Below are positions 1-61,697 of a stretch of DNA of 61,697 nt, in pieces. The translations under genes were made by a program, and so were the position numbers. The DNA is taken from the IMG/VR virus record IMGVR_UViG_3300009285_009643, positions 1 to 61,697 of that record; one strand, given 5' to 3'. The notes below the pieces were generated by a model that ran no database searches, had not been told where the DNA came from, and saw only the letters and a program-made list of their open reading frames with translations. Within the stretch, counting starts at the first letter, position 1; the number at the start of each line of letters is the position of its first letter. This DNA is from a virus.

Positions 1-51
1 GATGGATTAAAAGAAACAGTTTCCTGGTATAAGAAGAGATATGAACAATAA
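1..51 (+). CDS. C-terminal end of an NAD-dependent sugar epimerase/dehydratase-like gene (5' end outside the window)
   Basis: Frame 1 reads an open tail of 16 residues, DGLKETVSWYKKRYEQ, then TAA. The pattern G-L-(x)-x-T-(V/I)-x-W-Y-(K/R) is how many extended short-chain dehydrogenases (UDP-glucose 4-epimerase, GDP-mannose 4,6-dehydratase relatives) end. The catalytic part is not visible, so the exact reaction cannot be given. If right, this is ordinary bacterial cell-surface sugar metabolism and marks host DNA at the left edge rather than phage DNA. The stretch is too short to exclude chance. Confidence 0.45.
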   Translation, partial: DGLKETVSWYKKRYEQ

Positions 52-250
52 ACAAAAACGAGTATTTAAAGAAGGATTAGTCCGAGTGGCAAAACAGTTA
101 CAAGCACCTTGGTTAAAAAAAATGGATGAAATGAGGAAAATAAAAAATTTTCACTTATAGTACTTTTTTGGTTTTGAGTTAGAAAATTCCCGAGAATCGA
201 CTAAACTATCTGAAATTATTAATGATCCACGACAAAAAAGTGCCGTTTAG
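41..250 (+). pseudogene. Small ORF interrupted by one in-frame TAG
   Basis: An ATG at 41 overlaps the end of the preceding gene. It opens a 39-residue ORF that stops at TAG (158-160). The same frame then stays open for 29 more residues to a second TAG at 248-250. Both halves read like protein: a basic amphipathic first half, then a second half starting YFFGFELENSRES. Either an amber mutation broke a gene of 69 residues, the amber is read through, or only the first half is real. No family recognised. Confidence 0.25.
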
Positions 251-441
251 AGCGAAAAAGACCTCCCGAGAACGGCATTGGGCCGTGGAAATCACTAAGA
301 AAAAAGCTCCCAATTTTTTGGGTAAATTTGATAGGCATTGTTAGGCATTGCATAAGTTACCGAAATTGGTTATAAATAAAAATGGAAAAAAGTCATACAA
401 AAGGTCGGTAGTTGCAAGTAACCAAAATTGTTGGAGTTTTT

Positions 442-846
442 ATGATACAAGATGATCTGCTCAAAAGCCTGAAAGAAATAGCCGACAAGTTTTTGCTCAA
501 GGCAAAAACCGATTCAAGTACAAAAGTTGTTTTGGCTTCATTGCAGATCGTCGAGACAACAATTCGCCTGGCGGAAAGATACCAAAGAATCCCGCAGGCA
601 AACTATGCTTTGACTGAGTATCTGGAAAAGACCCAGGAAAAGATGCTCAAGACAGACTTTTATCAATGTTACATTGCACATTGCATCGCACGGGGCGAAG
701 AAAGCCTTCCGAAAAAGGCGCTTCTCGAAATCGCATTGAAGGTTGGGTTCCAAGAAAAGAAATCCGGCGGGTACATCTGCATATACCCGCCGAACTATAG
801 GAGACTGCGGATCGAACAACGCGAAGCTGCTAAACAATCTCAATAA
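442..846 (+). CDS. Hypothetical protein, 134 residues
   Basis: Start chosen at the ATG at 442 because GGAG (433-436) lies at good distance. A TTG 30 bases upstream has no ribosome site. The product is soluble, mostly helical and rich in Lys, Glu and Leu in its first two thirds. It ends in a basic tail after a YICIYPPNYRR segment. It stands alone on the plus strand and its last bases overlap the end of the leftward gene at 840-1013. No family recognised. It could be bacterial flanking DNA or a phage moron. Confidence 0.6.
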   Translation: MIQDDLLKSLKEIADKFLLKAKTDSSTKVVLASLQIVETTIRLAERYQRIPQANYALTEYLEKTQEKMLKTDFYQCYIAHCIARGEESLPKKALLEIALKVGFQEKKSGGYICIYPPNYRRLRIEQREAAKQSQ

Positions 847-1013
847 CCAGTCCGATTAACCAATCTCAGCAATTCTGGAGAAGGTTCAAACCATTCTGCA
901 CACAATTTTTGCTGATCTTCAGGTTTGGCTGACAAGATCAGCAATTGAACAGCTTGCTTTCGATCGATCAATCCAGCATGATAAAGCAGTGCTATTCTTC
1001 GCATATTTTCCAT
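840..1013 (-). CDS. Small hypothetical protein, 57 residues
   Basis: ATG at 1013 follows a GGGGG Shine-Dalgarno stretch (1021-1025). The ORF ends in TGA at 840-842, overlapping the tail of the convergent gene 442-846 by 7 bases. The product is helical (it begins MENMRRIALLYHAGL) with two Cys-poor amphipathic segments and a short polar C-terminus. It is second in a two-gene leftward unit after 1041-1214, with a 27-base gap. The pairing of two tiny genes of equal length resembles small regulatory or toxin-antitoxin pairs, but no family is recognised. Confidence 0.5.
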   Translation of the reverse strand: MENMRRIALLYHAGLIDRKQAVQLLILSAKPEDQQKLCAEWFEPSPELLRLVNRTGY

Positions 1014-1040
1014 TTTTCAACCCCCAATCAGGTTGGAATT

Positions 1041-1214
1041 TCAAGTTTGCGCAAGGCATTTGTCAATGTAACTGCGCGCCATTCGCAGATCACGTTTTTC
1101 TTCTTCAGTCAGTGTAATAGCCGGAAAAAAGCTCATTAAAAATGCTTTATATCTTAAATCGGCAACTTCTTTCTTGGATATCACATGGATATTATTGATT
1201 ATTTTTTCAGCCAT
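1041..1214 (-). CDS. Small hypothetical protein, 57 residues
   Basis: ATG at 1214 is preceded by GGGAGGAAAATCA, a strong ribosome site. The product is helical: MAEKIINNIHVISKKEVADL, then a hydrophobic centre (FLMSFFPAITL), then a charged helix EEEKRDLRMARSYIDK. It is upstream partner of the small gene at 840-1013 in a leftward unit. No domain recognised. The centre is too short for a membrane span. Confidence 0.55.
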   Translation of the reverse strand: MAEKIINNIHVISKKEVADLRYKAFLMSFFPAITLTEEEKRDLRMARSYIDKCLAQT

Positions 1215-1244
1215 TGATTTTCCTCCCGGTGCTTCGTGCGTACA

Positions 1245-1427
1245 TTATCTAACAAACGCTTGCCGTATCACCTCGGGCCTGTCCATAACGTCAAACTCAG
1301 GATCTTCGGCCATGCCGGCCAATATCACATTGGTCAGGTCGGCGTACTGTTGATGTGATCCTTCCCCGGCCAACAGTTTATTGGCGTATTCCCTGGCCTC
1401 TTGTAGTCCACGTTGTGCGTCAGTCAT
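1245..1427 (-). CDS. Hypothetical protein, 60 residues, operator-linked
   Basis: Start chosen at ATG 1427 because GAGGTG lies five bases upstream. The frame stays open further upstream to 1586 but has no usable start signal there. The sequence is acidic and helical (MTDAQRGLQEAREYANKLLA at the N-terminus, then DPEFDVMDRPEVIRQAF). It is the most distal of the leftward genes that carry the TCGGTTAACCGA palindrome. Copy 1601-1618 lies about 170 bases upstream. Function unknown. Confidence 0.6.
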   Translation of the reverse strand: MTDAQRGLQEAREYANKLLAGEGSHQQYADLTNVILAGMAEDPEFDVMDRPEVIRQAFVR

Positions 1428-1600
1428 AATGTCACCTCTTGAATTTTGATAATAAAGGCCCGCCACACGCTTTTCAATGTAAGACGATACATTGTGTATG
1501 TGCAGATCACCGTTCATGCACTGGCGGGGCCAAATTCGTGGTCGTTGATCTGGTATTAGGTTGTTTGGTTGGGCTGTCTGCTCCAAGGCAGCTATTCCCG

Positions 1601-1618
1601 AAATCGGTTAACCGATTT
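1601..1618. promoter_or_regulatory. Operator-like palindrome, copy 1
   Basis: An 18-bp perfect palindrome, AAATCGGTTAACCGATTT, lies between two leftward genes. The same core recurs at 1966-1987 and 2961-2976. Each copy sits upstream of a leftward gene and outside coding sequence, as expected for binding sites of a dimeric repressor. The protein that binds is not known; the Cro-like protein at 5554-5742 is one candidate. Confidence 0.65.
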
Positions 1619-1632
1619 TCTTTACGTGGTGG

Positions 1633-1953
1633 TTATGCTCCCCAGCCGCCCTGCCAGCGGTTGTTGGCCCGTGCCTTGGCCTCCTCAGCCTGGATATCCT
1701 CTTCCAAGGGCATAAAGGCCACTACACGCAACTTTGCCCTCCTGCCGCCCATTGCCTCAAACATTTCTTTGGCGAGGCCTGGCGCCCTAAAATTGGCCAC
1801 AACGTGACCATCTCTGTCCACTATCCTCCAGCGGTGTCTGTCTTCCGCCGGTTTGAGTACCGGCGTCCCGAAATCCGGCCAGTTGGTTTTGAGCTGGCAC
1901 ATTGAGCTGTTGACATCCGCCTGCCTATTCTCATCTATGACATATCTTTTCAT
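1633..1953 (-). CDS. Hypothetical protein, 106 residues, operator-linked
   Basis: ATG at 1953, with an AGG ribosome site about seven bases upstream, lies just downstream (in the direction of transcription) of palindrome copy 2. The product has a central stretch, HRWRIVDRDGHVVANFRAPG, typical of a small beta-hairpin domain, then a basic segment and a Trp-Gly rich C-terminus (RWQGGWGA). It looks like a compact soluble phage protein. No catalytic motif and no recognised family. Confidence 0.6.
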   Translation of the reverse strand: MKRYVIDENRQADVNSSMCQLKTNWPDFGTPVLKPAEDRHRWRIVDRDGHVVANFRAPGLAKEMFEAMGGRRAKLRVVAFMPLEEDIQAEEAKARANNRWQGGWGA

Positions 1954-1965
1954 ACTGGCCTCATT

Positions 1966-1987
1966 AAAAATCGGTTAACCGACTTTT
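1966..1987. promoter_or_regulatory. Operator-like palindrome, copy 2
   Basis: The core TCGGTTAACCGA (1971-1982) is flanked by A and T runs that extend the dyad to 22 bp with a single mismatch (A1970/C1983). It lies 13 bases before the start codon of the leftward gene 1633-1953, so a bound protein could block either transcription or ribosome entry. Confidence 0.65.
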
Positions 1988-2032
1988 CTAATTCATTTGT
2001 TTGTTAGGTTTATTTGTTGGTGCTTCCTGAGA

Positions 2033-2052
2033 AAGTTAGTGAATACTAACTT
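2033..2052. repeat. Inverted repeat AAGTTAGT-4-ACTAACTT
   Basis: An eight-base perfect inverted repeat around GAAT lies in the gap between the gene starting at 1953 and the terminator-like hairpin at 2069-2096. It could be a second type of operator or a weak RNA hairpin. Nothing in the sequence decides between these. Confidence 0.35.
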
Positions 2053-2068
2053 ATAGGACAAGAGAATG

Positions 2069-2096
2069 GCCCGGTGTCGATATTTTGACACCGGGC
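2069..2096 (-). terminator. Hairpin after the leftward gene 2104-2754
   Basis: GCCCGGTGTC and GACACCGGGC form a perfect 10-bp GC-rich stem with an 8-base loop, starting eight bases past the leftward stop codon. The following minus-strand bases (CATTCTCTTG) are only weakly U-rich, so termination may be partial or the stem may protect the mRNA 3' end. Confidence 0.6.
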
Positions 2097-2103
2097 TGGG
2101 AGG

Positions 2104-2754
2104 TTACTGGCCAATAGCCTGTTGTACGTCTTCAATCGTCACATTGTTCATAACACCGACCTTACGGAGCGCGTCCTCAGTCGTCTCGCCACGTGCGGTC
2201 AACAAGGCGTAATCCTCGGCGATAGCCTGTTTCATCCGGTACGCCTTGACCATTTCGCGCTGAGCATCGACAGATTGCACAATCTCAGCCTTACACTGGG
2301 CGGCAAGGCTAATAATCGCCGTGTAGTGGGCTTGATCCAGGCCAGGAAACAACTTTTCCAACTTCTCATCAACAGACTTCTCGACGATGACCTTGAAAGT
2401 AAAGGTGCGGCTTTCGTTGTCCCACTTCAAAGCCTTACCTTCAAAGGCGAGCTTATTCTTTGCCCATCGTTTGAATGAGCCAATGAGGCTACTCTTTGCT
2501 TCATCCCGATAGTTTCTACCCTTAGGCCAGAGAATACCGTCATGCAAGCGGTCTTCATCGGCCTTACCCGAGGGAAGGGTCAAGACAAGGGCTGCCATGT
2601 TGGACAGCATGGCGCCGCTGTCCTTGATGTTCTTGGCGTGGATGGCCTTGTCAAGTTCCAAGGCCTTGGCCTTGTTTGACAATGCTTGATCTTTTGACAT
2701 TGCCTTTCCTACTAAGCAGTTACTCAATTCGTTGAATCCGGTTACTTGTGTCAT
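2104..2754 (-). CDS. Hypothetical protein, 216 residues
   Basis: ATG at 2754 is preceded by the ribosome site AAGAGGCGACACT, almost the same leader as the upstream gene 2768-2941. A second possible start is the Met 19 codons in (MSKDQALSN), preceded by AAAGGC. The product is charged and largely helical. A Lys-rich N-terminal helix is followed by a middle block (LHDGILWPKGRNYRDEAKSS) and a C-terminal helical domain ending in a short UBA/HTH-like segment (VGVMNNVTIEDVQQAIGQ). It is the largest gene of the operator-controlled leftward unit and is followed by a hairpin. Family unknown. A role in host takeover or regulation is inferred only from its early position. Confidence 0.65.
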   Translation of the reverse strand: MTQVTGFNELSNCLVGKAMSKDQALSNKAKALELDKAIHAKNIKDSGAMLSNMAALVLTLPSGKADEDRLHDGILWPKGRNYRDEAKSSLIGSFKRWAKNKLAFEGKALKWDNESRTFTFKVIVEKSVDEKLEKLFPGLDQAHYTAIISLAAQCKAEIVQSVDAQREMVKAYRMKQAIAEDYALLTARGETTEDALRKVGVMNNVTIEDVQQAIGQ

Positions 2755-2767
2755 AGTGTCGCCTCTT

Positions 2768-2941
2768 TTAGTGGGTGGTGGTTGTAAGTACGTACATCAT
2801 TGATTCAATGTACGCTCTTTGATCTGCGGTTAACAGCTCGTTGTTAAGTTGTTCAATCGGTGAGAGCTGGTCAAGGCGGTGATTCTCGCACCATTCCTCA
2901 TACTGCTTTTCTGCCGTGGTGTAGGTGTTTGAAGTATTCAT
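2768..2941 (-). CDS. Small hypothetical protein, 57 residues; first gene of the leftward early unit
   Basis: ATG at 2941 follows AAAGAGGCGACAAG, the same leader as the next gene, suggesting duplicated translation signals. The product is acidic and Thr-rich at both ends (begins MNTSNTYTTAEKQYEEWCEN, ends TTTTH). It is the first gene after palindrome copy 3 and the leftward promoter at 3061-3033. No family recognised. Confidence 0.6.
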   Translation of the reverse strand: MNTSNTYTTAEKQYEEWCENHRLDQLSPIEQLNNELLTADQRAYIESMMYVLTTTTH

Positions 2942-2960
2942 CTTGTCGCCTCTTTTATTT

Positions 2961-2976
2961 AATCGGTTAACCGATT
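2961..2976. promoter_or_regulatory. Operator-like palindrome, copy 3
   Basis: AATCGGTTAACCGATT is a 16-bp perfect palindrome. It lies between the leftward promoter (-10 box at 3038-3033) and the first leftward gene (ATG 2941). This is a roadblock-type operator position in the 5' leader. Confidence 0.65.
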
Positions 2977-3032
2977 CTTGTACTACTTTGTGGTATTAAC
3001 CTTTGATCCCAGCTTCCCTTCTCTATATCTTT

Positions 3033-3061
3033 ACTATAAGGGTTCCGACTTGAAAAGTCAA
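3033..3061 (-). promoter_or_regulatory. Leftward sigma70-type promoter
   Basis: On the minus strand TTGACT (3061-3056) and TATAGT (3038-3033) are separated by exactly 17 bases. This is a good sigma70 match, placed to transcribe the genes from 2941 leftward through palindrome copy 3. Confidence 0.65.
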
Positions 3062-3067
3062 TACCTT

Positions 3068-3259
3068 TTATGTACCTTCTGCGTGCCTTGTGCTTAACCT
3101 ATATGATGCACGTACCATGCCAGTATGCTATATCTAATGATAACAAGTACTTAGCTTTAAGGGGATGGAGAGAGTGAGTATCTTTTATGCACCACGCTGT
3201 AGTATGTTGGTCCTTTGTAATGATATCAGCTAGTTAGCCATGCATAAAGATTATGCACC
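3068..3259 (+). repeat. Three direct repeats TTATG(C/T)ACC
   Basis: The nonamer occurs at 3068-3076 (TTATGTACC), 3185-3193 (TTATGCACC) and 3251-3259 (TTATGCACC). The last copy forms the right arm of a TGCATAA-aga-TTATGCA dyad. Spacing is irregular (117 and 66 bases), unlike classical iterons, so this could be a transcription-factor site set or chance in AT-rich DNA. Confidence 0.35.
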
Positions 3260-3445
3260 GTACAATGTGATAGGCAGCTGACAGTGTTAGCGTGACCTAA
3301 CTATCCAAGCTGTCAAGAGAAATATTTGTTAGTTTGCCTTAACAGTGTTGACGTATACCGACAAAGTTAGCCGAGGCAAAGAGGGCGCTATAGTTGCTTC
3401 ATCGATGCTCAAGGCAATTTTCAAATTTGATATTACAAATAGTAT

Positions 3446-3474
3446 TTGACACCCTGCTCCAGACAATGTAAAGT
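3446..3474 (+). promoter_or_regulatory. Rightward sigma70-type promoter
   Basis: TTGACA (3446-3451), 17 bases, then TAAAGT (3469-3474), with the first rightward start codon 28 bases further on. The -35 is perfect and the -10 matches four of six. It is the likely promoter of the mini-gene operon from 3502. Confidence 0.65.
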
Positions 3475-3501
3475 CAAAAGAAAACAAAGAAGGAATACAA
3501 A

Positions 3502-3864
3502 ATGTCGGCGGAATCACCATTAAGAGCCAGCGTTGAAAACGGGGAACTGGTAATCAGAGTAGGAATAAACAGACTAGATGGCGATGAATACCATCTGGAA
3601 ATACCAGTCCTGAAATTTGACAACAGATCAGAGTGGGTAAAAGATGTAATTTCTGAACTGTTCAGAGAGGAGGAAGATGGACGAACACCAATAGGAGATC
3701 TTCTAGACACAGCCATGAAACACGCTATAGAGAACGGATCAATAGGATTATCAATTGACTCACCAGGAAGAAACGGGACTTGCTGGATGTGCGATGAAGA
3801 CCAAGTACCACTCTGGCACACCAAAATAGGAAGTATCTGTCAAGATTGTAAAAGCCGCCTATAA
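3502..3864 (+). CDS. Hypothetical protein with C-terminal zinc-ribbon-like Cys pairs, 120 residues
   Basis: ATG preceded by AAGGAA. The N-terminal 90 residues look like a mixed alpha/beta domain with acidic stretches. The C-terminus carries CWMCDEDQ and, about 20 residues later, CQDCKSRL. These two CxxC pairs could bind one zinc ion. It is the first gene behind the rightward promoter and so probably expressed early. Small zinc-ribbon phage proteins often bind nucleic acid or host RNA polymerase, but no specific family is recognised here. Confidence 0.65.
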   Translation: MSAESPLRASVENGELVIRVGINRLDGDEYHLEIPVLKFDNRSEWVKDVISELFREEEDGRTPIGDLLDTAMKHAIENGSIGLSIDSPGRNGTCWMCDEDQVPLWHTKIGSICQDCKSRL

Positions 3865-3893
3865 AATATGTATTGTAAAAGAGGGAAAACAAA

Positions 3894-4067
3894 ATGGAAA
3901 GAATAGCCGAAGCAATCGACACCCTGGAAAACCTGATAGCAGCAACCTCAATGCCTATTCCAAACGATCTCATCGTAGAAGCCCTTAGGGAAGCTCTGCC
4001 AGAACTCCATACGGAGCTCAAAGCAGCATATCTGGAAGCTGGTGGCTTCAATGTGTGGGAGGACTAA
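3894..4067 (+). CDS. Small conserved phage protein, 57 residues, paralogue of the gene at 40176-40358
   Basis: ATG behind GAGGGAAAACAAA. The product (start MERIAEAIDTLENLIAA, end GGFNVWED) matches the leftward gene product at 40176-40358 (start MNRIAEVIDSLENTVAA, end GGGNVWEDPDE) along its whole length. The match includes the R-(E/Q)-x-L-P-E centre. It is helical with a conserved N-V-W-E-D tail. Function unknown. Two copies kept 36 kb apart in opposite operons argue that it is a real and useful protein. Confidence 0.7.
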   Translation: MERIAEAIDTLENLIAATSMPIPNDLIVEALREALPELHTELKAAYLEAGGFNVWED

Positions 4068-4068
4068 A

Positions 4069-4335
4069 ATGACAATTTGTATAGGCCCATGTAAATGCGG
4101 AGGATACGGGCAAATCCTCAATGAACCAGCAGACACGTGCCACAGAGACGTTCATCAAGGTGGCATATTTGGCCACTTTGTCACAGCCAAACTGAAGGGA
4201 AAGGAAGACTGTCGACAAGGTGTGGTAGTAAGCCTCAAACCATTGTTAATAAAAGGACAATACGGCAGAGTATACGAGTGCGAAGGGTCTCCAACCGCAG
4301 TGATTAACCCTCCTCCGGGGTGGAGAATTTTATGA
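4069..4335 (+). CDS. Hypothetical Cys-rich protein, 88 residues
   Basis: Start at ATG 4069, behind GGGAGG in the tail of the previous gene. Six Cys fall in CIGPCKCGG, C-H, DC and EC contexts near both ends, suggesting metal binding. It ends in the Pro-rich segment NPPPGWRIL. Its stop overlaps the next start (ATGA), so the two are translationally coupled. No family recognised. Confidence 0.55.
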   Translation: MTICIGPCKCGGYGQILNEPADTCHRDVHQGGIFGHFVTAKLKGKEDCRQGVVVSLKPLLIKGQYGRVYECEGSPTAVINPPPGWRIL

Positions 4336-4508
4336 TAATCATTAGAAACTTTTTCAAAGCAATTCTCTGCAGACTTCAAGGTCACAAGGCGAAGAAACAC
4401 TACCTTGCCAATGTCCTGACTGAAGACGGAAATATCATTACCATCGGCTGGTGCGACTGTCATAACTGCGGATGGAGTAAGATAAATTTCTTTTATGGAA
4501 ACAGGTAA
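4332..4508 (+). CDS. Hypothetical protein with CxCxxC motif, 58 residues
   Basis: Start at ATG 4332, which overlaps the upstream stop as ATGA and has GGAG seven bases before it. A GTG 12 bases upstream is a poorer choice. A hydrophobic N-terminus (MIIIRNFFKAILC) is followed by basic residues and then WCDCHNCGW, a compact Cys/His cluster that may bind zinc. Unknown function. Confidence 0.5.
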   Translation: MIIIRNFFKAILCRLQGHKAKKHYLANVLTEDGNIITIGWCDCHNCGWSKINFFYGNR

Positions 4509-4582
4509 TGAACCGCCTCATAATCATCGTGACCTCAGCCATAACCGCCATCACCATGACAATAATCTTGAAACTGTTATGA
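4508..4582 (+). CDS. Single-span membrane micropeptide, 24 residues
   Basis: ATG overlaps the previous gene end by one base, and its own stop overlaps the next start as ATGA. The peptide is one hydrophobic helix (LIIIVTSAITAITMTIILKLL) with an Asn-Arg N-terminus, so it should sit in the inner membrane. Tight coupling on both sides is the main evidence that it is expressed. Confidence 0.4.
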   Translation: MNRLIIIVTSAITAITMTIILKLL

Positions 4583-4665
4583 CCCCAGAACAAACCCTCG
4601 GCCAGATCCTCTGGACCCTGGCCATTATCTTAGCAATCCTCGACCTGATGGGATACAGAGTATGA
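4579..4665 (+). CDS. Single-span membrane micropeptide, 28 residues
   Basis: Joined to its neighbours by ATGA overlaps at both ends (4579-4582 and 4662-4665). The sequence MTPEQTLGQILWTLAIILAI forms one probable membrane helix, followed by LDLMGYRV. With the preceding 24-residue peptide it could form a two-component membrane pair. No family recognised. Confidence 0.4.
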   Translation: MTPEQTLGQILWTLAIILAILDLMGYRV

Positions 4666-4841
4666 AGCTCCTTAAAATACGCTGGTGTGGCGACTGTAGA
4701 CATCGGGCTTATCATAGATATCAAGAAAACTACTGCCACCATCCAATAATCATGGACGGAACAGATTTTGGCTGGAAGAAGCTACCGCCTGATATGCACT
4801 TCCCTGACTGGTGCCCATTAGAGAATGTGGGGGAGAAATAA
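4662..4841 (+). CDS. Small Cys/His-rich phage protein, 59 residues
   Basis: Start ATG at 4662 in an ATGA overlap. It contains WCGDCRHRAYHR, CHHP and DWCPLEN. The layout CxxC, a C-H-P in the middle, and a P-x-W-C-P-L end recurs in many small phage proteins that probably fold around one zinc ion. Function unknown in that group as far as I know. It overlaps the ribosome site of the next gene. Confidence 0.5.
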   Translation: MKLLKIRWCGDCRHRAYHRYQENYCHHPIIMDGTDFGWKKLPPDMHFPDWCPLENVGEK

Positions 4842-4842
4842 A

Positions 4843-5268
4843 ATGTCAGTATTAAAATGGGTAAAGATAACAGGCGCCGACTTCACTAAGATAACTCAAG
4901 GCAACGTATCGGAAAACTACATAACTACCGTATGCGGAACCTTTGATAGGGAAACAATGAGAAGCAGAGCACAACCATCTCTCACAATAGAAATCTTCAG
5001 AAATGAGAAAAAAAGCAAGGAAACTAATGAAAGGGAGCATCAAATGAAAGCAGCAATAGTGATAGACGATTGGAAATTGCCAATATTCAACGAGCATTTA
5101 ACAAACTCCAAGTATCAATTCGAGCAGCATCCTGGAGTAGCTCCGGGAACTTTGACTCTCACAGTTGTAACTAACGATGTCAAAGCACTGGAAAAAGTAG
5201 TAAGATCAGCCAATTTAACGGCAGCAACAAGAAAGGGGAACAACAATGGTCAAGACAACACTCACTGA
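4843..5268 (+). CDS. Hypothetical protein, 141 residues
   Basis: ATG 4843 follows GGGGGAG. A second in-frame ATG at 5044 (MKAAIVIDDWKL) is preceded by GGGAG and could yield a separate 74-residue product. The second half looks like a ferredoxin-like alpha/beta unit and ends in a polar tail (RKGNNNGQDNTH). The change of style between the halves suggests either a two-domain protein or two nested products. No family recognised. Confidence 0.55.
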   Translation: MSVLKWVKITGADFTKITQGNVSENYITTVCGTFDRETMRSRAQPSLTIEIFRNEKKSKETNEREHQMKAAIVIDDWKLPIFNEHLTNSKYQFEQHPGVAPGTLTLTVVTNDVKALEKVVRSANLTAATRKGNNNGQDNTH

Positions 5269-5557
5269 TGGATCGCCGGTGACACCAGATCACCGAGAAA
5301 TTGACCCAACCACCGGCATGCAGAAGGCCTATGTAGTTCTGTCAGCAGATGAAAGAGCAAAAGGCTTTGTGCGCCCGGTTCGCAGAAGTTATATACACAC
5401 AAAATGCGGCGTCTTAACCACCATGGGACAATCCATAGCTGAAACCTATGCTAGAAATCCCAAATTTTACAGTGGTACTTTTTGTTGTGGGTGCGGAACC
5501 CACTTCCCGGTTAATGAATTCACTTGGGATGGAACTGAAGAGGTAGTTGGGTCATGA
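5246..5557 (+). CDS. Conserved phage protein with Cys motif, 103 residues
   Basis: ATG behind GGGGAACAACA, overlapping the previous gene by 23 bases. The segment TKCGVLTTMGQSIAETYARN followed by FCCGCGTHFPVNEF and a W-D-G-T-E-E-V-V-G-S end strongly resembles a small protein seen in many podo- and siphoviruses near the terminase. This is recalled from memory, not searched. The CCGCGTH segment may bind zinc. Function unknown. Confidence 0.6.
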   Translation: MVKTTLTDGSPVTPDHREIDPTTGMQKAYVVLSADERAKGFVRPVRRSYIHTKCGVLTTMGQSIAETYARNPKFYSGTFCCGCGTHFPVNEFTWDGTEEVVGS

Positions 5558-5742
5558 AAATCAAACAAACCGACATCGCCACCCAACTCAACATCTCCCA
5601 ACCGGTCGTCTCCAAGTGGAAAAGGGGAAAATCCCGACCAAAGGGCCTGTTTCTCGACGCCGTAAAGGAAAAACTCCCCGCTCTGCTCAAGGAATTGGCC
5701 AATAAATACCCTGATTTGTACACTGAGGAGGAGCGGGGATGA
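5554..5742 (+). CDS. Cro/CI-like helix-turn-helix regulator, 62 residues
   Basis: The start overlaps the previous stop (ATGA). Residues 5-30 (TDIATQLNISQPVVSKWKRG) form a typical HTH_3-like motif with recognition helix SQPVVSKWK, and the rest is a short dimerisation helix. The small size fits Cro-like DNA-binding proteins. It lies directly before the terminase genes and is the best candidate in the window for binding the TCGGTTAACCGA palindromes. A role in packaging initiation is also possible. Confidence 0.7.
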   Translation: MKIKQTDIATQLNISQPVVSKWKRGKSRPKGLFLDAVKEKLPALLKELANKYPDLYTEEERG

Positions 5743-6116
5743 AAGAACTGCCAAAAGAACTCGAGGTTTACTTGCCTGACGAGGACCCGGTCTATGAAAT
5801 GATGGTCTCTACCCCTCCAGAGGAAACCAAGGCCACAATCTGTGTGTCTGAGGAATTATTGGAGCATTACGAGGCAGTAATCAAAGCAAGAGATGAAATT
5901 CTAAACGACTCCGAGTCCTCCGGTGGGGAAAAATCGTCCATTATCAACTCGACGACTGCCGTACTCAAGGACCTGTTGAAGATGCTGGAGGCCGCCAACA
6001 ACGCTGATACCGTCGCCAGACTCCAGCAGGCTGTTTATAACTCGCTTCAAGAGGCTTCGCCAGAGCTGAAGGAAAAAGTGCTGACTCTATTGGAAAAACA
6101 TCTGGAGCAAGTGTGA
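5739..6116 (+). CDS. Putative small terminase subunit, 125 residues
   Basis: It overlaps the HTH gene upstream and the large terminase downstream, so all three are coupled. The product is acidic and helical: VSEELLEHYEAVIKARDEIL, then a long helical part ending in KVLTLLEKHLEQV. This suits the oligomerisation part of small terminases, while the DNA-binding HTH may reside in the neighbouring 62-residue protein. The assignment rests mainly on position. No direct family motif is seen. Confidence 0.5.
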   Translation: MKELPKELEVYLPDEDPVYEMMVSTPPEETKATICVSEELLEHYEAVIKARDEILNDSESSGGEKSSIINSTTAVLKDLLKMLEAANNADTVARLQQAVYNSLQEASPELKEKVLTLLEKHLEQV

Positions 6117-7795
6117 ATAAACTCGCCAAGAACTTCCTCGAGTCGCTTAAAGCCCAGCTTGGTAACTCCGCTTCTTTCATTGATTTCATCCAAAATGAAA
6201 CATATCTAGGTGGAAAACCCTTCAGTTTCGTTGATCACGAGTACCAACTTAAAATACTTGAAATAATAGAGGAGAGAAAACCGCTGTACCTGGTCGTCGG
6301 GAAGTGCTCACAGATTGGGATTAGTGAGTTATTTCACAGACTAGTGCTTGCACGGATGGCAATTCGGCCAGGAACGTCAGTAGTTATTTCCTTTCCGACG
6401 AAGACCCAGTCACTTGAAGTGACCAAGACCAGGGTGTCCAACATCATAGAGACCTCACCGCGCCTTGCCAGTCTGATCAACAAGGACGTGGACTCAGCCT
6501 CGGTGAAGCAGTTCGGCAACTCCTCCATACTTTTCTCTCTTGGTGGTTCGAAGACCTCTGATAACTCCAAGATATCGAGGCCGGTTTGCACATTGCTCGT
6601 TGACGAAATCGACCGGCAGAACGACAAGACCGTTTCCTCCTACCGGGCCCGTATGCAGCACACCAAGGAAGAGCAACGGATGATCTTCTACGTATCCACG
6701 CCGACCGCCGCGGGAATTGGTGTGGATTATCACCTGTCCAATGCAAGGACTCTGTTCATCGCCCACGTTTTATGTCCTGAATGCGGCGGTAATTTCCTCG
6801 CTGACTATTATGAGCATGTGAAGCTTCCAGGTTTTGATGAGTCGTTGAAGTATCTGACCAATGCAACATTAGCTATCCTTGATCCCTACCAAGCGTATTT
6901 GGAATGCCCACTCTGTTTTGCCAAGCTATACAACAATTGGACCACGTACTGGGAAGAGAAGGAGAATCCACTCGGAAAGCGGGGGAAGATCGGCGTGGCC
7001 CTTGACCCGTTCGTGGCGCCGGCGATCATCCCTATGTCGGATCTGGTGTCGGCCTCCCTGGAGTACACCGATTATGTGGAGTGGTTGAATCAGGGGCTAG
7101 GCAAGGTGGCTGATCTGAAGGACTCCTCCATCCAACGTGAGCATATAAAGTTCGAGCACTCTGATCAGATTACCGGTCAGTACATCGCAGGAATTGACCT
7201 AGGCAAACTAAATCATATAACTATCGGGGTGTTACGTCCTGATACCAGTATTCATGTGACGGAAATTCACGTAGTGAAGCTGCCTGATCTGGATGATTTT
7301 ATTGAAAAGCTGTTCACTCGGATCAGGTTCTCGGCGGTGGTCGTAGACTCCATGCCCTACACTGACAAGGTTTACAAGCTGGTGGCCAAGTATTCCAGGA
7401 TGTTTTCGGCGATTTATGTTGATCCGATCAAGCCGATGCCGGAACTGTTCAAATTGCAGATGACAGACAAGTACGACGAAGTGGTACGACAGGTGACCAT
7501 TAACAAGAACTCGATGATGGACCTGTTTGCTAACAGCCTCGAGCATTTCTTCACCTTCGAACCATCGCCGCTGGAGGGACTGCTTGTCCAGCACATGTCC
7601 GATATGCGACGGGTGAGGGACTGGGAGCGATCAGAGGAGGAGTTACGCTACAAGTGGGTGAAGTCAAAAAACGGTGTTGACCACGGGCACCACAGTATGA
7701 TCTATCTTTTCACTGCAGCTAAACTTGCAGCAGCTGATGTGGTGAATGATTTCTGCCAGCCTATCACTATTAGGAAATTCAAAAACCGAAATTAA
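6113..7795 (+). CDS. terL: Terminase large subunit (GpA-like)
   Basis: Packages DNA into the prohead: an N-terminal ATPase motor and a C-terminal nuclease that cuts the concatemer. The GTG start overlaps the preceding TGA. ATPase: a deviant Walker A, GKCSQIGISE (63-72), Walker B LLVDEID (161-167), and coupling motif VSTPTAAG. Two Cys pairs (CPEC 221-224, CPLC 265-268) form the zinc finger typical of lambda GpA-type terminases. The nuclease has acidic residues in GIDLG (D362), VVVDS (D412) and VDHGHH near 525. At 560 residues it has the usual length. It is followed by portal and protease genes as expected. Confidence 0.9.
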   Translation: MNKLAKNFLESLKAQLGNSASFIDFIQNETYLGGKPFSFVDHEYQLKILEIIEERKPLYLVVGKCSQIGISELFHRLVLARMAIRPGTSVVISFPTKTQSLEVTKTRVSNIIETSPRLASLINKDVDSASVKQFGNSSILFSLGGSKTSDNSKISRPVCTLLVDEIDRQNDKTVSSYRARMQHTKEEQRMIFYVSTPTAAGIGVDYHLSNARTLFIAHVLCPECGGNFLADYYEHVKLPGFDESLKYLTNATLAILDPYQAYLECPLCFAKLYNNWTTYWEEKENPLGKRGKIGVALDPFVAPAIIPMSDLVSASLEYTDYVEWLNQGLGKVADLKDSSIQREHIKFEHSDQITGQYIAGIDLGKLNHITIGVLRPDTSIHVTEIHVVKLPDLDDFIEKLFTRIRFSAVVVDSMPYTDKVYKLVAKYSRMFSAIYVDPIKPMPELFKLQMTDKYDEVVRQVTINKNSMMDLFANSLEHFFTFEPSPLEGLLVQHMSDMRRVRDWERSEEELRYKWVKSKNGVDHGHHSMIYLFTAAKLAAADVVNDFCQPITIRKFKNRN

Positions 7796-7825
7796 TGACT
7801 TGACACCATCCTGACCCGGGAGTAA

Positions 7826-7854
7826 ACCTCCGTAATAACCCCTAACACGGAGGT
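7826..7854 (+). promoter_or_regulatory. Hairpin masking the ribosome site of the gene at 7860
   Basis: ACCTCCGT (7826-7833) is perfectly complementary to ACGGAGGT (7847-7854), which contains the GGAGG ribosome site for the ATG at 7860. The folded RNA would hide this site. A TTGACA at 7800-7805 upstream has only a poor -10 partner. Confidence 0.5.
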
Positions 7855-7859
7855 GCTAC

Positions 7860-8042
7860 ATGGTGATACCGGAAGACAGTTTGACCATCGTAAGAAGATC
7901 CGATAGAGTCATCATCAAAAATAGGTACTGCCCGTTTGAGTGCCTCCATCAAGGTCATAACGGCGAGGTGTTGGGATCGTGTGATCGGTTTCGGCGAGAG
8001 CCGACCGGGGTTAAACTCTGCTTTCCCAAAGACAGCCAATGA
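7860..8042 (+). CDS. Hypothetical Cys-containing protein, 60 residues
   Basis: ATG behind GGAGGTGCTAC, a strong site that can be masked by the hairpin 7826-7854. The product has Cys at C-P-F-E-C-L-H, SCDRF and LCF. This is a beta-rich small protein with possible metal binding and a basic middle. It overlaps the next gene by four bases. It lies between terminase and portal; a packaging accessory role is inference only. Confidence 0.6.
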   Translation: MVIPEDSLTIVRRSDRVIIKNRYCPFECLHQGHNGEVLGSCDRFRREPTGVKLCFPKDSQ

Positions 8043-8239
8043 ATCTCCCGGAAGAGAATTTCAACGTGCTGCCGAAAGATAGGGACGGGGTGTATTTGGT
8101 GCTGAACACTCTTTGTAAAAGAGGCGGTGTCTGCGAGAGTTTCTCCAGTCAAGGGTCGCTGAAACGTTGCGGGTACTACCGGATCTTTGGCAACGACAAA
8201 TGGTGCACCAGGGCCCCAGGCACCGTAGAAATTAACTGA
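8039..8239 (+). CDS. Hypothetical Cys-containing protein, 66 residues
   Basis: Start overlaps the previous stop (ATGA). Like its upstream neighbour it carries scattered Cys (LCKRGGVC, RCGYYRIFG, WCTRAPG). The two may be related small beta-rich proteins formed by duplication, although similarity is too weak to be sure. No function recognised. Confidence 0.55.
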   Translation: MNLPEENFNVLPKDRDGVYLVLNTLCKRGGVCESFSSQGSLKRCGYYRIFGNDKWCTRAPGTVEIN

Positions 8240-8318
8240 GTGTTGCCGGCTTTATCAGGCCACGCCCCCAACCTGTGCGGTAGGTGACATTCAGTTCCTT
8301 TTACTCGTTGAGAAAACC

Positions 8319-8789
8319 GTGAACACAATTATCCAGATGTGGGAAGGGATACCGCTGCAACTCAACGAGCAGATAGCCCAACTATTTCCACACTGCGGGT
8401 TCGATGATTTTCCCGACAATTGTTGCGGAGCTGGTCAGGGGATCTGGGAGAAGTTGGTGCCGGATTATATCTATATCTCGCCGGTCATTATCCGCGACGC
8501 CAATCCAACAATGGTGAAAATCAGCCCAGCCTGCGCGGGCCACGACCTTGACTGGAACCTATCCAAGCCTACTTGGGATGATTTCCACGAAGCAAACAGC
8601 AGGCTCTACGCCAATATCAAAGCAATTGTGGAAAATAAAACGGAAGCGGGGAGCAACACTCAATATTACGCCCTGCGTTATCCAGCCATCTATGCTCATG
8701 CTGTGAACACCCTAGGCCAGAAGCATTTCTGGAAGATAAAGCAATCTCAAGGGTACCAGATCCCCGACAGTGCCGCTTGGTTGTTGTGA
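8319..8789 (+). CDS. Phospholipase A2-like domain protein, 156 residues
   Basis: GTG start at 8319. It contains NCCGAGQGIWEKLVP (34-48) and ACAGHDLDW (71-79), then DDFHEANSRLYANI. The glycine-rich Ca-loop-like segment plus C-x-x-H-D (H75, D76) is the layout of the phospholipase A2 fold, where the His-Asp pair activates water to cut lipid esters. Phage proteins of this sort are recalled next to terminase and portal genes. Whether this one is catalytic or structural is unknown, since the usual Asp/Tyr partners are not clear. Soluble, no signal peptide. Confidence 0.55.
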   Translation: MNTIIQMWEGIPLQLNEQIAQLFPHCGFDDFPDNCCGAGQGIWEKLVPDYIYISPVIIRDANPTMVKISPACAGHDLDWNLSKPTWDDFHEANSRLYANIKAIVENKTEAGSNTQYYALRYPAIYAHAVNTLGQKHFWKIKQSQGYQIPDSAAWLL

Positions 8790-8820
8790 GACCTCCTTTC
8801 GTTTTCCTAGCAAAATTTAA

Positions 8821-8849
8821 TTGACACGCCAAATTTTTGACTGTACCAT
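8821..8849 (+). promoter_or_regulatory. Candidate promoter before the portal gene
   Basis: TTGACA (8821-8826), 17 bases, TACCAT (8844-8849). The predicted transcription start falls on the portal ATG at 8856, so a message from it would be leaderless or use the internal start at 9063. Confidence 0.45.
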
Positions 8850-8855
8850 CACAGC

Positions 8856-10361
8856 ATGGCGAAAAAACTCTCAAAAATACTAGCAAAGCACCGAAGACGA
8901 CAGGCAGCGGCCCTCCCTGTCACTGACCTCAAAGTCAAAGTTCCGTCCTCGGAGCAGGTCATACCCAGATTTTTGGGCAAGGCCAAAAATGCTGTAATAT
9001 CAGACAGATCCTCGAACATAACCAATTCGGCGTTGTCACCGTTCAGTCGCGGTGAGGCGACGATGAACGAGACTATTAAGAAGTTGGTCTTGGCCTCTCC
9101 GGATCTGTTCAACGCCGTACTCAGCAAAGTAACGACCGCCGTGGCTACCTCTTATACGGTCATTGCCTATGACGAAGTCGGACGGGTAGATGAGGACGCC
9201 ACTGAGCTGGCTCAAGCCTTCACTCGCAAACTCGATTACCAGGCCCCGGCCTACGATAAATTTTATTTGTCTACCGATTCCCGCTCCCTGTCCACCTCCC
9301 TGCTCTATGATAATCTCCGCTACGGAGCTATGTGTGCCGAGTTGGTGCTGGACAAGACCAGGAAACCCAGTCACCTGAAGCCGGTAGCCACCAGGCTGCT
9401 CAAGTGGGCTGATGACACCCCGGGGACCTACCCGGTTTACAAAGGGCCCGACGCTGATGTGCCCCTCAACTTCCCGACAATATTTTACTCAGCTTCACTG
9501 AATGATTCGGAAAGCCCGTATGCTGACAGCCCGCTGCAGGCCGCCATTCAAGCCTGCCTTTGGGACTTTGAATTCACCGACGCCCTGCGTAAGGCTGCTA
9601 TCAAGAACCTGCTCGGTCGGCTGCTGGTGACGATCAACTCAGAGAATTTCCGTAAGACCGTGCCGATTACTGTCCAGGCCGACGTCAAGTTGATGAAAGA
9701 GTACATGGACTCGACTGTCTCCCAACTCGAGGCCCAACTCAACGGACTGGAGCCGGAAGACGCTCTGGTGGTCTTCGACTCGTTACAGGTCACCACCATC
9801 CAGGACAAGAATCGCTCTGAGGATAAATCGATCTCGGTTTTAAAAGACCTGATCAATGGCCGGATCTCGGCCGGCGCCTCCATCCTGCCGTCGATTATCG
9901 GCCGGGGAGATGGCCCTCAGGCCGCCTCAATGGAAGCCCAGCTGTTCGTGGCTTCCTGTACCAAACTGCAGCAAGAGTTAAATATCTTATATTCTCGAGC
10001 ACTTACCCTGTCAGTCAGATTGTTTGGCAAGCCAGTAACTGTGCGGTTCAAATACGCCGAGGCTAACCTCCGGCCGGAACTTGAACTGTCCTCATTCAAG
10101 GCTGTCAACCAATCCACCATCCTCGAGCAGCTGTCACTTGGCCTGATCTCCGATGTCGAGGCCTCAATCATGCTGACCGGCACCTTGCCGCCCAAGGGGT
10201 ATGTGCCCAAATCCGGCACTATGTTCAAGAATTCCTCACCAAACGCCGGCGGCGTCAACGATTATTCCAATACCTCAGCCACTACTTCGGCCAAACCGAA
10301 CAGTGGCCAGAATCAGAAGGCTGGTGGAGACACCAAGTCACCGGGAGTGAAATCGAAATGA
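8856..10361 (+). CDS. Portal protein
   Basis: The dodecameric portal forms the DNA channel at the prohead vertex. Of 501 residues, the central part resembles DUF935/Mu gp29-like portals: a helical crown and stem region ending with the QAASMEAQLFVASC segment and LGLISDVEASIMLTGTLPP, a motif shared by this group. The C-terminus is a polar, Ser/Asn/Gly-rich tail. The ATG at 8856 has no ribosome site. An in-frame ATG at 9063 (MNETIKKLV) is preceded by GTGAGG and may be the true start, which would remove 69 basic residues. It sits between terminase and the head protease, with a four-base overlap downstream. Confidence 0.85.
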   Translation: MAKKLSKILAKHRRRQAAALPVTDLKVKVPSSEQVIPRFLGKAKNAVISDRSSNITNSALSPFSRGEATMNETIKKLVLASPDLFNAVLSKVTTAVATSYTVIAYDEVGRVDEDATELAQAFTRKLDYQAPAYDKFYLSTDSRSLSTSLLYDNLRYGAMCAELVLDKTRKPSHLKPVATRLLKWADDTPGTYPVYKGPDADVPLNFPTIFYSASLNDSESPYADSPLQAAIQACLWDFEFTDALRKAAIKNLLGRLLVTINSENFRKTVPITVQADVKLMKEYMDSTVSQLEAQLNGLEPEDALVVFDSLQVTTIQDKNRSEDKSISVLKDLINGRISAGASILPSIIGRGDGPQAASMEAQLFVASCTKLQQELNILYSRALTLSVRLFGKPVTVRFKYAEANLRPELELSSFKAVNQSTILEQLSLGLISDVEASIMLTGTLPPKGYVPKSGTMFKNSSPNAGGVNDYSNTSATTSAKPNSGQNQKAGGDTKSPGVKSK

Positions 10362-11206
10362 CCATGCTCGCAATTGCCAGAGGGTTTGAAGAAAAGTTCT
10401 ACGCTGCCGAGGCCATGCAAATGGCCAAGCTGGCCGAACTGGCCGCTGCCGGAAACGATCTTGAAGAGGATGACCTTTCACCCATCTTGCAGATCCAAGA
10501 CGGGGTCGGAGTGGTTGAAGTCAGGGGTATGCTCACCAACGTAAATAGCTGGTATAACCAATATATTGGTATGGTAGCCTACGACGAAATCAGAAAAGCC
10601 ACCATTCAAGCCGTTGACTCAGGCGTCGGCGCTATGCTCTATCTCTACGCCTCCCCGGGTGGGCGGGTAGCTGGCATGCATGGCTGCGCTGAGTTGATTT
10701 CGTCGCTGACCATTCCCACCATGACCTTCGCTGAAGAATACATGGCCTCGGCGGCCTTGTTTCTTGGTATCCAAGCTGATCAGGTTTTTGCCGGTGACTT
10801 CTCCGAGGTGGGTTCGGTTGGGGTGATTCAGACAATTATGGACTACTCTGAGCAGATGAAGAAGAACGGGATCTCGGCCAAGCGCTATCGGTCTGGAGAT
10901 CTCAAGCAGGCTGGAAACCCCATGTTCAAGCTGTCAGCCAAAGAGGATAAGTACCTGGCAGAACAGGTAATGTTGTATGCTGAGAAGTTTTACAACATCG
11001 TTTCTGCTGCCCGGGGAATCCCCCGGCCGATGCTTGATTCATTGGATATCACCTCCGGCCGGACCTTCATTGGCGAGCAAGCCAAGACCGTCGGACTGGT
11101 TGACGGAATTTTGACTTTTGATGCCAGTTTTTTGAAAATAGCCGGATTGGCTCAGAAAAATATTGACAGCAGGACTCAACGGACTGTAACGTATGGCAGT
11201 CTATAA
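10358..11206 (+). CDS. Head maturation protease, S49 (SppA) family
   Basis: Cleaves scaffold and head proteins during prohead maturation. The fold shows the SppA/ClpP crotonase pattern: YASPGGRVAGM (oxyanion region, 97-107), the nucleophile Ser131 in YMASAALFLG, and the general base Lys183 in RYRSGDLKQAG, giving the Ser-Lys dyad of family S49. It overlaps the portal stop (ATGA) and is followed by a scaffold-like protein, the usual order in lambda-like heads. The length of 282 residues is normal. Confidence 0.88.
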   Translation: MTMLAIARGFEEKFYAAEAMQMAKLAELAAAGNDLEEDDLSPILQIQDGVGVVEVRGMLTNVNSWYNQYIGMVAYDEIRKATIQAVDSGVGAMLYLYASPGGRVAGMHGCAELISSLTIPTMTFAEEYMASAALFLGIQADQVFAGDFSEVGSVGVIQTIMDYSEQMKKNGISAKRYRSGDLKQAGNPMFKLSAKEDKYLAEQVMLYAEKFYNIVSAARGIPRPMLDSLDITSGRTFIGEQAKTVGLVDGILTFDASFLKIAGLAQKNIDSRTQRTVTYGSL

Positions 11207-11238
11207 CATGTAGCTCTACGGAGCAAGGAGCAAAACAG

Positions 11239-11808
11239 ATGAAAAAGAAAATCCTGTCTCCGGAAGCGTTGGCTGCCCTGGCCGCCGGTACGGTTCTGGA
11301 GCCCGAGGCACGAGCTGAGACAGACGACAAAGGCGAGACCACGACAACTGCTGGTACTGAGACTATTGAGTCTCCTGACACTGTTGATACTTTCAGTGCT
11401 GAAGACAAGGCCGCTTTTGCTGGTCAGATAGAAACCCTCACAACTGAAAAAACTGAACTGGCCTCCCAGGTTGAGGCGCTGACCAAGACCGTCTCTGATC
11501 TTGAGTCAGCAGCCATTTCCGTAAATGCCCAGATCAAAGCCGCGGCTGATGAAGTCAGCGAGTTCAAGGGTATAGTGGTCGGCCAGATCGCAGCGATGCG
11601 AGTCGGCCTGTCGCTCTCCGCTGTCGATATGACCAACTGGACGGCCGAGGCCATCCTCCGGGAATACGCCTCCACCACCGAATCTTTTGAAAAATCTTTT
11701 ATGGCTGGTTCCCGGGTGCCCGAGACTCCAGCTCAAAAACATGAAGCCGTCTCTGTGATTGCTTCGAGCCATGACGCCGCCGACTACGCAGCGCTTGGTT
11801 TCAAATAA
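11239..11808 (+). CDS. Putative scaffolding protein, 189 residues
   Basis: ATG behind AAGGAG. A disordered Thr/Glu-rich region (30-60) is followed by a coiled coil (QIETLTTEKTELASQVEALT, roughly 62-105) and a C-terminal part ending SSHDAADYAALGFK. Acidic disordered plus coiled-coil proteins between the protease and capsid genes are typically internal scaffolds, removed by the protease. The assignment is by architecture and position. Confidence 0.6.
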   Translation: MKKKILSPEALAALAAGTVLEPEARAETDDKGETTTTAGTETIESPDTVDTFSAEDKAAFAGQIETLTTEKTELASQVEALTKTVSDLESAAISVNAQIKAAADEVSEFKGIVVGQIAAMRVGLSLSAVDMTNWTAEAILREYASTTESFEKSFMAGSRVPETPAQKHEAVSVIASSHDAADYAALGFK

Positions 11809-11844
11809 TCTCCTCACTTCAACCCTTTATAGGAGGGAAACCAC

Positions 11845-12294
11845 ATGGCACGTCATACAGTAAAACCCCTAGTCGGCGGTAATGAGTACGACACTTTCAA
11901 GATCACCGGCGCCATCACCGATGTCGACATCGATAAGCCGGTAGCGATTACTGCTACCGACGAGGTCGTCCTCTGTTCCGACGGCGACGAGATCTATGGC
12001 TTTATCTCTTCGATTGAGCCTAATCTCGCAGACGGCAAGGTCGTTGTTGGCGTACAGCTTTCCGGTAGAAAGTATGTCATCTTGGACGGTGCTGCCGCCG
12101 TAGGCACCCTGGTCGAGGCTGCGGCCAATACAGCGGCCGGTACTGCCAAGGCTGGAAATTATGGGTTGGTTTCGGTTCACACCTACGACACCACCACCGC
12201 CATCACCCTGGCAGCTGATATTTTCTCCAAGAACTGGAAGGTCATCTCAGGGACCGGGCTTGACACCTCTACTGCTCTTATTGAGAAGCAGTAA
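11845..12294 (+). CDS. Head decoration (cement) protein, 149 residues
   Basis: Strong ribosome site (AGGAGGG). The sequence is beta-rich and Ala/Thr/Asp/Gly-rich without charged helices. It begins MARHTVKPLVGGNEYDTFKI and contains the segment GKVVVGVQLSGRKYVILDG. This fits capsid-stabilising proteins that bind expanded heads. It lies directly before the major capsid gene, with 33 bases between, as lambda gpD precedes gpE. No specific family was identified. Confidence 0.65.
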   Translation: MARHTVKPLVGGNEYDTFKITGAITDVDIDKPVAITATDEVVLCSDGDEIYGFISSIEPNLADGKVVVGVQLSGRKYVILDGAAAVGTLVEAAANTAAGTAKAGNYGLVSVHTYDTTTAITLAADIFSKNWKVISGTGLDTSTALIEKQ

Positions 12295-12327
12295 AAACCA
12301 CTTACACTTCACATAAGGAGCACGACA

Positions 12328-13527
12328 ATGACAGTAGCAATTAGGCGCCCTGATGGCGGAATCGAGCAGATCGAATTGAACGGGATGGCTCTCTATCGTG
12401 AGGCCATGGACAAAAAGATTCCGCTGCGAAAATTGATGAACCAGAAGTACCCCACGATAGCCGGCGGGCCCGATTCGTTTATGCAGGCTTGTCACTCAGC
12501 TGGGTTGCGTTTTTCCGATAACGACCATACCGGAGTCCCAGCAGCCAACCTGCAGGAAATCTTTGACCCGGCGGTTGACGCTACTGGTTCGTATACCAGT
12601 TCTCCGGCGGTGCCAGATAGTCGTATTCTCTTTCCCGCGGCCCTTCTTGAAGTCATCGAAGATCAGTTGCAGTCTAAAGAAGATGTAGCCACTGGCGCTT
12701 TCGAAAATCTTATCGGTTATCGTAAGACCATCACCACCCCCCGGTTCGAACAACCAGTTGTTTCCTATTCCGGTGCCCAAGGCCCGGAAGACTCTGCCTT
12801 TCAGCGCGTGGCCCAGAACACTCGGCCGCCGATCATGTTGTCCATCAAGGCAGCTGATGTTTCTCGGACCGTTCCTACCACTGCTATTGGTATGGAGATC
12901 TCCCGGGAAGCCCTGCAGGCTACCACCCTGGACTTCGTGGCCATGACCATGACCCGTTTCCTGAAGAAAGCCAACTACGCTGAGTGGGTTACTCAGATGG
13001 GCCTGCTTTTATCCGGCGATCCTGACGCGAAAGTTACTACCATGTCGGCTGCCACTTCGGCCCTCTCAGTGGTTAAGGCCTCTGCCTATGACTCCACCAT
13101 CGTTGCCAACGGCGTTGTTACCCAGAAAGCCTGGTTGGCCTTCCTGTACGCCAACAGTATGGAAATGCAGAAGACCCACATGGTCTGTGATTTTGCTGCA
13201 GCTTTGGCAATCGAGAATCGTACTGGCCGCCCAACGAATGTCATGAATAACTCAATAGATAGGCTTGACGTCCCGTTCAGAATTTCTTACCCTGTGTTCC
13301 AGTCGTCTGTGGATCTGATTGTCATGCCCACAGGCACTTTCACAGCAAACACAGTTATGGCAATTGATAAGAGCCAGGCAATTGCCAAGGTTACCTCATC
13401 TGCAGCCGAGTACTCAGCAATAGAGGAGGTGGTTATGAAGAAGGCCACAAATATTAGGCTAGACCGAGGCTGGACAATTTATCGCATGTATGATGACGGA
13501 TTTGGGGTCCTATCGCTTATTGCATAA
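12328..13527 (+). CDS. Major capsid protein
   Basis: The 399-residue protein builds the icosahedral shell. It lies after scaffold and decoration genes, behind a strong AAGGAG site, and before a strong terminator, as expected for a highly expressed capsid gene. An N-terminal helical arm is followed by a mixed alpha/beta body with the SRTVPTTAIGMEISREALQA segment, typical of HK97-fold capsids (E-loop to A-domain region). The protein ends in an A-domain-like tail RLDRGWTIYRMYDDGFGVLS. No cleavage site could be identified with confidence. Confidence 0.8.
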   Translation: MTVAIRRPDGGIEQIELNGMALYREAMDKKIPLRKLMNQKYPTIAGGPDSFMQACHSAGLRFSDNDHTGVPAANLQEIFDPAVDATGSYTSSPAVPDSRILFPAALLEVIEDQLQSKEDVATGAFENLIGYRKTITTPRFEQPVVSYSGAQGPEDSAFQRVAQNTRPPIMLSIKAADVSRTVPTTAIGMEISREALQATTLDFVAMTMTRFLKKANYAEWVTQMGLLLSGDPDAKVTTMSAATSALSVVKASAYDSTIVANGVVTQKAWLAFLYANSMEMQKTHMVCDFAAALAIENRTGRPTNVMNNSIDRLDVPFRISYPVFQSSVDLIVMPTGTFTANTVMAIDKSQAIAKVTSSAAEYSAIEEVVMKKATNIRLDRGWTIYRMYDDGFGVLSLIA

Positions 13528-13569
13528 ACATCCTACATACTTAGCTGAGTCTCATCTTCTCCTCAGCTT

Positions 13570-13611
13570 CCCTTAGCCAAGTTTTAACCTTGGCTAAGGG
13601 AGTTTGTTTTA
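13570..13611 (+). terminator. Rho-independent terminator after the capsid gene
   Basis: CCCTTAGCCAAG (13570-13581) and CTTGGCTAAGGG (13589-13600) form a perfect 12-bp stem with a seven-base loop, followed by AGTTTGTTTT. It ends rightward transcription from the head genes. Read on the minus strand it would also stop the endonuclease message, though the tail is weaker that way. Confidence 0.85.
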
Positions 13612-13629
13612 TTACCCCCAGATTAAATT

Positions 13630-15297
13630 TTATTGTACCTCCATCACCCACCGCTTCTTCCCGCAGTCGTATATCCTGTACCACCCGTTTCTAAGACAAT
13701 TTTGGTGTTCTGACTCCTCTGGGCGGAAGTCTATGTCTTCCCTGGCCGCCAGTCTGGTTCTGCTAAAGTGATTCTTTGGTTCAACCATCTGGTTCTTGCT
13801 ATATTTGTAGTCTGGATTCAACTCTTTCTCTAAAGTGAATCCAAGCCTCTCATACATCTCCCCAGTGAACCACCTGTTATCTGAGTAACTTATAAGTTTC
13901 CTGCACTCCGGATGAGACCTGAGGAACATCTTTAACAGGCGGCTAGCACCACCCGCCACCCTACAACAAGAGGCAAATCTACGAAGCTCCCATAAGCCGA
14001 CCGAAGAGTTTCCTCTAATTGATGTGGCCCTGCTGAAGGACATCGCACATACCACTTGATTGTTTATTGTAAGCGCCCCAACCCAGCAACCTGTCACTGT
14101 TCCTTGTAAGTGATTTTCGTTAAAGAATTTCGTTGCCCATAAATCAGATGAGCGACCAATCAACACAGTGCATTTTCTTGCAAAGTATCTCTCATCGTTT
14201 ATCCCAAGAATGTGGGCCAAGGTTTTCTTAACTACCGTTATATCTTCTTTGTCACTTATATGAATAAGCCTGATCCCCGTTGCAAGACAATCTGTTTGCT
14301 TCCTCTTCATGTGCCATACGGGATCTTTGTTGAATCTTTCAGAGTGCCATATTGTGCCATTGTACTCTATGCCTATGTTCTTCTCTCTAACAAGGATGTC
14401 TATTTCTCTGCCGTTGAGTATCTTCCTGTCCTTCCCCTCTGTTTCATAAAATTCAGATAAAAAGGCGCGAATCTCATCCTCTTTCTTGCTGATGTGTTGC
14501 CCACAGGTTTGACATCCACATCCTCCAAGATGCTTGCCTGGGGATTGGAGAAATTCCCCATGTTTTTTACAGACTATTTTTACTTTCGCAGCATTATTCT
14601 TTCCGTATTTGACTAGGGAATAGTCGTAAGTGTCTCCGTGGACCTCTCTTGCCAGCTTTATGAAGTCAGCTGTCCCACTCTTTCTCAACTCTCCACCGCT
14701 CCAGTCTCCACATGCAGGACAGCCAGATTTATCCAGATGTACATTTGGAGTCTGTCGAAATTCACCATGAGTTGGACAAACTATTGTTACTGGAGTCACA
14801 CTGTTCACATACTTTGCCTGGGTATATATGTAAGTGTCTCCATGTATTTTTCTGGCTCTGGATATGAATTCCTCAGTACTTAGTGTGAGGTTTTTTCCTA
14901 TTCTAATCCTCCCACATTGGGTACATCCCTGTCCACACAGATGTCCGTTCGGGGAAAGATCAAACACCCCGTGCAGTGGGCAGACTATCTTTACTTTTTC
15001 AATAGCTTTTCGGTATTCGACCAAGGAGTAGTCATAGAAATCTCCGTGAACAGCTTGAGCTTTTTTAACAAAGTTTTCAGCACACGCCCTACTCCTGCCA
15101 AGGTTGGATTTACCGCCACTGCAGGATTTACAGCCGTGTCCATTTGCGTGGGAATAGGGGTCCTGTAGGAATGCCCCGTGTTCAGGACAGATAATAGTGA
15201 CTTTGGTGTGGTCAGACACTTTCTCTGTCACTCGAGAGTAGTCATAGAAATCTCCGTGAGCTTTTCTGGACCTTTCGACGAATCTCTCAACATTCAT
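13630..15297 (-). CDS. Free-standing homing-endonuclease-like protein with four zinc repeats
   Basis: Likely cuts DNA to spread its own gene. The 555 residues begin with four repeats of about 55-65 residues, each with the pattern A-x-x-x-H-G-D-x-Y-x-Y followed by I-V-C-x-x-H-G-x-F-x-Q-x-P-x-x-H and a G-C-x-x-C end. These look like DNA-reading zinc modules. A nuclease domain follows (SKKEDEIRAFL, GREIDILVREKNIGIEYNG, IWHSE), as in Vsr-like PD-(D/E)XK homing enzymes of T-even and other phages. The C-terminal 190 residues resemble the associated acetyltransferase-like DNA-binding tail (SYSDNRWFTGEMYERLGF). It is transcribed against the virion operon and coupled to the RHH gene upstream. Confidence 0.8.
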   Translation of the reverse strand: MNVERFVERSRKAHGDFYDYSRVTEKVSDHTKVTIICPEHGAFLQDPYSHANGHGCKSCSGGKSNLGRSRACAENFVKKAQAVHGDFYDYSLVEYRKAIEKVKIVCPLHGVFDLSPNGHLCGQGCTQCGRIRIGKNLTLSTEEFISRARKIHGDTYIYTQAKYVNSVTPVTIVCPTHGEFRQTPNVHLDKSGCPACGDWSGGELRKSGTADFIKLAREVHGDTYDYSLVKYGKNNAAKVKIVCKKHGEFLQSPGKHLGGCGCQTCGQHISKKEDEIRAFLSEFYETEGKDRKILNGREIDILVREKNIGIEYNGTIWHSERFNKDPVWHMKRKQTDCLATGIRLIHISDKEDITVVKKTLAHILGINDERYFARKCTVLIGRSSDLWATKFFNENHLQGTVTGCWVGALTINNQVVCAMSFSRATSIRGNSSVGLWELRRFASCCRVAGGASRLLKMFLRSHPECRKLISYSDNRWFTGEMYERLGFTLEKELNPDYKYSKNQMVEPKNHFSRTRLAAREDIDFRPEESEHQNCLRNGWYRIYDCGKKRWVMEVQ

Positions 15298-15443
15298 CTC
15301 TTCTTCTCCTCCACCCTCTCCAAATACTCCACCAAAGCCCTCCGAAGAACAACGGACATTGGAACCCGCTCCTCAGCCGCCAATTTCTCCAACCTCTTCC
15401 AAGTGTCGTCGTGCATGTTTACCGAGTGCAGTCGCATTTTCAT
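15294..15443 (-). CDS. Ribbon-helix-helix protein, 49 residues, coupled to the endonuclease
   Basis: ATG behind AAGGAGGTTAAG. Its TGA overlaps the endonuclease ATG, so the two form an operon. MRLHSVNMHDDTWKRLEKLA is the beta strand plus first helix of a CopG/MetJ-type fold, and VPMSVVLRRALVEYLE is the second helix with the usual S-x-V-L-R-x-A-L pattern. Such proteins bind DNA as dimers and usually repress their own operon. Here it probably keeps the endonuclease low. A solo antitoxin-like role is possible. Confidence 0.7.
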   Translation of the reverse strand: MKMRLHSVNMHDDTWKRLEKLAAEERVPMSVVLRRALVEYLERVEEKKR

Positions 15444-15491
15444 CTTAACCTCCTTATGTTTTATTCAGACCATATATACCTCACTAACCCA

Positions 15492-15520
15492 ACAATATCC
15501 TTAAAAGCCAAGCATGTCAA
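15492..15520 (-). promoter_or_regulatory. Leftward promoter of the RHH-endonuclease cassette
   Basis: On the minus strand TTGACA (15520-15515), 17 bases, TATTGT (15497-15492). A perfect -35 and four of six in the -10. It transcribes 15443 leftward. Confidence 0.6.
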
Positions 15521-15527
15521 GATTTTC

Positions 15528-15556
15528 TTGCAAATATATGCGAGGCACCCTATACT
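15528..15556 (+). promoter_or_regulatory. Rightward promoter of the neck and tail genes
   Basis: TTGCAA (15528-15533), 17 bases, TATACT (15551-15556), followed by GAC. Back to back with the leftward promoter, the two -35 boxes are seven bases apart. It restores rightward transcription after the capsid terminator. The TATACTGAC sequence recurs at 29600. Confidence 0.55.
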
Positions 15557-15601
15557 GACAAAAATTTGACCCGATCAATAACCCTAACCGTGAGGAAGAA
15601 C

Positions 15602-15799
15602 ATGGCAGTCAAACACAAAGACGACACAACCGTAGAGACCCCCAAAGCCAAAGCCCCGGAAAAAGTTGAATATCTTTCAAAATTTACCGTCTACCACCCA
15701 TTTCAGAAGAAGCGGATCGAGCCCGGCGTACCGACGGCTCTTGAGTATGACGGTTGGGTAGAAGCTCAACTCGAAGCTGGGATCCTCATCAAGGCTTAA
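15602..15799 (+). CDS. Hypothetical head-tail region protein, 65 residues
   Basis: Start taken at ATG 15602, behind GAGGAAGAAC. An in-frame start at 15566 lacks a ribosome site. Lys/Thr/Pro-rich N-terminus, then a small domain with FTVYHPFQKKRIEPGVPTAL and GWVEAQLEAGILIKA. Proteins like this, with a short beta domain between capsid and connector genes, are common in siphoviruses; the exact role is unknown. Confidence 0.6.
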   Translation: MAVKHKDDTTVETPKAKAPEKVEYLSKFTVYHPFQKKRIEPGVPTALEYDGWVEAQLEAGILIKA

Positions 15800-15803
15800 G
15801 CCT

Positions 15804-16310
15804 ATGAACATTACCTCCTACACCAGTTACGCTGAGATCAGGCAAGTGGTCGGCCTCAGCGTCAAGGAATTACCGGATACTGAACTGGCAGTCGAGCTGT
15901 ACAATAACGTCCTGCAGCTCAAACTGCAGGAGGTGGTCCTGCCCTCTGCTACTCCCGGCCCCGGTCCACTCGATGCACGGTTCCTGGTCATCGCCGCGTT
16001 GGCTGAAAATGCCAGGACGACGGCGGAACAAAAACTCTACAACCTGACCCGGCTCTACTCGACCTATGTCGTGGCCTATGAGGTCTCGATGTCGCTCAGT
16101 ACCAGGACCCCGAAGACCATTGCCGACGGCAAGCATACCTTGGTGCGGTTCAGCCCGGAGTCGGTGTATCAGGATACGGCCAAGAACATCTCCAAGCAGG
16201 TTGAAGACCTGCGCCAGAAGATAGAGGCCATTTCCGACGACACGACCGTATTGATCATGCCGTTGATGACTGCCATAAAACCCGCTTATAATGTGGTGAC
16301 TGACGAATGA
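15804..16310 (+). CDS. Putative head-completion/connector protein, 168 residues
   Basis: Four bases after the preceding gene and overlapping the next. Mostly helical. The N-terminal half SYAEIRQVVGLSVKELPDTEL resembles the first helices of adaptor proteins that dock on the portal (HK97 gp6 / SPP1 gp15 type). The C-terminal half is a predicted helix bundle. Position directly after the capsid block supports a connector role. No catalytic motif. Confidence 0.55.
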   Translation: MNITSYTSYAEIRQVVGLSVKELPDTELAVELYNNVLQLKLQEVVLPSATPGPGPLDARFLVIAALAENARTTAEQKLYNLTRLYSTYVVAYEVSMSLSTRTPKTIADGKHTLVRFSPESVYQDTAKNISKQVEDLRQKIEAISDDTTVLIMPLMTAIKPAYNVVTDE

Positions 16311-17152
16311 TGTCGCTATTTGACGTAGCTGGCTTTGCCGACCAGGAGCAGTTTATTGATGCCCACGGCACCGCTACGTTCTACGGCCAGATCATGCCGT
16401 TCAATGAGTCGGTGCGCTCCGGCCCGGCCGCTCGCCGGCGAATCATCGAGACAGTACCGTCGGTGTCAATACCAACCAAGCGGGTGGTCAAGGAAGTGAC
16501 TTCTAATCAGGTTTTTATCTTGGCCAAATCTTCACCAGACTGGTTCCAAGGAGCGGTTATCTCTATCAAATACCCCGCCCAGCCGGTCGAACGCCAGTTC
16601 ACCATCAAGACCATCCAGCAGATTCTGGTCGGGACCGGCGGGATCACTGATGTCTGGGCCATGCCAACCTATATCCGCCGGGTGGTATCGGAAGAATCGT
16701 CGGACTATCTAGGTGGGTACGACCTGATTTACAGTGCTTATTATAACCCGATCTCGCCGGGGGCGATCTTCGTCGGCGACGGTCAGTGGTTCCGGATCAG
16801 AGAGACTTCCCGGGAAGATGACATCGGTCTTGGTACGGCTGAGGCCGTGGAGCTTTATAACCCCCTGCAGAGCCTGACTTATTACAACTATGGAACGGTC
16901 TACGACCCTGAGACCAATACTTCACCAGGCCTGGTCTTTACGGCCGTCCAGGCGTTTGTGGAACCTCTCTATCTGCATTTCAAGCATGAGGTATTGGGTT
17001 ATGTTAAAGTCGAGCCCGGGGATTTGGCCATTTCGGTGTTGAAGTCGGTCGTGACCAGCCTGCTGCCGAACGACAAGATCGGTCCATATCTGGTTCTGTC
17101 GGTTGAATCTGATGCCACTGTCTGGACGGCCCACTGCCGGAGGTACCACTGA
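16307..17152 (+). CDS. Hypothetical head-tail joining protein, 281 residues
   Basis: ATGA overlap with the gene before and shared base with the gene after. Beta-rich: repeated short strands and Gly/Pro turns, with GQWFRIRETSRED near the middle and KIGPYLVLSVESDATVWT at the end. It may be a stopper or neck protein. No family recognised with confidence; the call rests on order. Confidence 0.5.
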   Translation: MMSLFDVAGFADQEQFIDAHGTATFYGQIMPFNESVRSGPAARRRIIETVPSVSIPTKRVVKEVTSNQVFILAKSSPDWFQGAVISIKYPAQPVERQFTIKTIQQILVGTGGITDVWAMPTYIRRVVSEESSDYLGGYDLIYSAYYNPISPGAIFVGDGQWFRIRETSREDDIGLGTAEAVELYNPLQSLTYYNYGTVYDPETNTSPGLVFTAVQAFVEPLYLHFKHEVLGYVKVEPGDLAISVLKSVVTSLLPNDKIGPYLVLSVESDATVWTAHCRRYH

Positions 17153-17670
17153 TGATCCGCATGTCGTTTAAACCAGACAAGCTGTGGTACAAGGAACTTG
17201 AGCAGGCCAAGAGTGAGCTTGCTGCTGTTGTGGCCGGGATTATGCTTTCACAGTTCCGGGAGTTGCTGATGGACGCTTCCCAGCGTTCTGGTAATTACGT
17301 GGCCAACTTCCGGGTAGGTGTGGCTGGCGAAGTGGCACCGTCGATCAAGAAAGAAGAACGGAGCAAAGAAAACTGGTACATCCGTGGTTCAATGGCTTCA
17401 GTCAATCAAGCCTTGGCCGCCAACCGAGGTGTCAAATCTTTGGCTCGGTCGACTGGCGGCGCTGCCATGGGTTTTGTACCGGTGATTACTTTGGAAAACG
17501 AGGTACCCTATGCCGAGGATGTTGAAGCCGGCGTCCCCGGGGTTCGGCCGGAGAATGAGGGTGGGCCAGGGGCCGTGGAGAGATTCGCGGCCAGGGTAAC
17601 GGCCATTACCTCCCAACGTATCTATGTCGGTCGGGGGACTTGGAACATGTACCGCGATAAGGATATTTAA
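17152..17670 (+). CDS. HK97 gp10-like neck/tail-completion protein, 172 residues
   Basis: An N-terminal helix (KLWYKELEQAKSELAAVVAG) is followed by a basic, Ser-rich loop region and a domain around VPYAEDVEAGVPGVRPENEG, close to the YA-x-x-x-E-x-G pattern of the HK97 gp10 family. These proteins close the head-tail joint. A second possible start is the Met four codons in. Placement before the tail terminator fits. Confidence 0.6.
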   Translation: MIRMSFKPDKLWYKELEQAKSELAAVVAGIMLSQFRELLMDASQRSGNYVANFRVGVAGEVAPSIKKEERSKENWYIRGSMASVNQALAANRGVKSLARSTGGAAMGFVPVITLENEVPYAEDVEAGVPGVRPENEGGPGAVERFAARVTAITSQRIYVGRGTWNMYRDKDI

Positions 17671-17672
17671 TA

Positions 17673-18077
17673 ATGTACGAGGATCTCAGACAAAAGCTGG
17701 TGGCGTTGTGCAAGGCAAAACACACTGCCACATACCCTACCCTGCCGGTGAATTATCCTGGTCTGGTGACGGTCAATCCAGAGGGGAGAACAGCTCCCTG
17801 GGTAATCATGTCTGTGTCTTTCGAGAAAACCCGGCGGCTGGATCTCGGCAGTAGGTCGGTCAAGGTCCGGGGCTCACTTGAGTTGCAGTATTTGTACCGG
17901 GCTGGTGCCGGGAATGCCGGGAGTAGTTTATATTCAGACTTCCTGCTGGCTCAGATCTCCCTGCAGACCGTGACTGGAATAAAGTTTGAAGAATTGACCC
18001 CGTATATTGCACCGTTGGAAGGCTGGGAAGGGACGCTTAATGTGGTGCCCTTTCAAATCGAGTATTTTAACATTTAG
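17673..18077 (+). CDS. Tail terminator protein, 134 residues
   Basis: Ends tail-tube polymerisation as a ring on the tube. MYEDLRQKLVALCKAK starts a first helix and is followed by beta strands (APWVIMSVSFEKTRRLDLGS, VRGSLELQYLYRAG) and a LAQISLQTV helix. This is the small alpha/beta fold of lambda gpU-like terminators. It stands immediately before the tube gene, the usual place. Confidence 0.6.
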   Translation: MYEDLRQKLVALCKAKHTATYPTLPVNYPGLVTVNPEGRTAPWVIMSVSFEKTRRLDLGSRSVKVRGSLELQYLYRAGAGNAGSSLYSDFLLAQISLQTVTGIKFEELTPYIAPLEGWEGTLNVVPFQIEYFNI

Positions 18078-18092
18078 TCAAGGAGCATCACA

Positions 18093-19298
18093 ATGGCAGT
18101 CGCATCCTCATCTGCATTGCAAGTACGGTTTCTAGAAGAGACCGAGGAAGGGGTCCTCCCTACCGGGAATCCCCAACTGTATCGTGTTACCCAGTGTAAC
18201 ATCTCACAGAAAGTCGAAGGAAAAAGCTCAGAGGAACTCAGGGCCGACCGACAGATCTCTGATTCCTCGCTGGTTTCCGGCTCGGTAGACGGTAACACTG
18301 ACTGGGAACTTTCCTTCAAGACCCACGATACCTTTATCGAGGCCCTGCTGGCCAGTACCTGGACTGTCGGTGGGACCAACGGTTTGAAGACGGTGACAGA
18401 CGCTGTCTTTGATTCCGTTACTCACATCATGTCCTCCGCTACCGACCTTATCCCACTGATGGAAAAAGGCCAGTGGTTCAGGATCTCCGGGCATGCCACC
18501 ACAGCCTTGAACGGCGTCTATCGTTGTTCTACTTCAGTGGCCCCTACTATCGGTTCGGTTACGGTAGATGTGGCTGTCAAGGACGTAACCACTGCCACCT
18601 CCGCCAGTTGTGTGATCTCCACCAGTCGAATCAAAAATGGTCTGGCTGATCTGCGGACCTTCTCGATGGAGCGGTGTTTCTCAGATGTCAGCCAGTACTT
18701 CATGGGTACAGGTATGGCCGTCAAGTCGATGAACATCGGTTTGAACACCGGTGATACCATCAAAGGTTCCTTCTCTTTTCTTGGACGACAAGTTGAGCGC
18801 GGAACTTCCACTCTGTTCCCCTCAGGCATCGCCTCGGAAGTGGCGGCCACCACCACCCCGCTGATCAATACGGTCAATAACACGATCGTTCTGCTGGATG
18901 GAACGTCGATGGGTGACTCGTGTGCTGAGAGTTTCAGTCTGGCGATCGACACCGGTATGAAGGAACGCCGCTGTCTTGGTTCTGGTATTGGTCTGGCTGG
19001 TGTTACTCAGGGAACGTTTGATATTAAAGGTACGCTGAAGATCTACTTCGGCGCCTCAACCTCAGCAGCTGTTTACGATAAGATGATTGCCGATCAGCCC
19101 ATCTCGTTCTCGATCTATTGTGAGGACGCTGTTGGCGACGGTTATGCATTCACCATCGAGCGCGGTAAGCTGTCTTCTGCTGAAGTTGTCGCTGGCAGCA
19201 TCAACACCGACGTCGTCATGGACCTTGAGGTCTCGGCCACTTCTACCGGAACCAACGGAGCAATGATCATCATCGATCGGCTCGGATCAGTAGCATAA
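18093..19298 (+). CDS. Major tail tube protein
   Basis: Forms the hexameric rings of the long non-contractile tail. The 401 residues are Ser/Thr/Gly-rich and beta-strand rich, behind a strong AAGGAG site. SFKTHDTFIEALLASTW and TFSMERCFSDVSQYFMGTGM, followed by a GSFSFLGRQ strand, resemble the Phage_tail_3-like tube family, with extra Ig-like material in the middle (residues about 115-180). It is followed by a strong terminator. Confidence 0.78.
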   Translation: MAVASSSALQVRFLEETEEGVLPTGNPQLYRVTQCNISQKVEGKSSEELRADRQISDSSLVSGSVDGNTDWELSFKTHDTFIEALLASTWTVGGTNGLKTVTDAVFDSVTHIMSSATDLIPLMEKGQWFRISGHATTALNGVYRCSTSVAPTIGSVTVDVAVKDVTTATSASCVISTSRIKNGLADLRTFSMERCFSDVSQYFMGTGMAVKSMNIGLNTGDTIKGSFSFLGRQVERGTSTLFPSGIASEVAATTTPLINTVNNTIVLLDGTSMGDSCAESFSLAIDTGMKERRCLGSGIGLAGVTQGTFDIKGTLKIYFGASTSAAVYDKMIADQPISFSIYCEDAVGDGYAFTIERGKLSSAEVVAGSINTDVVMDLEVSATSTGTNGAMIIIDRLGSVA

Positions 19299-19315
19299 TT
19301 TTCACCCCGACAAGG

Positions 19316-19353
19316 ACAACAAGGGCTGGTCAGTAATGATCAGCCCTTGTTGT
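19316..19353. terminator. Bidirectional terminator between convergent genes
   Basis: ACAACAAGGGCTG (19316-19328) and CAGCCCTTGTTGT (19341-19353) pair over 13 bp around a 12-base loop and are followed by TTT on the plus strand. It ends the tube gene message. The last codons of the leftward RHH gene lie within it, so it probably also stops that transcript. Confidence 0.8.
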
Positions 19354-19531
19354 TTTCTCCTGCCAAGATTTTCTCACTGCTGATCCCCGGCAATTCTTTG
19401 TCCTCAATAAACCGTTGTATTACCTGACTTTTTGATAGCCCTGTACGTTTGCACATCATATTTAGCTTGGTGATGTGGAAAGGGGTCATGGTGATCTGGA
19501 TCTGTTTGTTGCCGTCTTTAAGTGCGCCCAT
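19340..19531 (-). CDS. Ribbon-helix-helix (CopG-like) protein, 63 residues
   Basis: Start at ATG 19531, behind AGGAAAATAAC. KQIQITMTPFHITKLNMMCK forms the strand and first helix, and GLSKSQVIQRFIEDK is the second helix with the S-x-S-x-V-I pattern of CopG-type repressors. It is a single leftward gene inside the rightward tail operon with its own promoter and a bidirectional terminator. It could repress its own or tail promoters, or be a remnant of a mobile cassette like the one at 13630-15443. Confidence 0.65.
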   Translation of the reverse strand: MGALKDGNKQIQITMTPFHITKLNMMCKRTGLSKSQVIQRFIEDKELPGISSEKILAGENNKG

Positions 19532-19590
19532 GTTATTTTCCTGTTGATGTTGGGTTATTTTGCTGATATAGTCAACCAATGTCTAAGCTA

Positions 19591-19619
19591 AACATAGAGT
19601 CTAGCCACACAAAAGTCAA
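19591..19619 (-). promoter_or_regulatory. Leftward promoter of the RHH gene
   Basis: On the minus strand TTGACT (19619-19614), 17 bases, TATGTT (19596-19591). Suited to transcribe 19531-19340. Confidence 0.5.
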
Positions 19620-19640
19620 CACAATTTAACGGAGGACACC

Positions 19641-20060
19641 ATGTTTGATCTACACGAGATGTTCGGATTTGAGAAAAACCTTGCTGACCAAGGTATGAAG
19701 ATGTTTCTAGGCGCCGATCAGGAAGAGTACATCCAACTGAAGAAGCTGCCGAACGCCGACTACCGCTCGGCCCTGAACCGGGAACTGAGGGCGTCAGAGG
19801 CAGCCCTGGCTTCTCAGGATATCAACGTCCAGAACCAGGTATCTGATGAGATCTTTGCCCGGGTCATGGCTGATACCTGTGTCGCCGGTTGGGGAAAGAA
19901 GTTTGGTCTCAAAGGTAAGGCCTTGCCTTACTCTAACGAGAATGTCGTCAAGATTTTTTCTGACTATCCTGAATTCTGCCAGAAGTGTAAAGCTTGGGCT
20001 GAGAACCCCCGTAACTACCAGCATGCGGTTGAGGTCACCCCAGACCAAGTAAAAAAGTAA
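19641..20060 (+). CDS. Tail assembly chaperone, short form (G-like), 139 residues
   Basis: ATG behind CGGAGGACACC. A small, mainly helical protein encoded between the tail tube and tape measure genes, where lambda gpG is encoded. It ends at TAA 20058-20060 directly after a slippery A-AAA-AAG. Free G-like chaperone coats the tape measure during tail assembly and is not in the virion. KKLPNADYRSALNRELRASE near residue 35 is typical of the tube-binding N-terminal domain. Confidence 0.75.
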   Translation: MFDLHEMFGFEKNLADQGMKMFLGADQEEYIQLKKLPNADYRSALNRELRASEAALASQDINVQNQVSDEIFARVMADTCVAGWGKKFGLKGKALPYSNENVVKIFSDYPEFCQKCKAWAENPRNYQHAVEVTPDQVKK

Positions 20061-20404
20061 TAATCCCCTACCTCGAGTGGCAAAAAGAGTGGGGGCCTCA
20101 TCTCAAGACTCTATTAAGAGCCAAGAAAATGGGGATGAAAACCCACTCTTTAGACACCATGCCGGTGCTGCCGGCCGGCTACTGGATCCTCCAAGAGCAC
20201 TACGATCGACTGAATAGATCCCGCTCATATAACATGGGAGGCCCAAATCCTATTGCATTCTCTGAGATCGAGCGATATAATCACACAATTGCTCGACTTG
20301 ACTTAGAATTTTTTGTCGACGTCATACAAATGTTGGATAGCTTTCACTTAGACGGCGACAAGAAAACAGTAAGCAAGAAGGAAGACTCAGCACCTAAAAA
20401 ATAA
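19641..20404 (+). CDS. Tail assembly chaperone, frameshifted long form (GT-like)
   Basis: A minus-one slip on A-AAA-AAG (20051-20057) rejoins the frame that runs from 20057 without a stop to 20404. This adds 115 residues (VIIPYLEWQKEWGPHLKTLL and onward) to the 139-residue G part, about 254 in total. The heptamer is in correct phase, and a stem-loop starts seven bases downstream. The T part should recruit tail tube protein to the G-coated tape measure. The T frame has an ATG at 20129, but no ribosome site marks it. Confidence 0.8.
20051..20095 (+). promoter_or_regulatory. Minus-one ribosomal frameshift signal
   Basis: Slippery A-AAA-AAG at 20051-20057 in zero frame (gta-aaa-aag-taa). After a seven-base spacer, CCCCTAC (20065-20071) can pair with GTGGGGG (20089-20095) as a stem with one G-U pair. 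The zero-frame stop follows the heptamer at once, as in many phage G/GT sites. Confidence 0.85.
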
Positions 20405-20417
20405 GTAAGGTGATGGA

Positions 20418-23400
20418 ATGCCAGCAGTTTTTGAAGTAATATCTACAGGGATAGAGAGCCTCAATAAAACTATCCAAGCGTTGGAACGAAGCTCCCTTGC
20501 CCAGGAGCGACTCCAAGCAGCATCCATCTCAGCCACCAAAGCCCTCGGGGTTCAGGTGGCTTCTGGTTTTCAACTCCTGTCCAGGGAGACTGCCAAAAAT
20601 ACTGCTGTAACTCTTGCCAACACCACTGCCAAAGAAGCGTCTATTGTTTCTGTCAAACAGCTGTCGGCAGCCCTTGCTAAAGAGGCCGTAGACCTCAGTC
20701 TGGTAAACGACGCCCTCGTTACCGGTAAAGTCGCAGCAATAAATGGTGCCGAAGCAATGACCGCGTTGTCTGTGGCTACCTCTCGGTCGATGGTCAGGAT
20801 GCGGGAAATGGCTATCTCTACCGAGACCAACGCTGCTGCCTCCAACCAACTCGCCGCTGCCTATTCCAAGGTTGCCGCCTCCGCTGCCACCCGGATGAAC
20901 ATCGAGTCCGGAGCCGCAGCCGTACTGACGAAGAGACTAGCCACAGAGCAGGCCCTCACTGCTGTTGCCGCCGAGCGAGCTGCTGTCGACCGACTTGCCA
21001 CTGTCAACTTGCAGACCCAGATCGTCGCCAACTCTGGCCTGACCAATTCTCAGAAGATGCGGGCCTTGTCTACTCTCGGCTTGATCGAATTGGAAACAGC
21101 CGTCACAGGTGCCGAGAACCGCCACACCGCAGCCACCTTACGAATGACTGAAGCTCAGTTACAGGCACACTCGGCCATGCGTGGGGTAGGAGCAGCCACT
21201 GGTAACATCATGCTGACCTACGGCCGCATGCTGCCACTGATCAGCACTTTCGTTGCCACAATGCTGACGCTGAAAAGCATCAAAGTCGGCACTGAGTTTG
21301 ACTATCTTACCAAGTATTCAGATGCGATCTCCGATCATACAGTAACCCTAGAAAAATTACAAACTACCCTGCTCAACATGAAGGGGTTAGGTAAGGGGCC
21401 ACTAGAAATAGCCGACGGTTATCGGGAGTTGGTCAAGGCAGGTTATTCCGCCGAAGAGTCTCTTAATCAGTTGTCCTATGCCACTAAATTTGCAGTGGTA
21501 TCAGAGATGAGCATGGGAGACGCCACACAGTCCCTGGTGGGTCTTACCCGGGCGTTTGGCCGTGACGGCATCACCATGGCAGATACGGCTGACATCATCG
21601 GTAAGGCGGCTCTTGCGTCGTCCACCGACGTATCTGAAATGTCCTCGGCGATGTCTCACCTCACAGAGTTGTCGACTGTCGCCGACATCTCCCTTACTGA
21701 GGCTGCCACGGCCATGGCTCTCTTGGCCAATGCCGGTATCCGCGGCTCAAAGGGCGCCACCGCCATCAGGACCTCAGTGCTCAAACTCCTGGAACCAACC
21801 GATGCAATGAAGAAGGCCATGGATGCTGCCGGAGTATCCATTGACGCCATATCTGATGATGGGAAGATCAAAGGGATGAAGGAGTTGTTCATCTCTGTCC
21901 AGAAGATTCTGGATGTCATTCCAAAACGTGAACAGGTGGGTTTCTTGGCTGACATGTTCGACCTCCGGTCTCTCAAAGGTGCGGCTAACCTCCTTGAGTC
22001 CATCCGCACTGGCTCGTGGGATGAAATGGAGCAGTCACTGCTGCATGTCAAAGGCGTAGTTGGAGAGCTCCATGGAGAGCTTCAGAAATCTTCAAAATTT
22101 TGGGCGGACGAACTCTCAGCTTCTTTCAGCAGAGCTCTCATCGCAGCCAACGACGCAGAATCTGTAACCGCTGTCTTAAAAGATCTGAACGCCCAAGTGT
22201 CTGACCCTGGGTTCTCTGAAGGTATGCGGGTTCTGTCCACTACGATGCTTCTCACTGCAAATGCAATGCTGAGTCTTTTCAGTGCGGTAGGTACAGCCGG
22301 TGGGGCGATAATCAACTACTTAGGGAAGCTGGGCGAGGTGCTGTACCCTGGTACGAAAGGAAGGTCTCTGGTAGGGGACATTGCAGATGTCGAGAGATCT
22401 CTAGGGCTAATAGGTCCAGGAGGCCCCAGTCTTCAGCCGAGTCACACTACATCGAAGTATGGAGCCTCTCCCGGACTCTCATCTGGTCATGAGCCACTCA
22501 CGCCTGCATCTGCCCGCGGGTATGCCACAACCACACTTAATGCGACGGTCATTAAGGACCAGGAGGAACGGGACAAAGCATACGCCAGTGCGCTCAAAAA
22601 GGTAGCGAGTCTTAACCCAGACTCCCAACTCAAAGAGGCTCTGCAGGAGGCAGAGAGTGATCGTCTCGCCGCTGTTTACAAGATAGAGAACGAGAAAACC
22701 TACAAGGATCTTGACCCACTGATCAAGAAACGTGAGATCGACAAGGCCAACAAGATAGCAGAGCTTGAGAAGAAGTACGCCAGGGAGCAGTATGGTAAAA
22801 GGTCAACGGTAGGCGCGACTCAAACAATGACGGCTTCCAATGCCCTGAGTCAACTCTCCGACATCTCCTATCAGGTCATGCCAGCTGGGCGCGATAAGGA
22901 GATGGCTGCTCTGACTAAGACCTATCAGGATAACTCAGACAAGATTAAACTGGTGGCTGCCTCTCATAAGAGTCTTGGGGCTGAGGCGGCCAAGGCTCAG
23001 AAGATCCAGGACGAGGCTTTTGCTGCCGGTAAAAAGAACATAGATACTAAGTACATAACTGAGTACGCTGATAAGCTCGATGATCTCAAGAACGGTCTGG
23101 ACTCTATCGGATCCAGAGACAAGGCCCTGTCAGCTGTCGTAAAGGAGAGTGAGAAGATTGATGTGAGCTTTGCCAAGTGGCGGAACTCAGCTACAGCCGC
23201 TGCCTCTTCTCTGGACGGAGACACAACCCCGGCCGCTGCTAAACTGCGGGGTGAGATATCCAAACTGGTCGAGGAGTCTTATAAGCTCCAGCCGGCCATG
23301 AAGGAAGCTTTCTCGGCTGAACTCATCAAGGATGCCGAAAAAGCTATTCGGGAATTCGGCGAGCAGTATGACAGTCTCTCTGAGTATGACTCCATCCTCA

Positions 23401-26309
23401 AGGGGATGACAGACACCTATGACAACATCGCCCGGGGAATAGAGAAAAATTTCAAGGGTACTGCTCAATACGATATTGAGATGAACAAACTGAACGCTAC
23501 TTTCAGCAGGGTAAAGCAGAATAGTATCGAACTCGGCAAGGCATCAGATAACCTGTGGAGCGGATTCTCAGCTGGTGTGAAGGAAGCTGAAAAGAGTCTA
23601 CAAACCCTTGGTACTCTTGGTTATAATATTTTTGGTGATCTTCGGTCCGGTATCAAGGACACCTTTGTCGGAGCCCTCAAAGGAGAGTTCGACTCTATCG
23701 GTGATTACTGGAAGGCTACTGTTGATAAGATGAAAGATCATGCCATTGACTTTCTCGCCGAGCAGTTGACCACAAAAGCAACGAATATTCTTTTCAAAGG
23801 AGCCGACTCAATATTTGGTGGCCTCCTTTCCGGCCTTGGTCTAGGGGGACTCTTCGGTGGGAGCAGCGGCCCAACCTATTCCGGCGGGGCGATGAACGTT
23901 AATGTCGTCAATGCTGGAGCGGGGGGGGGTTTTGGTAGCGCAGCTTCTGGAGGATTCTTTGCTGGGCTGAAGGAGTGGTCCACCACGGTATTCGGTCCCA
24001 CCATCACCAAATATCTCGGCATGGCAGGCGGAGCGATCGGCCTGGCCGGGGGTGCCTATGGGATGTATGCCGGGTACAAGAACATTAAAGCAGGCAACGC
24101 CGGCGTCGGCGCCCTGCAGATGGCAGGCGGCGCTGCATCTGCTTACAAAGGCGCAGTCACGATTGGACTGCTCAAAGACGGGGCTTTCACCACGGCCGCC
24201 AAGGCCATGGCAGCAAAGATGGGAGTCGCCCAAGGGACAGCCCAGGCTGCCGCGTATGCCAAGACAGCCTATGTGGCTGGTAAAGGTGCCACTTCTTATG
24301 GTACCTTTCAAGCTGCCGCCACTGCAGGTAAAACAGCTACCGTAGGATCAGCAGGAGCAAGCTCCGGTACAGGGGCAGCAATGGCTGGCGGGATGGCTTA
24401 CGCCACGGTAGCCGCCGCGGCTGTTTTGGTTGCCAAGGGGATCTACGATAAATCCAAACGCCCAAACGCCAGTGTCGATATTGACAGAGCAGGAATCACG
24501 CCAGCAAATCTGTCACAGTTCAATAATACCATCAAAGCCATAGATGGGTCAGTCCTGGCGGCTATTCCCACTCTGGCAAAATACCAGACAGCAATATATG
24601 ACCAGAGTACTCAAGTATTAACCCTGCAGAATGGTGTAAATCAGCTTAGATTGCAATACGATGCAGCCGATGCAGCCGGACACCAGTGGTCAACAACAAT
24701 AACCGGTGGGACATCGATTTTAACCTCAGCGGCCGCGCAAATAATCACCTCGTTTACCGGCATTACGCCAGCAGTCGACCAAGTGCATCAGGCGACTTCT
24801 ATTGCAGCTAATGCAATGAGTCAATTAGCGGGAGGCTCAGAAGTAGCTGCATCGTCCGTCAATGCGTTAAAAACTTATTTAATGAGTTTGGGTATGAGTT
24901 CATCCTCGGCTGCCGACGCCGCAGATAAGCTCATGAATAGTGTCAGTTCTGTAGGAAATAGTTTCTCCACGGTGGGATCAGCGGCTGCTCAGGCGGCTCC
25001 CGGTATCATGCAGTTGATCAATGGCATCGGGGGGATTTCCAGTGCCGCCAACCAAGCCAGCAGGAGTATGGAGAATTTTGATACCTCCGCGTCTACCTAC
25101 TCCGGCCACATCGCACCGGTTGATCCAAAATATGCTGACCGTTACGGAAAAGACATTAGCTATCACGCTACCGGTGGCATCCTGCAAGGTGGCTCCGGCA
25201 CAAAAGATGATCTGTATCTTGGCAGCATCGGCGGGGTAGCTCAGGTAGCCATGGGCGGCGAGTACATTATGCCGCAGGCGGCCACCAAGAAGTATCGGCC
25301 AATTCTCGAATCGATGCGCCGTGAAGAGTATGCCTCTGGCGGGACCATCGGCGAGTTCATGCAGAGTGTCAAAGAAGAGTTGGAGGATCTCGATATGAGC
25401 GATTTCCAAAAATCTTTGACCAGTGTCCTGCGTGAGTACAACGACAACTTGAAACAGGCCAAGGAACTCAAGGCGTCCAAGAGCGACCAGTTGCTTATTG
25501 CCCAACTTAGAGATAAGAAAACGGCTGGAGTTAATTCAGATCACGCTACAGAGCTTGCCAAGCAAGCTGAAACCCTCAAAAAATTCAACGACGGTATAGA
25601 TTACGACATCCTGAAGTTCTCTTTGACCGATCTGCAGATAGAAATCAAGGATGTTGGTCTCTCTATGGAGGACACCATCACCCAAGCAAAGGAACTCGGG
25701 GCTACAGAAAAGGACCTGAGCGACATCAGAAAGCTCGCCTCTTTACAAATAGCTGAGATTAATAACAAACCCTTGAGAGAAGCTGTTGATTCCCTGAAGT
25801 CTTTCAAGGATTCCTTGGCCGGGACCGTGGATGCTACCTTCACTTCTACTCAGGCTCAGAACAAACTGCAGGAAGTATTAGGTAAGGCCAGGTCAGGAGA
25901 CTTCTCCGGACTTAGTACGGTGTCAGAGTTTCTCAACGACATCTCAATCAACAAGTCTGATTATGCAAACGCCCTTGATTATGCCAGGGCTTACTGGAAG
26001 ACGATGTCTTCAGTAAACGAGTTGGAAAGGTTAACCGGTCACCAGGCCAAGATCCCTGGTTATGCCTCGGGAGGAACTTTCCCTGGAGGTTTGAGGATAG
26101 TCGGCGAGACCGGGCCTGAGATTGAGTATACTGGCCCATCCAGAATCTATCGAAATGACCAATTGATAGATATCTCAGCACTGCTTGAAGAGATCAGACT
26201 GCTGAGAGAAGCAGTCAATAATGGGAACTTTGCTGTGGCTAAAAACACCTATAAGACAGCTGATGAACTGGTGCGGTTGCGCCGCGACGGTATAATAGTA
26301 CAAGCGTGA
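20418..26309 (+). CDS. Tail tape measure protein, 1963 residues
   Basis: Sets tail length and leaves with the DNA. ATG behind AAGGTGATGG. Residues 1-260 are Ala/Thr-rich coiled coil; a hydrophobic segment lies near 268-285 (LPLISTFVATMLTL). Residues about 300-560 form the TP901-type core (ATQSLVGLTRAFGRDGITMA, ALLANAGIRGSKGATAIRTS). Long coiled coils follow to about 1140. Gly/Ala-rich hydrophobic stretches then cover about 1140-1330, including an in-frame run of nine G at 23921-23929. Two YASGG-type modules near the C-terminus end in VGETGPEIEYTGPSRI. At roughly 0.15 nm per residue the tail would be close to 300 nm. Confidence 0.92.
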   Translation: MPAVFEVISTGIESLNKTIQALERSSLAQERLQAASISATKALGVQVASGFQLLSRETAKNTAVTLANTTAKEASIVSVKQLSAALAKEAVDLSLVNDALVTGKVAAINGAEAMTALSVATSRSMVRMREMAISTETNAAASNQLAAAYSKVAASAATRMNIESGAAAVLTKRLATEQALTAVAAERAAVDRLATVNLQTQIVANSGLTNSQKMRALSTLGLIELETAVTGAENRHTAATLRMTEAQLQAHSAMRGVGAATGNIMLTYGRMLPLISTFVATMLTLKSIKVGTEFDYLTKYSDAISDHTVTLEKLQTTLLNMKGLGKGPLEIADGYRELVKAGYSAEESLNQLSYATKFAVVSEMSMGDATQSLVGLTRAFGRDGITMADTADIIGKAALASSTDVSEMSSAMSHLTELSTVADISLTEAATAMALLANAGIRGSKGATAIRTSVLKLLEPTDAMKKAMDAAGVSIDAISDDGKIKGMKELFISVQKILDVIPKREQVGFLADMFDLRSLKGAANLLESIRTGSWDEMEQSLLHVKGVVGELHGELQKSSKFWADELSASFSRALIAANDAESVTAVLKDLNAQVSDPGFSEGMRVLSTTMLLTANAMLSLFSAVGTAGGAIINYLGKLGEVLYPGTKGRSLVGDIADVERSLGLIGPGGPSLQPSHTTSKYGASPGLSSGHEPLTPASARGYATTTLNATVIKDQEERDKAYASALKKVASLNPDSQLKEALQEAESDRLAAVYKIENEKTYKDLDPLIKKREIDKANKIAELEKKYAREQYGKRSTVGATQTMTASNALSQLSDISYQVMPAGRDKEMAALTKTYQDNSDKIKLVAASHKSLGAEAAKAQKIQDEAFAAGKKNIDTKYITEYADKLDDLKNGLDSIGSRDKALSAVVKESEKIDVSFAKWRNSATAAASSLDGDTTPAAAKLRGEISKLVEESYKLQPAMKEAFSAELIKDAEKAIREFGEQYDSLSEYDSILKGMTDTYDNIARGIEKNFKGTAQYDIEMNKLNATFSRVKQNSIELGKASDNLWSGFSAGVKEAEKSLQTLGTLGYNIFGDLRSGIKDTFVGALKGEFDSIGDYWKATVDKMKDHAIDFLAEQLTTKATNILFKGADSIFGGLLSGLGLGGLFGGSSGPTYSGGAMNVNVVNAGAGGGFGSAASGGFFAGLKEWSTTVFGPTITKYLGMAGGAIGLAGGAYGMYAGYKNIKAGNAGVGALQMAGGAASAYKGAVTIGLLKDGAFTTAAKAMAAKMGVAQGTAQAAAYAKTAYVAGKGATSYGTFQAAATAGKTATVGSAGASSGTGAAMAGGMAYATVAAAAVLVAKGIYDKSKRPNASVDIDRAGITPANLSQFNNTIKAIDGSVLAAIPTLAKYQTAIYDQSTQVLTLQNGVNQLRLQYDAADAAGHQWSTTITGGTSILTSAAAQIITSFTGITPAVDQVHQATSIAANAMSQLAGGSEVAASSVNALKTYLMSLGMSSSSAADAADKLMNSVSSVGNSFSTVGSAAAQAAPGIMQLINGIGGISSAANQASRSMENFDTSASTYSGHIAPVDPKYADRYGKDISYHATGGILQGGSGTKDDLYLGSIGGVAQVAMGGEYIMPQAATKKYRPILESMRREEYASGGTIGEFMQSVKEELEDLDMSDFQKSLTSVLREYNDNLKQAKELKASKSDQLLIAQLRDKKTAGVNSDHATELAKQAETLKKFNDGIDYDILKFSLTDLQIEIKDVGLSMEDTITQAKELGATEKDLSDIRKLASLQIAEINNKPLREAVDSLKSFKDSLAGTVDATFTSTQAQNKLQEVLGKARSGDFSGLSTVSEFLNDISINKSDYANALDYARAYWKTMSSVNELERLTGHQAKIPGYASGGTFPGGLRIVGETGPEIEYTGPSRIYRNDQLIDISALLEEIRLLREAVNNGNFAVAKNTYKTADELVRLRRDGIIVQA

Positions 26310-26313
26310 TATT

Positions 26314-27297
26314 ATGGAAATGTTCTCTCCTGTAATCGTAACTGACACCAACTTACTCTCCAGCACTGTGCCCGAAACGGAAGCCGGGTTGGCCGTATGG
26401 AGTTCAGTAGTCACGTATGCCGCCGGCCAACGCTGCTTCATGACGACTGGTGTTCATAAGATTTTTGAATCAACAACCGGTGGAAATACCAATCATAATC
26501 CGTCTACCACCACCGGCTATTGGATAGAGGTTTCGGCCACCAACCGCTGGAAAATGTTTGACCAGGCCACCGGCTCCAAAACTCTGTCCACCTCCAATAT
26601 TGTCCTCGAATTTCTTTTAACTGCCAGTAGTTACGTAAACAGTGTGGCCATTATTGATGTGGACGACGGGACAAATGTAAAGGTAGAAATTATGCCTGTT
26701 GGAGGGAGCCTAGAATTAACAGACACTACGGCTCTTCCTGATACCTTACTACTCGCAGACGGAACAGGGGCCTTTTGGTCAGGCGAGCAGTCCCTGCTTT
26801 ACTGGGGAGAGGATCCATCCCCAGACTGGTATTGGTACTTCTCTTCCCCGACAGCTGCGCTCAAGTCTGCGGTGATTGCCGATATCCCCAATTTCTATGA
26901 GTCTATTCTAAGAATAACAATCTCTACTGAGCTAGGGTCTCTGGCTGTGGGGTCTGTGCTGTTTGGCACGGCCCAGGACGTCGGTGAGACTCAGTGGGGG
27001 GTTAACTTGGGGATGATGTCTTTCTCTCGAAAAGAGACTGATGAGTTTGGTATTACGCGAATTGTGCCGCGAGGGTTCGCCAGGACCATGAGTTGTGATA
27101 CCTTTCTGACCAACTCAGAGATTACTAGAATATACCGGTTGCTGGCCTCAGTAAAGGACGTGCCGGTGGTGTGGCTAGGTTCTGAGCTTGGTCTGTTTGA
27201 TTCTACAATAATTTATGGATTTTATAATAGCTTTAATGTAATCTTGGAAGGCGCTGGCGGTAGTTACTGCTCGCTCGAAATAGAAGGCTTATCATAA
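26314..27297 (+). CDS. Distal tail protein with carbohydrate-binding-like N-terminus, 327 residues
   Basis: Directly after the tape measure, the place of distal tail/hub proteins. Residues 24-70 (AGLAVWSSVVTYAAGQRCFM, then NTNHNPSTTTGYWIEV) resemble the small chitin-binding-like module common in tail proteins. The remainder is beta-sandwich-like with Trp-rich SPDWYWYFSSP. The C-terminal half has KETDEFGITRIVPRGFARTM and ILEGAGGSYCSLEIEGLS, as in proteins that attach to the tail tip. No large gpJ-like hub gene follows, so this protein may carry out part of that role. Confidence 0.6.
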   Translation: MEMFSPVIVTDTNLLSSTVPETEAGLAVWSSVVTYAAGQRCFMTTGVHKIFESTTGGNTNHNPSTTTGYWIEVSATNRWKMFDQATGSKTLSTSNIVLEFLLTASSYVNSVAIIDVDDGTNVKVEIMPVGGSLELTDTTALPDTLLLADGTGAFWSGEQSLLYWGEDPSPDWYWYFSSPTAALKSAVIADIPNFYESILRITISTELGSLAVGSVLFGTAQDVGETQWGVNLGMMSFSRKETDEFGITRIVPRGFARTMSCDTFLTNSEITRIYRLLASVKDVPVVWLGSELGLFDSTIIYGFYNSFNVILEGAGGSYCSLEIEGLS

Positions 27298-27306
27298 GGA
27301 TAAAAT

Positions 27307-28491
27307 ATGGCAATCTCACAGTTTCCCCCAGCCCCTGTTAAACTGACGGACACACCTCTGCAGTTCGCCCTAAAGGGTGACGCCTTCATCGCCCAGTTCC
27401 CTACCTTTGTAGACGAAGCAAATGCGCTGGCTACAGACGTGACAGCCAAACAGGCTACAGCGTCTGACGCTGCCACCACTGCAACAACAAAGGCTGCTGA
27501 GGCTGCGGCTTCAGCCGTCTCTGCTATTATGTCGCCGTCCACGCATGCCTCCAGTTTGACCTCCATTGCCATGGCGGTAGGCGAGATATCCTTCATCGTT
27601 GAGATTGGAAAAAATTTCGTACCCGGGATGTGGGTGGTTATTACCAGCTCTATCAGTGTCCAGGATTGGATGCATGGGCAGATCACTGCCTATGATTCAT
27701 ATACCGGGGATATAACAGTGCTTGTTTCAATTTGTAACGGTACTGCCACGGCAGCAGAATGGACTATCACACTGTCGGCCCCTGCTCAGTATGCCAATCC
27801 TGTATTTACTGGAGTGCCGATAGCTCCCACGGCGGCGCCTGGAACAAACACCACACAGATAGCCACCACCGCCTTTGCCAGAAGAGCTGGAGTACCAGTC
27901 GGGTCAGTAATATTTTTCATGGGTGGTTACTTCACAGGACCAAATAACACCGGGACCTTTGTTAACGTCCTCGGCAACACTGCCGCGGAGGTGAATGCTG
28001 CCGTCAATCAAGATGGATTTTATGTGCAGAATGGTGTGGAGTGTAATGTTTCTGGTAGTCCAATTTTTGACGGGCCTGGGAGGTATCTCCCACTCGTAAC
28101 TGACGATCGCTTTATCATGGGAGATACTGCTGCTGGGGGTATTGGCGGAACAAACACAGACTCCCACGTCCACTCCTACAACCATCTTCATTATACTGGA
28201 AGTGTCGCCCTCAGTGTCTCTCAACTTCCCTCCCATCGCCACACTCAAACGGCCTATAATGGGGGTTCGGTCCCTGCCGGCGAAGGTTCAAAGCCAGGTA
28301 CGAGCTACATAGACGCCACGCTGGCTAGTTCTTCAGGTTCATATACTTCATACGAGGGGAGTGGGGTGACGCATAACCACGGAGCAACCGGTTCTTCTGC
28401 TGGTGCTGGGTATATCTATACAGGATCTCCCAGTGTTTCGGATAAGCGTCCAAAATTCATCGCGGGAATTCCACTCATGAAGGTGATATAA
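27307..28491 (+). CDS. Tail fibre / receptor-binding protein with His-rich tip, 394 residues
   Basis: An N-terminal attachment region is followed by an Ala/Thr-rich helical segment (TAKQATASDAATTATTKAAE) and a long beta-rich shaft. The last third has SHVHSYNHLHYTG, LPSHRHTQ and VTHNHGATG, the repeated H-x-H motifs that bind iron in intertwined trimeric fibre tips (T4 gp37 and phage collar-type tips). FMGGYFTGPNNTGTFVNVLG marks the collar-like domain. It likely recognises the host surface. The stop shares a base with the next start. Confidence 0.8.
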   Translation: MAISQFPPAPVKLTDTPLQFALKGDAFIAQFPTFVDEANALATDVTAKQATASDAATTATTKAAEAAASAVSAIMSPSTHASSLTSIAMAVGEISFIVEIGKNFVPGMWVVITSSISVQDWMHGQITAYDSYTGDITVLVSICNGTATAAEWTITLSAPAQYANPVFTGVPIAPTAAPGTNTTQIATTAFARRAGVPVGSVIFFMGGYFTGPNNTGTFVNVLGNTAAEVNAAVNQDGFYVQNGVECNVSGSPIFDGPGRYLPLVTDDRFIMGDTAAGGIGGTNTDSHVHSYNHLHYTGSVALSVSQLPSHRHTQTAYNGGSVPAGEGSKPGTSYIDATLASSSGSYTSYEGSGVTHNHGATGSSAGAGYIYTGSPSVSDKRPKFIAGIPLMKVI

Positions 28492-28772
28492 TGGCAGATA
28501 CGTACACAATTCAATACCAGTCTCCAGCTATGTGGCGGCCAAAAAAGGTAGAGAAAGTTGTCTACCACTGGTTGGATGACCTTCAACCCAGAGAAGTCAA
28601 AGAAGCTCCAGGGTATGTATTTGGGCCTGCGGCATATTGGGGGGTTAGAACCGAGGACAACAAGATCTTGTTCATCCCAAAAGACTGGCTGTTCGTGCTT
28701 ATGCCTGATCATGCGGAATTGACGTACAAAAAGATGGGGTCTGAAATCGGGCAGACCATTCCAAGGCAGTGA
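28491..28772 (+). CDS. Hypothetical protein, 93 residues, following the fibre
   Basis: Overlaps the fibre stop by one base. Aromatic and basic (VYHWLDDLQPREVKEAPGYV, FIPKDWLFVLMP). It may be a fibre assembly chaperone because such genes often follow the fibre gene. No chaperone motif is visible and no family is recognised. Confidence 0.6.
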   Translation: MADTYTIQYQSPAMWRPKKVEKVVYHWLDDLQPREVKEAPGYVFGPAAYWGVRTEDNKILFIPKDWLFVLMPDHAELTYKKMGSEIGQTIPRQ

Positions 28773-28775
28773 CTA

Positions 28776-28889
28776 ATGATAACTTGCAAAAATTGTGGTA
28801 AACGATATTCGGGTCTAGGTAGAAGACACTGTCCGGACTGTGGGTATCCTGCCGAAGACGACAATCCAGATGATTTTGAGGAGGACTGA
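28776..28889 (+). CDS. Zinc-ribbon micropeptide, 37 residues
   Basis: ATG at 28776 shortly after the previous stop. The next gene's ATG follows its TGA directly. It begins MITCKNCGKRYSGLGRRHCPDCGYP, quoted only in part here: CKNCGKRY and CPDCGYP are the two knuckles of a rubredoxin-like zinc ribbon. An acidic tail ends in EDD. Its use is unknown; nucleic-acid or protein binding is usual for such ribbons. Confidence 0.6.
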   Translation: MITCKNCGKRYSGLGRRHCPDCGYPAEDDNPDDFEED

Positions 28890-29567
28890 ATGACGCGCAT
28901 AGACTTTAGACTTGATCGAATACCGAATCCAGACGAACGGAGTAGAAATTATAGTGTTTATGCCGCTGCCCCGAGTCGGGAGATAATCTCCAGGGTCTGG
29001 TTAACTCACGGATATCTCGATCAGGGTCAAGAAGGGGCGTGTACGGGCTTCGCCGTGACCAACGGTCTGTTGGCTGAACCTCATATGGGTTCTCTCGATG
29101 TGTTCACTAATGAGTTCGCTCGAGAGAAGATCTACTACGAAGCCCAGAAAGTGGATAGGTTCCCTGGCGGGGAGTACCCAGGAGCCAAACCCAGAATGGG
29201 CGGTACCGGTGTTGTCGACTCCGTTAAACAGGCCCACAAACAAGGTTATATAGAAAGCTACCGATCATCGTTTTCCTTCAATGAGTTTCTGGTAGGCCTC
29301 AGTTATTATGGCCCGGCAGTAATTGGTGTTAACTGGTATGAGGGGATGTACAACACTGATCATCACGGGATGATCAAAATCTCTGGCCGGGTCTCTGGCG
29401 GTCACTCTGTTTTGGTATGCGGGGTGAACATCCACTCTCAAGTCTTCCGTATCAAGAATTCCTGGGGCAAGCTGTGGGGGGTGGACGGACTGTGCCTGAT
29501 CTCATTCTCTGATATGGAGCGCTTGTTGAAAGAAGATGGCGAAGCCATATTTATGGTAAAGAGATGA
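28890..29567 (+). CDS. Papain-like (C1) cysteine peptidase
   Basis: The 225 residues show a full C1A active site: oxyanion Gln and nucleophile Cys51 in YLDQGQEGACTGFAV, His172 in GGHSVLVCGV, and Asn190 in RIKNSWGKLWG. No signal peptide or prodomain is visible, so the enzyme is either virion-borne or acts in the cytoplasm. Possible roles are processing of fibre or exported proteins, or attack on host surface proteins during entry. It sits directly after the fibre genes and before the holin-like genes. The family is not common in phages. Confidence 0.8.
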   Translation: MTRIDFRLDRIPNPDERSRNYSVYAAAPSREIISRVWLTHGYLDQGQEGACTGFAVTNGLLAEPHMGSLDVFTNEFAREKIYYEAQKVDRFPGGEYPGAKPRMGGTGVVDSVKQAHKQGYIESYRSSFSFNEFLVGLSYYGPAVIGVNWYEGMYNTDHHGMIKISGRVSGGHSVLVCGVNIHSQVFRIKNSWGKLWGVDGLCLISFSDMERLLKEDGEAIFMVKR

Positions 29568-29576
29568 AATCTTTTA

Positions 29577-29605
29577 TGTACAAACCTCTAACCAACAATT
29601 ATACT
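29577..29605 (+). promoter_or_regulatory. Candidate promoter of the late accessory region
   Basis: TGTACA (29577-29582), 17 bases, TATACT (29600-29605), followed by GAC. The TATACTGAC string is shared with the promoter at 15528-15556, hinting at a common late control element. Confidence 0.4.
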
Positions 29606-29659
29606 GACTTAATTTGAGCTATGTGCAATGAACTTGATCTCTTACCTACAAGGGACGAA

Positions 29660-30184
29660 ATGGAACCACCAAAAGAGTTAAACATCAGTTTCTGGGGACT
29701 AATTCTAACGATATGTGGAATACTCCTTGGTTGGGTAGGAGGAATGATTCGGACAGCCTGGTCTCTCAGTAAGTTTGATTCTCGAGTTATTTACGTGGAG
29801 GCTGAGTTGGAAGATTTGAAAGAAGAGAAGATCCTTAGGCGGGTAGAGTCGTTGGAAAAAATAGCCGGAAGTTTTGCTGGGCTGATGGCCATCGCCAATA
29901 TGTCAGAGAAACTCGAACAGATTCCCCAGATCGTCTCCGACACAAAAATAGCAGTGGAAGATCTCCGTAAGATAGTCTACAAAGAGCGAGGGGGTCTGAA
30001 TGTTATCACGGTTGACGACTGTAAAGAGCAACAATTTCACTGTACAGCTTTATACAAGAAGGATCTTGAAGCCATCAAAGCTGGACTGGACCAAGTTCTT
30101 AACAGCACCTCTCACGAGGCCATAACGAGTCTTCACAAGTCAGTCATTAGGTTGGAATCAACTGTATCAAAAATGGGGAATTAA
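29660..30184 (+). CDS. Membrane-anchored coiled-coil protein, 174 residues
   Basis: Start placed at ATG 29660, with AAGGGACGAA before it. An in-frame ATG at 29621 has no ribosome site. One membrane helix (SFWGLILTICGILLGWVGGM) near the N-terminus is followed by a long coiled coil (DLKEEKILRRVESLEKIAGS). This inner-membrane-anchored design resembles i-spanins or hemolysin-XhlA-type lysis accessories. The holin-like gene follows two bases after the stop. Function in lysis is inferred. Confidence 0.55.
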   Translation: MEPPKELNISFWGLILTICGILLGWVGGMIRTAWSLSKFDSRVIYVEAELEDLKEEKILRRVESLEKIAGSFAGLMAIANMSEKLEQIPQIVSDTKIAVEDLRKIVYKERGGLNVITVDDCKEQQFHCTALYKKDLEAIKAGLDQVLNSTSHEAITSLHKSVIRLESTVSKMGN

Positions 30185-30185
30185 A

Positions 30186-30467
30186 ATGGCAGACACCAAA
30201 AATATCAATGAAGCACTGGAAATAGGCAAGCAGATCGCTGACCCTGCCATTTGGAAAAACAGAGGACTCCTTGCAAATAAGATTGCTGCGGTGATTACCC
30301 TGATTCCCGGTATCCTAAAATCATTCGGTTACGATGTGCCGCTGATGGAGGACGATCTGGTGATTGCCTTGTCGAGTGCGATTTCAGCTTTGCTGTTTTT
30401 ACTGAATAACAAATTGGCTCAAGCCACATCCAAGAAAATTGGCACAAAAAATACAGACGAGGTTTAA
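30186..30467 (+). CDS. Putative holin, 93 residues
   Basis: Two hydrophobic helices (IAAVITLIPGILKSFG around 33-48 and LVIALSSAISALLFLL around 57-72) are joined by a short acidic turn, with a charged Lys-rich C-terminus. This is the class II holin layout: holins pore the inner membrane to release endolysin. It directly follows the membrane-anchored coiled-coil gene. The matching lysozyme is 8 kb downstream, an unusual separation. Confidence 0.55.
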   Translation: MADTKNINEALEIGKQIADPAIWKNRGLLANKIAAVITLIPGILKSFGYDVPLMEDDLVIALSSAISALLFLLNNKLAQATSKKIGTKNTDEV

Positions 30468-30469
30468 CC

Positions 30470-30760
30470 ATGGCAATCACAGTAAAAATAGCAGCAACCA
30501 CCGCAGCCGATTCTGGAGCCGGCACCGAGTTCATCACCACTGCGCCGTTTGTGCTATATGGCGATGACTTTGGGGTTGATGAACACGCCATTCTCACCCG
30601 ACTCGGGCCGTCAGGAGCTCATAAGCCGATGACGAATAAGGATGGAGTCATCATGGTATCGGCTTTTCCCAACACAGTCTTGGTCGATGCCTTTGGAACT
30701 TTTCGGCTGATCAAGACAGTCACGGCCGTCGCGGCTTCTGTTGGATACGAGGAGCAGTAA
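30470..30760 (+). CDS. Hypothetical beta-rich protein, 96 residues
   Basis: Starts just after the holin-like gene and ends at the start of the next. Ala/Thr-rich with PFVLYGDDFGVDEHAILTRL in the middle. No signal peptide. It resembles small tail or fibre accessory proteins in composition, but no family is recognised. Confidence 0.6.
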   Translation: MAITVKIAATTAADSGAGTEFITTAPFVLYGDDFGVDEHAILTRLGPSGAHKPMTNKDGVIMVSAFPNTVLVDAFGTFRLIKTVTAVAASVGYEEQ

Positions 30761-31174
30761 ATGATTTCCCGTGTACCTGGAAGGCCAGTTGCGAGGAGTT
30801 TAGGGAGCAGGAGTAAACGTCTATTTTCCTCGTTCGGCAGTAAAACTGGAGTTCCCCTTTCTACGGTCATTACCTCTCGGGCGGTCAGTGCCTCTTCCTC
30901 CGGTGCAATCTCAATTACAGTAGGGACAGGAGAGTATCAAATTAACGGTGGAACGTGGGTGTCGACTCCAGGAACCGTTGTTCTTGGCGATCTGATACGG
31001 GCCAGACTGACGAGTTCTGGTATACACGAAACGGCGGTCTCCCTCGAAATAACTATTAATGGCGTAGCCGATACGTTCACTGTTACAACTCATGTAGAAG
31101 CAGTAGCAGAACTGGCTCTAACGCAAGCTGGCGAGTTGATTATGAATCAAGACGGAACATACTTGGAATGGTGA
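30761..31174 (+). CDS. Hypothetical protein with Ig-like beta domain, 137 residues
   Basis: A basic, Arg/Ser-rich N-terminus precedes a domain with the pattern ITVGTGEYQINGGTW, V-x-x-G-D-x-I-x-A-R-x-T-S-S, and ADTFTVTTHV. This is a recurrent beta-sandwich module of exported and surface proteins. The C-terminal LALTQAGELIMNQDGTYLEW is fibre-like. It starts immediately after the stop of the previous gene. Likely a fibre or surface accessory protein, by pattern only. Confidence 0.55.
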   Translation: MISRVPGRPVARSLGSRSKRLFSSFGSKTGVPLSTVITSRAVSASSSGAISITVGTGEYQINGGTWVSTPGTVVLGDLIRARLTSSGIHETAVSLEITINGVADTFTVTTHVEAVAELALTQAGELIMNQDGTYLEW

Positions 31175-31180
31175 AGTAAC

Positions 31181-31954
31181 ATGAAGAAATTAGTTTTTGC
31201 AACAATCCTCTTGCTATTATCAACCCAACTTAGTTTTGCCGACAAACGGGTAACGGACCTCACAGCACAGACCGAGGCTATTTCAGCAAGTGACTATATT
31301 CCCGGCATAGATGTCAGCGACACCACGGAGAACGCAGCGGGGTCAAGCAAGAAAATCACTTGGACTCAGGTGGGTTCTTACCTCGCTACCTTGTTCCCCA
31401 CACACGCAACGTCAGACGGTAATTATTATGCATCGAAAGACGGGACCTGGGCTAGTTTAACCGGGGTTTTCTTGACTCCTTCTGGTAACACCACGGGTAC
31501 CGCAGGGGGGCTCGCCGCGCAGTATATAGACTGGAGTGCGACGACAGGCGGAACTTCAATAGCCAATAAGCCTGTTCTGACCAAAGATATAGGTTGGGTT
31601 ATTAAAGAGTCTGATGTTGCGACTGCCGTTGCGGACGGAAAGATGGCGTTTGCGGTACCGGCAACCATGAATGGCATGAACCTCACCGATTGCACTGCTG
31701 CAGTTGCCGATCTGAACTCCGCCGCTTCAGGCGCCACTACTGTGGTCTTGAGAAGGGTTCGAGGTGTCACCGCAGCTGACATGACCTCGACGGGAGTGAC
31801 GGTTGAGTATAATATCTACTCCGCTTCGGACGAGACCGTAGACACAGCAAATGACGACCTCGCTACTGGGGATCTATTGTACCCAGATGTCAATGCAGTG
31901 ACTTCAGCAGCGCAAAAAGGACTGTCGTTTACCTGTATTTTTAGTCTACCCTAG
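31181..31954 (+). CDS. Signal-peptide protein with tail-fibre-like body, 257 residues
   Basis: The N-terminus MKKLVFATILLLLSTQLSFA is a textbook Sec signal peptide with cleavage after SFA. The body starts KRVTDLTAQTEAISASDYIP and ITWTQVGSYLATL, the typical opening of phage fibre modules, and it ends in a beta domain (VVLRRVRGVTAADM, LLYPDVNAVTSAAQ) also typical of fibre tips. A fibre-like protein that is exported is unexpected, since virion proteins assemble in the cytoplasm. It may decorate the cell surface or periplasm and act in receptor blocking; this is inference. Confidence 0.65.
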   Translation: MKKLVFATILLLLSTQLSFADKRVTDLTAQTEAISASDYIPGIDVSDTTENAAGSSKKITWTQVGSYLATLFPTHATSDGNYYASKDGTWASLTGVFLTPSGNTTGTAGGLAAQYIDWSATTGGTSIANKPVLTKDIGWVIKESDVATAVADGKMAFAVPATMNGMNLTDCTAAVADLNSAASGATTVVLRRVRGVTAADMTSTGVTVEYNIYSASDETVDTANDDLATGDLLYPDVNAVTSAAQKGLSFTCIFSLP

Positions 31955-31977
31955 ATAGGAGTTCAGCGAGGAAGCAA

Positions 31978-32904
31978 ATGGATGACGTATTGCACGACAA
32001 TAAGTATTATTCATTTCACAAACACAGCGATGGTTCAGGGATCCCCGTTTTCATCCTCCCACCATTCGCCGGCAGGGGTGGATCGGTAACCGATAAACTC
32101 GTCGCAAAATGTGTTGCATCCGGTCGAACCGTTTACCGATACGAACTGAAGTCCGCCACGCAAGAGACAAAAGATTTATCTATTGGTGGACTCCTCCAGA
32201 TAATCCGCTGGTGCCACGATACCATTATAACCGAACACGGCAGCCGGGAGATCAACCTGCTCGGGACATGCCAGGGAGGGTGGCTCGCTGCAATGTATGC
32301 CAGCCTGTACCCTACTGAAATCCATAAAATATCCCTCTTTGCCGCGCCGATCAACACCAGGACTGGCTCTGACAACGCAATTGAACGCTATTGCAAAACA
32401 ATTAATATACCTATGCACCGGGCAATGGTAGCGATGAATGGCGGTATCCAGGCCGGTATGTCCCAGTGGATGGCGTTTGCCCTGATGGCTCCTGAGTTTG
32501 TGTTTTTTGGCAGGTATTGTGATATGGCGAGGCATATCTTCAACGGCGACCAAAAGGCCATGGAGAAATGGAGCGCAGTCAACGAGTGGTACGACTCCCC
32601 TAGAGATCTTGCTGGCGTGTGGTTTCTTGACGCCCTGGAGAACCACTTCACCAAGAATAAACTCTATGAAGGAACCTGGGAGATCTATGGAAAGAAGATC
32701 GATCTCTCGCGGATCACTTGCCCCGTTTATGTTTTTGCCGGAGGTGACGACGATATCACCTCTGTTGAACAGACTAAAGGTATTCTCGACAAGGTATCTT
32801 CAAAAAGTAAACAGTTCGTACTGTTTCCAGAGGCAGGGCACACCCGGGTCTTCACAGGCAAAAAAGAGCTTGACCAGTTTGCTGAAATATTCTTCAATTG
32901 CTGA
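31978..32904 (+). CDS. Alpha/beta hydrolase with Cys nucleophile (PhaC/DUF3141-like), 308 residues
   Basis: The lipase box is GTCQGG (96-101) with Cys98 as nucleophile, the G-x-C-x-G-G form found in polyhydroxyalkanoate synthases and DUF3141 proteins, not the usual Ser. The acid is likely one of Asp257-259 (FAGGDDDITS) and the base His288 (PEAGHTRVF), giving a C-D-H triad. An oxyanion strand VFILPPFAGRGG is present. No signal peptide, so cytoplasmic. It may polymerise, depolymerise or move hydroxyacyl groups, or modify lipid. At 308 residues it is slightly shorter than class III PhaC. It is surrounded by exported-protein genes. Confidence 0.7.
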   Translation: MDDVLHDNKYYSFHKHSDGSGIPVFILPPFAGRGGSVTDKLVAKCVASGRTVYRYELKSATQETKDLSIGGLLQIIRWCHDTIITEHGSREINLLGTCQGGWLAAMYASLYPTEIHKISLFAAPINTRTGSDNAIERYCKTINIPMHRAMVAMNGGIQAGMSQWMAFALMAPEFVFFGRYCDMARHIFNGDQKAMEKWSAVNEWYDSPRDLAGVWFLDALENHFTKNKLYEGTWEIYGKKIDLSRITCPVYVFAGGDDDITSVEQTKGILDKVSSKSKQFVLFPEAGHTRVFTGKKELDQFAEIFFNC

Positions 32905-32912
32905 GGATAGTC

Positions 32913-33038
32913 ATGAGAAAATACCACAGGTTACGTAAGATAGGTGATGTAAGTTATTTGTTATTGGTGAGCACCTTGGCGATAGCGGCAGTAATAATTT
33001 TTATAGTTGATATTTGGTTGAGTATTAAACCTCTTTAG
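32913..33038 (+). CDS. Single-span membrane peptide, 41 residues
   Basis: ATG at 32913, nine bases after the hydrolase stop, with a GAGGA site. A basic N-terminus (MRKYHRLRKIGD) precedes one long hydrophobic helix (SYLLLVSTLAIAAVIIFIVD). Inner-membrane insertion with a positive cytoplasmic end is expected. Role unknown; small membrane peptides near holins can modulate lysis. Confidence 0.5.
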   Translation: MRKYHRLRKIGDVSYLLLVSTLAIAAVIIFIVDIWLSIKPL

Positions 33039-33084
33039 GGTAAGTAATAAGAAACTGGTAATTAACCATAATAAAAGGGGAACT

Positions 33085-33402
33085 GTGATGATGAAAAAAG
33101 GTGGTCTTGCACTGTTTGTTGTTGGGCTTCTGTTTCAAGTTGGATGTGCAAACAAATTGACCTCGATCTCGTTCAAGGCCGATAACGGAGCGAAGAACGT
33201 AGTAACGATCACCGCCCCGGGGGCCACTGTGAATCTTGTCACTGAACAGAAAAACAATCCGGTTGTCGTCCCCTCTCTGTCGGACCTTAAGAATTTTATC
33301 CCTGGTATCACAGCACTCCCTGACCTGACAGACACCACCCCAGTCACTCCTGATCCGGTCCTGCCTGATCTCCCGGTCAATCCTTCCGAACCCACATTGT
33401 GA
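33085..33402 (+). CDS. Lipoprotein, 105 residues (possible outer spanin)
   Basis: The signal sequence MKKGGLALFVVGLLFQVGCA has the lipobox V-G-C-A; the following Asn-Lys would favour the outer membrane. After a short beta-like part the C-terminus is Pro/Asp-rich (PDLTDTTPVTPDPVLPDLPV), as in o-spanins and other Pro-rich linkers. If a spanin, its inner partner could be the coiled-coil protein at 29660-30184. The alternative is a surface-exposed exclusion lipoprotein. Three possible Met starts lie next to one another at the front. Confidence 0.6.
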   Translation: MMMKKGGLALFVVGLLFQVGCANKLTSISFKADNGAKNVVTITAPGATVNLVTEQKNNPVVVPSLSDLKNFIPGITALPDLTDTTPVTPDPVLPDLPVNPSEPTL

Positions 33403-33409
33403 GACTGAG

Positions 33410-34123
33410 ATGGACATCGCTGAAATCAAAAAAGAAGTCGCCCTGTTGTATCAATATATCGACGGGGCACAGAAGTATCTGGTAGCCGTGAAAGCCCAGG
33501 TCGATAAACTGGTTGCTCTGGCTACCAACCAGATACCTACTGACCCTTCAACTCCAGTTGACCCCTCACCCACAACAAAAGAATTGCCTGGTACCGTCTT
33601 GTGGGAGGATTCTTCTGACGCTGGAGAGGTCGAGTACCGAGGAAAAGCCGTGATGATTTTTCCAAAAGAATATGAAGGAAAAATCACCAAGGTAGTCGCT
33701 GCCGGCGAGACTGCTTTTCACGCTGCTTCCTGGAAAGGCCAGCCCACATTCAGACTCTCAAAGCCAGGCAGCGAATATAAGCGGCCGATTACCTTGGCCA
33801 TCACTACCACTGCTGGGAATTTTACAAAAGTGATCAATGAAGGCTCATCGCAGCCCACCGGCAATAACCAAGAAACAGTCGCTCCTTCGTCATATGGCAA
33901 TGGTAACCGTGGCAATGCTCGTTTCAGCAAACCTGGTAATGCCTATGGAAAAAATATCCCAGTTTTCATTGATGGTGTATTGAAGCTCACTGTTTCTGAC
34001 GGGTCAAAACGAACCGAAGGAAGAAATGGCCTGATATGGAAACCGGTCAGTGATAGTAACGGAAGGTTGGTAGTCGTTGGTGAGTATAACGTGAAATTCA
34101 AAACCTGCACTATCAAATGGTAG
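33410..34123 (+). CDS. Hypothetical protein with repeated beta motifs, 237 residues
   Basis: A short N-terminal coiled coil (EIKKEVALLYQYIDGAQKYL) and a Pro/Thr linker (DPSTPVDPSPTTKE) lead into a beta-rich body. FRLSKPGSEYKRPITLAI recurs in diverged form as RFSKPGNAYGKNIPVFI, so the body has an internal repeat. No signal peptide. The arrangement coil-linker-beta module suits a surface or fibre accessory protein. Unknown family. Confidence 0.55.
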   Translation: MDIAEIKKEVALLYQYIDGAQKYLVAVKAQVDKLVALATNQIPTDPSTPVDPSPTTKELPGTVLWEDSSDAGEVEYRGKAVMIFPKEYEGKITKVVAAGETAFHAASWKGQPTFRLSKPGSEYKRPITLAITTTAGNFTKVINEGSSQPTGNNQETVAPSSYGNGNRGNARFSKPGNAYGKNIPVFIDGVLKLTVSDGSKRTEGRNGLIWKPVSDSNGRLVVVGEYNVKFKTCTIKW

Positions 34124-34126
34124 ATC

Positions 34127-34582
34127 ATGCTTAAGCAGATACTTTTTCTCATCCTCCTGACCTCTTCCGCCCAGGCAATGCAGGCGACGGTTGTCAGTGT
34201 CGTTGACGGAGACACCCTCAAAGTTGTTAACGCCAATGGTCAGGCTACCATCAGACTGTATGGCGTTGACAGCCCGGAGAAGAAGCAGCCGTTTGGCCTG
34301 GCCGCCAAATCATTCACCAGTTCTTTCGTTGAGGGAAAGCCAGTTGAGATCACCCCTATGGATACTGATCGGTACGGTAGGACCGTGGCTGTGATCAAGA
34401 TCGGGACCCAGTGTCTGCAAGAACAACTACTGCTCTCCGGCTACGCTTGGGTATACCCTCAGTATTGTCTCAAGCCTTTCTGCAGTACTTGGACGACTTT
34501 TCAGGATATTTCAGTTGGTAACCGAGTCGGGCTGTGGGCGGACCCGTCACCTGTACAGCCATGGGAATGGAGAAAACAATGA
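34127..34582 (+). CDS. Secreted thermonuclease (SNase family), 151 residues
   Basis: The signal peptide MLKQILFLILLTSSAQA is followed by a complete staphylococcal-nuclease-like fold: SVVDGDTLKV (Ca-binding Asp), IRLYGVDSPEKKQ (catalytic Arg and acidic residues) and DTDRYGRTVAVIK (second Arg). It hydrolyses DNA and RNA and should act in the periplasm or outside. In a phage this could destroy incoming rival phage DNA in the periplasm, digest host DNA released at lysis, or degrade extracellular DNA of a biofilm. A possible disulphide forms between the Cys pair near the C-terminus (YCLKPFC). Its stop overlaps the next start. Confidence 0.8.
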   Translation: MLKQILFLILLTSSAQAMQATVVSVVDGDTLKVVNANGQATIRLYGVDSPEKKQPFGLAAKSFTSSFVEGKPVEITPMDTDRYGRTVAVIKIGTQCLQEQLLLSGYAWVYPQYCLKPFCSTWTTFQDISVGNRVGLWADPSPVQPWEWRKQ

Positions 34583-35730
34583 ACCATAACTTTGGAACAG
34601 TCATGAGAAAACAAATTATGCTGGGCTTGGTCGCCCTCAGTTTACTAACGGTCGGGTGTGCCCAGAAAGAGCGAACCTTTGGGGCCCAACAAACCGTTCT
34701 GGGTGGAACAGGAGTCTACTGGGGGACTGAGCGGGCGAAGATTAACGCTAACTTCACTGAGCTCTACACCGAGACAGCCAAGGCCACCAAAGAGTGGGTT
34801 TCTGGAAAAGTTTACACCACCAATAATGAATCAGTTGTCCACGGTGGAAAACATTACATCTGCTCCTCCGGTCACACCGCAGATTCAACTACTGAGCCAG
34901 GAGTCGGAGCCTCATGGGCCACAGTATGGGCGGCGGATGTCCTCGGGAATATCAAAGTTTACAATCAGGACACTGCACCGGTGAGTTGTGTTGATGGTGA
35001 CATCTGGGTGGACACCAACGGGACAACTGGACAGAGAGTTTCAACCTGCGAAGAGTCGACGTGGGTGGCTCAGGCCGGCGGTAGCGGTGACATAACCTAC
35101 CCGTTGGCAGGAGTTCCTACAAGTACTGGCGAGGCGTGGGGAGATAGTTACGCTGTAGGAACCGGTGCAAACGAACTTTTGAAATTGAACGAATCAGCCC
35201 AAATCCCGGCTGTCCCCGGCACACTCTTAACAGCCACGTTTACCGGGACGACTCTCAGCACATACACCACTCTCAAAAATGCTATACAGGGACTCGGCGA
35301 TGTGGTGGACGGCTCTGCTGTCGATCTGACCTTTGGGGACGGGTTCGATGTGGCTGCCGGCGCCGTGACGCTTGATCTCACCGAGGTCCATGTCGCAACA
35401 AATATCCCCAAATGCATCACGATATCAGCGGCCACCTCAGCCTCTGACTTCGTCGTTACCAGCTTTCCTTATGCCGTGACCGTAGGACGAATCCGGGTGA
35501 CACAGATCGGAGCTACCAACGTCATTGGCGGAGTGGATGAGTGCCTCAGTTCCGGCGCAGCCTGCGGGGCGCTTGATTCTGATATTACAGCGACAACCGC
35601 GCAGGCAACCGACGACGGAGCACTCACAGACGCAGCCATTGCCGCCAACGGAATACTTTTCTGGCACACCACTTCAGTTTCTGGAACGAACGGACAACTG
35701 ATGGTATGTGTCGACGTAACTGCAGATTGA
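34579..35730 (+). CDS. Lipoprotein with tail-fibre-like and carbohydrate-binding modules, 383 residues
   Basis: The ATG at 34579 overlaps the nuclease stop (ATGA). A second ATG at 34603 begins the signal sequence MRKQIMLGLVALSLLTVGCA, with lipobox T-V-G-C-A. The mature protein starts with a fibre-like opening (GTERAKINANFTELYTETAK). A Trp-rich module follows (WVSGKVYTTNNESVVHGGKH, YICSSG) like small carbohydrate-binding domains in tail proteins. It ends in a beta tip module with Cys pairs (DECLSSGAACGALDSDITAT). A lipid-anchored fibre-like protein should sit on the inner or outer membrane. Superinfection exclusion by mimicry is a plausible guess. Confidence 0.65.
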   Translation: MNHNFGTVMRKQIMLGLVALSLLTVGCAQKERTFGAQQTVLGGTGVYWGTERAKINANFTELYTETAKATKEWVSGKVYTTNNESVVHGGKHYICSSGHTADSTTEPGVGASWATVWAADVLGNIKVYNQDTAPVSCVDGDIWVDTNGTTGQRVSTCEESTWVAQAGGSGDITYPLAGVPTSTGEAWGDSYAVGTGANELLKLNESAQIPAVPGTLLTATFTGTTLSTYTTLKNAIQGLGDVVDGSAVDLTFGDGFDVAAGAVTLDLTEVHVATNIPKCITISAATSASDFVVTSFPYAVTVGRIRVTQIGATNVIGGVDECLSSGAACGALDSDITATTAQATDDGALTDAAIAANGILFWHTTSVSGTNGQLMVCVDVTAD

Positions 35731-35737
35731 GGTAGGT

Positions 35738-36436
35738 ATGAGAAACTTTCTTGCTTTAGTACTTTTGATTCTGTTTACGGCGACATCCGGAATGGCTGAG
35801 GGGTTGGTGCTTGGCTGGCCTCCTGCCGCTGGTGGCGGCATATTCTATCAGGACACGTTCACCGAAACGACAAACACCGAATTGGCTGCACATACCCCAG
35901 ATGTCGGCACAGGATCATATGTAAAACGCGACGGAGACACTGTAACCGTCACAGCCTCAACTGATACGCTGAATATCGCTAATAATGTATCAGAGCTGTT
36001 TTATTTTTCACAAGCTCCAACGTCTGCAAATTATACTGTTACAGCGCTAGTTGAGGCGCAGTTTGCCTCCATAACGGGTATCGTAGGGTCGTGCGCCAGA
36101 ATGGATTCCTCGTCCGGGTATGACGGGTACTGCGTAGAATTTCAACTAAGCACCGGCCCGACCTCTACCCTGCTCATTAAAAGGTATGACAACGGAACAG
36201 GGACCACGTTGCACTCATACGACATGACTGCACTGGGGGTTGTACATAGCACGTGGTATCAAATGGTCATTTCGGTTGAAGGGTCTAATATCACTGGTAC
36301 TATAAAATCAAGCGATGGTGGAACAACAATCTATACCTATACAGTAGTAGGTGATACGACATATTCTGACGCTGGTTATGCTGGTGGGATAATTTACGAT
36401 GACGCTATGGTTATTACATCTATTGAGGCTCAATAA
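35738..36436 (+). CDS. Signal-peptide protein with LamG/concanavalin-like fold, 232 residues
   Basis: The Sec signal MRNFLALVLLILFTATSGMA leads into a beta-rich protein. The pattern of short strands, a CARMDSSSGYDGYCVEF segment with a likely disulphide, TLLIKRYDNGTGTTL, and a D-D-A-M-V-I end is typical of laminin-G/concanavalin-like lectin folds, often carbohydrate-binding. It may bind host or biofilm polysaccharide outside the cell. Its stop overlaps the next start by one base, so the two secreted proteins are probably co-translated. Confidence 0.6.
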   Translation: MRNFLALVLLILFTATSGMAEGLVLGWPPAAGGGIFYQDTFTETTNTELAAHTPDVGTGSYVKRDGDTVTVTASTDTLNIANNVSELFYFSQAPTSANYTVTALVEAQFASITGIVGSCARMDSSSGYDGYCVEFQLSTGPTSTLLIKRYDNGTGTTLHSYDMTALGVVHSTWYQMVISVEGSNITGTIKSSDGGTTIYTYTVVGDTTYSDAGYAGGIIYDDAMVITSIEAQ

Positions 36437-38694
36437 TGATGAGATATATATCCATAATTTTTATCTGCTTGTGTCTTCCGTCTTTTGCTGATGCTGCGTG
36501 TAATTGCGGATCAACAAATTCAGCCTCCCCTTGCACTGGACAGTCGATATCGGTGACGGTCACAGCGGGAACACCAAACGGCGGAACGGCATACGATGGC
36601 GTGTATAATTGGACTTTCAACTCTGGAGGCGGTGACGCTCGTTGTGGCCAGTTTGCAAACGGTGATTATTGGGTTGCACCCGCTGTTGGACAAACGACAG
36701 TGACGGTGACGGCGGTTACGAGCACAAGCCCAGGTACACTCAGGGTGGATGCTGATCCAACAACAGAATCAACAGGGTTAGGGAGTGGCAGCGGGACATA
36801 CGGTAATTATAACGCGGCAGAAGATATAATTCCGACACTTCCGCAATCGTACGGGGGAATAACCTCTCTCGTCGGGGCTCTGCGACGAAATACCACGGTT
36901 GAGGGCGGATGTAGCACCGGGCTTGCCGAATGTCAGGATTCTTACAATGCCGTCACGGTCCTTTCTACTGTACCTGAAAATGCAGGTTCAACAGTGATCC
37001 GCCCGAATATAACAGGGGAGACAAAAGAGTTAATCTCCATGTCAGCGTTCGATTGGTCGAGAGTACCATCAAAATCCTATTTGACTGGAACCGACGCAAC
37101 CGGACTTGCAAACATCAAGAGTAGATGGTCACACAGTACGGAAATGTTTGGAGTTTGGAATACTGTAGGGACTGATGCCGGAAGTTTATCTGAGGGCGGC
37201 AGGGCTTGGAGGTCGCATACACTGATAAATGCCTACGGCGCAGGAACGGCGGCGGTTTGGTATAACGATTTGATGGTTCTTTTTTCCGACGACAACACAA
37301 TTGAGGAGAAAAAACCAGCGCTTGCCGCAATGCTTGCATATGGTCTTGATCTTTATCATACGATATACGACCCTCCCGCCGGATTAGTGCGCCGCTGGAA
37401 TACAGGGGCAACTCAGCATCCTGGAAAATTTTTACCAGCGGTTATGCTCGGAGCGCTTCTTACCGATACGACAAAAGCCGATGTGTTGAAAACGGCGGTA
37501 GATCATGTGCGGGACTACCCGACACAAGGACCGTTTGAAATCGCTCAAATTCATCCCGGCGCAAACGGTCCGATATGGGGTGACGAGCCAGCTCTCAGTG
37601 GGACGTATTTTACTGGGTCATATTGGGGTAATCTCCTAGTTTCGCAATGCTATGACCTAGCGCCCGACCGAGTAATGTATGATTATTATGTTTTGAGCGC
37701 ATGGAAATCTTTCTCGCTCCCTATCGGGACGTTCGAAACTGGGACTCTGCATTTTACGTTTTGGAGTTTGCCGAACGGATCAACGGGTGATTTTAAAATT
37801 CGCAACGTGGCGATTGATGGTACTCCGATTAATTTTAATAGCGTAACTCTCGTAAATTACAATAACGCCACGGCAAATGGGACAATTGAGGACGCCGGGG
37901 CTACATACTCGATAGCGGCAGGGCAGACTGTTAAAAAACAGACCAGCGAAACATACACGGTCGGGGCTGGAAGCATCCTAACTTTTGACCTATATCAAAC
38001 CGCCCACGGATTGAGTGGGGCTGTAGGGTTTGAGGAAAACACCACTTACGATGCAACAAAAAGATTGATTCAGGTCAGCGGAACAGTTCAGCAGTCGAAT
38101 ATGTTTAATAAAGGATGCATCGCCGCGCTAGGGGCTAAAACCATGTGGGATTTTCACGGGTATATTGACGGGCCTCCTAACCGACCCGGTACTGGTTATA
38201 TGGGGTCATCGTTCAGTATGGAGAAAGGAATAGCCGCCGCTATGTGCCTGATGCCGGAGATAAATAGCATTGTAAATTATCCAGAGATTATCCAGTACGT
38301 AGATAGGGTTTTGAGCAGCGGGATAAAAGCATCTCCTGACCCGTGCGTAACACCTGACACTCGAGAGAATCTAACTACGTGCGACCCGTACCGTAATACT
38401 GGATGCTCTTATTACGGGTCAACGTGGGGGCCGGTAGATAAAACCAGCAAAACCTCAGCCTGTATAACCACAGCCACACCACCGTATACCAAAATCGGAA
38501 GGTTTTCAGATGCTGGCGGGGTAGATGGTGGTTCGATATCCACATCATACACTTCAAGCCAAGTCGAGGCAAACTGGGCAACAATCCGCGCCGAGTTAGG
38601 GGCTCCCCCGCCAGACCCACCAATTCCGCCAGGGCTTGAAGGCAAACGTACTATCGGTGGTCTGTGGATCAAGTCAATACCGAATAATAATTAA
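36436..38694 (+). CDS. Large secreted protein of unknown enzymatic type, 752 residues
   Basis: The signal peptide MMRYISIIFICLCLPSFADA ends before CNCG. Residues 30-110 look like a beta-sandwich (SISVTVTAGTPNGGTAYDGV). A long helical part with many aromatic and His residues (WSHSTEMFGVWNTVGTDAGS, DLYHTIYDPPAGLVRRW, EIAQIHPGANGPIWGDEPAL) resembles the alpha/alpha-barrel core of secreted polysaccharide-degrading enzymes. No catalytic pattern could be fixed. Residues about 425-490 may be a second beta module. The last 100 residues are Cys- and Pro-rich. Base composition is more AT-rich than in neighbouring genes, hinting at recent acquisition. Confidence 0.55.
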   Translation: MMRYISIIFICLCLPSFADAACNCGSTNSASPCTGQSISVTVTAGTPNGGTAYDGVYNWTFNSGGGDARCGQFANGDYWVAPAVGQTTVTVTAVTSTSPGTLRVDADPTTESTGLGSGSGTYGNYNAAEDIIPTLPQSYGGITSLVGALRRNTTVEGGCSTGLAECQDSYNAVTVLSTVPENAGSTVIRPNITGETKELISMSAFDWSRVPSKSYLTGTDATGLANIKSRWSHSTEMFGVWNTVGTDAGSLSEGGRAWRSHTLINAYGAGTAAVWYNDLMVLFSDDNTIEEKKPALAAMLAYGLDLYHTIYDPPAGLVRRWNTGATQHPGKFLPAVMLGALLTDTTKADVLKTAVDHVRDYPTQGPFEIAQIHPGANGPIWGDEPALSGTYFTGSYWGNLLVSQCYDLAPDRVMYDYYVLSAWKSFSLPIGTFETGTLHFTFWSLPNGSTGDFKIRNVAIDGTPINFNSVTLVNYNNATANGTIEDAGATYSIAAGQTVKKQTSETYTVGAGSILTFDLYQTAHGLSGAVGFEENTTYDATKRLIQVSGTVQQSNMFNKGCIAALGAKTMWDFHGYIDGPPNRPGTGYMGSSFSMEKGIAAAMCLMPEINSIVNYPEIIQYVDRVLSSGIKASPDPCVTPDTRENLTTCDPYRNTGCSYYGSTWGPVDKTSKTSACITTATPPYTKIGRFSDAGGVDGGSISTSYTSSQVEANWATIRAELGAPPPDPPIPPGLEGKRTIGGLWIKSIPNNN

Positions 38695-38705
38695 GAGGGT
38701 TGAGA

Positions 38706-39179
38706 ATGAACGTTGGAAAAAACTTCATGCGGTTGCTGATCGATGCTGAAGGCTTCAAAACTCAGGTATATCCAGATAGAGCAGGATATTTGACTATCGG
38801 CATCGGCCATAAACTCACTCAGTCAGAACTTTCTTCGGGGAAGATCCTGATCAACCACCAACCAATCAAGTACCGGAATGGCCTGACTGATGATCAGGTA
38901 TACTCCCTGGCCAGACAGGACGTGGCTTGGGCGACTGAAGCCGTCAGCAAATCAGTCAAAGTACCATTGACCCAGAATCAGTTCGACGCTTTGGTGTGTA
39001 TGACCTTTAACATCGGCGCCGATGCTTTTCAGGGGTCTACTCTGCTGGAGGAATTGAATCTGAGACGGTATGACCAAGTCCCTATTCAAATGGTTCGGTG
39101 GCACTGGTCCGGCGGCGTACCCCATGTTCTGGATAGCCGCCGGCAGAAAGAGATTTTGGTGTGGAACACTGAGGATTAG
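38706..39179 (+). CDS. Endolysin, T4-type lysozyme (GH24)
   Basis: Degrades peptidoglycan for lysis. The catalytic Glu15-Asp24-Thr30 (DAEGFKTQVYPDRAGYLTIGIGH) has the exact spacing of the T4/P21 lysozyme triad. LTQNQFDALVCMTFNIGADAF is the usual second conserved helix. Start taken as ATG 38706 behind AGAGGG. A TTG two codons upstream is a weaker option. No signal peptide, so it needs a holin. The stop overlaps the convergent ThyX stop by four bases. Confidence 0.9.
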   Translation: MNVGKNFMRLLIDAEGFKTQVYPDRAGYLTIGIGHKLTQSELSSGKILINHQPIKYRNGLTDDQVYSLARQDVAWATEAVSKSVKVPLTQNQFDALVCMTFNIGADAFQGSTLLEELNLRRYDQVPIQMVRWHWSGGVPHVLDSRRQKEILVWNTED

Positions 39180-39988
39180 ATTTTATCCCAACCCAAAGAA
39201 ATAAACTCATCTCTCAAAGGCGTCATCAGATCCCGCATCAGTGGATCGGCGCCTTTTGCACATCGTTGTCCGAACATATGTTGCCACTGAGGCAGCGGGG
39301 CGGTAATGATAATCTGGGTAGCGGTGCTGTTCGGTAGATGGTCCCGGGCTTCCTGGGGAGATTGTCCGTACTGTCTAGCCTCCCGATAAGCCTGTTCACA
39401 GGCTGCCATTGATGCCAGCCAGTGGTCATATTGCGGATTCATTTTCTGCTTATCGTAATACCTGACCGGGAGAATGAACTCTAGATCCTTTGTGTGGTCC
39501 ACATATCTTTGACTAAGTTGTGCGAACCCACAAGGGCGATGGCGAACAAGTTCATGCGACATTGCCCGATTGGTCGTAAAATCCACCGATACCGACTGTG
39601 CCCAGTTGGGAATATTCTCCACCACTTGGGCACAGCGCAGTCTGTTGATGTCGTGGATGGAGGTGAAGCCTAATGCTTCGATGTACGCCCGGTAATTACC
39701 AGCATAAATCCAAGGGCCTGTGCCCTCTCTACTGCTGTAAATGAAATTACTGTCGTCAAGCGCTGCTTGCTGGCATCTGGATGCCATGACAAAGAGAGAG
39801 TGATCAAGCATGGCAAGGTGCTTCTTGTCAAAGAGCATGTCGACAAACTTGAGATACGATTCCTCAGTCGTCTTTTCCCCACTCTGCCAGCACACCCGGC
39901 CGATTTCTTCAATCCGCTTCAGCGCCCCAACGTGGTCTGTCGGACACGGTCCCATTATTCGGTAACTTTGTTTGATTACTTTTGGCAT
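39176..39988 (-). CDS. thyX: Flavin-dependent thymidylate synthase
   Basis: Makes dTMP from dUMP with FAD, NADPH and methylene-tetrahydrofolate. The signature R-H-R-x7-S is present: R149-H150-R151 and S159 in ELVRHRPCGFAQLSQRY. DHSLFVMASRCQQAALDDSN and the NYRAYIEAL region fit the family, as does the length of 270. In phage it supplies dTTP for replication and frees synthesis from host ThyA. It is the last gene of the leftward module, converging on the lysozyme gene with overlapping stops and no terminator. Confidence 0.9.
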   Translation of the reverse strand: MPKVIKQSYRIMGPCPTDHVGALKRIEEIGRVCWQSGEKTTEESYLKFVDMLFDKKHLAMLDHSLFVMASRCQQAALDDSNFIYSSREGTGPWIYAGNYRAYIEALGFTSIHDINRLRCAQVVENIPNWAQSVSVDFTTNRAMSHELVRHRPCGFAQLSQRYVDHTKDLEFILPVRYYDKQKMNPQYDHWLASMAACEQAYREARQYGQSPQEARDHLPNSTATQIIITAPLPQWQHMFGQRCAKGADPLMRDLMTPLRDEFISLGWDKI

Positions 39989-40183
39989 TTAGTCCTCCAA
40001 TAGTTTTTGGTACAATTCTTCAAGGGCATCTTCATCCCCTGAGATCACGATCCGCCGGCGTCCGTTTTTAACCTCGCTGCTGATGGTAACGCTTGGGTGG
40101 TCAAGTATCTTTCTCAGATCGAACAATACCGGCTCAGGATGATTCCAAGCCTTATCGTTTCTTGGGTTACTCTCTTTACTCAT
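39989..40183 (-). CDS. Hypothetical protein, 64 residues
   Basis: Start at ATG 40183 behind GGGAGGATCCAG, overlapping the end of 40176-40358. A basic, Pro-containing N-terminus precedes PSVTISSEVKNGRRRIVISG and an acidic helix (DEDALEELYQKLLED). It reads as a small alpha/beta unit that could bind nucleic acid. ThyX starts next on the same strand. No family recognised. Confidence 0.6.
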   Translation of the reverse strand: MSKESNPRNDKAWNHPEPVLFDLRKILDHPSVTISSEVKNGRRRIVISGDEDALEELYQKLLED

Positions 40184-40358
40184 CTGGATCCTCCCACACG
40201 TTCCCACCACCAAGATCAAAATACTCCTTTTTCAATTTTTCGAGGATCTCAGGGAGTGTCTGTCTGAGGCACTCAACATGGATCTCCGCAGGTATATTTA
40301 GCTCAAGTGCTGCTACGGTATTCTCTAGACTGTCGATAACTTCTGCTATTCTGTTCAT
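40176..40358 (-). CDS. Small conserved phage protein, 60 residues, paralogue of 3894-4067
   Basis: ATG at 40358 behind AAGGAGAAACA. The sequence starts MNRIAEVIDSLENTVAALEL and ends NVWEDPDE. It aligns end to end with the gene product at 3894-4067, sharing the I-D-x-L-E-N start, R-x-x-L-P-E centre and N-V-W-E-D end. Helical and acidic. Role unknown; duplication or horizontal re-acquisition from a related phage is likely. Confidence 0.65.
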   Translation of the reverse strand: MNRIAEVIDSLENTVAALELNIPAEIHVECLRQTLPEILEKLKKEYFDLGGGNVWEDPDE

Positions 40359-40420
40359 TGTTTCTCCTTGTTCGTAAAGGCGCCTTACCAAGCGCCTTCC
40401 TGATTATCAGTTTAGTCTAC

Positions 40421-41434
40421 TTAACGAATCTCCTCACCTAGGCACCACCCCCCAAATGCCTGACCTTCGCCGATTTCCCACTCAGGAGCAGTACGAATTT
40501 CTACGAAACTGTCAAGCAGGTTTCTCATAGCGTCCAGCGCCTTGAGGAACAGGTATACCCGCTCCAACACGAAGCCGTCATCTTCTTCCTGTCCCATTTT
40601 CGGGAGCTTCACACCTTTGTAATAGAAGGTAGAGGCGGCGAAAGTCAGCTGCACAGAAATGTCGCCCTCTATTGCAAGCACAAGGTCCATCTGTTCTACC
40701 TGCTTGCCAGTGGCGAGGGCGTCCATGGCCTCATGGTAAGAGTTCACACAAGCAACCTTTTCGCCCGGGGCCGCAGACTCCAACTGGATCTTGTCGCCTA
40801 TGTCGACTATTAGTCCACCATCATTGAACTCAGCATTGCCTGTATCACTCCGGAACCACAGCCAAGTGAGGAACTCCCGGGGATTCACCTCATCTGGCAG
40901 TACACTCTCAGGACACACTGGCTCAATGTTTATCCCGAACGTTTCGGTGAATAAACCCTGCAGTAGCTCTTGGGCCTGCTTGCCGGTGGAGAGCAGCAGC
41001 GCTCGGTTACCGTCCAGGTCCCAGACGACCTCGAACACCGACGGGGTCGGCTTGGCCTTACGGACGAGCTCCGTTTTAACTCGCTCCTTGATCTCAATCT
41101 TACGGCTCCGGGAAAGCCTGGGTATCTGCTTCTCTTGCCGTTCCTGGTCAAAGGCCATGGCCACATACTTCTTTAGGACCACTGAAGGGACTCTGCGCTC
41201 GTCAACCCGCAGGGACATGACCACGTAATCGCCCACGATGGGGTCAAAGTCAGAGTTGAACATATTGAGTGGCGATACCCAGCCGATCGAGTAGTCATCA
41301 AAAGTGTCTTCGATGTCCCGGAAGGCAAAAGCGGGTACACGCTCTCTGATAAAGTGGTGGACGTCTACCTCCGGCAGCTTGCCGGTGGGGACAGAAAATT
41401 CTACGAAACTGGTGGAACCTTTAAGCAATGTCAT
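40421..41434 (-). CDS. rdgC: RdgC-like recombination-associated protein, 337 residues
   Basis: The start ATG 41434 is preceded by GGAGAACAAA; the frame runs further upstream without a start signal. The sequence has the RdgC layout: F-x-D-x-x-x-x-x-G-W-V near residue 60 (YSIGWVSPL), R-x-P-S-V-V-L-K-K-Y around 90, K-x-x-L-V-R-x-A-x-P (RVKTELVRKAKPTPSVFEVV), and a C-terminal G-K-Q-V-x-x-M-D-L half. RdgC binds double-stranded DNA as a ring and restrains RecA. A phage copy could protect replicating ends or limit host recombination. Length agrees (about 300). Confidence 0.75.
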   Translation of the reverse strand: MTLLKGSTSFVEFSVPTGKLPEVDVHHFIRERVPAFAFRDIEDTFDDYSIGWVSPLNMFNSDFDPIVGDYVVMSLRVDERRVPSVVLKKYVAMAFDQERQEKQIPRLSRSRKIEIKERVKTELVRKAKPTPSVFEVVWDLDGNRALLLSTGKQAQELLQGLFTETFGINIEPVCPESVLPDEVNPREFLTWLWFRSDTGNAEFNDGGLIVDIGDKIQLESAAPGEKVACVNSYHEAMDALATGKQVEQMDLVLAIEGDISVQLTFAASTFYYKGVKLPKMGQEEDDGFVLERVYLFLKALDAMRNLLDSFVEIRTAPEWEIGEGQAFGGWCLGEEIR

Positions 41435-41444
41435 TTTGTTCTCC

Positions 41445-41783
41445 TTAAACTGAATGATGTAATATTTTGTCTGTTGACTTATCAAGACACGCTCGACAGA
41501 TCAGATGTGACTCTGGACCAAGGTACGGAACCATCTTCCCGCAGCCACCGGCACAGTAAGCTTCCTTTGGTATGAAGCAGTTGGCATTCTTGGCAAACTG
41601 TTCTAGGCTATCAGTTTCTCTGTTCGGCGGGTGCGGTTGGTCCAAAGCCCTAGCTCTCTCCTCCTCCAAAATCTCTAGCCGTTCCTTCAAAAATCCAAGG
41701 GTATTTGAGATCAAAATAACAGCTACAGTCAGTATCACAACACAAAGCACCAGAATGACTATTGCAAACTGTATTCGTATCAT
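41445..41783 (-). CDS. Membrane-anchored zinc-ribbon protein, 112 residues
   Basis: Start at ATG 41783 behind GGAGGGGAAGG. One long membrane helix (IRIQFAIVILVLCVVILTVA) near the N-terminus is followed by a coiled coil (LKERLEILEEERARALDQ) and a zinc-ribbon-like CAGGCGKMVPY with CRACL at the end. It should sit on the inner membrane with the ribbon in the cytoplasm. Function unknown; it could tether replication or repair proteins to the membrane. Confidence 0.55.
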   Translation of the reverse strand: MIRIQFAIVILVLCVVILTVAVILISNTLGFLKERLEILEEERARALDQPHPPNRETDSLEQFAKNANCFIPKEAYCAGGCGKMVPYLGPESHLICRACLDKSTDKILHHSV

Positions 41784-41793
41784 CCTTCCCCTC

Positions 41794-42060
41794 CTATCGA
41801 GAAATAAACCTCTGTAGAATTCCTTCACGCAGGCCCTTGTTCCCGCAATCGTGAGCACAGGAGAACGAGTCGCAAGACAGGTCCAGGCCGATGATTATCG
41901 TGTAAACATCCAAGTTCTTCGATGGGCTCTCGTCTCTGCCTTGGCCCATCTGAGACCTGATGAACTCGGACACCAGATCCTTAGGGTCTTTGGCATTGCC
42001 AGTGACCTCAAAGCTGTCCTTCTCAATATCATAAACAATCTGTACAGCAACATCTATCAT
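41794..42060 (-). CDS. Hypothetical protein, 88 residues
   Basis: ATG at 42060 behind AGGAGGATTGAG. MIDVAVQIVYDIEKDSFEVT is a beta-hairpin-like start, then an acidic helical region; two Cys lie in a short C-terminal part (SCDSFSCAHDCG). Probably a small soluble early protein. No family recognised. Confidence 0.55.
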   Translation of the reverse strand: MIDVAVQIVYDIEKDSFEVTGNAKDPKDLVSEFIRSQMGQGRDESPSKNLDVYTIIIGLDLSCDSFSCAHDCGNKGLREGILQRFISR

Positions 42061-42070
42061 CTCAATCCTC

Positions 42071-42337
42071 CTAGTCGTCCCATTCGAGACTGTTTGAACT
42101 ATCAGGCCAACATGACCAGCATCCACAGGGGTGCTGGTGGTATCCACGCTGGTACCTAAGTGTATAGTCCGTGATTTGTCGACCGTCTACTATCCAGTAG
42201 TCATCCTCAAAAGGAATAGGTGCCTCTATCATGTACCTGACACATCCTTCTGTTCCGGTCTTATGTGGAGTAGACTTTCCTGTACCACAGTTACAATCGT
42301 GATCATGACTTGATTTGTAATCCTTGAGTGTCTTCAC
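42071..42337 (-). CDS. Hypothetical Cys/His-rich protein, 88 residues
   Basis: GTG start behind GGAGGAAGGG, overlapping the ligase stop as GTGA. Cys and His are concentrated at both ends (SSHDHDCNCGTGKS, HQHPCGCWSCWPDSS), suggesting one or two metal sites. The middle is an ordinary alpha/beta stretch. It is coupled to the DNA ligase. No family recognised. Confidence 0.5.
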   Translation of the reverse strand: MKTLKDYKSSHDHDCNCGTGKSTPHKTGTEGCVRYMIEAPIPFEDDYWIVDGRQITDYTLRYQRGYHQHPCGCWSCWPDSSNSLEWDD

Positions 42338-43749
42338 CCCTTCCTCCTCGCCGCAGCGATCTCCAGGATCTCCTTCAGGGTGTCAGCGCGGTTTTTGTCT
42401 GTCCTGATTTCGATGAAGCGGCAATGATCGAAAGATCTGGGTTTGCCCTCGACCTTGGATTTGGACACGGCGTTGAATTTGACCGTGCAGATTTTACCCA
42501 CAAACGTCTCAGGATCCTCACTACGCATCGCATCAGTCATGCCAGAGCATTTACCTACCAGCCCGCCGCATGAGCTTCTGATGTGGAAGGATCCAAGCTT
42601 ATCCTCGTATTTGCCGCCTGGTTTACCGAACTCCCAGCCATAGATCTCGACCTCGCACTCCGAGACGTTCTTACACTTGGCCATGAACAGGCTGGTGCCG
42701 TCTTTCCAGACCTCGTCCGGGTGCTTTACCACGGTGCCCTCTAGCGGTTCTTCCCCTTTAGGTACCGGCCTAGCCCGGATCTCGTCGTAGTGTGCCCAGG
42801 CTTCTTTCTCTGAATAAACAGGCTTGGTCTCTGTCTGATGGATAATGTCGCTGTCGCTGTCGGCCATATCAAGGATCTGGGCCAGGCAGTTGCGCCGCTG
42901 CTGTACCGTGAGTGGGCTGTAGCCGTCTGTATAGTCCGCCAGGGGCAGGCAGGTCCAAAGAGAAAACCCGATCCTACCCAATTCCTCCTGGTTGCCATGG
43001 CCACCCTGGAATTTGTTGATGATCGCGTTGCCAAGTGTCCTGGGCAGGTGTTTTAAGCCGCTGGCTTGTCGACACTCATAACGAACCAACCCCTCACCCT
43101 CGAACACAATGCCGCTCTCGAACATCTCGTAGTCCACGCCGTCTTCATCGACCGCGCCCGGGTCCAGGGCCATGAAAGCGTCGTCGAACTGGTCGCTGAA
43201 GTCGAACTTCTTCCCATTGCGTGATTCGAAGATCGGCTTGCCGACAGTAGGGATCTTTACCCGGATGAAGAGGCCATTTTCCTTCAAGTCGCTGAAAGCA
43301 TATTGGCCTCCCCCGGCAACCGGAGTGGTGAAGATACGCTCGAGTTCGGCGTCGGTTGAGCACCGCTGATATGGATAGTACGGGATCTCCCCGGGCAGGA
43401 TCGCATGCATGGACTTGGCCGAGAACCCGCAGTCTGGATTCTTCCGAAGGATCTTGTTGAGGACCTCCAAGTGGTAAGGAGACTGGCTGCCAAGCGCGGC
43501 CAACTCCTCCTTGTCTTTCTTGCTGGCTGATCCCTTGTCGTTCAGCTCGTCGAGCTTGTCGTAGAAGTCACCCTCGATCGGCTCTTCGGCCAAGGACACC
43601 CTGCTGACATTGAAAGTCAGTGACTCGTCCAGGCAGTAGTGCATGAACTTGTTGAAGTTTGGGTCCTCCATATACTCAAGAACGAGTTTACGCTTTCCTG
43701 CCTTATTCTCATCATTTATTGCAGAAACTTTCTCTAATATTTCCTTCAT
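42334..43749 (-). CDS. ATP-dependent DNA ligase (T4-like)
   Basis: Seals nicks via an AMP-enzyme intermediate. The adenylated Lys is K156 in FSDLKENGLFIRV (motif I, K-E-N-G). Motif IV is EGTVVKHP (337-344), followed by motif V MAKCKN. A C-terminal OB-fold part (KPGGKYEDKLGSFHIRSSCG) completes the pattern. The N-terminal 110 residues are an additional helical DNA-binding region, as in larger phage ligases. It lies among replication genes, coupled to its neighbour. Confidence 0.8.
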   Translation of the reverse strand: MKEILEKVSAINDENKAGKRKLVLEYMEDPNFNKFMHYCLDESLTFNVSRVSLAEEPIEGDFYDKLDELNDKGSASKKDKEELAALGSQSPYHLEVLNKILRKNPDCGFSAKSMHAILPGEIPYYPYQRCSTDAELERIFTTPVAGGGQYAFSDLKENGLFIRVKIPTVGKPIFESRNGKKFDFSDQFDDAFMALDPGAVDEDGVDYEMFESGIVFEGEGLVRYECRQASGLKHLPRTLGNAIINKFQGGHGNQEELGRIGFSLWTCLPLADYTDGYSPLTVQQRRNCLAQILDMADSDSDIIHQTETKPVYSEKEAWAHYDEIRARPVPKGEEPLEGTVVKHPDEVWKDGTSLFMAKCKNVSECEVEIYGWEFGKPGGKYEDKLGSFHIRSSCGGLVGKCSGMTDAMRSEDPETFVGKICTVKFNAVSKSKVEGKPRSFDHCRFIEIRTDKNRADTLKEILEIAAARRKG

Positions 43750-44217
43750 TTATTTCTCCTTATATGTATCTGGCTTTATTTTATAGGCCCACTTGGTTGG
43801 GTTGGCTCCATCGATTGTGGTAAACACGTCGTTACAGGCGTCCCATCCCCAGACCACCCAACCGTCAGCATCGCTCCAGAAACCGTCCTTCACTCCTGAT
43901 GGATTGAAATCTTCATCAACCCAGTCTGGAGCCCACAACCACAGTGGTTCATCCGCAGGCGCAGTGGCTATGTTATTCCACTCAACCTGCTGCTCTCGCA
44001 AGAAGTCAATAGCCTGATGGATCTCTGTTAAAGTGAAATCCAGTGGATCACCAGAATCGCAACCACCGCCGTCAATACGATCGTCCGTCGCGGCTACCAG
44101 AATTTCATAAATGGACTGCTGCCATCTCCCCTGTTCTTCATCCATCCTTTTCTCCAACTCTTCATTCAGTTTATCGAGTTGGGCTTTCTCATAGCAGCCG
44201 CATGTATCTGTATTCAT
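43750..44217 (-). CDS. Hypothetical protein, 155 residues
   Basis: ATG 44217 overlaps the upstream stop (ATGA). An N-terminal coiled coil (AQLDKLNEELEKRMDEEQGR) precedes a region of acidic and Trp-rich residues (WNNIATAPADEPLWLWAPDW, WVVWGWDACNDVF). The I-x-T-A-P-x-D-x-P-L pattern resembles short DUF551-like modules found in many phage proteins, here diverged. Function unknown. Confidence 0.55.
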   Translation of the reverse strand: MNTDTCGCYEKAQLDKLNEELEKRMDEEQGRWQQSIYEILVAATDDRIDGGGCDSGDPLDFTLTEIHQAIDFLREQQVEWNNIATAPADEPLWLWAPDWVDEDFNPSGVKDGFWSDADGWVVWGWDACNDVFTTIDGANPTKWAYKIKPDTYKEK

Positions 44218-44495
44218 TTACCCTCCTGTTGTTTTGGCTGAAAGGGAAACGTTTTATTACACCTCTCCATAAAGAGCATCATAGCGAAATTGGCCACGTC
44301 AATGAGGTCTTTATCTTCGCCAAAATCGCCGTCTATCAACTTGGCCTTTTCTAAAAGCCGCTCCTTGATACTGTACTCATTTGGGTGTTGCCAGCCGGTG
44401 AAACCGGCACTTGCTTTATGTAGCATCCGCTTGGCCATCCACTCAGAGAAAATATTCACTGCTCTGAGAATTTCTTCTGTCTCATTTTCTTTCAT
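44214..44495 (-). CDS. Hypothetical protein, 93 residues
   Basis: ATG behind GGAGACGACGG. All-helical, with FSEWMAKRMLHKASAGFTGW, then a D-V-A-N-F-A-M-M-L end module. This resembles small phage proteins with S-x-W-M/R and D-V-A-N-F motifs, recalled from unrelated phages, of unknown role; some sit near nucleotide-metabolism genes. Soluble. Confidence 0.55.
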   Translation of the reverse strand: MKENETEEILRAVNIFSEWMAKRMLHKASAGFTGWQHPNEYSIKERLLEKAKLIDGDFGEDKDLIDVANFAMMLFMERCNKTFPFQPKQQEGK

Positions 44496-44506
44496 CCGTC
44501 GTCTCC

Positions 44507-44713
44507 TTAAAAGAATATGACAATAGTCTCTACCCCGTCCTTCCGCATAACCAATTCGTACCCCTCGTCAGTCTTCTTGGCCACTCTTTCCAGCAACCTA
44601 ATACTCAGCTTGAACAAACCAGATCGGCTCCCACAGCCAAATTTATCTTTTAGCGCATCCACCGTAGCTGATTCCTCGTCACTCCAATCAAGGATGGTTC
44701 TTTTTCCTTTCAT
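44507..44713 (-). CDS. Ribbon-helix-helix-like protein, 68 residues
   Basis: ATG 44713, with AGGAGAGATAG before it. The middle (ATVDALKDKFGCGSRSGLFK followed by LSIRLLERVA) and the end GYELVMRKDGVETIVIFF match the helix-loop-helix plus short C-terminal hairpin of RHH regulators such as solo antitoxins. The first strand (RTILDWSDEE) is not typical, so the assignment is uncertain. If real, it would be a repressor in the replication operon. Confidence 0.45.
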   Translation of the reverse strand: MKGKRTILDWSDEESATVDALKDKFGCGSRSGLFKLSIRLLERVAKKTDEGYELVMRKDGVETIVIFF

Positions 44714-44725
44714 CTATCTCTCCTC

Positions 44726-44848
44726 CTAAAGTATTTTCCTCAAAACGTTACCAAATATCCAAGCCTTCCTTCTCTTCTCGTCCAGCGTGAAATCAAGGTT
44801 CCGCTGACGGTAAAGCAACGCGTCCAAAATAGTCCACATCCATCGCAT
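44726..44848 (-). CDS. Small overlapping protein, 40 residues
   Basis: It overlaps the 3' end of the kinase gene in another frame. The ATG is at 44848 with GAGGAAA close upstream. Basic, Trp/Leu/Arg-rich (MRWMWTILDALLYRQRNLDF, then KRRKAWIFGNVLRKIL), it resembles an amphipathic membrane-active or nucleic-acid-binding peptide. Its own stop lies 12 bases before the next ATG. Supported only by length, start signal and operon position. Confidence 0.35.
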   Translation of the reverse strand: MRWMWTILDALLYRQRNLDFTLDEKRRKAWIFGNVLRKIL

Positions 44849-45368
44849 TTTCCTCATACCTCACCAACCTCCTCAGTGTGCGTTGAAGATCTTCCAGCGT
44901 TCCACTGTTATCCACGACGTGGTCACCGAAGACCTTGGTTACTCCAGCCTCAGACTTGTGGCCGGAGAATTCATTTTCATCTGACCGGCTGACCAAATGA
45001 ACCACAATCCCGCCGTCCGCCCGGATCATCTCAGCCTCAGAATCAAACCGGCAGTCATCGATTAAGACCATGTCCTTGGTCAGGTTGAACCTCTTCAGGT
45101 TGATGGCCATCCGCTTCTCCCACAGTCCTGGGAAGTGGGTCCGGATACACTCGGTCCCGAGAATCTGAAGGGCCTCCCGCGGCGGAAATCCCCAGTTGGG
45201 ATCGATGGCGTTCTTTCCTTCCATGGTGTACAGTTGCTTATCCTCGAACATAAAGAGGATCTTGGCTGCTAACTTCAGCGGTGTGGCGAAGCTGAGGACG
45301 AATTCTCCCAGCATCTTGGCCGCCGTGGTTTTGCCTGACCCCATTGGGCCTGTGAAAGCTATTAACAT
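44793..45368 (-). CDS. Deoxynucleoside monophosphate kinase-like protein, 191 residues
   Basis: Start at ATG 45368 behind AAGGAGAAGAAA. The P-loop GPMGSGKTT (7-15) is followed by features like those of T4 gp1 and similar kinases: a FATPLKLAAKILF helix, RHR-like basic residues, and an IDDCRFDSEAEMI Walker B. These enzymes phosphorylate dNMPs (including hydroxymethylated or plain bases) to dNDPs. Together with ThyX it feeds dNTP production. Specificity cannot be told from the sequence. Confidence 0.75.
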   Translation of the reverse strand: MLIAFTGPMGSGKTTAAKMLGEFVLSFATPLKLAAKILFMFEDKQLYTMEGKNAIDPNWGFPPREALQILGTECIRTHFPGLWEKRMAINLKRFNLTKDMVLIDDCRFDSEAEMIRADGGIVVHLVSRSDENEFSGHKSEAGVTKVFGDHVVDNSGTLEDLQRTLRRLVRYEENAMDVDYFGRVALPSAEP

Positions 45369-45382
45369 TTTCTTCTCCTTGT

Positions 45383-45838
45383 CTACCAAGTTTTTCTGTT
45401 CAATCTGGTTGAGTTTCGTCCATCAGCATCTTCAAATGTGCTGGGATCCATTGTCCCTTCCGCAAGACGCTTGACAAAAGACTTCCCATCCCTAAGTCCT
45501 CTCGCATACCCAAACTCTTCACCAATGTTCTGTGCATCGTTGACTGTACATCGCACTGACATGGCAACGTGCAAAGCCCAGTGAGGAACTTCCCACTTCA
45601 CAGACTCCGCCGGGCTGTATCCCGGATGGTACTGAAAAGCCAACTTTCCTGTTGAGCCAACCAATATGTTATAAGCTGATCTTCCAGAGCATTTGCTACT
45701 GGTAGAAGGCTGGCCACAGGTGATAAACAAAAAGTATACTATCTCTTCAACCTCCCCTTCCGGAGGAGCCATTTGGCATGGAATCATCTCATCTAAGTCT
45801 CTTAATCCACTTCTCTTTTCAGCTATTTCTTTCAACAT
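45383..45838 (-). CDS. Hypothetical protein, 151 residues
   Basis: Start at ATG 45838 behind GGGGGAATTGAA. Mixed alpha/beta with a Cys-rich stretch (FLFITCGQPSTSSKCSGR), PGYSPAESVKWEVPHWALHV, and a basic C-terminus. The SAYNILVGSTGKLAF segment looks like a strand-turn-strand. Early replication-operon position. No family recognised. Confidence 0.55.
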   Translation of the reverse strand: MLKEIAEKRSGLRDLDEMIPCQMAPPEGEVEEIVYFLFITCGQPSTSSKCSGRSAYNILVGSTGKLAFQYHPGYSPAESVKWEVPHWALHVAMSVRCTVNDAQNIGEEFGYARGLRDGKSFVKRLAEGTMDPSTFEDADGRNSTRLNRKTW

Positions 45839-45839
45839 T

Positions 45840-46106
45840 TCAATTCCCCCATATAATGGCGCCAATAACGAACGTTACCAGCCCACAGAACCAACCGGCG
45901 AGAAGGCCGAGAAGGAATACTTTGGTTTGATCTTCTGATTCAGAAACCGACTCGGATGTTCCAAACATTTTGCCATGGCGGTGTAGTGGAATTGATGGAA
46001 CAATCTTGTCGCCACATTCCGAGCAAGTCAATATTGCCTCTCCATCCCGCCCAGCTGCGTAGTACGTTTTAGATCCTCCGCACCTTTTACACTTCGTCAT
46101 CGACAT
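45840..46106 (-). CDS. Zinc-ribbon membrane protein, 88 residues
   Basis: ATG 46106 behind GGGGAGAATTT. An N-terminal zinc ribbon (CKRCGGSK and CSECGDKI) is followed by a polar linker and one membrane helix (VFLLGLLAGWFCGLVTFVIG) near the C-terminus. Expected at the inner membrane with the ribbon in the cytoplasm. Its design mirrors the protein at 41445-41783, with reversed order. Function unknown. Confidence 0.55.
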   Translation of the reverse strand: MSMTKCKRCGGSKTYYAAGRDGEAILTCSECGDKIVPSIPLHRHGKMFGTSESVSESEDQTKVFLLGLLAGWFCGLVTFVIGAIIWGN

Positions 46107-46369
46107 AAATTCTCCCCTATAAAAGCTCCTTTGTTTCTTCGAAAAGTAGTGACCACCACCTTGTCAACCACCACCGCTACCATTCCCCACCGAGCGTAAT
46201 ATTTTGCTTCTTTGTAGCCGTTATTCAACATTTTGATGGCAGGAAACTTAGGCTTGACAAGGTCCCCACCTTTAACAATAGCCAGAATTTCATTTACCAG
46301 CGTTGGCTGGTCCAGTTCTTTCCCCGTGCGTTGTTGATATTGTTCCTGAGCATGAATTGACACCCACAT
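46097..46369 (-). CDS. Hypothetical protein, 90 residues
   Basis: ATG behind AGGAGTA. It begins MWVSIHAQEQYQQRTGKELD, then has an alpha/beta part with GWVAVVVDKVVVTTF-like strands. The S-x-H-A-x-x-x-x-x-x-R start is reminiscent of RelE/HigB-like mRNA interferase or DUF4258-type nuclease folds (H-A at the N-terminus and R-x-x-x-x at the end). This is a weak resemblance. No clear antitoxin gene is adjacent. Confidence 0.5.
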   Translation of the reverse strand: MWVSIHAQEQYQQRTGKELDQPTLVNEILAIVKGGDLVKPKFPAIKMLNNGYKEAKYYARWGMVAVVVDKVVVTTFRRNKGAFIGENLCR

Positions 46370-46390
46370 TACTCCTCCTATTGGTTGAGG

Positions 46391-46540
46391 TTATTTATTA
46401 ATATTGTGAAAGAATTCAATCACATCCATGAACATCAATATTCCTGCTGCGATGGCTATGAAATTGCTAACTGCGTCAGATGTTGAGAAGCCGTTTGACT
46501 CAGCCAGTATTATGAAACCCAATAAGATTGCTGCTCTCAT
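46391..46540 (-). CDS. Small membrane protein, 49 residues
   Basis: ATG 46540 behind AAAGGAGAAAGAGAC. Two hydrophobic stretches (MRAAILLGFIILA and FIAIAAGILMFMDVI) are separated by a polar loop, so it may cross the membrane twice or once. Its reading frame is clean, with start and stop in small gaps to both neighbours. No family recognised. Confidence 0.5.
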   Translation of the reverse strand: MRAAILLGFIILAESNGFSTSDAVSNFIAIAAGILMFMDVIEFFHNINK

Positions 46541-46555
46541 GTCTCTTTCTCCTTT

Positions 46556-46879
46556 TCACTCCAATCCGATGTTGTCCAACCATTCTTCCTGCCATCTGGC
46601 ATTTTCGTCGAACCAACCATTCTCAGCATGCATCAGGCCCTGCTTGGCTCGTTCCATTTGCCTGAGTAAGTGTTTGATCTGATGCTCTTTCCTTCTCCTG
46701 TAACTCTCCCGGGCTTGATCTATTGTCTCGTATGCCCAGTATGAGTTATTGAGGATGAACTTGGGCTTCATATAGCCATTCGAAATCCAGACACCGCATC
46801 TGGTTTCTTTGATGACGCTATACTCATCCATGGTCAGCTTCTCGTAGCCGTCGTACCGGTAGAATTTTCTCACATCCAT
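46556..46879 (-). CDS. Hypothetical protein, 107 residues
   Basis: ATG behind AGGAGTGAG. Beta-strand-rich first half (KFYRYDGYEKLTMDEYSVIK), then a basic amphipathic helix (YRRRKEHQIKHLLRQMERAK) and a short Trp/Glu tail. It ends LDNIGLE. Small early phage protein. No family recognised. Confidence 0.6.
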   Translation of the reverse strand: MDVRKFYRYDGYEKLTMDEYSVIKETRCGVWISNGYMKPKFILNNSYWAYETIDQARESYRRRKEHQIKHLLRQMERAKQGLMHAENGWFDENARWQEEWLDNIGLE

Positions 46880-46880
46880 C

Positions 46881-47105
46881 TCACTCCTCCTTCAGTTTTA
46901 TAGACACAAGATCAAACCCTCTCACGTTATGGTGATCTTCCTCTTTGGCTTCAAGAAAGAATTTCCTTATCTCTTCCTCGTCTTTGGCCTCTATGTCCCA
47001 TGTCCTCACTTCCACATCTACCACACTGTCAAGCGGGTGAACAAATTTAAATGGATTAAAGTATTTTGGAATAACCCTCTCAAGCCTTGCTGTGAACATC
47101 GGCAT
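46881..47105 (-). CDS. Hypothetical protein, 74 residues
   Basis: ATG behind GGAGGAGTAAAGA. MPMFTARLERVIPKYFNPFK starts a basic N-terminal part; VDVEVRTWDIEAKDEEEIRK is a strand-helix unit that continues to FLEAKEEDHHNVRGFDLVSI. It ends in a short acidic tail. It resembles ferredoxin-like alpha/beta phage proteins without known role. Confidence 0.55.
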   Translation of the reverse strand: MPMFTARLERVIPKYFNPFKFVHPLDSVVDVEVRTWDIEAKDEEEIRKFFLEAKEEDHHNVRGFDLVSIKLKEE

Positions 47106-47108
47106 TCT

Positions 47109-47756
47109 TTACTCCTCCATCAAACCGCGAATCTCACTCTTGTCTTCAATCAGCCGGACAGAAGACACCCCCGCCCCGTTCATCGAAACGTAATAGGCCA
47201 CATCCCCGCACTCAGCCAGTTCAGGTGAGTGGGTGGTCAGCAGGATCTGGAAGCCGAGCTTCTGACACAACCCAAGCAGGACCTCGCCGGCCAAGGCTTG
47301 GCGGCCGACCCTCAGGGCCGCCGTCGGCTCATCCAGGGCCAGGAACTTCTCTCGTTTCCCCTCCATAATAATAAAGGCCGCCCGGAGAGCAATGGCAATG
47401 ATGTTGGCTACGCCAAGGCCAGAGTTCCCTAAAGGATCCACGTCATGGCCATTCTTTACCAGCACCAGATCGGCCTCGGTCGAGTTCCTCCTTTTGACAA
47501 AGCGGACATCAAAACGGTACTCGGTGCCGTGGACAATGTGAAGGGCTGAAGTAACGACCGTCGAGATCACCCCGGAGACCTTCTGCTGGGCGGTATTGGC
47601 TGCTGTGGTGAAGAAGTCTAGTGCCTCTTCCCGGGTCCGCCTGACGATCTCAGTCACCTCCAGCCGGAATTCAGCCGTGGCCAGGTCCCGCTTAACCGAG
47701 GCCAGCCGTGTTCGTGCCTCACTGAGCAGCGGCTCGTAATTTATCGAGGAACTCAT
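47109..47756 (-). CDS. SbcC/Rad50-like ATPase, C-terminal half (signature and Walker B)
   Basis: This 215-residue protein carries the C-terminal ATPase lobe of an SMC/Rad50 protein. A short coiled coil comes first (1-60), then the signature region DPLGNSGLGVANIIAIALRA (108-127), Walker B FLALDEPTAAL (138-148) and the H-loop LLTTHSPE (172-179). It lacks Walker A, which is found in the separate gene 49537-50829. The two polypeptides should meet as a heterodimeric head, working with the SbcD nuclease encoded between them. The leftward position is the distal end of this gene set. Confidence 0.8.
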   Translation of the reverse strand: MSSSINYEPLLSEARTRLASVKRDLATAEFRLEVTEIVRRTREEALDFFTTAANTAQQKVSGVISTVVTSALHIVHGTEYRFDVRFVKRRNSTEADLVLVKNGHDVDPLGNSGLGVANIIAIALRAAFIIMEGKREKFLALDEPTAALRVGRQALAGEVLLGLCQKLGFQILLTTHSPELAECGDVAYYVSMNGAGVSSVRLIEDKSEIRGLMEE

Positions 47757-47973
47757 TTTCGATCTCCGTAATAAGGGTTTGTTTCTTGGCCTCTTTCTCC
47801 GCTACCTCAGCCTCGACTTCGGCGATCTCCTTATCAAGGTCCTCGACGGTGTCGTGCTCGTAGTCATCCTTGAGCCGCTTCATCAACATCTCGAGTCGGC
47901 CCTGCTCTTTGGATTGGTTCTCTTTTCCCTTTCTAATTAACTCTTTCCACTCAGCTATTCGCTTGTCTGACAT
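47719..47973 (-). CDS. Coiled-coil protein, 84 residues (possible SbcC arm)
   Basis: Overlaps the SbcC C-half start and the SbcD end. It is almost entirely one charged coiled coil (WKELIRKGKENQSKEQGRLE, VEDLDKEIAEVEAEVAEKEA). The position between the SbcD gene and the SbcC C-half suggests it is a detached part of the Rad50 coiled-coil arm. It could also be a small structural adaptor. Confidence 0.6.
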   Translation of the reverse strand: MSDKRIAEWKELIRKGKENQSKEQGRLEMLMKRLKDDYEHDTVEDLDKEIAEVEAEVAEKEAKKQTLITEIENEFLDKLRAAAQ

Positions 47974-48874
47974 AATCCATCACCTCCATAATGGTAGTTT
48001 TTAACAACTCTTTCTCCGGCGGAATTTCCACCAGCATCTTGGTTACAATTTGATCAAAGGTCGGTTTGTTCTTGCCAGATTCTTCCAAGCTGAATATCAG
48101 CTTGTCCATCAATGCCGGGTCGAAAGCCGTTCCTGATATACGGGAAGCCTCGGCCATCGCGGTCAGATCGAAGACCTCATCCTCAATCGGTATCGGGATC
48201 TCAGTGACACCGGCATCCGAGATCATCCAGCAGGACGGCTTGAAGTTCTTCTTGTCGACACTCTGTCGCAGCATCGGCCCGGTGTTGATCAAGGTACAGC
48301 CGTTGTGATCGACCACGAATTTCTCATGGAAGTCACCAGTGACGATATAATCAAAGCCCGGGTGGGCCTCTATCATCTGGACCGCTGATTGCGCGGCCAG
48401 CCATGGTGGTGGCGGGCCGTTCGTGACCGTCTCATGAGCGACCAGAATCTGAGGTCCAAGGAAACCATTCTTCTTGGGCTCTGGGTATGGATCTCCCCAC
48501 GACCGGCCGTAGAGCGTGGCGCCGTTGATCACCTGGCCGCCGGTCAGAATCTCCATCACACCGGCGGTGACCAGGGTACCGAACTGGGTCTTGGACACCT
48601 CATTGTTGTGGTAGAGTTGATCATGCTGACCCATGACAGCATAGCAGGACGCAAAGCTCGACTGGATGGTCTGCATGATCGCATTGAGAAACCAGACCGC
48701 CCCAGTTGCCTTGTCAGTCAGGTCCCCGGCAAACACAGCAGCGCCGCCTTTCTGCGCTGCTGTATCAAGGATGAACTTGAACTTGCGGAGGCCTGTTATC
48801 GGGTAATCGTCTGTCCGGAACATCGGCTTCTTGGCGGTCAGGTGGTTGTCTGCGCTGAAAATGATTGGTTTCAT
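47951..48874 (-). CDS. sbcD: SbcD/Mre11-like nuclease, 307 residues
   Basis: A metallophosphoesterase that, with SbcC, trims DNA ends and opens hairpins. Motifs: SADNHL (D9, H11), FAGDLTD (D51), MGQHDQ (Q83-H84-D85; Gln where N-H-D is usual), LVAHET, and VTGDFHE (H near 187). The C-terminal part ends in a helical region that would touch SbcC coiled coils. It is encoded between the two halves of SbcC. Phage versions (T4 gp47 type) act in recombination-dependent replication and repair. Confidence 0.82.
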   Translation of the reverse strand: MKPIIFSADNHLTAKKPMFRTDDYPITGLRKFKFILDTAAQKGGAAVFAGDLTDKATGAVWFLNAIMQTIQSSFASCYAVMGQHDQLYHNNEVSKTQFGTLVTAGVMEILTGGQVINGATLYGRSWGDPYPEPKKNGFLGPQILVAHETVTNGPPPPWLAAQSAVQMIEAHPGFDYIVTGDFHEKFVVDHNGCTLINTGPMLRQSVDKKNFKPSCWMISDAGVTEIPIPIEDEVFDLTAMAEASRISGTAFDPALMDKLIFSLEESGKNKPTFDQIVTKMLVEIPPEKELLKTTIMEVMDYVRQANS

Positions 48875-49062
48875 TTATGCTCCCTGCGAGAACCTGCCAT
48901 TTGATACACCTCGCCAAGCAACTGCTGGACCTTATCAAGACGCTTCTTCATCTTCTTCGACGTGGCCGGATGAGTGCACAGGCTGTCTTCTATGAGACAC
49001 CTGATTACGTGTGTCCTGTCCAGTACCTCGTGATGATGGAACTTATCTAAATTTTCTTTCAT
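48871..49062 (-). CDS. Hypothetical helical protein, 63 residues
   Basis: Overlaps the SbcD start and is coupled to the gene before it. MKENLDKFHHHEVLDRTHVI and IEDSLCTHPATSKKMKKRLD show two helices around a short H-P-A-T linker. Related small phage proteins with D-R-x-H-x-x-x-x-x-L-x-x-H-P motifs are recalled from other phages, role unknown. Close to SbcCD, it could be an accessory protein. Confidence 0.5.
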   Translation of the reverse strand: MKENLDKFHHHEVLDRTHVIRCLIEDSLCTHPATSKKMKKRLDKVQQLLGEVYQMAGSRREHK

Positions 49063-49274
49063 GGTTGGTCTTTTACCTCTACTTCAAAAGTGTGCCCGCA
49101 CTTTGGGCATTCTGTTATATCAGAAGTCTTTATTGATACTCCCCCAAAGAACAACATCACACAGAAAAGTACCCAACCCCACCCAGGTAACTCCCGGCTT
49201 ATCATCCAGATAACCAAGCCAATACACGCGGCAAAGGAAATGAAAAGTACCGACGAAACTATTGTTATATTCAC
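49059..49274 (-). CDS. Membrane protein with zinc-binding Cys pair, 71 residues
   Basis: GTG start 49274 behind GAGGAGGGGAGAG is preferred over a TTG 15 bases earlier that lies inside the site itself. Two membrane helices (SSVLFISFAACIGLVIWMIS and WVLFCVMLFFGGV) are followed by the ribbon CPKCGHTFEV. It belongs to the set of small membrane/zinc proteins scattered through this module. Function unknown. Confidence 0.5.
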   Translation of the reverse strand: MNITIVSSVLFISFAACIGLVIWMISRELPGWGWVLFCVMLFFGGVSIKTSDITECPKCGHTFEVEVKDQP

Positions 49275-49289
49275 CTCTCCCCTCCTCAA

Positions 49290-49535
49290 TTATTTGATCG
49301 TTACCTTCGTCGGCGTCTTCAGAATATCCTGAACCAGCTCTTCTTTGAGACTGAGTTTACCGGTCGTACAGGACGGACACAGATCAAAAGACACAGTCCC
49401 GTCCACTGTCCTTCCCTCGGTCCAGCCAACCTCCTTATTATTGTCCCGTGGGACTTTCCTGAGGCAGGAGTCACACATCAGATAATATTCATCCACGATT
49501 ATGGTTCTTTTGATCTGTTGGGTCACGATGCTCAT
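49290..49535 (-). CDS. Zinc-binding hypothetical protein, 81 residues
   Basis: Start at ATG 49535, overlapping the SbcC N-half stop and behind GAGGGGTTTGAG. Two Cys pairs (CDSCLRKV and CPSCTTGK) about 35 residues apart form a likely zinc ribbon in a beta-rich protein (RTIIVDEYYLM at the start, KTPTKVTIK at the end). It may be linked to recombination because of its position. Unknown family. Confidence 0.55.
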   Translation of the reverse strand: MSIVTQQIKRTIIVDEYYLMCDSCLRKVPRDNNKEVGWTEGRTVDGTVSFDLCPSCTTGKLSLKEELVQDILKTPTKVTIK

Positions 49536-49536
49536 C

Positions 49537-50829
49537 TCAAACCCCCTCAATTAGCTGTCCACATTCTTTACACACCAGACCCAAGGCAGTGAGTTCACTG
49601 AACATTGAACTCAACTCCTGCTCCTGAGTCGCCAGTTTGTTCTTCGACTCCTTGGCCTGGACCAACAGGTCCTTCAGGCCGTTCAACCTGACCACGTCCT
49701 TGTCCAGCTCCTCAATCCGGCCAAGGTCGACTTGCTCCAGTACTTTAAATTTCTCGACATCACAAAGATGCAGAGCAGCAGAAACCCTCTTGGCTTCATG
49801 CAATGCCTTGGTGTCGTCATTCAGTTCTTTGTCGAGTTCCTCGAGCTGGTTGACCTTGGCAGTGCCCTCATCCAACCCCCTGTAGATATCCAGATTTATT
49901 GATGAAATATGATCTCGTAGAGCAGTCATATTCATCACTCTCATGCTGAGAGAATCTGTTACCCTATCCAACTCCTCCAACTCTTGGAGATCGACCTGTT
50001 CAAGCACTCCGAACCGATGAAGATCAACGCCGTGAATCTGAACGCTGAGATTACCAGCTCCCCGGACAAACTCATTCCGTTTCTCAACTTGTCTCTCAAG
50101 CTCATCGATTTCCCCTATTCGCTCCAAGATGTGGTCGTACTCCGGGAAGTCGGCCAAGGTTTGAGTTGAGGTCTTGACCTGTTCGGACAGTGATCTCGCC
50201 TTGGTCAAATGGGCGTTGGTATCTGTTATGAATTCCTCGGTAGAGGACAGTTCGTTGAAGACCTTGGTGGCTTCTTCAATCATCCTCTCATGGGTAGCCA
50301 AGTACAGGTTATGGTTTTTTATTTCCTCCTTCAGCTTTGTGGTCTCTTTCTTCGCCTCGCCGATCAATTCATTTGTGTACTTGATCGCCGCGTCAGACTC
50401 TGCGATTCCGGCTGCTTCGTTTATCCTCTTGGCTACCACTCCGGGGCTGGCAGTGAGGAGGAAATACTGGTCGACCTGGGCTTGGATATTGGTCTCATCC
50501 AGGTTCAGGACCTCGGTCACCTCTTCTGGGACATTTGAGCCCAGTGCCTTGTAGGTTTCTCCGTTGACCAAATACTCGTTGATGCCCTTGGCTTTGGCCC
50601 TGGTCACGGTACCCTTGTCAGTGTCGACGGTGACCTCTGCCCGCTTGTCGCCGGTCCAAGGTATCATCTCCTCGCCCCGCGGGGTGTTGGTGACCGGCCA
50701 CTTGAGGGCCCTTCCTAACGAACTCTTGCCCTGGTCGTTGTCCCCAAAGAGTACCGTAAGTCCTGGAGATAGTTCCATAACACTGCCTGGGTGCGCTTCA
50801 TACCGCATTGTCAACTTATTGATTTTCAC
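49537..50829 (-). CDS. SbcC/Rad50-like ATPase, N-terminal half with Walker A and zinc hook
   Basis: The 430-residue protein has the N-terminal ATPase lobe (MKINKLTMRYEAHP, Walker A GDNDQGKSS at 29-37, WPVTNTPRGEEMIPWTG) and then a long coiled coil (KETTKLKEEIKNHNLYLATH to about 415). It ends at the hook motif CKECGQ (C420, C423) as in Rad50, where the two Cys of each subunit bind a shared zinc. The C-terminal ATPase half is encoded separately at 47109-47756. The overall layout is Rad50 cut at the hook. Overlaps the resolvase start upstream. Confidence 0.82.
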   Translation of the reverse strand: MKINKLTMRYEAHPGSVMELSPGLTVLFGDNDQGKSSLGRALKWPVTNTPRGEEMIPWTGDKRAEVTVDTDKGTVTRAKAKGINEYLVNGETYKALGSNVPEEVTEVLNLDETNIQAQVDQYFLLTASPGVVAKRINEAAGIAESDAAIKYTNELIGEAKKETTKLKEEIKNHNLYLATHERMIEEATKVFNELSSTEEFITDTNAHLTKARSLSEQVKTSTQTLADFPEYDHILERIGEIDELERQVEKRNEFVRGAGNLSVQIHGVDLHRFGVLEQVDLQELEELDRVTDSLSMRVMNMTALRDHISSINLDIYRGLDEGTAKVNQLEELDKELNDDTKALHEAKRVSAALHLCDVEKFKVLEQVDLGRIEELDKDVVRLNGLKDLLVQAKESKNKLATQEQELSSMFSELTALGLVCKECGQLIEGV

Positions 50830-51272
50830 CTCTTCCTCCCCATAAACATATCAAGTAGTCTGAACAAATCCTCTTTGCTCCCGCCATCAACCGAGCATAG
50901 CCACTCTGAGATGGCCCATTGCTTACCTTTCAACTCCCCCAGTTTGCTGACATCCACTATCAGAATCTTGTCGAGTTCGTGATAATGAATGAGGACATAA
51001 CCGGGGGTGCCGGCCTGGGCCCAGCGGTACATGCCGGGATACTGGCGGAAGTGCCTGAGGATCATCTTCTTCCCGCCGACGCTCTTGCACTCCAGGTAGA
51101 ATCCGCCTTGGGTCAAGGTTGAACAGTAAAAATCCGCGTTCTGAGCCTTGATAATGTTCCTGGCCGACCTGGTGTCCGGCAGTCGGTTACAGGCCATGTC
51201 GATTCGGGCTTGGTTGGTGAACCATTCTTCGGTATAGTTCTCGAGGTAACGGCCGTCATTTGATTTCGACAT
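50826..51272 (-). CDS. PD-(D/E)XK nuclease, resolvase-like, 148 residues
   Basis: ATG 51272. The catalytic pattern D47 in QNADFYCS and E61-C-K63 in GGFYLECKSV gives the D..ExK core, with a preceding helix carrying a Glu (TEEWF). This resembles archaeal/RecU-type Holliday-junction resolvases and VRR-like enzymes. It should process branched DNA during phage recombination, matching its place beside SbcC and the polymerase. The family assignment is approximate. Confidence 0.65.
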   Translation of the reverse strand: MSKSNDGRYLENYTEEWFTNQARIDMACNRLPDTRSARNIIKAQNADFYCSTLTQGGFYLECKSVGGKKMILRHFRQYPGMYRWAQAGTPGYVLIHYHELDKILIVDVSKLGELKGKQWAISEWLCSVDGGSKEDLFRLLDMFMGRKR

Positions 51273-51573
51273 TGTCCGTCTCCTCGAGGAAAGCGTTGAC
51301 CCAGCGTTTTGCTTCGCAGACCACCTCTCCCTTTGTCACGGTCTGGTCTACCGAAATCAGGCGAAGCAGCACTTGCCAGATCATCTCATTTTTCTGGGAG
51401 AGACCAACACGTTCAGAGTACTGACCAACTATCTTCTCAGGCGCGGTTGGAGTACCTGTGAAATAACATCCCTCGATGTGTTCTGCCTCGTCAGCAGGTT
51501 TTGGTGGATACCCTTCTGGGTGTTTAAAATATGGGTTTCTTCTCGGTGGCGGTTTTGTCTGATCACAGGTCAT
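51256..51573 (-). CDS. Hypothetical protein, 105 residues
   Basis: Start at ATG 51573 behind AGGAGAATTGAA, just downstream of the polymerase stop. Pro-rich N-terminus (KPPPRRNPYFKHPEGYPPKP), then an alpha/beta part and a helical end (AKRWVNAFLEETDNVEIK). It overlaps the resolvase start by 17 bases. Perhaps a polymerase or recombination accessory. No family recognised. Confidence 0.55.
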   Translation of the reverse strand: MTCDQTKPPPRRNPYFKHPEGYPPKPADEAEHIEGCYFTGTPTAPEKIVGQYSERVGLSQKNEMIWQVLLRLISVDQTVTKGEVVCEAKRWVNAFLEETDNVEIK

Positions 51574-51583
51574 TTCAATTCTC

Positions 51584-54500
51584 CTATAACTTATCAATGA
51601 CTTCCTTCAACTTCTCCTCATCAAACTTCGTGCCGATGCTGATCAATGTGCCGAAGTTCCTCCCGATCTCGATCGAGCTTTCTATCGGCACCTCCATGGT
51701 GGCGTACTTCTCCAACATGATAGCGTGGGCCTCTTTCAAGAAGGGCAGTACGTCTTCCCTCGTCACCCAACCATCGCACTCATCGTGAACGCTCATAGCA
51801 TAGCCCGCTTCATACCGCTCGAAGATCTGTCTCTCCCAGAATTTTCTCTGCACCTGCTTGAGCTGCTCCCCAGCCGGAGACTGGATCTCAAAGTTAATAC
51901 CTGACCTGATCTCGTGGCCGTCTTTCCATGAGCCATCAAGCACCAGATGCTTCCTGGCTCCAAGTAGTGTACTGGCGTACCCGTCTCTCAGGATTCTTTC
52001 TTCCACATCTTTCTTCCACTGAGCCACCCCAGGAAAAGCAGCTGCCTTTGCAGCGATGATCTCTCTGGCCTTTTCAACAGTGATCAGCAGCTTCTCAGCC
52101 AGCCCAACCTCTGTCTGTCCGTAAACATCTCCGAAGTTTACTGCCTTGGAATCATTACGGAATTTCTTCAACTCCTTCTGCATTGGGTTGTCGGTGTCGT
52201 CATAACCTTCAGCAATCTGTTCGTAAGTGAGCTCCTTACCAGCAACTGCAGCGACCTCAACAGCTGTTACAGAATGGAGGTCCTTGGCAGGGCCGTCCTT
52301 TGGATAACACGCCAACATGATCTCACATTGGGATCTCTCAGCAGTCAGCCTGAGTTCCTGTCCAGAAAAGTCCATCGACCACCAGATCAGATCTTCTTCT
52401 GGCGGAACATACACCTCTCTGATAGGCGACTTCTTCGAGCACTGCGAAAAATTGGGTCCCTGAGGGGCCGCTCTCCTGCTCGTGGTACGACAAATTCCTG
52501 GGTTTGGGTGGACAAAACCGTCCTTTGGGTTGGGCATCTTCGGATAAGGTTTGAGGTACAATCCAGCATCAGTCTGCAGTGCTTTCGCCTTGATCAACAA
52601 CAGCAACAGTTCCTTCTGCTCTTCATCTGCATCGTACATGATCGCATGGCGGACGGCAGATTCATTGCCTTTGGGGTTGCCCTGCTTCTTACCCGCTGCT
52701 CTCATCTTGTCGGTGACCTTCCCGCGCAGCCGGATCGGAAAGCCCAAGGCCTCATACAAGAAGGCCGTCATCTGCTTGGGGCTGCCGAGGTTGAGTTCAG
52801 GCTTGGGCACGAACAACTTCTCACCAGCGGCATTGAACCTTTCCAACTGCAGATCGGCACTGTTCTCCAGTTCCAATTCACTGTCGTCCAGAGTCAGAGC
52901 AGCAGTTAAATCTGGAGCCTTGTCCTGCATCAGCGTCGCCAGCTTCTCTACCGATCGCAGGTTGCTCTTCAAGGACTCGCCAGTAACCTGCTGGTAGACC
53001 TTCTTCAACTCAGATCCGGATAAGTCCTGAGCCGGCAGGAAGATACAGCCTGGCAGCTTCTCAGTATAGAAAGCCCCGGACAGTTCGTCGCCGACTGTCC
53101 ACTCAATATCGATCAGCTTTTCATTGATCTGTTTCCACAGCTTGGCAGACTCAATCTCGTTCTCGACCGTCAGTTCAGCCAGCCTGTCCAGGTCAAACTT
53201 CTGACCGTTGAGAAACGCCTCGGCACACAGATAGGCCGGAGCCAGTTCACACATCTCGTAAGCATTCCAGGTACCCTCGTAGCGCATGATGATCTCATAC
53301 AGATTGGCCAGCGCACCGGTGCAGATCGAGTCATCCGCGCCGTAGTCAACCACTTCCTGGCCGGTCATCTCGTTCATCTGTCTGGACGGTACCGGTTCAT
53401 AGTCATCAACTGCCTCATCCTCGCCATCCTCAGTCCAGGCAGGCTTCTCGGTCGTCACTTCCTCAAAGGTTACCTGCTGGTAATCCAGATAGGTCTTCGA
53501 GCAGTATTTCAATGCCAAAGGTGTGTTCTCGTTGACATACGACTTCATGATCAAAACGTCATGGACATTTGGCAACCAGCCCCTGTCGAACCTGAGTTCG
53601 AGATGCTTGCGTACAACCGGCAACTCGAACCCCGCATTGAAAACGAAGAGAGGTTTCTTCTCATCACAACAATTCAACAACATGGTCATGTCGTTGAGGG
53701 CGATATTCTCAGTGTCGGCGTGATCAACCGGGAAATAGTAGACCAAGTTGTTGTTCGGGCCGGTGGTGATTGAGAAACCAGAGAGATGCTGACCGTATAC
53801 ATCCAACCGCGGGCCGCGCTGAGTTTTGTTGGCGATACCCCAGGCCAAGGACGCCTCATCGCTCCACGTCTCGATATCAAATGACGGCCCCCAAGGTACG
53901 GCTGCAAGTTGCTGTTTGAACTTCTGGATGAAGGCTGAGGTCAGCTTGTCCTTGGTAATCAACTCGATCTTGAGGTCCCAGTTTTTCCATGTGCTGTCGC
54001 CTTTGGGGTATCTGGCTTTCCAGACTATGTCGTCCCAGCCGGGGTGATGTGGGCGAACACAGTTGTACGAGGCGTATACCAGTTCTTCACTGTCGAGTAT
54101 CTTCTTAAAAGGTTTGAACTCGTCTACAAAAGGAGCCAGGTCCTGGAGAGTTCTCTTCTCAAGCATTTCTAAAAATTCGTCCAGTGAATCTGATCCGTAT
54201 TTGATGAGCATGTCACGGAAAGCAGATTCCCCGAAGCCCTTCGCGCCGGGCACCGCGTCAGACGGGTCGCCTATCAAACTCTTGTAGACAACAATATGTT
54301 TCTTGTCGACGCCCATGAATTTGAGTGGGTCGTTGATCTGGCCCTGGTAGAACAAATCTCCGGCGGCCAAAAGATCTCCATCCCCGGACCAGACTATTGA
54401 ATCCAGTACTTGGGACAGTGCAAAAATAAAGTCGTCTGCCTCTACCTTCTCCTTGACCACAGACACTGCACCATAAGAGAGGAGATTTTCTTCCGCCCGG

Positions 54501-54811
54501 TCCAGCATTTCGTAGAACTCTTTTGAGAACTCCGGCGGTCGCGGTTTTCTTACCCGGTAGCCAGGAAGAAATTGCCGCCGCAACTCAGAGGCGTTACGTC
54601 CGTCCTTCACAAGGATACATTGTGAAGGAACCATGTTCAGTGTCTCGAGGGTCTTCTGCAGGGAAGTCAACCAGATCTCGTAACCATCAATCTGCGATGG
54701 GATGATCTCGTCCTTTCCTTCGAATTCCACAACACTCGCACTGGGTCCGGATACGGCTGCCCACAGCGAGGCTTTCATCACGCTGGAAGCATCAATCAAC
54801 AGTCTTTTCAT
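51584..54811 (-). CDS. DNA polymerase I (family A) with 5'-nuclease and proofreading domains
   Basis: A 1075-residue enzyme for phage replication. The N-terminal 280 residues form the FEN-like 5'-nuclease (MKRLLIDASSVMKA, KVEADDFIFAL, SGDGDLLAAG, DAVPGAKGFG). Residues about 310-560 form the 3'-5' exonuclease (SFDIETWSDEA, FVFNAGFELPVV, DYGADDS). The polymerase follows: motif A SMDFSGQELRL (D814), motif B RNDSKAVNFGDVYGQ (R885, K889, F893), motif C MSVHDE (D1010). Motif A reads D-F-S-G-Q-E-L where most enzymes have D-Y-S-Q-I-E-L. Full-length PolI in a phage is uncommon; many have only the last two domains. Longer than E. coli PolI (928). Confidence 0.92.
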   Translation of the reverse strand: MKRLLIDASSVMKASLWAAVSGPSASVVEFEGKDEIIPSQIDGYEIWLTSLQKTLETLNMVPSQCILVKDGRNASELRRQFLPGYRVRKPRPPEFSKEFYEMLDRAEENLLSYGAVSVVKEKVEADDFIFALSQVLDSIVWSGDGDLLAAGDLFYQGQINDPLKFMGVDKKHIVVYKSLIGDPSDAVPGAKGFGESAFRDMLIKYGSDSLDEFLEMLEKRTLQDLAPFVDEFKPFKKILDSEELVYASYNCVRPHHPGWDDIVWKARYPKGDSTWKNWDLKIELITKDKLTSAFIQKFKQQLAAVPWGPSFDIETWSDEASLAWGIANKTQRGPRLDVYGQHLSGFSITTGPNNNLVYYFPVDHADTENIALNDMTMLLNCCDEKKPLFVFNAGFELPVVRKHLELRFDRGWLPNVHDVLIMKSYVNENTPLALKYCSKTYLDYQQVTFEEVTTEKPAWTEDGEDEAVDDYEPVPSRQMNEMTGQEVVDYGADDSICTGALANLYEIIMRYEGTWNAYEMCELAPAYLCAEAFLNGQKFDLDRLAELTVENEIESAKLWKQINEKLIDIEWTVGDELSGAFYTEKLPGCIFLPAQDLSGSELKKVYQQVTGESLKSNLRSVEKLATLMQDKAPDLTAALTLDDSELELENSADLQLERFNAAGEKLFVPKPELNLGSPKQMTAFLYEALGFPIRLRGKVTDKMRAAGKKQGNPKGNESAVRHAIMYDADEEQKELLLLLIKAKALQTDAGLYLKPYPKMPNPKDGFVHPNPGICRTTSRRAAPQGPNFSQCSKKSPIREVYVPPEEDLIWWSMDFSGQELRLTAERSQCEIMLACYPKDGPAKDLHSVTAVEVAAVAGKELTYEQIAEGYDDTDNPMQKELKKFRNDSKAVNFGDVYGQTEVGLAEKLLITVEKAREIIAAKAAAFPGVAQWKKDVEERILRDGYASTLLGARKHLVLDGSWKDGHEIRSGINFEIQSPAGEQLKQVQRKFWERQIFERYEAGYAMSVHDECDGWVTREDVLPFLKEAHAIMLEKYATMEVPIESSIEIGRNFGTLISIGTKFDEEKLKEVIDKL

Positions 54812-55464
54812 ACCTCAATCCCCCATAGCAATTTCACAGTGTACGCCAGGTCGAGATCCATCTTCACGTTGTTTACCATCCACTCGACATAATTCTTCGG
54901 CAGCTGCTCCATAGGCAACCCTTTGTGCTTACCAAACGGCATCAGCTTCAGCCTGACTGGTGTGTTCGAATATTCTGCCAGTTTCCAGATGTCCCAGCCA
55001 GTTCCTTCAGCCATGTAGTCAAGGAGACCGAGGCAGTTTCTGACATCCCCGAGGACCCTGTGACTGAGTTGTTGTTCCAGATCACAGTAGCAGGACAGTG
55101 TTGCCAGCTTATGTTCCGGTGCATCGGGCAGGAGCCGCCTGGCCAGGACATAGGTGCAGCAGGTCGTGACGATGTTCATGTATGGTGCCAGTAGCGGATA
55201 ATCGTACTTTGCATTGTGGGCCACAAGCATGATCTCGCCTTCTGGGAATTTGATCTGATCGATGGTCGGAGCGTCGACCACATCTGCTGTTCGGATATTA
55301 TGAATACCGCTGACCTCGCAAGGTATTGGAACCATTGGATTTATTAGAGAAGAGAACTCCTCAACGACACCTAAATCCTCGGTAATTTCTGCCCAACCAA
55401 CTTCGCAGATGTGGATGGGATCCACAAGTCCGGTTGTCTCACAGTCCGCTACAATTATTCTCAT
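54808..55464 (-). CDS. DEDDh 3'-5' exonuclease fused to a DUF3820-like domain, 218 residues
   Basis: DnaQ/exonuclease-X-like: ADCETTG (D7, E9), VAHNAKYDYPLL (D88), and SHRVLGDVRN (H135, D140) are the four catalytic residues plus the His. The C-terminal part LKLMPFGKHKGLPMEQLPK matches the F-G-K-H-K-G motif of DUF3820, which is attached to such nucleases in many phages and bacteria. Start could be ATG 55464 or 55476. Overlaps the polymerase start by four bases. Probably trims or proofreads DNA alongside the polymerase. Confidence 0.82.
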   Translation of the reverse strand: MRIIVADCETTGLVDPIHICEVGWAEITEDLGVVEEFSSLINPMVPIPCEVSGIHNIRTADVVDAPTIDQIKFPEGEIMLVAHNAKYDYPLLAPYMNIVTTCCTYVLARRLLPDAPEHKLATLSCYCDLEQQLSHRVLGDVRNCLGLLDYMAEGTGWDIWKLAEYSNTPVRLKLMPFGKHKGLPMEQLPKNYVEWMVNNVKMDLDLAYTVKLLWGIEV

Positions 55465-55484
55465 CTTCCTCTCCATACAAGAAA

Positions 55485-55502
55485 GCCCCTCTTTCGAGGG
55501 GC
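55485..55502 (-). terminator. Hairpin between the 55517-56311 gene and the exonuclease
   Basis: On the minus strand GCCCCTC and GAGGGGC pair perfectly (7 bp, four-base loop) and are followed by TTTCTTG. It may be a weak terminator or an attenuator. The right arm contains the GAGGGG in front of the exonuclease start at 55476, so it could also hide that ribosome site. Confidence 0.55.
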
Positions 55503-55516
55503 TCCAGTTAAGATTG

Positions 55517-56311
55517 TTAAACCACAGAAACGATAGTGTAAGCGTCGATCACATCCAGAGGTACCAGATCCGGGACCAGGATGGTGAAGTCCTGGCCTGC
55601 CTTGTTCACCCCGGGGATGGGTTTGATTCTGATACACTGGCTTTTGTCAGATCGCATCAGTTGCTTGGCGACCCAGAGTTGCTGCTGCATAAAGAATGCG
55701 TTGAAGCCCTTGATAGCGGTGGTGGATACCGATACCTGAACGATGCCGAGGGCCACTGCAGTATCCTTGTACTTGGGGTCAGCGTTGAAGATCATCGCAT
55801 AGATGTCCTTGTACTTGCCGACCCGCCACTCTTCGTACACTGGCTGCTTTGCTGCCTTGCGAATCTCGGCCGCCTGCTCTTGCCACTCCTCGAAAGTCAT
55901 TGACGCTCCACCGTCCCGGTCAGGAATTGTGGCGCCGTCATAAGAGGCCCGGCAGTACTTCCTGGCCTCCTGCTCCTCTTTCTTGTCGACAACCGGCGCA
56001 CACATCCACCGGTAGGAGTGGGACACCACCTGAACATCGACCCACGGACCCAACACGATGTTGGAATCCGTCCGAATCATGCCGGCGGCACCCGGCACCA
56101 AACGCGGGAAAGTATTCCCGTACTCGACAGGATCCATCAGGTTCTCGAGCTGGGCAAAGCTGGGAGCCTTGTCACCGACGACAGCCGGGGGTGCTGCCTG
56201 CTGCTTGACAGCTGGCGGTGCTGCTTGGGTTTGTGTGGTTTCTACTTCAGGTGCGGGGGTGGGTTGGGTCTCTTCTTGGGGAACTGCTGTTTTATTTCCA
56301 CGTATGGCCAT
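55517..56311 (-). CDS. Putative DNA-binding replication protein, 264 residues
   Basis: ATG 56311 behind GAGGTATTAC. A Pro/Gln/Ala-rich disordered N-terminus (PQEETQPTPAPEVETTQTQ) precedes an OB- or beta-type body (LGPWVDVQVVSHSYRWMCAP, KYKDIYAMIFNADPKYKDTA). It ends in a beta stretch (VPLDVIDAYTIVSVV). The gene lies between helicase and polymerase/exonuclease genes and the product has a disordered tail like many ssDNA-binding proteins (with the tail at the other end). An SSB function is only suggested by place and fold impression. Confidence 0.5.
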   Translation of the reverse strand: MAIRGNKTAVPQEETQPTPAPEVETTQTQAAPPAVKQQAAPPAVVGDKAPSFAQLENLMDPVEYGNTFPRLVPGAAGMIRTDSNIVLGPWVDVQVVSHSYRWMCAPVVDKKEEQEARKYCRASYDGATIPDRDGGASMTFEEWQEQAAEIRKAAKQPVYEEWRVGKYKDIYAMIFNADPKYKDTAVALGIVQVSVSTTAIKGFNAFFMQQQLWVAKQLMRSDKSQCIRIKPIPGVNKAGQDFTILVPDLVPLDVIDAYTIVSVV

Positions 56312-56390
56312 TGTAATACCTCGTAAGTTATTGATTGTAGGTTGTTGGTTCTGAGTTTTGGTTTGTACGTTTTGTTTTCTGTGGGTGGCG

Positions 56391-56400
56391 TCACCTCCTT
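56391..56400 (-). promoter_or_regulatory. Perfect ten-base Shine-Dalgarno sequence without a start codon nearby
   Basis: On the minus strand AAGGAGGTGA is complementary to the whole 3' end of 16S rRNA. It follows the stop of 56401-56655 and precedes the ATG at 56311 by about 80 bases. The GTG inside it is too close to serve as start. It may be a ribosome standby site for the strongly expressed gene 55517-56311, or a relic of a lost small gene. Confidence 0.5.
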
Positions 56401-56655
56401 TTATTCAAAGAATCCTTGACTGACAAAGGTTCCACTCAGGTCGAATACTACCTCGGTGTAAAACCCGGTGTAACCATTAATCAGATCAGATATGTTACTG
56501 TCAGGGAATGAGTGGTTGTTGTTTGTTGACTCCAAGATTATTACCAGAAGATTCTTCTCTTCTGTTACCCTGGTAATTTCTACCCCGAGCGAAGCGTACA
56601 GTTCTACGAACCGTTTCAGGTCACACTCGCCGAGCTTTTCCAGTAATTTCTTCAT
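56401..56655 (-). CDS. Hypothetical protein, 84 residues
   Basis: ATG behind GGGAGGAGAAAATCAA. A basic-acidic helix (MKKLLEKLGECDLKRFVELY) is followed by alternating strands (GVEITRVTEEKNLLVIILES, YTEVVFDLSGTFVSQGFFE). It reads like a small alpha+beta phage protein. Located between the helicase gene and the putative DNA-binding gene. No family recognised. Confidence 0.6.
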   Translation of the reverse strand: MKKLLEKLGECDLKRFVELYASLGVEITRVTEEKNLLVIILESTNNNHSFPDSNISDLINGYTGFYTEVVFDLSGTFVSQGFFE

Positions 56656-56700
56656 TTGATTTTCTCCTCCCTACTGATGTATTTACCGTCTTTTACGGAA

Positions 56701-58137
56701 CTAGTCAACGGGAAAAAGATCTTCCCTCAAACTTTTTGGCGAGCACAAAACCTCCTGCATGACATCGTCCCGGGCCATAATGAGTTTCAACAGCGTCTTC
56801 TGGATGGTCTTGCGGGCGACAAACAGGGTGATAATGACCCGCTCCTTTTGACCCTGGCGATAAATTCTCCCAACCGATTGTCGGAATCCACGAGCAGTGA
56901 CCGGCATCTCTGGATAGACGGCACTTGAACAGACTTGAAGATTGAGACCAACCCCTCCAGATTTTTCATTGATGGTCAGCACTCGCAGCTTCCGATCCTT
57001 GAACGCCTGAATATATTTGATCTGTTGGGTCCTTGAAATACTTCCGTAGCAGCCTCCGATGCCTAGTTTCTTGTATCTCAGCATCATTTTATCGTTTGAC
57101 ATCACGTACTTATTGACTATGAGAGTCTGAGGATTGTTCTCCACAATTGTGTCCAACAGACTCAGTACCTTCGGATCTTTTTTGTACATTGCTTTGTCAG
57201 GATTGACAATGATCTTTTGCGCCCAATTATAGTAAGCCATGACTTGGAGAGCATCAATCACTATCTTTCCGTCATGAACAAGCATCTTTTTCTCAAGCAA
57301 CTCCTTGTAGATCTTATAGTGCTCGGGGTCTAGATCGTATTCTATAAGGTTGTACACTACAGGCGGCAGGTCCAAATAGTCCGTTGCGAAACGTATCGAC
57401 GCCACGCTTCTCAGATTCTCCTTGAGCATGTCCAAGTTCATGAACTTGGTTGGGGCTCCAAAAATGTTCTCCTCCGATACATGTAACCTGTTGAATTGGA
57501 ACTCATTTGTGTAAATGTCCGGATCAATTGTTTTTATCAGGCCGTAAAGGTCGGCCGGATTATTAGACGGTGTGGCCGTCAGCAGGCAGCAGCCGTCATT
57601 GAGCTGAGGGAATTGAATGACTTCCTTCTTTGGCAGCATCCTCCCCGGTACAATGATATCCTTTTTTAAAATCCCTCCATTCAACATCTTGTAGAACTTG
57701 TTGTTTGGGTTCGACAGAATGGTGGCCTCATCCACCACAAAGTATCCAGGGAAGCTCTTAATGGTGTCATAATCCTTCTGGAAGATCTCGAAAGATAAGA
57801 TAATGATATCATGGTCGAAGTTGAACTTCTTCCGGTCCTTTGGCGTCCCGGCGTAGAGCAGGGTATCGAATCCCATGTAACTGGCCACCTCGTACCACTG
57901 CTGGGTCAGTGAAGCAGGACAGAGAACATAAGCTCGGTCGAACCCGTGCAGCAGATTCCAACCAGCAGACATCGCCCCCATCAAAGTTTTCCCTAAACCG
58001 ATATCGAGGAAATATCCACAGGACTTAGCCCGACCCCGGGTATTCAGGTCCTCAATTTGGTAGTTATGAGGCCGCTCGACGCCAGGCGGCAGCCTGATCC
58101 CGGCATCGAGGACTTCTTGGATGATACCGAGGTCCAT
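56701..58137 (-). CDS. SNF2/DEAD-like helicase, 478 residues
   Basis: An ATP-driven translocase of superfamily 2. Motif I DIGLGKT (45-51), Ia YVLCPASLTQQWYEV, motif II VVDEAT, III LLTATPSNN, and C-terminal motifs TINEKSGGVGLNLQ (V) and RQSVGRIYRQGQ (VI) place it with SNF2-like enzymes common in phages. Start at 58137 shares one base with the previous stop (TAATG). It is probably the replicative or repair helicase of this phage since no DnaB-like or DnaG gene is visible in the window. Confidence 0.82.
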   Translation of the reverse strand: MDLGIIQEVLDAGIRLPPGVERPHNYQIEDLNTRGRAKSCGYFLDIGLGKTLMGAMSAGWNLLHGFDRAYVLCPASLTQQWYEVASYMGFDTLLYAGTPKDRKKFNFDHDIIILSFEIFQKDYDTIKSFPGYFVVDEATILSNPNNKFYKMLNGGILKKDIIVPGRMLPKKEVIQFPQLNDGCCLLTATPSNNPADLYGLIKTIDPDIYTNEFQFNRLHVSEENIFGAPTKFMNLDMLKENLRSVASIRFATDYLDLPPVVYNLIEYDLDPEHYKIYKELLEKKMLVHDGKIVIDALQVMAYYNWAQKIIVNPDKAMYKKDPKVLSLLDTIVENNPQTLIVNKYVMSNDKMMLRYKKLGIGGCYGSISRTQQIKYIQAFKDRKLRVLTINEKSGGVGLNLQVCSSAVYPEMPVTARGFRQSVGRIYRQGQKERVIITLFVARKTIQKTLLKLIMARDDVMQEVLCSPKSLREDLFPVD

Positions 58138-58598
58138 TACCACCCCCACTCGATGAGATCATACAGCTTTCTCATCACCCTTTCAGTCTCTTCATATGCT
58201 GCGAAGTCCATTCCGAGTGAGTCATAACTGCCGTGGATGGCCGCCACTCTCTCGGCTATTGGTTTCAGCAACCCCAACTTGTACGAGTTGGTGATCACCG
58301 TGAGAAGATCAGAAATACATTGTTCACAGACCTTGACCAGTATTTCCGGGTAGAATATATCAGATTCATTCATAGCCAGGCGCCAGGTTTCGATCTGAAT
58401 GGCTACCCAGAGCTGGTTCTTGGCGGTGTTGCCGGACTGGGGCCATTTCCTCAAGGCGTGGTGGACTTCTCCGATAGTCTCTTTGTTAAGGTGTTGAATT
58501 ATTGGAGATTCTTTAAAGGCGTCAATGGTGTCCAACCTGATCAGGCAGCCGCCTATCGCCGCCAGCATGGTGAGTGATTGTCGCGTGGAGTGGCTCAT
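58137..58598 (-). CDS. Hypothetical helical protein, 153 residues
   Basis: Coupled to the helicase (stop shares the A of TAATG). Nearly all helical (MSHSTRQSLTMLAAIGGCLI, VWVAIQIETW-like, ICEQCISDL-like segments), ending in a Trp-rich tail (LIEWGW). Soluble. It could be a helicase loader or partner, but that is by position only. Confidence 0.55.
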   Translation of the reverse strand: MSHSTRQSLTMLAAIGGCLIRLDTIDAFKESPIIQHLNKETIGEVHHALRKWPQSGNTAKNQLWVAIQIETWRLAMNESDIFYPEILVKVCEQCISDLLTVITNSYKLGLLKPIAERVAAIHGSYDSLGMDFAAYEETERVMRKLYDLIEWGW

Positions 58599-58828
58599 GG
58601 TTTCAGATCCTCTATGTGGCCTTCGCAGACGAGGAGGACGAAGAAATCATCAGGATTGGTGAATTCGTCATCCTCGTCAGTAGTTGTGAACTCAAACGCA
58701 GCCTCTAATCGAGCTGCGTAAATGGCCTCCGTTGTATCGTTGACCGAAACATGAGCCAAGTAAGTTTCCTCCCCGTACTCGTCAGCAAGATATTCAGGAT
58801 ACAGAAGTAACACTGTGTAATCTTTCAT
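58595..58828 (-). CDS. Hypothetical acidic protein, 77 residues
   Basis: ATG 58828; the stop overlaps the next start (ATGA). A beta-alpha-beta unit (DYTVLLLYPEYLADEYGEET, YLAHVSVNDT) with a very acidic middle (TTTDEDDEFTNPDD) and strand FFVLLVCEG. Acidic early phage proteins of this size often mimic DNA to block host enzymes; that possibility rests on composition alone. Confidence 0.55.
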   Translation of the reverse strand: MKDYTVLLLYPEYLADEYGEETYLAHVSVNDTTEAIYAARLEAAFEFTTTDEDDEFTNPDDFFVLLVCEGHIEDLKP

Positions 58829-59244
58829 TTGCTCTCCCTCTTAATAAATTCAGCAACTTTGACTCTGAACTCGGCCTCGTCCTTCGCGGCCCACCGTAAC
58901 CGAGCAGACACTGCGCAGCTCGAAAAAAGGTGGGAGTACCTACTGTCAGAGAACTCTTTGTCATTGATAAGTTCCTCCCCGCACAGAAGACAACGAGTAT
59001 GACTAACGTAGCCAGACTCCAAGTCTCCACATCCGTCCCGGTATGTTATCGTTTTCTTTCCCACATCTTTGAAACATACAGAGAATAGATTGTCATTATG
59101 GCTCCACTCCCCGTACTTCCCATCTGTCCAGTGCGGTGACAGCTTACTTCTTATCGAGGCAAGCTGGTATGGCTGAAGCTCCTCGAGAACCAAGCGCAGT
59201 ATCTTTTCTGGTTGGTGTCTCATTATTATGTCGATGTTATTCAT
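58825..59244 (-). CDS. Hypothetical protein with Cys pair, 139 residues
   Basis: Start at ATG 59244 behind GAGGGGGAGGG. MRHQPEKILRLVLEELQPYQ and a second helical part flank CLLCGEELINDKEF, a single C-x-x-C knuckle that could pair with Cys 20-30 residues away. It overlaps the end of the gp88-like gene and is coupled to the next gene. No family recognised. Confidence 0.55.
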   Translation of the reverse strand: MNNIDIIMRHQPEKILRLVLEELQPYQLASIRSKLSPHWTDGKYGEWSHNDNLFSVCFKDVGKKTITYRDGCGDLESGYVSHTRCLLCGEELINDKEFSDSRYSHLFSSCAVSARLRWAAKDEAEFRVKVAEFIKRESK

Positions 59245-59254
59245 CCCCTCCCCC

Positions 59255-59917
59255 TCAATGTTTCTTAAAATGAACAATCTTCAGCCTTAAGCTGTCCTCA
59301 TCAAAGCACCCGCCCTCACAAGTAGCGCAGGTCACGTCCGATTTCCCCCAAGTCTTCGGACAATGAAAAGCCTCGTTGTGACGGTACCACCCCTCATCCT
59401 CCCCAAAATACGTAAGGGTCACCCGGGCCAACAATTCATTAGGCATGTGCTTGGCTATCAGGTTCATACAGGCGCCGAAGCAATCTGGATCAGTACTGAA
59501 CAACAGGCGCAGGTTAGGCAGGCCAGGCAGCAGCGCCAGCATCCGGTGGAACATCGCATTGGACCGCCAGGCCCGGGTCGGCAGCATAAAGACCGTATCC
59601 GGATTCTTCTCACAGATGTCCCGGACCTTGAGAATATCCTTGGTCCGGACCAGGGCCTCACCCCGGGACATCAGCCTGACCCGAGCTGTGGACTTTTTCT
59701 TGGTGGCCAGATCAGCCTTGACTATGTCACCGGTCAGGGTCCGCCAATACTCCTCTTCCCGCTTATCAACCTCCTCCTTGTGCTTCATGTACAGGTTTTC
59801 CGTCTTGACACAGTAGCAATGCTGCTTGCAATACTCAGTGGCATGGACACAGGACTTAGGCCTGGCCCTGTTGATGGAAAAGAGGCCGATGTGTTCGACG
59901 AATTTGATTTCATTCAT
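59255..59917 (-). CDS. gp88-like Cys-rich protein (radical-SAM-like), 220 residues
   Basis: Cys23, Cys30, Cys34 and Cys36 (SCVHATEYCKQHCYC) lie near the N-terminus. The layout is close to the radical-SAM cluster motif and to the phage Gene product 88 family, which has the same S-I-N-R-A-R-P-K-S-C opening. More Cys pairs (CFGACMN, CATCEGGC) occur in the C-terminal half. Such proteins may bind an Fe-S cluster and modify a nucleotide, tRNA or protein; no substrate can be named. ATGA coupling to the gene at 59910-60122. Confidence 0.65.
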   Translation of the reverse strand: MNEIKFVEHIGLFSINRARPKSCVHATEYCKQHCYCVKTENLYMKHKEEVDKREEEYWRTLTGDIVKADLATKKKSTARVRLMSRGEALVRTKDILKVRDICEKNPDTVFMLPTRAWRSNAMFHRMLALLPGLPNLRLLFSTDPDCFGACMNLIAKHMPNELLARVTLTYFGEDEGWYRHNEAFHCPKTWGKSDVTCATCEGGCFDEDSLRLKIVHFKKH

Positions 59918-60122
59918 GGCTGAAGTCCTCCCTCAACTTGGTGATAGAAATAGGTGCTGACTCGTGGATGGTTCCGTTGTTCTTCCGCTCCCAAGACACA
60001 GCGTATCTGGAAACGATCATCATGCACAGGTCCCAGTTCAACTGGCAGCCGACCTTTTCCACATCAAAGTCATCTCCATAGACAATTTCAAACCATTCAG
60101 GAGCTGTATTATAATCCCGGAT
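59910..60122 (-). CDS. Hypothetical protein of about 70 residues with no normal start codon
   Basis: The frame is open from 60122 to TGA 59910-59912, overlapping the next ATG. The end (IHESAPISITKLREDFSHE) and the segment DYNTAPEWFEIVYGDDFDVE read as real protein, yet no ATG/GTG/TTG lies in its first part. A GAGGCGGAAG site stands directly before ATC at 60122-60120. A GTG at 60062 gives a shorter 50-residue protein. Either a rare AUC start, the internal GTG, or a sequencing change explains this. Confidence 0.45.
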   Translation of the reverse strand: MRDYNTAPEWFEIVYGDDFDVEKVGCQLNWDLCMMIVSRYAVSWERKNNGTIHESAPISITKLREDFSHE

Positions 60123-60133
60123 ATCTTCCGCCT

Positions 60134-60262
60134 CTATACTGCCACTATCCTTGATAGTTCCATGATTCTTTCAAACAGGTCCTCATCAATCGACACCTTC
60201 ATCAGGATATCATCAATGTTTTCATTGTGTTCACATGTTGCTATTCTTTCATACGTTTCCAT
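60134..60262 (-). CDS. Small hypothetical protein, 42 residues
   Basis: ATG 60262 behind GAGGGGTGATATT. All-helical acidic peptide (METYERIATCEHNENIDDIL, then LFERIMELSRIVAV). Its stop TAG is followed by the GAGGCGG site of the next ORF. The longer open frame upstream has no ribosome site. Function unknown. Confidence 0.5.
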   Translation of the reverse strand: METYERIATCEHNENIDDILMKVSIDEDLFERIMELSRIVAV

Positions 60263-60266
60263 AATA

Positions 60267-60746
60267 TCACCCCTCAAATTCAGTAATAGACTTTCCAGTC
60301 CTCTTTTTAAAATCCTCATACGAAACGAACACCGGCCCCTCGCCCACATCAAACTTCTGGGCGACAAACATCCCCAGGGCTGTTGATTCCATGACGGCGC
60401 CCGTCGTCCGGCTTCTCCTCAGTGTCCGCTCAACCCAATTTTTACTGGGTAGTGAGAGGAATACGGTCATGTTGGTTGAGACCGGCTCGGGAATGTATCC
60501 CACTCTCAGGAATTGAGATCCTTTAAACAGAATACAGAGCCCGTTCCGGTCCATGGTTATCACATTTGCCCTGAGCGCGGCCCGGATAACGGTCTGGCCA
60601 TTGACCTGATCGTACAGGACAAACTTCCTGCCGGGAAAGACCTTAACCACACTGACGTGTGGCAAGGCTATGATTTGTTTGTAAAATGGGGACTTGGCGG
60701 CGTAGAAGTCGTTGGCCTCATCTTTGGTAAGGAACTCGCTACTCAT
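60267..60746 (-). CDS. Hypothetical protein, 159 residues
   Basis: Starts at ATG 60746, overlapping the end of 60739-61245. Mixed alpha/beta: MSSEFLTKDEANDFYAAKSP, a strand run (VSVVKVFPGRKFVLYDQVNG), and VGYIPEPVSTNMTVFLSLPS. No Cys clusters, no membrane segments. Possibly a soluble early protein. No family recognised. Confidence 0.55.
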   Translation of the reverse strand: MSSEFLTKDEANDFYAAKSPFYKQIIALPHVSVVKVFPGRKFVLYDQVNGQTVIRAALRANVITMDRNGLCILFKGSQFLRVGYIPEPVSTNMTVFLSLPSKNWVERTLRRSRTTGAVMESTALGMFVAQKFDVGEGPVFVSYEDFKKRTGKSITEFEG

Positions 60747-61245
60747 AAACCACCATACCTTGATAGGCTGTGACTACGTTATCCTTGACCTTGATGATTC
60801 CAACATCCCCCCGCTCTTCTCCGCTCCACTCAACAGCGCCGTTCAAAACATACCCCCACGGCTTAAGAAAATTCTCAACAATGTATTCAAGCCACTCAAC
60901 ATAATAGTAGAACTTCTCTGTCCCGTTCCACTCGATACCCAGACCGTCTTCAGTTGGTACCCACTGACACCACAGTCCAGGCTGGGTTCTGGGAGGGCCA
61001 TTATAATCCAACACTGACTCGTCACTATTCTGGCCAAAGTCTCCTCCCGCCCCAACGAAGTACTCACCCTCGGTACCGATAGGCAATCCAGCAGCTTCCC
61101 TGGTGGGATCAGGCAACTTAGCAGCAACACCTGCATTACGCTTCATCCTCCTTGTCTCGCTGAACTGATTCAGATACTCAGCATGCTTAGGTGCAAGAGG
61201 TCTATCGAGCTCAAACTGTCCGTAAAAATCTGTTGTATATCCCAT
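60739..61245 (-). CDS. Conserved phage/bacterial hypothetical protein, 168 residues
   Basis: ATG 61245 behind AAGGAGAAATGA. The opening MGYTTDFYGQFELDRPL followed by Y-L-N-x-F-S-E-T-R-R-M-K-R is the hallmark of a widespread small protein of unknown function seen in phages and their hosts. LWCQWVPTEDGLGIEWNGTE and WLEYIVENFLKPWGYVLNG are further conserved blocks. It has the usual length. Role unknown. Confidence 0.75.
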   Translation of the reverse strand: MGYTTDFYGQFELDRPLAPKHAEYLNQFSETRRMKRNAGVAAKLPDPTREAAGLPIGTEGEYFVGAGGDFGQNSDESVLDYNGPPRTQPGLWCQWVPTEDGLGIEWNGTEKFYYYVEWLEYIVENFLKPWGYVLNGAVEWSGEERGDVGIIKVKDNVVTAYQGMVVYE

Positions 61246-61246
61246 T

Positions 61247-61697
61247 TCATTTCTCCTTAGTTTTTATTGATTTCATGGCACACAACAACGCTTCTTTCTG
61301 TGTTTCCAACCACTTATCTTCCTCGGAATTTAACCGAGACCGAAAGGCTACTGTCAGTCCCGGCCCAATCTTCCCCCGATAGAATTTCTCATGCTGCAGG
61401 GTTCGCATGTAGGAGTTGAACCACAGGGAAGATCTCATCAGTTCCGGATCGGCCAACCCCCGGTACAACTCGTGGAGTGGTAGAAGATCTTCAGCTTGAT
61501 ACAGTAGATCGGTAAATTGCCTAGGTGACATCGTTTCCATGGCCAGCCTGACCGTTACCCCTCCTACGGTACAATCCAGCGTCTGGAGCCATAATTGGAT
61601 ATCCAGCAGCTTCACTATTTTCTTCAATCCCACAACCCCCTCGAACCCTGGCTCGTATTGAAAGAATGCTGCTGAGGTTCGAGACAGTAGACTGAAG
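61247..61697 (-). CDS. Hypothetical protein, 5' end outside the window
   Basis: The frame is open through the right edge (FSLLSRTSAAFFQYEPGFEG before a GTG at 61633). The visible C-terminal 149 residues are helical with a basic end. The GTG at 61633 could be a start but has only a weak GAGGGGG site, and the protein-like residues before it suggest a longer gene. ETMSPRQFTDLLYQAEDLLP and YRGKIGPGLTVAFRSRLNSE are the most distinctive parts. No family recognised. Confidence 0.5.
   Translation of the reverse strand, partial: FSLLSRTSAAFFQYEPGFEGVVGLKKIVKLLDIQLWLQTLDCTVGGVTVRLAMETMSPRQFTDLLYQAEDLLPLHELYRGLADPELMRSSLWFNSYMRTLQHEKFYRGKIGPGLTVAFRSRLNSEEDKWLETQKEALLCAMKSIKTKEK

What the first reader, a model, noticed from the sequence alone, without database searches (positions are those of the whole stretch)
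30470..38694. Cluster of exported and envelope-targeted proteins inserted between holin and lysozyme
Between the putative holin (30186-30467) and the lysozyme (38706-39179) lie about 8 kb of genes. Five carry clear Sec or lipoprotein signals (31181, 33085, 34127, 34579/34603, 35738) and a sixth (36436) does too. They include a nuclease, lectin-like proteins, fibre-like proteins and a Cys-nucleophile hydrolase, with a papain-like peptidase just upstream. Lysis genes are normally adjacent. A whole block devoted to export suggests a dedicated function such as remodelling the host envelope or matrix, blocking superinfection, or shaping the extracellular space before lysis. I know of no described phage system with this content.
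Basis: partly seen in the sequence, partly recalled or inferred. Interest (0 to 1): 0.85.

Follow-up and report, generated by a model that had tools for sequence, protein, structure and literature searches.

The report
Exported matrix-attack module in phages
Inside its cell-lysis region this bacterial virus carries a block of genes whose proteins are tagged for export out of the infected cell, including a DNA-cutting enzyme and what looks like a slime-degrading enzyme shared with bacteria; parts of the block recur in dozens of other virus sequences, suggesting a little-known way for viruses to clear the surroundings of the host as they leave it.

Summary
Six of about ten genes between 30470 and 38694 encode Sec or lipoprotein signals; the rest of the phage has almost none (P about 3e-5; 0 of 81 antisense ORFs pass the same test). 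The block is not unique. A profile of the 33410 protein found 50 viral loci (26 distinct), where the order small lipoprotein, 33410-family protein, Sec-exported thermonuclease recurs, often with exported fibre-like and beta-helix proteins upstream and an endolysin or cell-wall hydrolase downstream. The nuclease keeps its catalytic residues; its signal peptides drift faster (50% identity) than the mature part (70%) yet keep core and cleavage motif. The 752-aa protein belongs to a Pfam-less, Cys-rich secreted family whose nearest bacterial relatives lie in exopolysaccharide loci; phages and bacteria exchanged it at least twice, and a confident model (pLDDT 89) has no significant PDB match. Best reading: an exported accessory arm of the lysis region that attacks exopolysaccharide and DNA around the dying cell so that progeny escape. 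Export and conservation are well supported by sequence; polysaccharide cutting, timing and purpose are inferred. Main rivals: virion fibres maturing outside the cytoplasm, and superinfection exclusion. Four block genes carry no signal.

The parts
28890..29567 (+). papain-like (C1) peptidase just upstream, no signal peptide
   Evidence: Pfam Peptidase_C1 5e-5; PHROG 16701 peptidase 2e-49
29621..30184 (+). one-TM, coiled-coil protein; possible inner-membrane spanin-like or lysis accessory (guess)
   Evidence: 34% identical to L007 13637-14221 in the same place
30186..30467 (+). small hydrophobic protein, holin candidate
   Evidence: position and hydrophobicity only; no family hit
30470..30760 (+). 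small protein, no signal, no family
30761..31174 (+). small protein, no signal, no family
31181..31954 (+). Sec-signal fibre-like protein (predicted cleavage after MKKLVFATILLLLSTQLSFA)
   Evidence: SP score 9.9; N-terminus incl. SP 67% identical to an SP protein in L082/L083, C-terminus 45% to an SP-less phage protein in L084/L085 and about 60% to L006 14811
31978..32904 (+). cytoplasmic PhaC/PhaZ-like alpha/beta hydrolase, Cys nucleophile (GTCQGG)
   Evidence: PHB_depo_C 9e-14; TIGR01836 3e-29, below cut-off; no phage relatives
33085..33402 (+). small Pro-rich lipoprotein, start GTG; o-spanin-like candidate (guess)
   Evidence: lipobox; pair with 33410 family conserved
33410..34123 (+). 33410-family protein; here without a signal, in most relatives with a Sec signal or a zinc-ribbon N-terminus
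   Evidence: A6 alignment; 50 viral loci
34127..34582 (+). Sec-exported thermonuclease (SNase fold), catalytic residues kept
   Evidence: 11 other viral loci carry the same gene in the same place
34579..35730 (+). fibre-like protein with lipoprotein signal (alternative starts GTG 34534, ATG 34603); ATGA overlap with the nuclease stop codon
   Evidence: SP score 11.7; 30% over 211 aa to the L002 7885 SP fibre
35738..36436 (+). Sec-signal protein of 232 aa (middle member of the cassette)
   Evidence: SP 9.9; signal-bearing protein of similar size in the same position in L002, L003, L006
36436..38694 (+). Sec-signal, Cys-rich EPS-locus-type secreted protein (GQFANGDYW family) with a 152-aa insertion at residues 407-558; start overlaps the stop of 35738
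38700..39179 (+). lysozyme-type endolysin (TTG 38700 or ATG 38706)
   Evidence: PHROG 7 endolysin 4e-32; 51% to the L007 lysozyme

Best explanation
The block is an accessory, Sec-exported arm of the phage's late lysis/release region. Late in infection the host Sec and lipoprotein machinery carries a thermonuclease (34127), an exopolysaccharide-locus-type secreted protein (36436, presumed polysaccharide-active), fibre-derived surface- or glycan-binding proteins (31181, 34579, 35738) and a small lipoprotein (33085) into the periplasm or outer membrane. At lysis they spill out and act on DNA and exopolysaccharide around the cell, lowering viscosity and freeing progeny from matrix and debris. Shown by sequence: export signals, intact nuclease active site, relatives of 36436 in EPS loci, conserved order and proximity to endolysins. 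Inferred: that 36436 cuts polysaccharide, that expression is late, and that release is the purpose.
For: Signals cluster in the block. The nuclease is conserved with active site and signal in 11 further distinct viral loci, 163-813 bp downstream of the 33410-family gene; signal region 50% and mature region 70% mean pairwise identity, cleavage motif kept. 21 of 26 loci keep the lipoprotein upstream of the 33410-family gene and 16 of 26 family members are themselves signal-bearing. An endolysin or cell-wall hydrolase lies downstream in L117, L126, L142, L146, L154 and the window. 36436: 40-63% identical secreted proteins with about 12 conserved cysteines beside Wzz, pyruvyl transferase, GT2/GT4/GT28 and sulfotransferase genes; at least two phage-bacterium exchanges by supported branches. 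The relative L006 carries an exported FN3-like gene 52% identical to a neighbour of the 36436 homologue in the D. elongatus EPS locus, so a second EPS-locus gene is shared. The third slot of the cassette is a Pfam beta-helix protein in L083 and L084, a fold common among polysaccharide-active enzymes. The phage keeps its own ordinary signal-less tail fibre at 27307.
Against: No enzymatic activity is known for the 36436 family and its fold has no PDB match. A distant, signal-less form is part of a tail gene in Mycobacterium phages, so the domain can be a virion part. The block is absent from more distant tail relatives. Signals were scored by a home-made rule, not SignalP. No expression data. 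The cytoplasmic hydrolase 31978 is not explained.
Confidence: 0.5

Rival explanations
1. The fibre-like and enzyme-like proteins are virion components (side fibres, tailspikes) that pass through the periplasm, fold there with disulfides, and attach to virions after lysis.
For: 31181, 34579 and relatives carry phage fibre-type segments (for example NFTELY, GGTNATTEAGARTSLG); the C-terminus of 31181 also occurs in a signal-less phage protein; the GQFANGDYW domain is in a tail gene of cluster J Mycobacterium phages; in L088 and L119 the cassette sits beside head genes.
Against: Tailed virions assemble in the cytoplasm; likely virion proteins of this phage (18093, 20418, 26314, 27307) have no signal at their N-terminus; 34579 has a lipoprotein signal, which would tie it to a membrane; the conserved nuclease and lipoprotein do not fit virion fibres.
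Confidence: 0.2
2. Superinfection exclusion: exported fibre-like proteins mask surface receptors and the periplasmic nuclease cuts incoming phage DNA.
For: Lipoprotein-type fibre-like protein, exported nuclease; L007 carries a different membrane-anchored HNH (GmrSD_C) nuclease in the same region.
Against: Location with lysis genes and an EPS-locus-type protein fits release better; no receptor known; no host-range data.
Confidence: 0.15
3. Lysogenic conversion: the genes serve the lysogen (matrix remodelling, nutrient release from DNA), as secreted DNases do in some prophages (own knowledge: streptococcal prophage DNases).
For: A prophage with an integrase in a genome of the D. elongatus class carries a similar exported set beside tail genes.
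Against: No tyrosine integrase or resolvase in the window; genes lie on the same strand as, and between, tail and lysis genes.
Confidence: 0.1

Closest known systems
Canonical Gram-negative phage lysis cassette (holin, endolysin, spanins)
   Same: endolysin downstream, hydrophobic holin candidate and a small lipoprotein in the same region
   Different: adds exported proteins including a nuclease and an EPS-locus-type protein; spanin identity untested
Phage virion-bound polysaccharide depolymerases / tailspikes
   Same: presumed polysaccharide target; beta-helix proteins take the same slot in L083 and L084
   Different: carry Sec signals; 36436 has a different fold (beta-sandwich plus alpha-helical) with no PDB match
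WceF of Pantoea stewartii (PMC7949094): EPS-cluster glycosidase with a tailspike-like fold
   Same: shows that EPS-cluster enzymes and phage depolymerases can be related
   Different: WceF is bacterial and a parallel beta-helix; 36436 is phage-borne and of another fold
Staphylococcal thermonuclease family (SNase)
   Same: family, active-site residues, N-terminal signal
   Different: phage-encoded in a lysis region; below NCBIfam equivalog cut-offs for known secreted forms
Sec-exported endolysins (fOg44 Lys44, SAR endolysins; PMC6116005)
   Same: phage lysis-stage protein sent out by the host Sec route
   Different: here the endolysin is signal-less and the accessory proteins are exported
GQFANGDYW tail gene of cluster J Mycobacterium phages (Halley gp45)
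   Same: shares the domain, lies just upstream of lysin A, lysin B and holin
   Different: no signal, fused to a LamG-like part

Membership tests
Secreted thermonuclease (SNase) | SNase domain over curated cut-off | tested here: met
   64.9 bits against 21
Secreted thermonuclease (SNase) | catalytic R35, E43, R87 and Asp ligands | tested here: met
   alignment; the R, E, R equivalents are kept in all 11 relatives
Secreted thermonuclease (SNase) | export signal | tested here: met
   rule-based score 9.75, kept across loci; SignalP not available
PHA synthase class III / PHB depolymerase (31978) | family model score over curated cut-off | tested here: not met
   TIGR01836 101.9 of 365 bits; TIGR01849 45.5 of 300; so only PhaC/PhaZ-like
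GQFANGDYW secreted EPS-locus family (36436) | full-length similarity, conserved cysteines, signal peptide | tested here: met
Tailspike-type beta-helix depolymerase (36436) | right-handed parallel beta-helix | tested here: not met
   model of the L002 relative, pLDDT 89: beta strands then an alpha-helical part; no PDB match
Polysaccharide lyase or hydrolase (36436) | activity on a polysaccharide | not testable with these tools
   no homologue of known activity found
Canonical lysis cassette | endolysin | tested here: met
Canonical lysis cassette | holin | tested here: inconclusive
   no family hit for 30186
Canonical lysis cassette | i-spanin / o-spanin pair | tested here: inconclusive
   29621 (TM, coil) and 33085 (lipoprotein) by anatomy only
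Temperate-phage conversion genes | integrase in the same genome | tested here: not met
   with working controls; the record may be incomplete
Superinfection-exclusion proteins | receptor block or DNA-entry block | not testable with these tools
   needs infection assays

The most novel reading that the evidence does not exclude
Many uncultivated phages use a conserved Sec-exported release system: phage-fibre proteins re-targeted by signal peptides to the host envelope as glycan-binding scaffolds that work with an exported nuclease and polysaccharide-active proteins, forming a matrix-dismantling extension of lysis that has not been described.
Probability: 0.35. Interest if true: 0.85.

Novelty: new variant of a known kind. 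Interest (0 to 1): 0.7.

Why it matters
Lysis is usually treated as finished once membrane, wall and outer membrane are breached. If these phages also send out enzymes against slime and DNA, release from biofilms and aggregates becomes a coded step of the phage cycle, with testable genes and a source of new matrix-degrading enzymes (a Pfam-less family with no significant PDB fold match).

Tried and rejected
PDB fold search with the window protein's own model failed (pLDDT 62); repeated with a 46-sequence alignment led by L002 (pLDDT 89), still no match; BFVD gave two unnamed viral proteins. Close-relative scans for 31978, 34579 and 18093 found nothing. A fragment search for the mature N-terminus of 31181 in isolated phages gave only non-significant hits, mostly to fibre or structural proteins: not used as proof. 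Host assignment stays a lead: tail relatives occur in 3 of 193 genomes drawn from the D. elongatus class. Considered and rejected: chance hydrophobic N-termini; 36436 as a tailspike beta-helix; 31978 as a true PHA synthase.

Full report
Observation. The window is a viral record of 61,697 bases. No SignalP was on hand, so I scored N-termini with a simple rule (n-region charge, hydrophobic stretch, -3/-1 residues, lipobox). Six of ten block genes score at least 9: 31181, 33085, 34127, 34579, 35738 and 36436; three others do so in the rest of the genome, at least two of them doubtful as signal peptides (P = 3e-5); none of 81 antisense ORFs and 1.4% of shuffled N-termini do. The genes are tightly packed: 34579 starts in the stop of the nuclease (ATGA) and 36436 starts in the stop of 35738.

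The 36436 protein. Relatives in viral contigs are few and lie in different phages: L002 (65%) and L003 (51%), each preceded by two signal-bearing genes in the same order as in the window. Bacterial genomes gave 50 loci. The close ones (40-63% identity, full length, signal peptide, about 12 conserved cysteines) sit, where context was checked, in exopolysaccharide loci next to Wzz, pyruvyl-transferase, glycosyltransferase and sulfotransferase genes. In the tree L003 groups with a bacterial locus (97/93) and the window and L002 group with a Desulfobulbaceae locus (97/97), so exchange between phages and bacteria happened at least twice. The window copy has a 152-residue insertion absent from the other members aligned. 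No Pfam, NCBIfam or PDB sequence relative exists. A model of the L002 relative is confident (pLDDT 89.3) and has no significant PDB match. Distant signal-less forms occur in a podovirus-like contig and as a tail gene directly upstream of lysin A, lysin B and holin in cluster J Mycobacterium phages. The repeated disulfide-rich secreted form supports real export; activity on polysaccharide is an inference from gene neighbourhood.

Relatives of the phage. Its nearest tail relatives, L006 and L007 (51% and 50%), carry five to six and three exported genes in the same region; more distant ones do not, apart from spanin-like lipoproteins. L006 has an exported FN3-like protein 52% identical to a neighbour of the 36436 homologue in the Desulfobulbus elongatus EPS locus. 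A prophage with an integrase in a genome of that class has related tail genes followed by a signal-bearing fibre, two further exported proteins and a lipoprotein. The window itself shows no integrase or resolvase.

A conserved module. The profile of the 33410 protein found 50 viral loci, 26 after removal of near-copies. In 21 of 26 a small lipoprotein gene lies just upstream; 16 of 26 family members have a Sec signal and nine a zinc-ribbon start instead; ten of 24 with enough downstream sequence encode an SNase there, eight scored as signal-bearing; of 21 with 5.5 kb upstream, 12 have at least one and ten at least two further large exported proteins. Eleven loci in all hold the nuclease; their signal sequences differ more (50% identity) than the mature part (70%) but keep the hydrophobic core and the A-x-A type cleavage site. 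Downstream in several come a protein with PLA2-like motifs and an endolysin or cell-wall hydrolase. Many of these contigs come from a few metagenome sets, so they may represent a limited number of lineages.

Interpretation. The nuclease active site, the export signals, the EPS-locus relatives and the link to endolysins together fit an exported extension of lysis that attacks DNA and matrix at release. Fibre-like exported proteins may bind glycans or hold the enzymes at the envelope; this is the weakest step. Virion fibres matured outside the cytoplasm remain possible, above all because 31181 shares its C-terminus with a signal-less phage protein and because the enzyme-like domain is part of a tail gene elsewhere. 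Against this, the phage's own tail proteins lack signals and 34579 has a lipoprotein signal. Superinfection exclusion and lysogenic conversion are less well supported.

Known comparisons. Sec-exported endolysins are known (PMC6116005); an EPS-cluster enzyme resembling phage tailspikes is known (WceF, PMC7949094). I found no paper describing a phage module of exported fibre-like proteins with a nuclease and an EPS-locus protein; the library covers only openly licensed papers.

Noticed in passing
window 31978-32904: PhaC/PhaZ-like Cys-nucleophile hydrolase without signal in the middle of the exported block, with no phage relatives; why a phage carries it is unexplained.
   Followed up: partly
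window 36436-38694, residues 407-558: 152-aa mostly beta insertion in the EPS-locus-type protein, absent in the other members aligned.
   Followed up: partly
L006:13480-14001, L003:7988-8371, L109, L117, L126, L131, L132, L141, L142, L146, L154: Phage protein family with GAGxGxGD and HD motifs resembling phospholipase A2, near the exported nuclease and endolysin; no Pfam match for those scanned. L101:9907-10152 has a CCKEHDEY motif.
   Followed up: partly
L007:17392-17991: HNH (GmrSD_C) nuclease with N-terminal membrane segment in the region where other relatives have the exported SNase.
   Followed up: partly
L090 (Mycobacterium phage Halley gp45) and Redno2 gp43: GQFANGDYW-domain tail gene annotated as 'lysin A' in Redno2, probably a wrong label.
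   Followed up: no
window 40421-41485 (-) and 39176-39988 (-): RdgC-like protein and ThyX next to the endolysin on the other strand.
   Followed up: no
window 13630-15297 (-): 555-aa DUF723-containing gene on the minus strand inside the plus-strand structural region; possible inserted element.
   Followed up: no
L099:11657-13195 (-): Signal-bearing papain-like peptidase beside a related prophage in a genome of the D. elongatus class.
   Followed up: no

Follow-up and report, generated by a model that had tools for sequence, protein, structure and literature searches.

P0001, a 308-residue protein encoded in a phage record, is a Cys-Asp-His alpha/beta hydrolase that we place firmly, and almost certainly correctly, in the superfamily of the PhaC polyhydroxyalkanoate (PHA) synthases and PhaZ depolymerases. 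Much carbon is stored as PHA by many bacteria. Our best explanation, in which confidence and doubt are about equal, is that a phage branch of this superfamily would attack stored PHA, either hydrolytically or by thiolysis with CoA, and so feed infection. Phage use of the PHA store is made directly testable by this branch of the PHA enzymes, which is old, evolves under purifying selection and occurs in unrelated phages.

The gene and its phage record

The source is an IMG/VR virus record of 61,697 bases, possibly incomplete, which was analysed over its whole length (the window). The open reading frame (ORF) of P0001 was confirmed at exactly 31978-32904 on the plus strand, with an ATG start (Table 1). 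Among 87 ORFs selected from the record, the GxCxGG motif occurs once, in P0001 alone. The same record encodes TerL, a portal, a maturation protease, a major head protein and a tape measure; its phage origin is therefore sound, and the phage is a tailed one. The other arm carries ThyX, DNA ligase, DNA polymerase and helicases. TerL and the major head protein are closest to those of Vibrio and Pseudomonas phages (about 26% identity), and the closest phages, judged on these proteins and the portal, do not indicate a single host.

Table 1. Features of the P0001 gene and its neighbours in the window.
Feature	Position	Strand	Evidence
P0001, Cys-Asp-His alpha/beta hydrolase, 308 aa, phage clade of the PhaC/PhaZ/DUF3141 superfamily	31978..32904	+	ORF, family models, AlphaFold model, alignments, trees
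Likely ribosome-binding site, purine-rich, GAGGAAG-type, upstream of the P0001 ATG	31966..31974	+	By eye
Cys98 codon, nucleophile in G-T-C-Q-G-G	32269..32271	+	Computed from ORF start; conserved in all aligned sequences
Asp258 codon, aligned catalytic Asp, followed by Asp259 (His in PhaC)	32749..32751	+	Alignment
His288 codon, aligned catalytic His	32839..32841	+	Alignment
Neighbour: 93-aa holin-like membrane protein	30186..30467	+	By eye; no Pfam match
Neighbour: phage lysozyme (endolysin)	38700..39179	+	PF00959, E=1.7e-31

Family assignment and predicted structure

Alignment of P0001 with PhaC, PhaZ and DUF3141 proteins identified the triad as Cys98-Asp258-His288, Asp258 being the middle residue of an Asp triplet. 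All three residues are kept in the aligned phage proteins (7/7), PhaC (53/53), PhaZ (25/25), DUF3141 (4/4) and a set of bacterial relatives described below (80/80). Thus, the nucleophile Cys98 that the original prediction had seen in a G-T-C-Q-G-G box of this ORF is real, and kept across all groups aligned. The rest of the triad, proposed as Asp257-259 and His288, was borne out and could be refined to Asp258, with Asp259 replacing the synthase His.

Three curated NCBIfam models matched P0001, all below their cut-offs: class III PhaC (TIGR01836, E=3.4e-29, 101.9 bits, cut-off 365.3), class I PhaC (TIGR01838, E=5.4e-10, 38.3 bits, cut-off 622.65) and PhaZ (TIGR01849, E=4.2e-12, 45.5 bits, cut-off 300.75). 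The gathering scores of two Pfam models were exceeded, namely PF06850 (PHB_depo_C; E=9.3e-14, 51.8 bits against 27) and PF11339 (DUF3141; E=6.4e-9, 35.4 bits against 29.7). The PF11339 match spans residues 23-269 and covers profile positions 70-320 of 582; the full-length DUF3141 architecture, a hydrolase with a C-terminal region, is absent. PHROGs gave a weak esterase/lipase match at best. The best-matching solved sequence was a PHA synthase (9knj, 1.6e-7).

An AlphaFold2 model of P0001 built from 58 aligned sequences had a mean pLDDT of 91.9 and a pTM of 0.90. When this model was compared with the PDB by Foldseek, the 14 best matches were all PhaC chains. In the VIA listing, the closest structures were class I PhaC, and all seven PhaC rows had Z values of 28.8-32.3 and rmsd values of 2.4-3.5 over 278-291 aligned residues; the next row was lysosomal acid lipase (Z 23.7). 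The PDB structure listings contained no Cys-type PhaZ or DUF3141 structure, so that neither family is excluded by them. Among predicted viral proteins, the best structural matches were mostly generic alpha/beta hydrolases. P0001 is thus confidently modelled with a PhaC-type catalytic-domain fold, a shared fold being by itself no proof of function.

A chance motif was ruled out because several family models agree with the structure. The structure search could also have placed P0001 in an ordinary lipase or thioesterase family, a candidate rejected as best match because PHA synthases fill all the top places among the PDB matches. The kinship with PhaC, DUF3141 and PhaZ put forward at the outset is thus supported.

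Comparison with synthases and depolymerases

P0001 resembles PhaC of classes III and I (TIGR01836, TIGR01838; 9knj, 5xav, 5hz2) in its catalytic-domain fold, G-x-C-x-G-G box, C-D-H triad and Trp204. It lacks the class I N-terminal domain and 16 of the 33 residues common to PhaC classes I and III; it matches the other 17, whereas real PhaC match 31-33. One of the missing residues is the His that follows the catalytic Asp. Position 259 is His in 53/53 PhaC, and Asp in 7/7 phage proteins, 78/80 of the bacterial relatives and 23/25 PhaZ.

The Cys-type PhaZ (TIGR01849, PF06850) shares with P0001 a C-D-H triad based on Cys, the Asp after the catalytic Asp and a PF06850 score above the gathering threshold. 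P0001 is about 100 residues shorter. Moreover, its G-x-C-x-G-G box and Trp204 are PhaC-like and unlike PhaZ, which has an A-V-C-Q-P box and a Glu at the position of Trp204 (25/25). At the nine columns that separate PhaC from PhaZ, the phage proteins follow PhaC three times, PhaZ three times and neither three times. DUF3141 (PF11339) has in common with P0001 a CQGGW-type box, the triad and a sufficient Pfam score, but the four proteins compared are about 560-810 residues long with a C-terminal extension, and are otherwise distant in sequence. Since P0001 mixes PhaC and PhaZ features and misses the curated cut-offs, it is a member of neither family as curated and represents a third branch of the superfamily.

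The nature of the nucleophile does not settle the activity. A Cys-His-Asp triad with a Cys nucleophile is described for the Ralstonia-type intracellular PhaZ in a passage of PMC2666664, and the same triad is given in part of PMC11878206. Therefore a Cys nucleophile does not mean a synthase, and the Cys box common to synthases and depolymerases is a reason for caution in annotating such genes as phaC. Could P0001 nevertheless be a synthase-like acyltransferase, polymerising hydroxyacyl-CoA or moving hydroxyacyl groups to another acceptor? Among curated models it comes nearest to class III PhaC, its closest structures are class I PhaC, it shares the box and Trp204 with PhaC, and tree tests (see below) do not reject a grouping of its clade with PhaC. 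These points are set against 102 bits where 365 are asked for, the 17 of 33 PhaC-wide columns, the missing His, and the rejection of class III PhaC alone as partner in the tree. It would also seem to make little sense to build up a store when infection is well advanced. Finally, none of 10 phage records gave an above-threshold match to the phasin or PhaE families, each family having one sub-threshold match taken as chance; a phage-borne PHA pathway was rejected on this basis. The P0001 record itself, possibly incomplete, has no match to PhaE (PF09712), and a host could supply this class III partner. By the tests run (bit scores, PhaC-wide residues and position 259), P0001 does not appear to be a PHA synthase, and the wider acyltransferase reading is improbable. 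The "PhaC-like" label of the original prediction thus stands for family kinship and falls for synthase activity, because PhaZ has the same triad, the cut-offs are missed and the PhaC-wide residues differ.

Phage relatives and gene position

Scanning IMG/VR with alignments revealed 15 further viral contigs with compact P0001 relatives; single-sequence scans of viral and genome contigs had given no match. The relatives form two phage clades. Clade A contains P0001, L011, L012, L013, L014, L015, L016 and L099 (54-61% identity to P0001), together with L213 and L215 (40-43%). Clade B contains L209 and L211 (apparently the same protein on two contigs), L210, L212, L214 and L216. The phage proteins whose 5' end is present (n=15, P0001 included) are 301-336 residues long, as judged from automatic starts. 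The L213 contig is 238 kb long and possibly derives from a jumbo phage.

Besides the hydrolase, no ORF in the stretches of L011-L016 examined matches the P0001 record (blastp E<1e-3). Likewise, the hydrolase of L099 is its only match to the P0001 record or to the examined stretches of the L011, L012 and L016 contigs. By terminase or portal, the P0001 record is closest to SHOU24 and L016 to phages such as Rollin and BcepC6B; the L099 contig has a lambda-family portal and a phrog_15 terminase. As these terminases and portals come from different phage groups, clade A is present in at least three unrelated phage lineages.

Clade A shows purifying selection: dN/dS was 0.06-0.11 in the pairs with estimable dS, 4 of the 15 pairs formed by six clade A genes. 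Synonymous sites were saturated in the other 11, including all five pairs with P0001. A recent acquisition of the gene from a host is not supported, given this saturation, the finding of no bacterial protein above 36% identity and a GC content of the gene (0.492) close to that of the whole window (0.498). Among INPHARED phages P0001 had no match at E<=0.01, and a class I PhaC query gave two partial matches, in two large "Acinetobacter phage" records. Putatively viral IMG/VR contigs also contain PhaZ-type genes at two loci and class I PhaC-type genes at three, one of them just 61 aa.

In one lineage (L011-L016), the hydrolase gene lies directly downstream of an endolysin gene, with a 4-nt overlap, in four of six contigs. 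The endolysin is an M15 peptidase in L011-L013 (by Pfam for L011, with the same N-terminus in L012 and L013) and GH108 in L016; L015 is cut at the hydrolase gene, and in L014 the identity of the preceding ORF was not established. P0001 itself is encoded between the holin-like ORF and the lysozyme. Such positions would suit a lysis-associated esterase whose target, as infection ends, is an ester or lipid of the envelope. This role is unlikely in view of several observations. P0001 is cytoplasmic-looking, with no evident signal peptide by eye. In L099 the surrounding genes resemble those for DnaB, HNH proteins and methylases, and the nearest cell-wall hydrolase-like gene noted is about 20 kb away (by eye); the hydrolase genes of L210, L215 and L216 are beside or near helicase, primase-helicase, exonuclease, primase or SSB genes. 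The wider family, moreover, is located in PHA clusters. So variable a position is more easily reconciled with an accessory gene than with a fixed part of lysis. Action in concert with exported neighbours, which had also been suggested, finds no support: P0001 has no evident signal peptide, and none of the adjoining window genes is found beside the hydrolase in the relatives compared.

In L016, an 844-aa polysaccharide-deacetylase-like protein (1574-4108) and a calcineurin-type phosphoesterase (8928-9893) are encoded between the hydrolase and TerL.

A related bacterial branch near PHA genes

Of 488 candidate stretches from a genome scan, 444 were confirmed, and the best 80 of these (30-35% identity) were retained as the bacterial set. 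The branch, annotated as "PHB de-polymerase domain" and exemplified by Bcep1808_7272 of Burkholderia pBVIE02, is 30-36% identical to P0001 over nearly the full length; we found no characterisation of it. It shares CQGGW, the C-D-H triad, Asp259 and Trp204 with P0001, and the box reads G-[LM]-C-Q-G-G in 80/80. Most of its ORFs encode 349-391 aa and are about 60 residues longer at the N-terminus, an extension absent from the 308 residues of P0001. The phage proteins also differ from the branch at 30 of 75 branch-wide columns.

Neighbouring genes were counted by tblastn within the loci, using seeds. PhaR-, phasin-, PhaE- and divergent PhaC-like genes occurred together in the same 11 of 80 loci, PTA/PTB in 23, acetate kinase in 20 and any tested gene in 36. 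These counts have no random-locus control; we estimate that a given single-copy gene would fall within a 12-kb stretch by chance in well under 1% of cases. Pfam confirmed only the seeds for PhaR, PTA, acetate kinase, SDR and 3-hydroxyacyl-CoA dehydrogenase; the labels phasin-like and PhaE-like were assigned by eye, and the divergent PhaC is a weak NCBIfam match. In the deltaproteobacterial branch, all eight members included in the tree belong to the 11 PHA loci and have these PhaR-, phasin-, PhaE- and divergent PhaC-like genes no more than about 6 kb away. The bacterial branch was present in 7 of 200 sampled genomes, all seven of which have other TIGR01836 matches (116/200 have any match); it is thus hardly the only synthase of those genomes.

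The deltaproteobacterial cluster of L037 (6993-11087), with ten similar loci, encodes PhaR and small phasin/PhaE-like proteins, as well as a divergent PhaC-like protein of 526 aa that carries GYCQGG and has no Pfam match at E<=0.01. Elsewhere (L025, L051, L060 and others), the hydrolase gene often has phosphotransacetylase and acetate kinase genes close by, an arrangement that would suit the fermentation of stored polymer to acids for ATP.

Phylogenetic position

Trees included 33 or 34 of the 80 bacterial proteins, hand-picked for spread, and the pBVIE02 protein was added in the earlier ones. Later trees used a random draw of 12/23 PhaC I, 12/30 PhaC III and 14/25 PhaZ. Alignments and trees did not include L012, whose blastp score against P0001 equals that of L011, and the trees did not include L209 (same length and blastp scores as L211). 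L104 was removed after an early tree for its very long branch, and L158 and L159 were not used.

PhaC I and III were split from the phage proteins, the bacterial branch and PhaZ with supports of 99/98, 99/97 and 100/98 in three trees, the last of 85 rows. PhaZ stood apart at 100/100 in the first of the three. In the 85-row tree, clades A and B were recovered at 100/100 and 100/99. There, clade B grouped with the deltaproteobacterial branch (95/87) and clade A joined both at 94/80, just below the tool's star, with DUF3141 left out. When DUF3141, a long branch, was included, clade A was drawn beside it with low support (three trees). Clade A as sister of class III PhaC alone was rejected by the AU test (p=0.004). 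Grouping of clade A with PhaC (p=0.24, 0.30 and 0.34) or with PhaZ (p=0.40) was not rejected, so that its placement is tentative.

The stem of clade A is long, with 1.2-1.7 changes per column. Arg33, Leu57 and Asn126 are found in 9/9 clade A tree members and are unusual in every other group compared; they replace His or Asn at 33, Trp57 and Asp126, which the other groups mostly keep. The substrate of clade A may therefore have changed. Indeed, the lost residues and the long stem would both be expected of a Cys hydrolase for another intracellular ester or thioester, whose link to PHA is only ancestral. We regard this reading as rather doubtful, given that triad and fold are retained and that clade B, which groups with the PHA-cluster relatives, keeps His33 and Asp126 (5/5) and Trp57 (4/5).

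Proposed activity

Our preferred reading remains an attack on stored PHA. Thioester acyl-enzymes are known for the PHA enzyme superfamily. In P0001, Cys98, activated by His288 and Asp258, would attack an ester bond of the host PHA granule, probably of polyhydroxybutyrate, to form an acyl-enzyme. Resolution by water would give 3-hydroxybutyrate or oligomers, and resolution by coenzyme A would give 3-hydroxybutyryl-CoA; for PhaZ1, such thiolysis is described in PMC3430594. The released products would enter host central carbon metabolism and could provide carbon, reducing power and ATP for phage replication. P0001 would then be an auxiliary metabolic gene mobilising storage polymer.

In favour of this reading are the PhaZ-like Asp259, the tree separation from PhaC, the relatives in PHA clusters and the purifying selection; against it are the PhaC-like box and Trp204, the AU tests that reject neither PhaC nor PhaZ as partner of clade A, the changed residues of clade A and the lack of phasin and PhaE matches in the 10 phage records. 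The parts of the reading differ in strength. Activity of any kind on PHA or hydroxyacyl esters is probable; a net depolymerising direction is, in our judgement, an even call. Its activity, substrate, host, chemistry and benefit are what we infer here. The original prediction had suggested that the enzyme might tap the host carbon store, and this is also the reading that we infer to be best; that unrelated phages carry their own compact versions suggests such a use. More speculatively, the family could be a storage-polyester depolymerase or thiolase, passed among unrelated tailed phages (one on the 238-kb contig), that burns host PHA granules, with Arg33, Leu57 and Asn126 marking a specificity unseen in the cellular enzymes compared. 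Phages would then have a dedicated route of their own into the carbon stores of bacteria; we put this forward tentatively.

Phages carrying PHA-family enzymes have a precedent. As described in part of a 2025 study (PMC12013262), a transcribed phaC was among the phage auxiliary genes of PHA-producing cultures. The phaC described there closely resembles the gene of one of the hosts and is intended for polymer synthesis; the P0001 branch, in contrast, is old and, in the searches made, found on viral contigs only, apart from bacterial relatives at <=36% identity. Thus, the general idea is not new, but the P0001 branch appears to be. The portions of open-licence literature consulted, including PMC8651126, PMC6895999, PMC10134843 and PMC7113391, make no mention of PHA depolymerases in phages, nor of this branch; being open-licence literature only, they are weak evidence of novelty.

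Other genes of the record

Within the head/tail gene block, an ORF on the opposite strand (13630-15297, minus) encodes a 555-aa protein of the HNH/homing-endonuclease type (phrog_559, E=2.4e-131). A 225-aa papain-like cysteine peptidase (28890-29567, plus; PF00112, E=5.1e-5; phrog_16701, E=2e-49) is encoded between the tail fibre and holin-like genes. Between 31181 and 38694 on the plus strand, signal-peptide- or lipoprotein-like starts were noted by eye at 31181, 33085, 34127, 34534, 35738 and 36436, mostly in ORFs without a family match. The ORF at 34127-34582 (plus) encodes a staphylococcal nuclease homologue (PF00565, E=1.1e-17).
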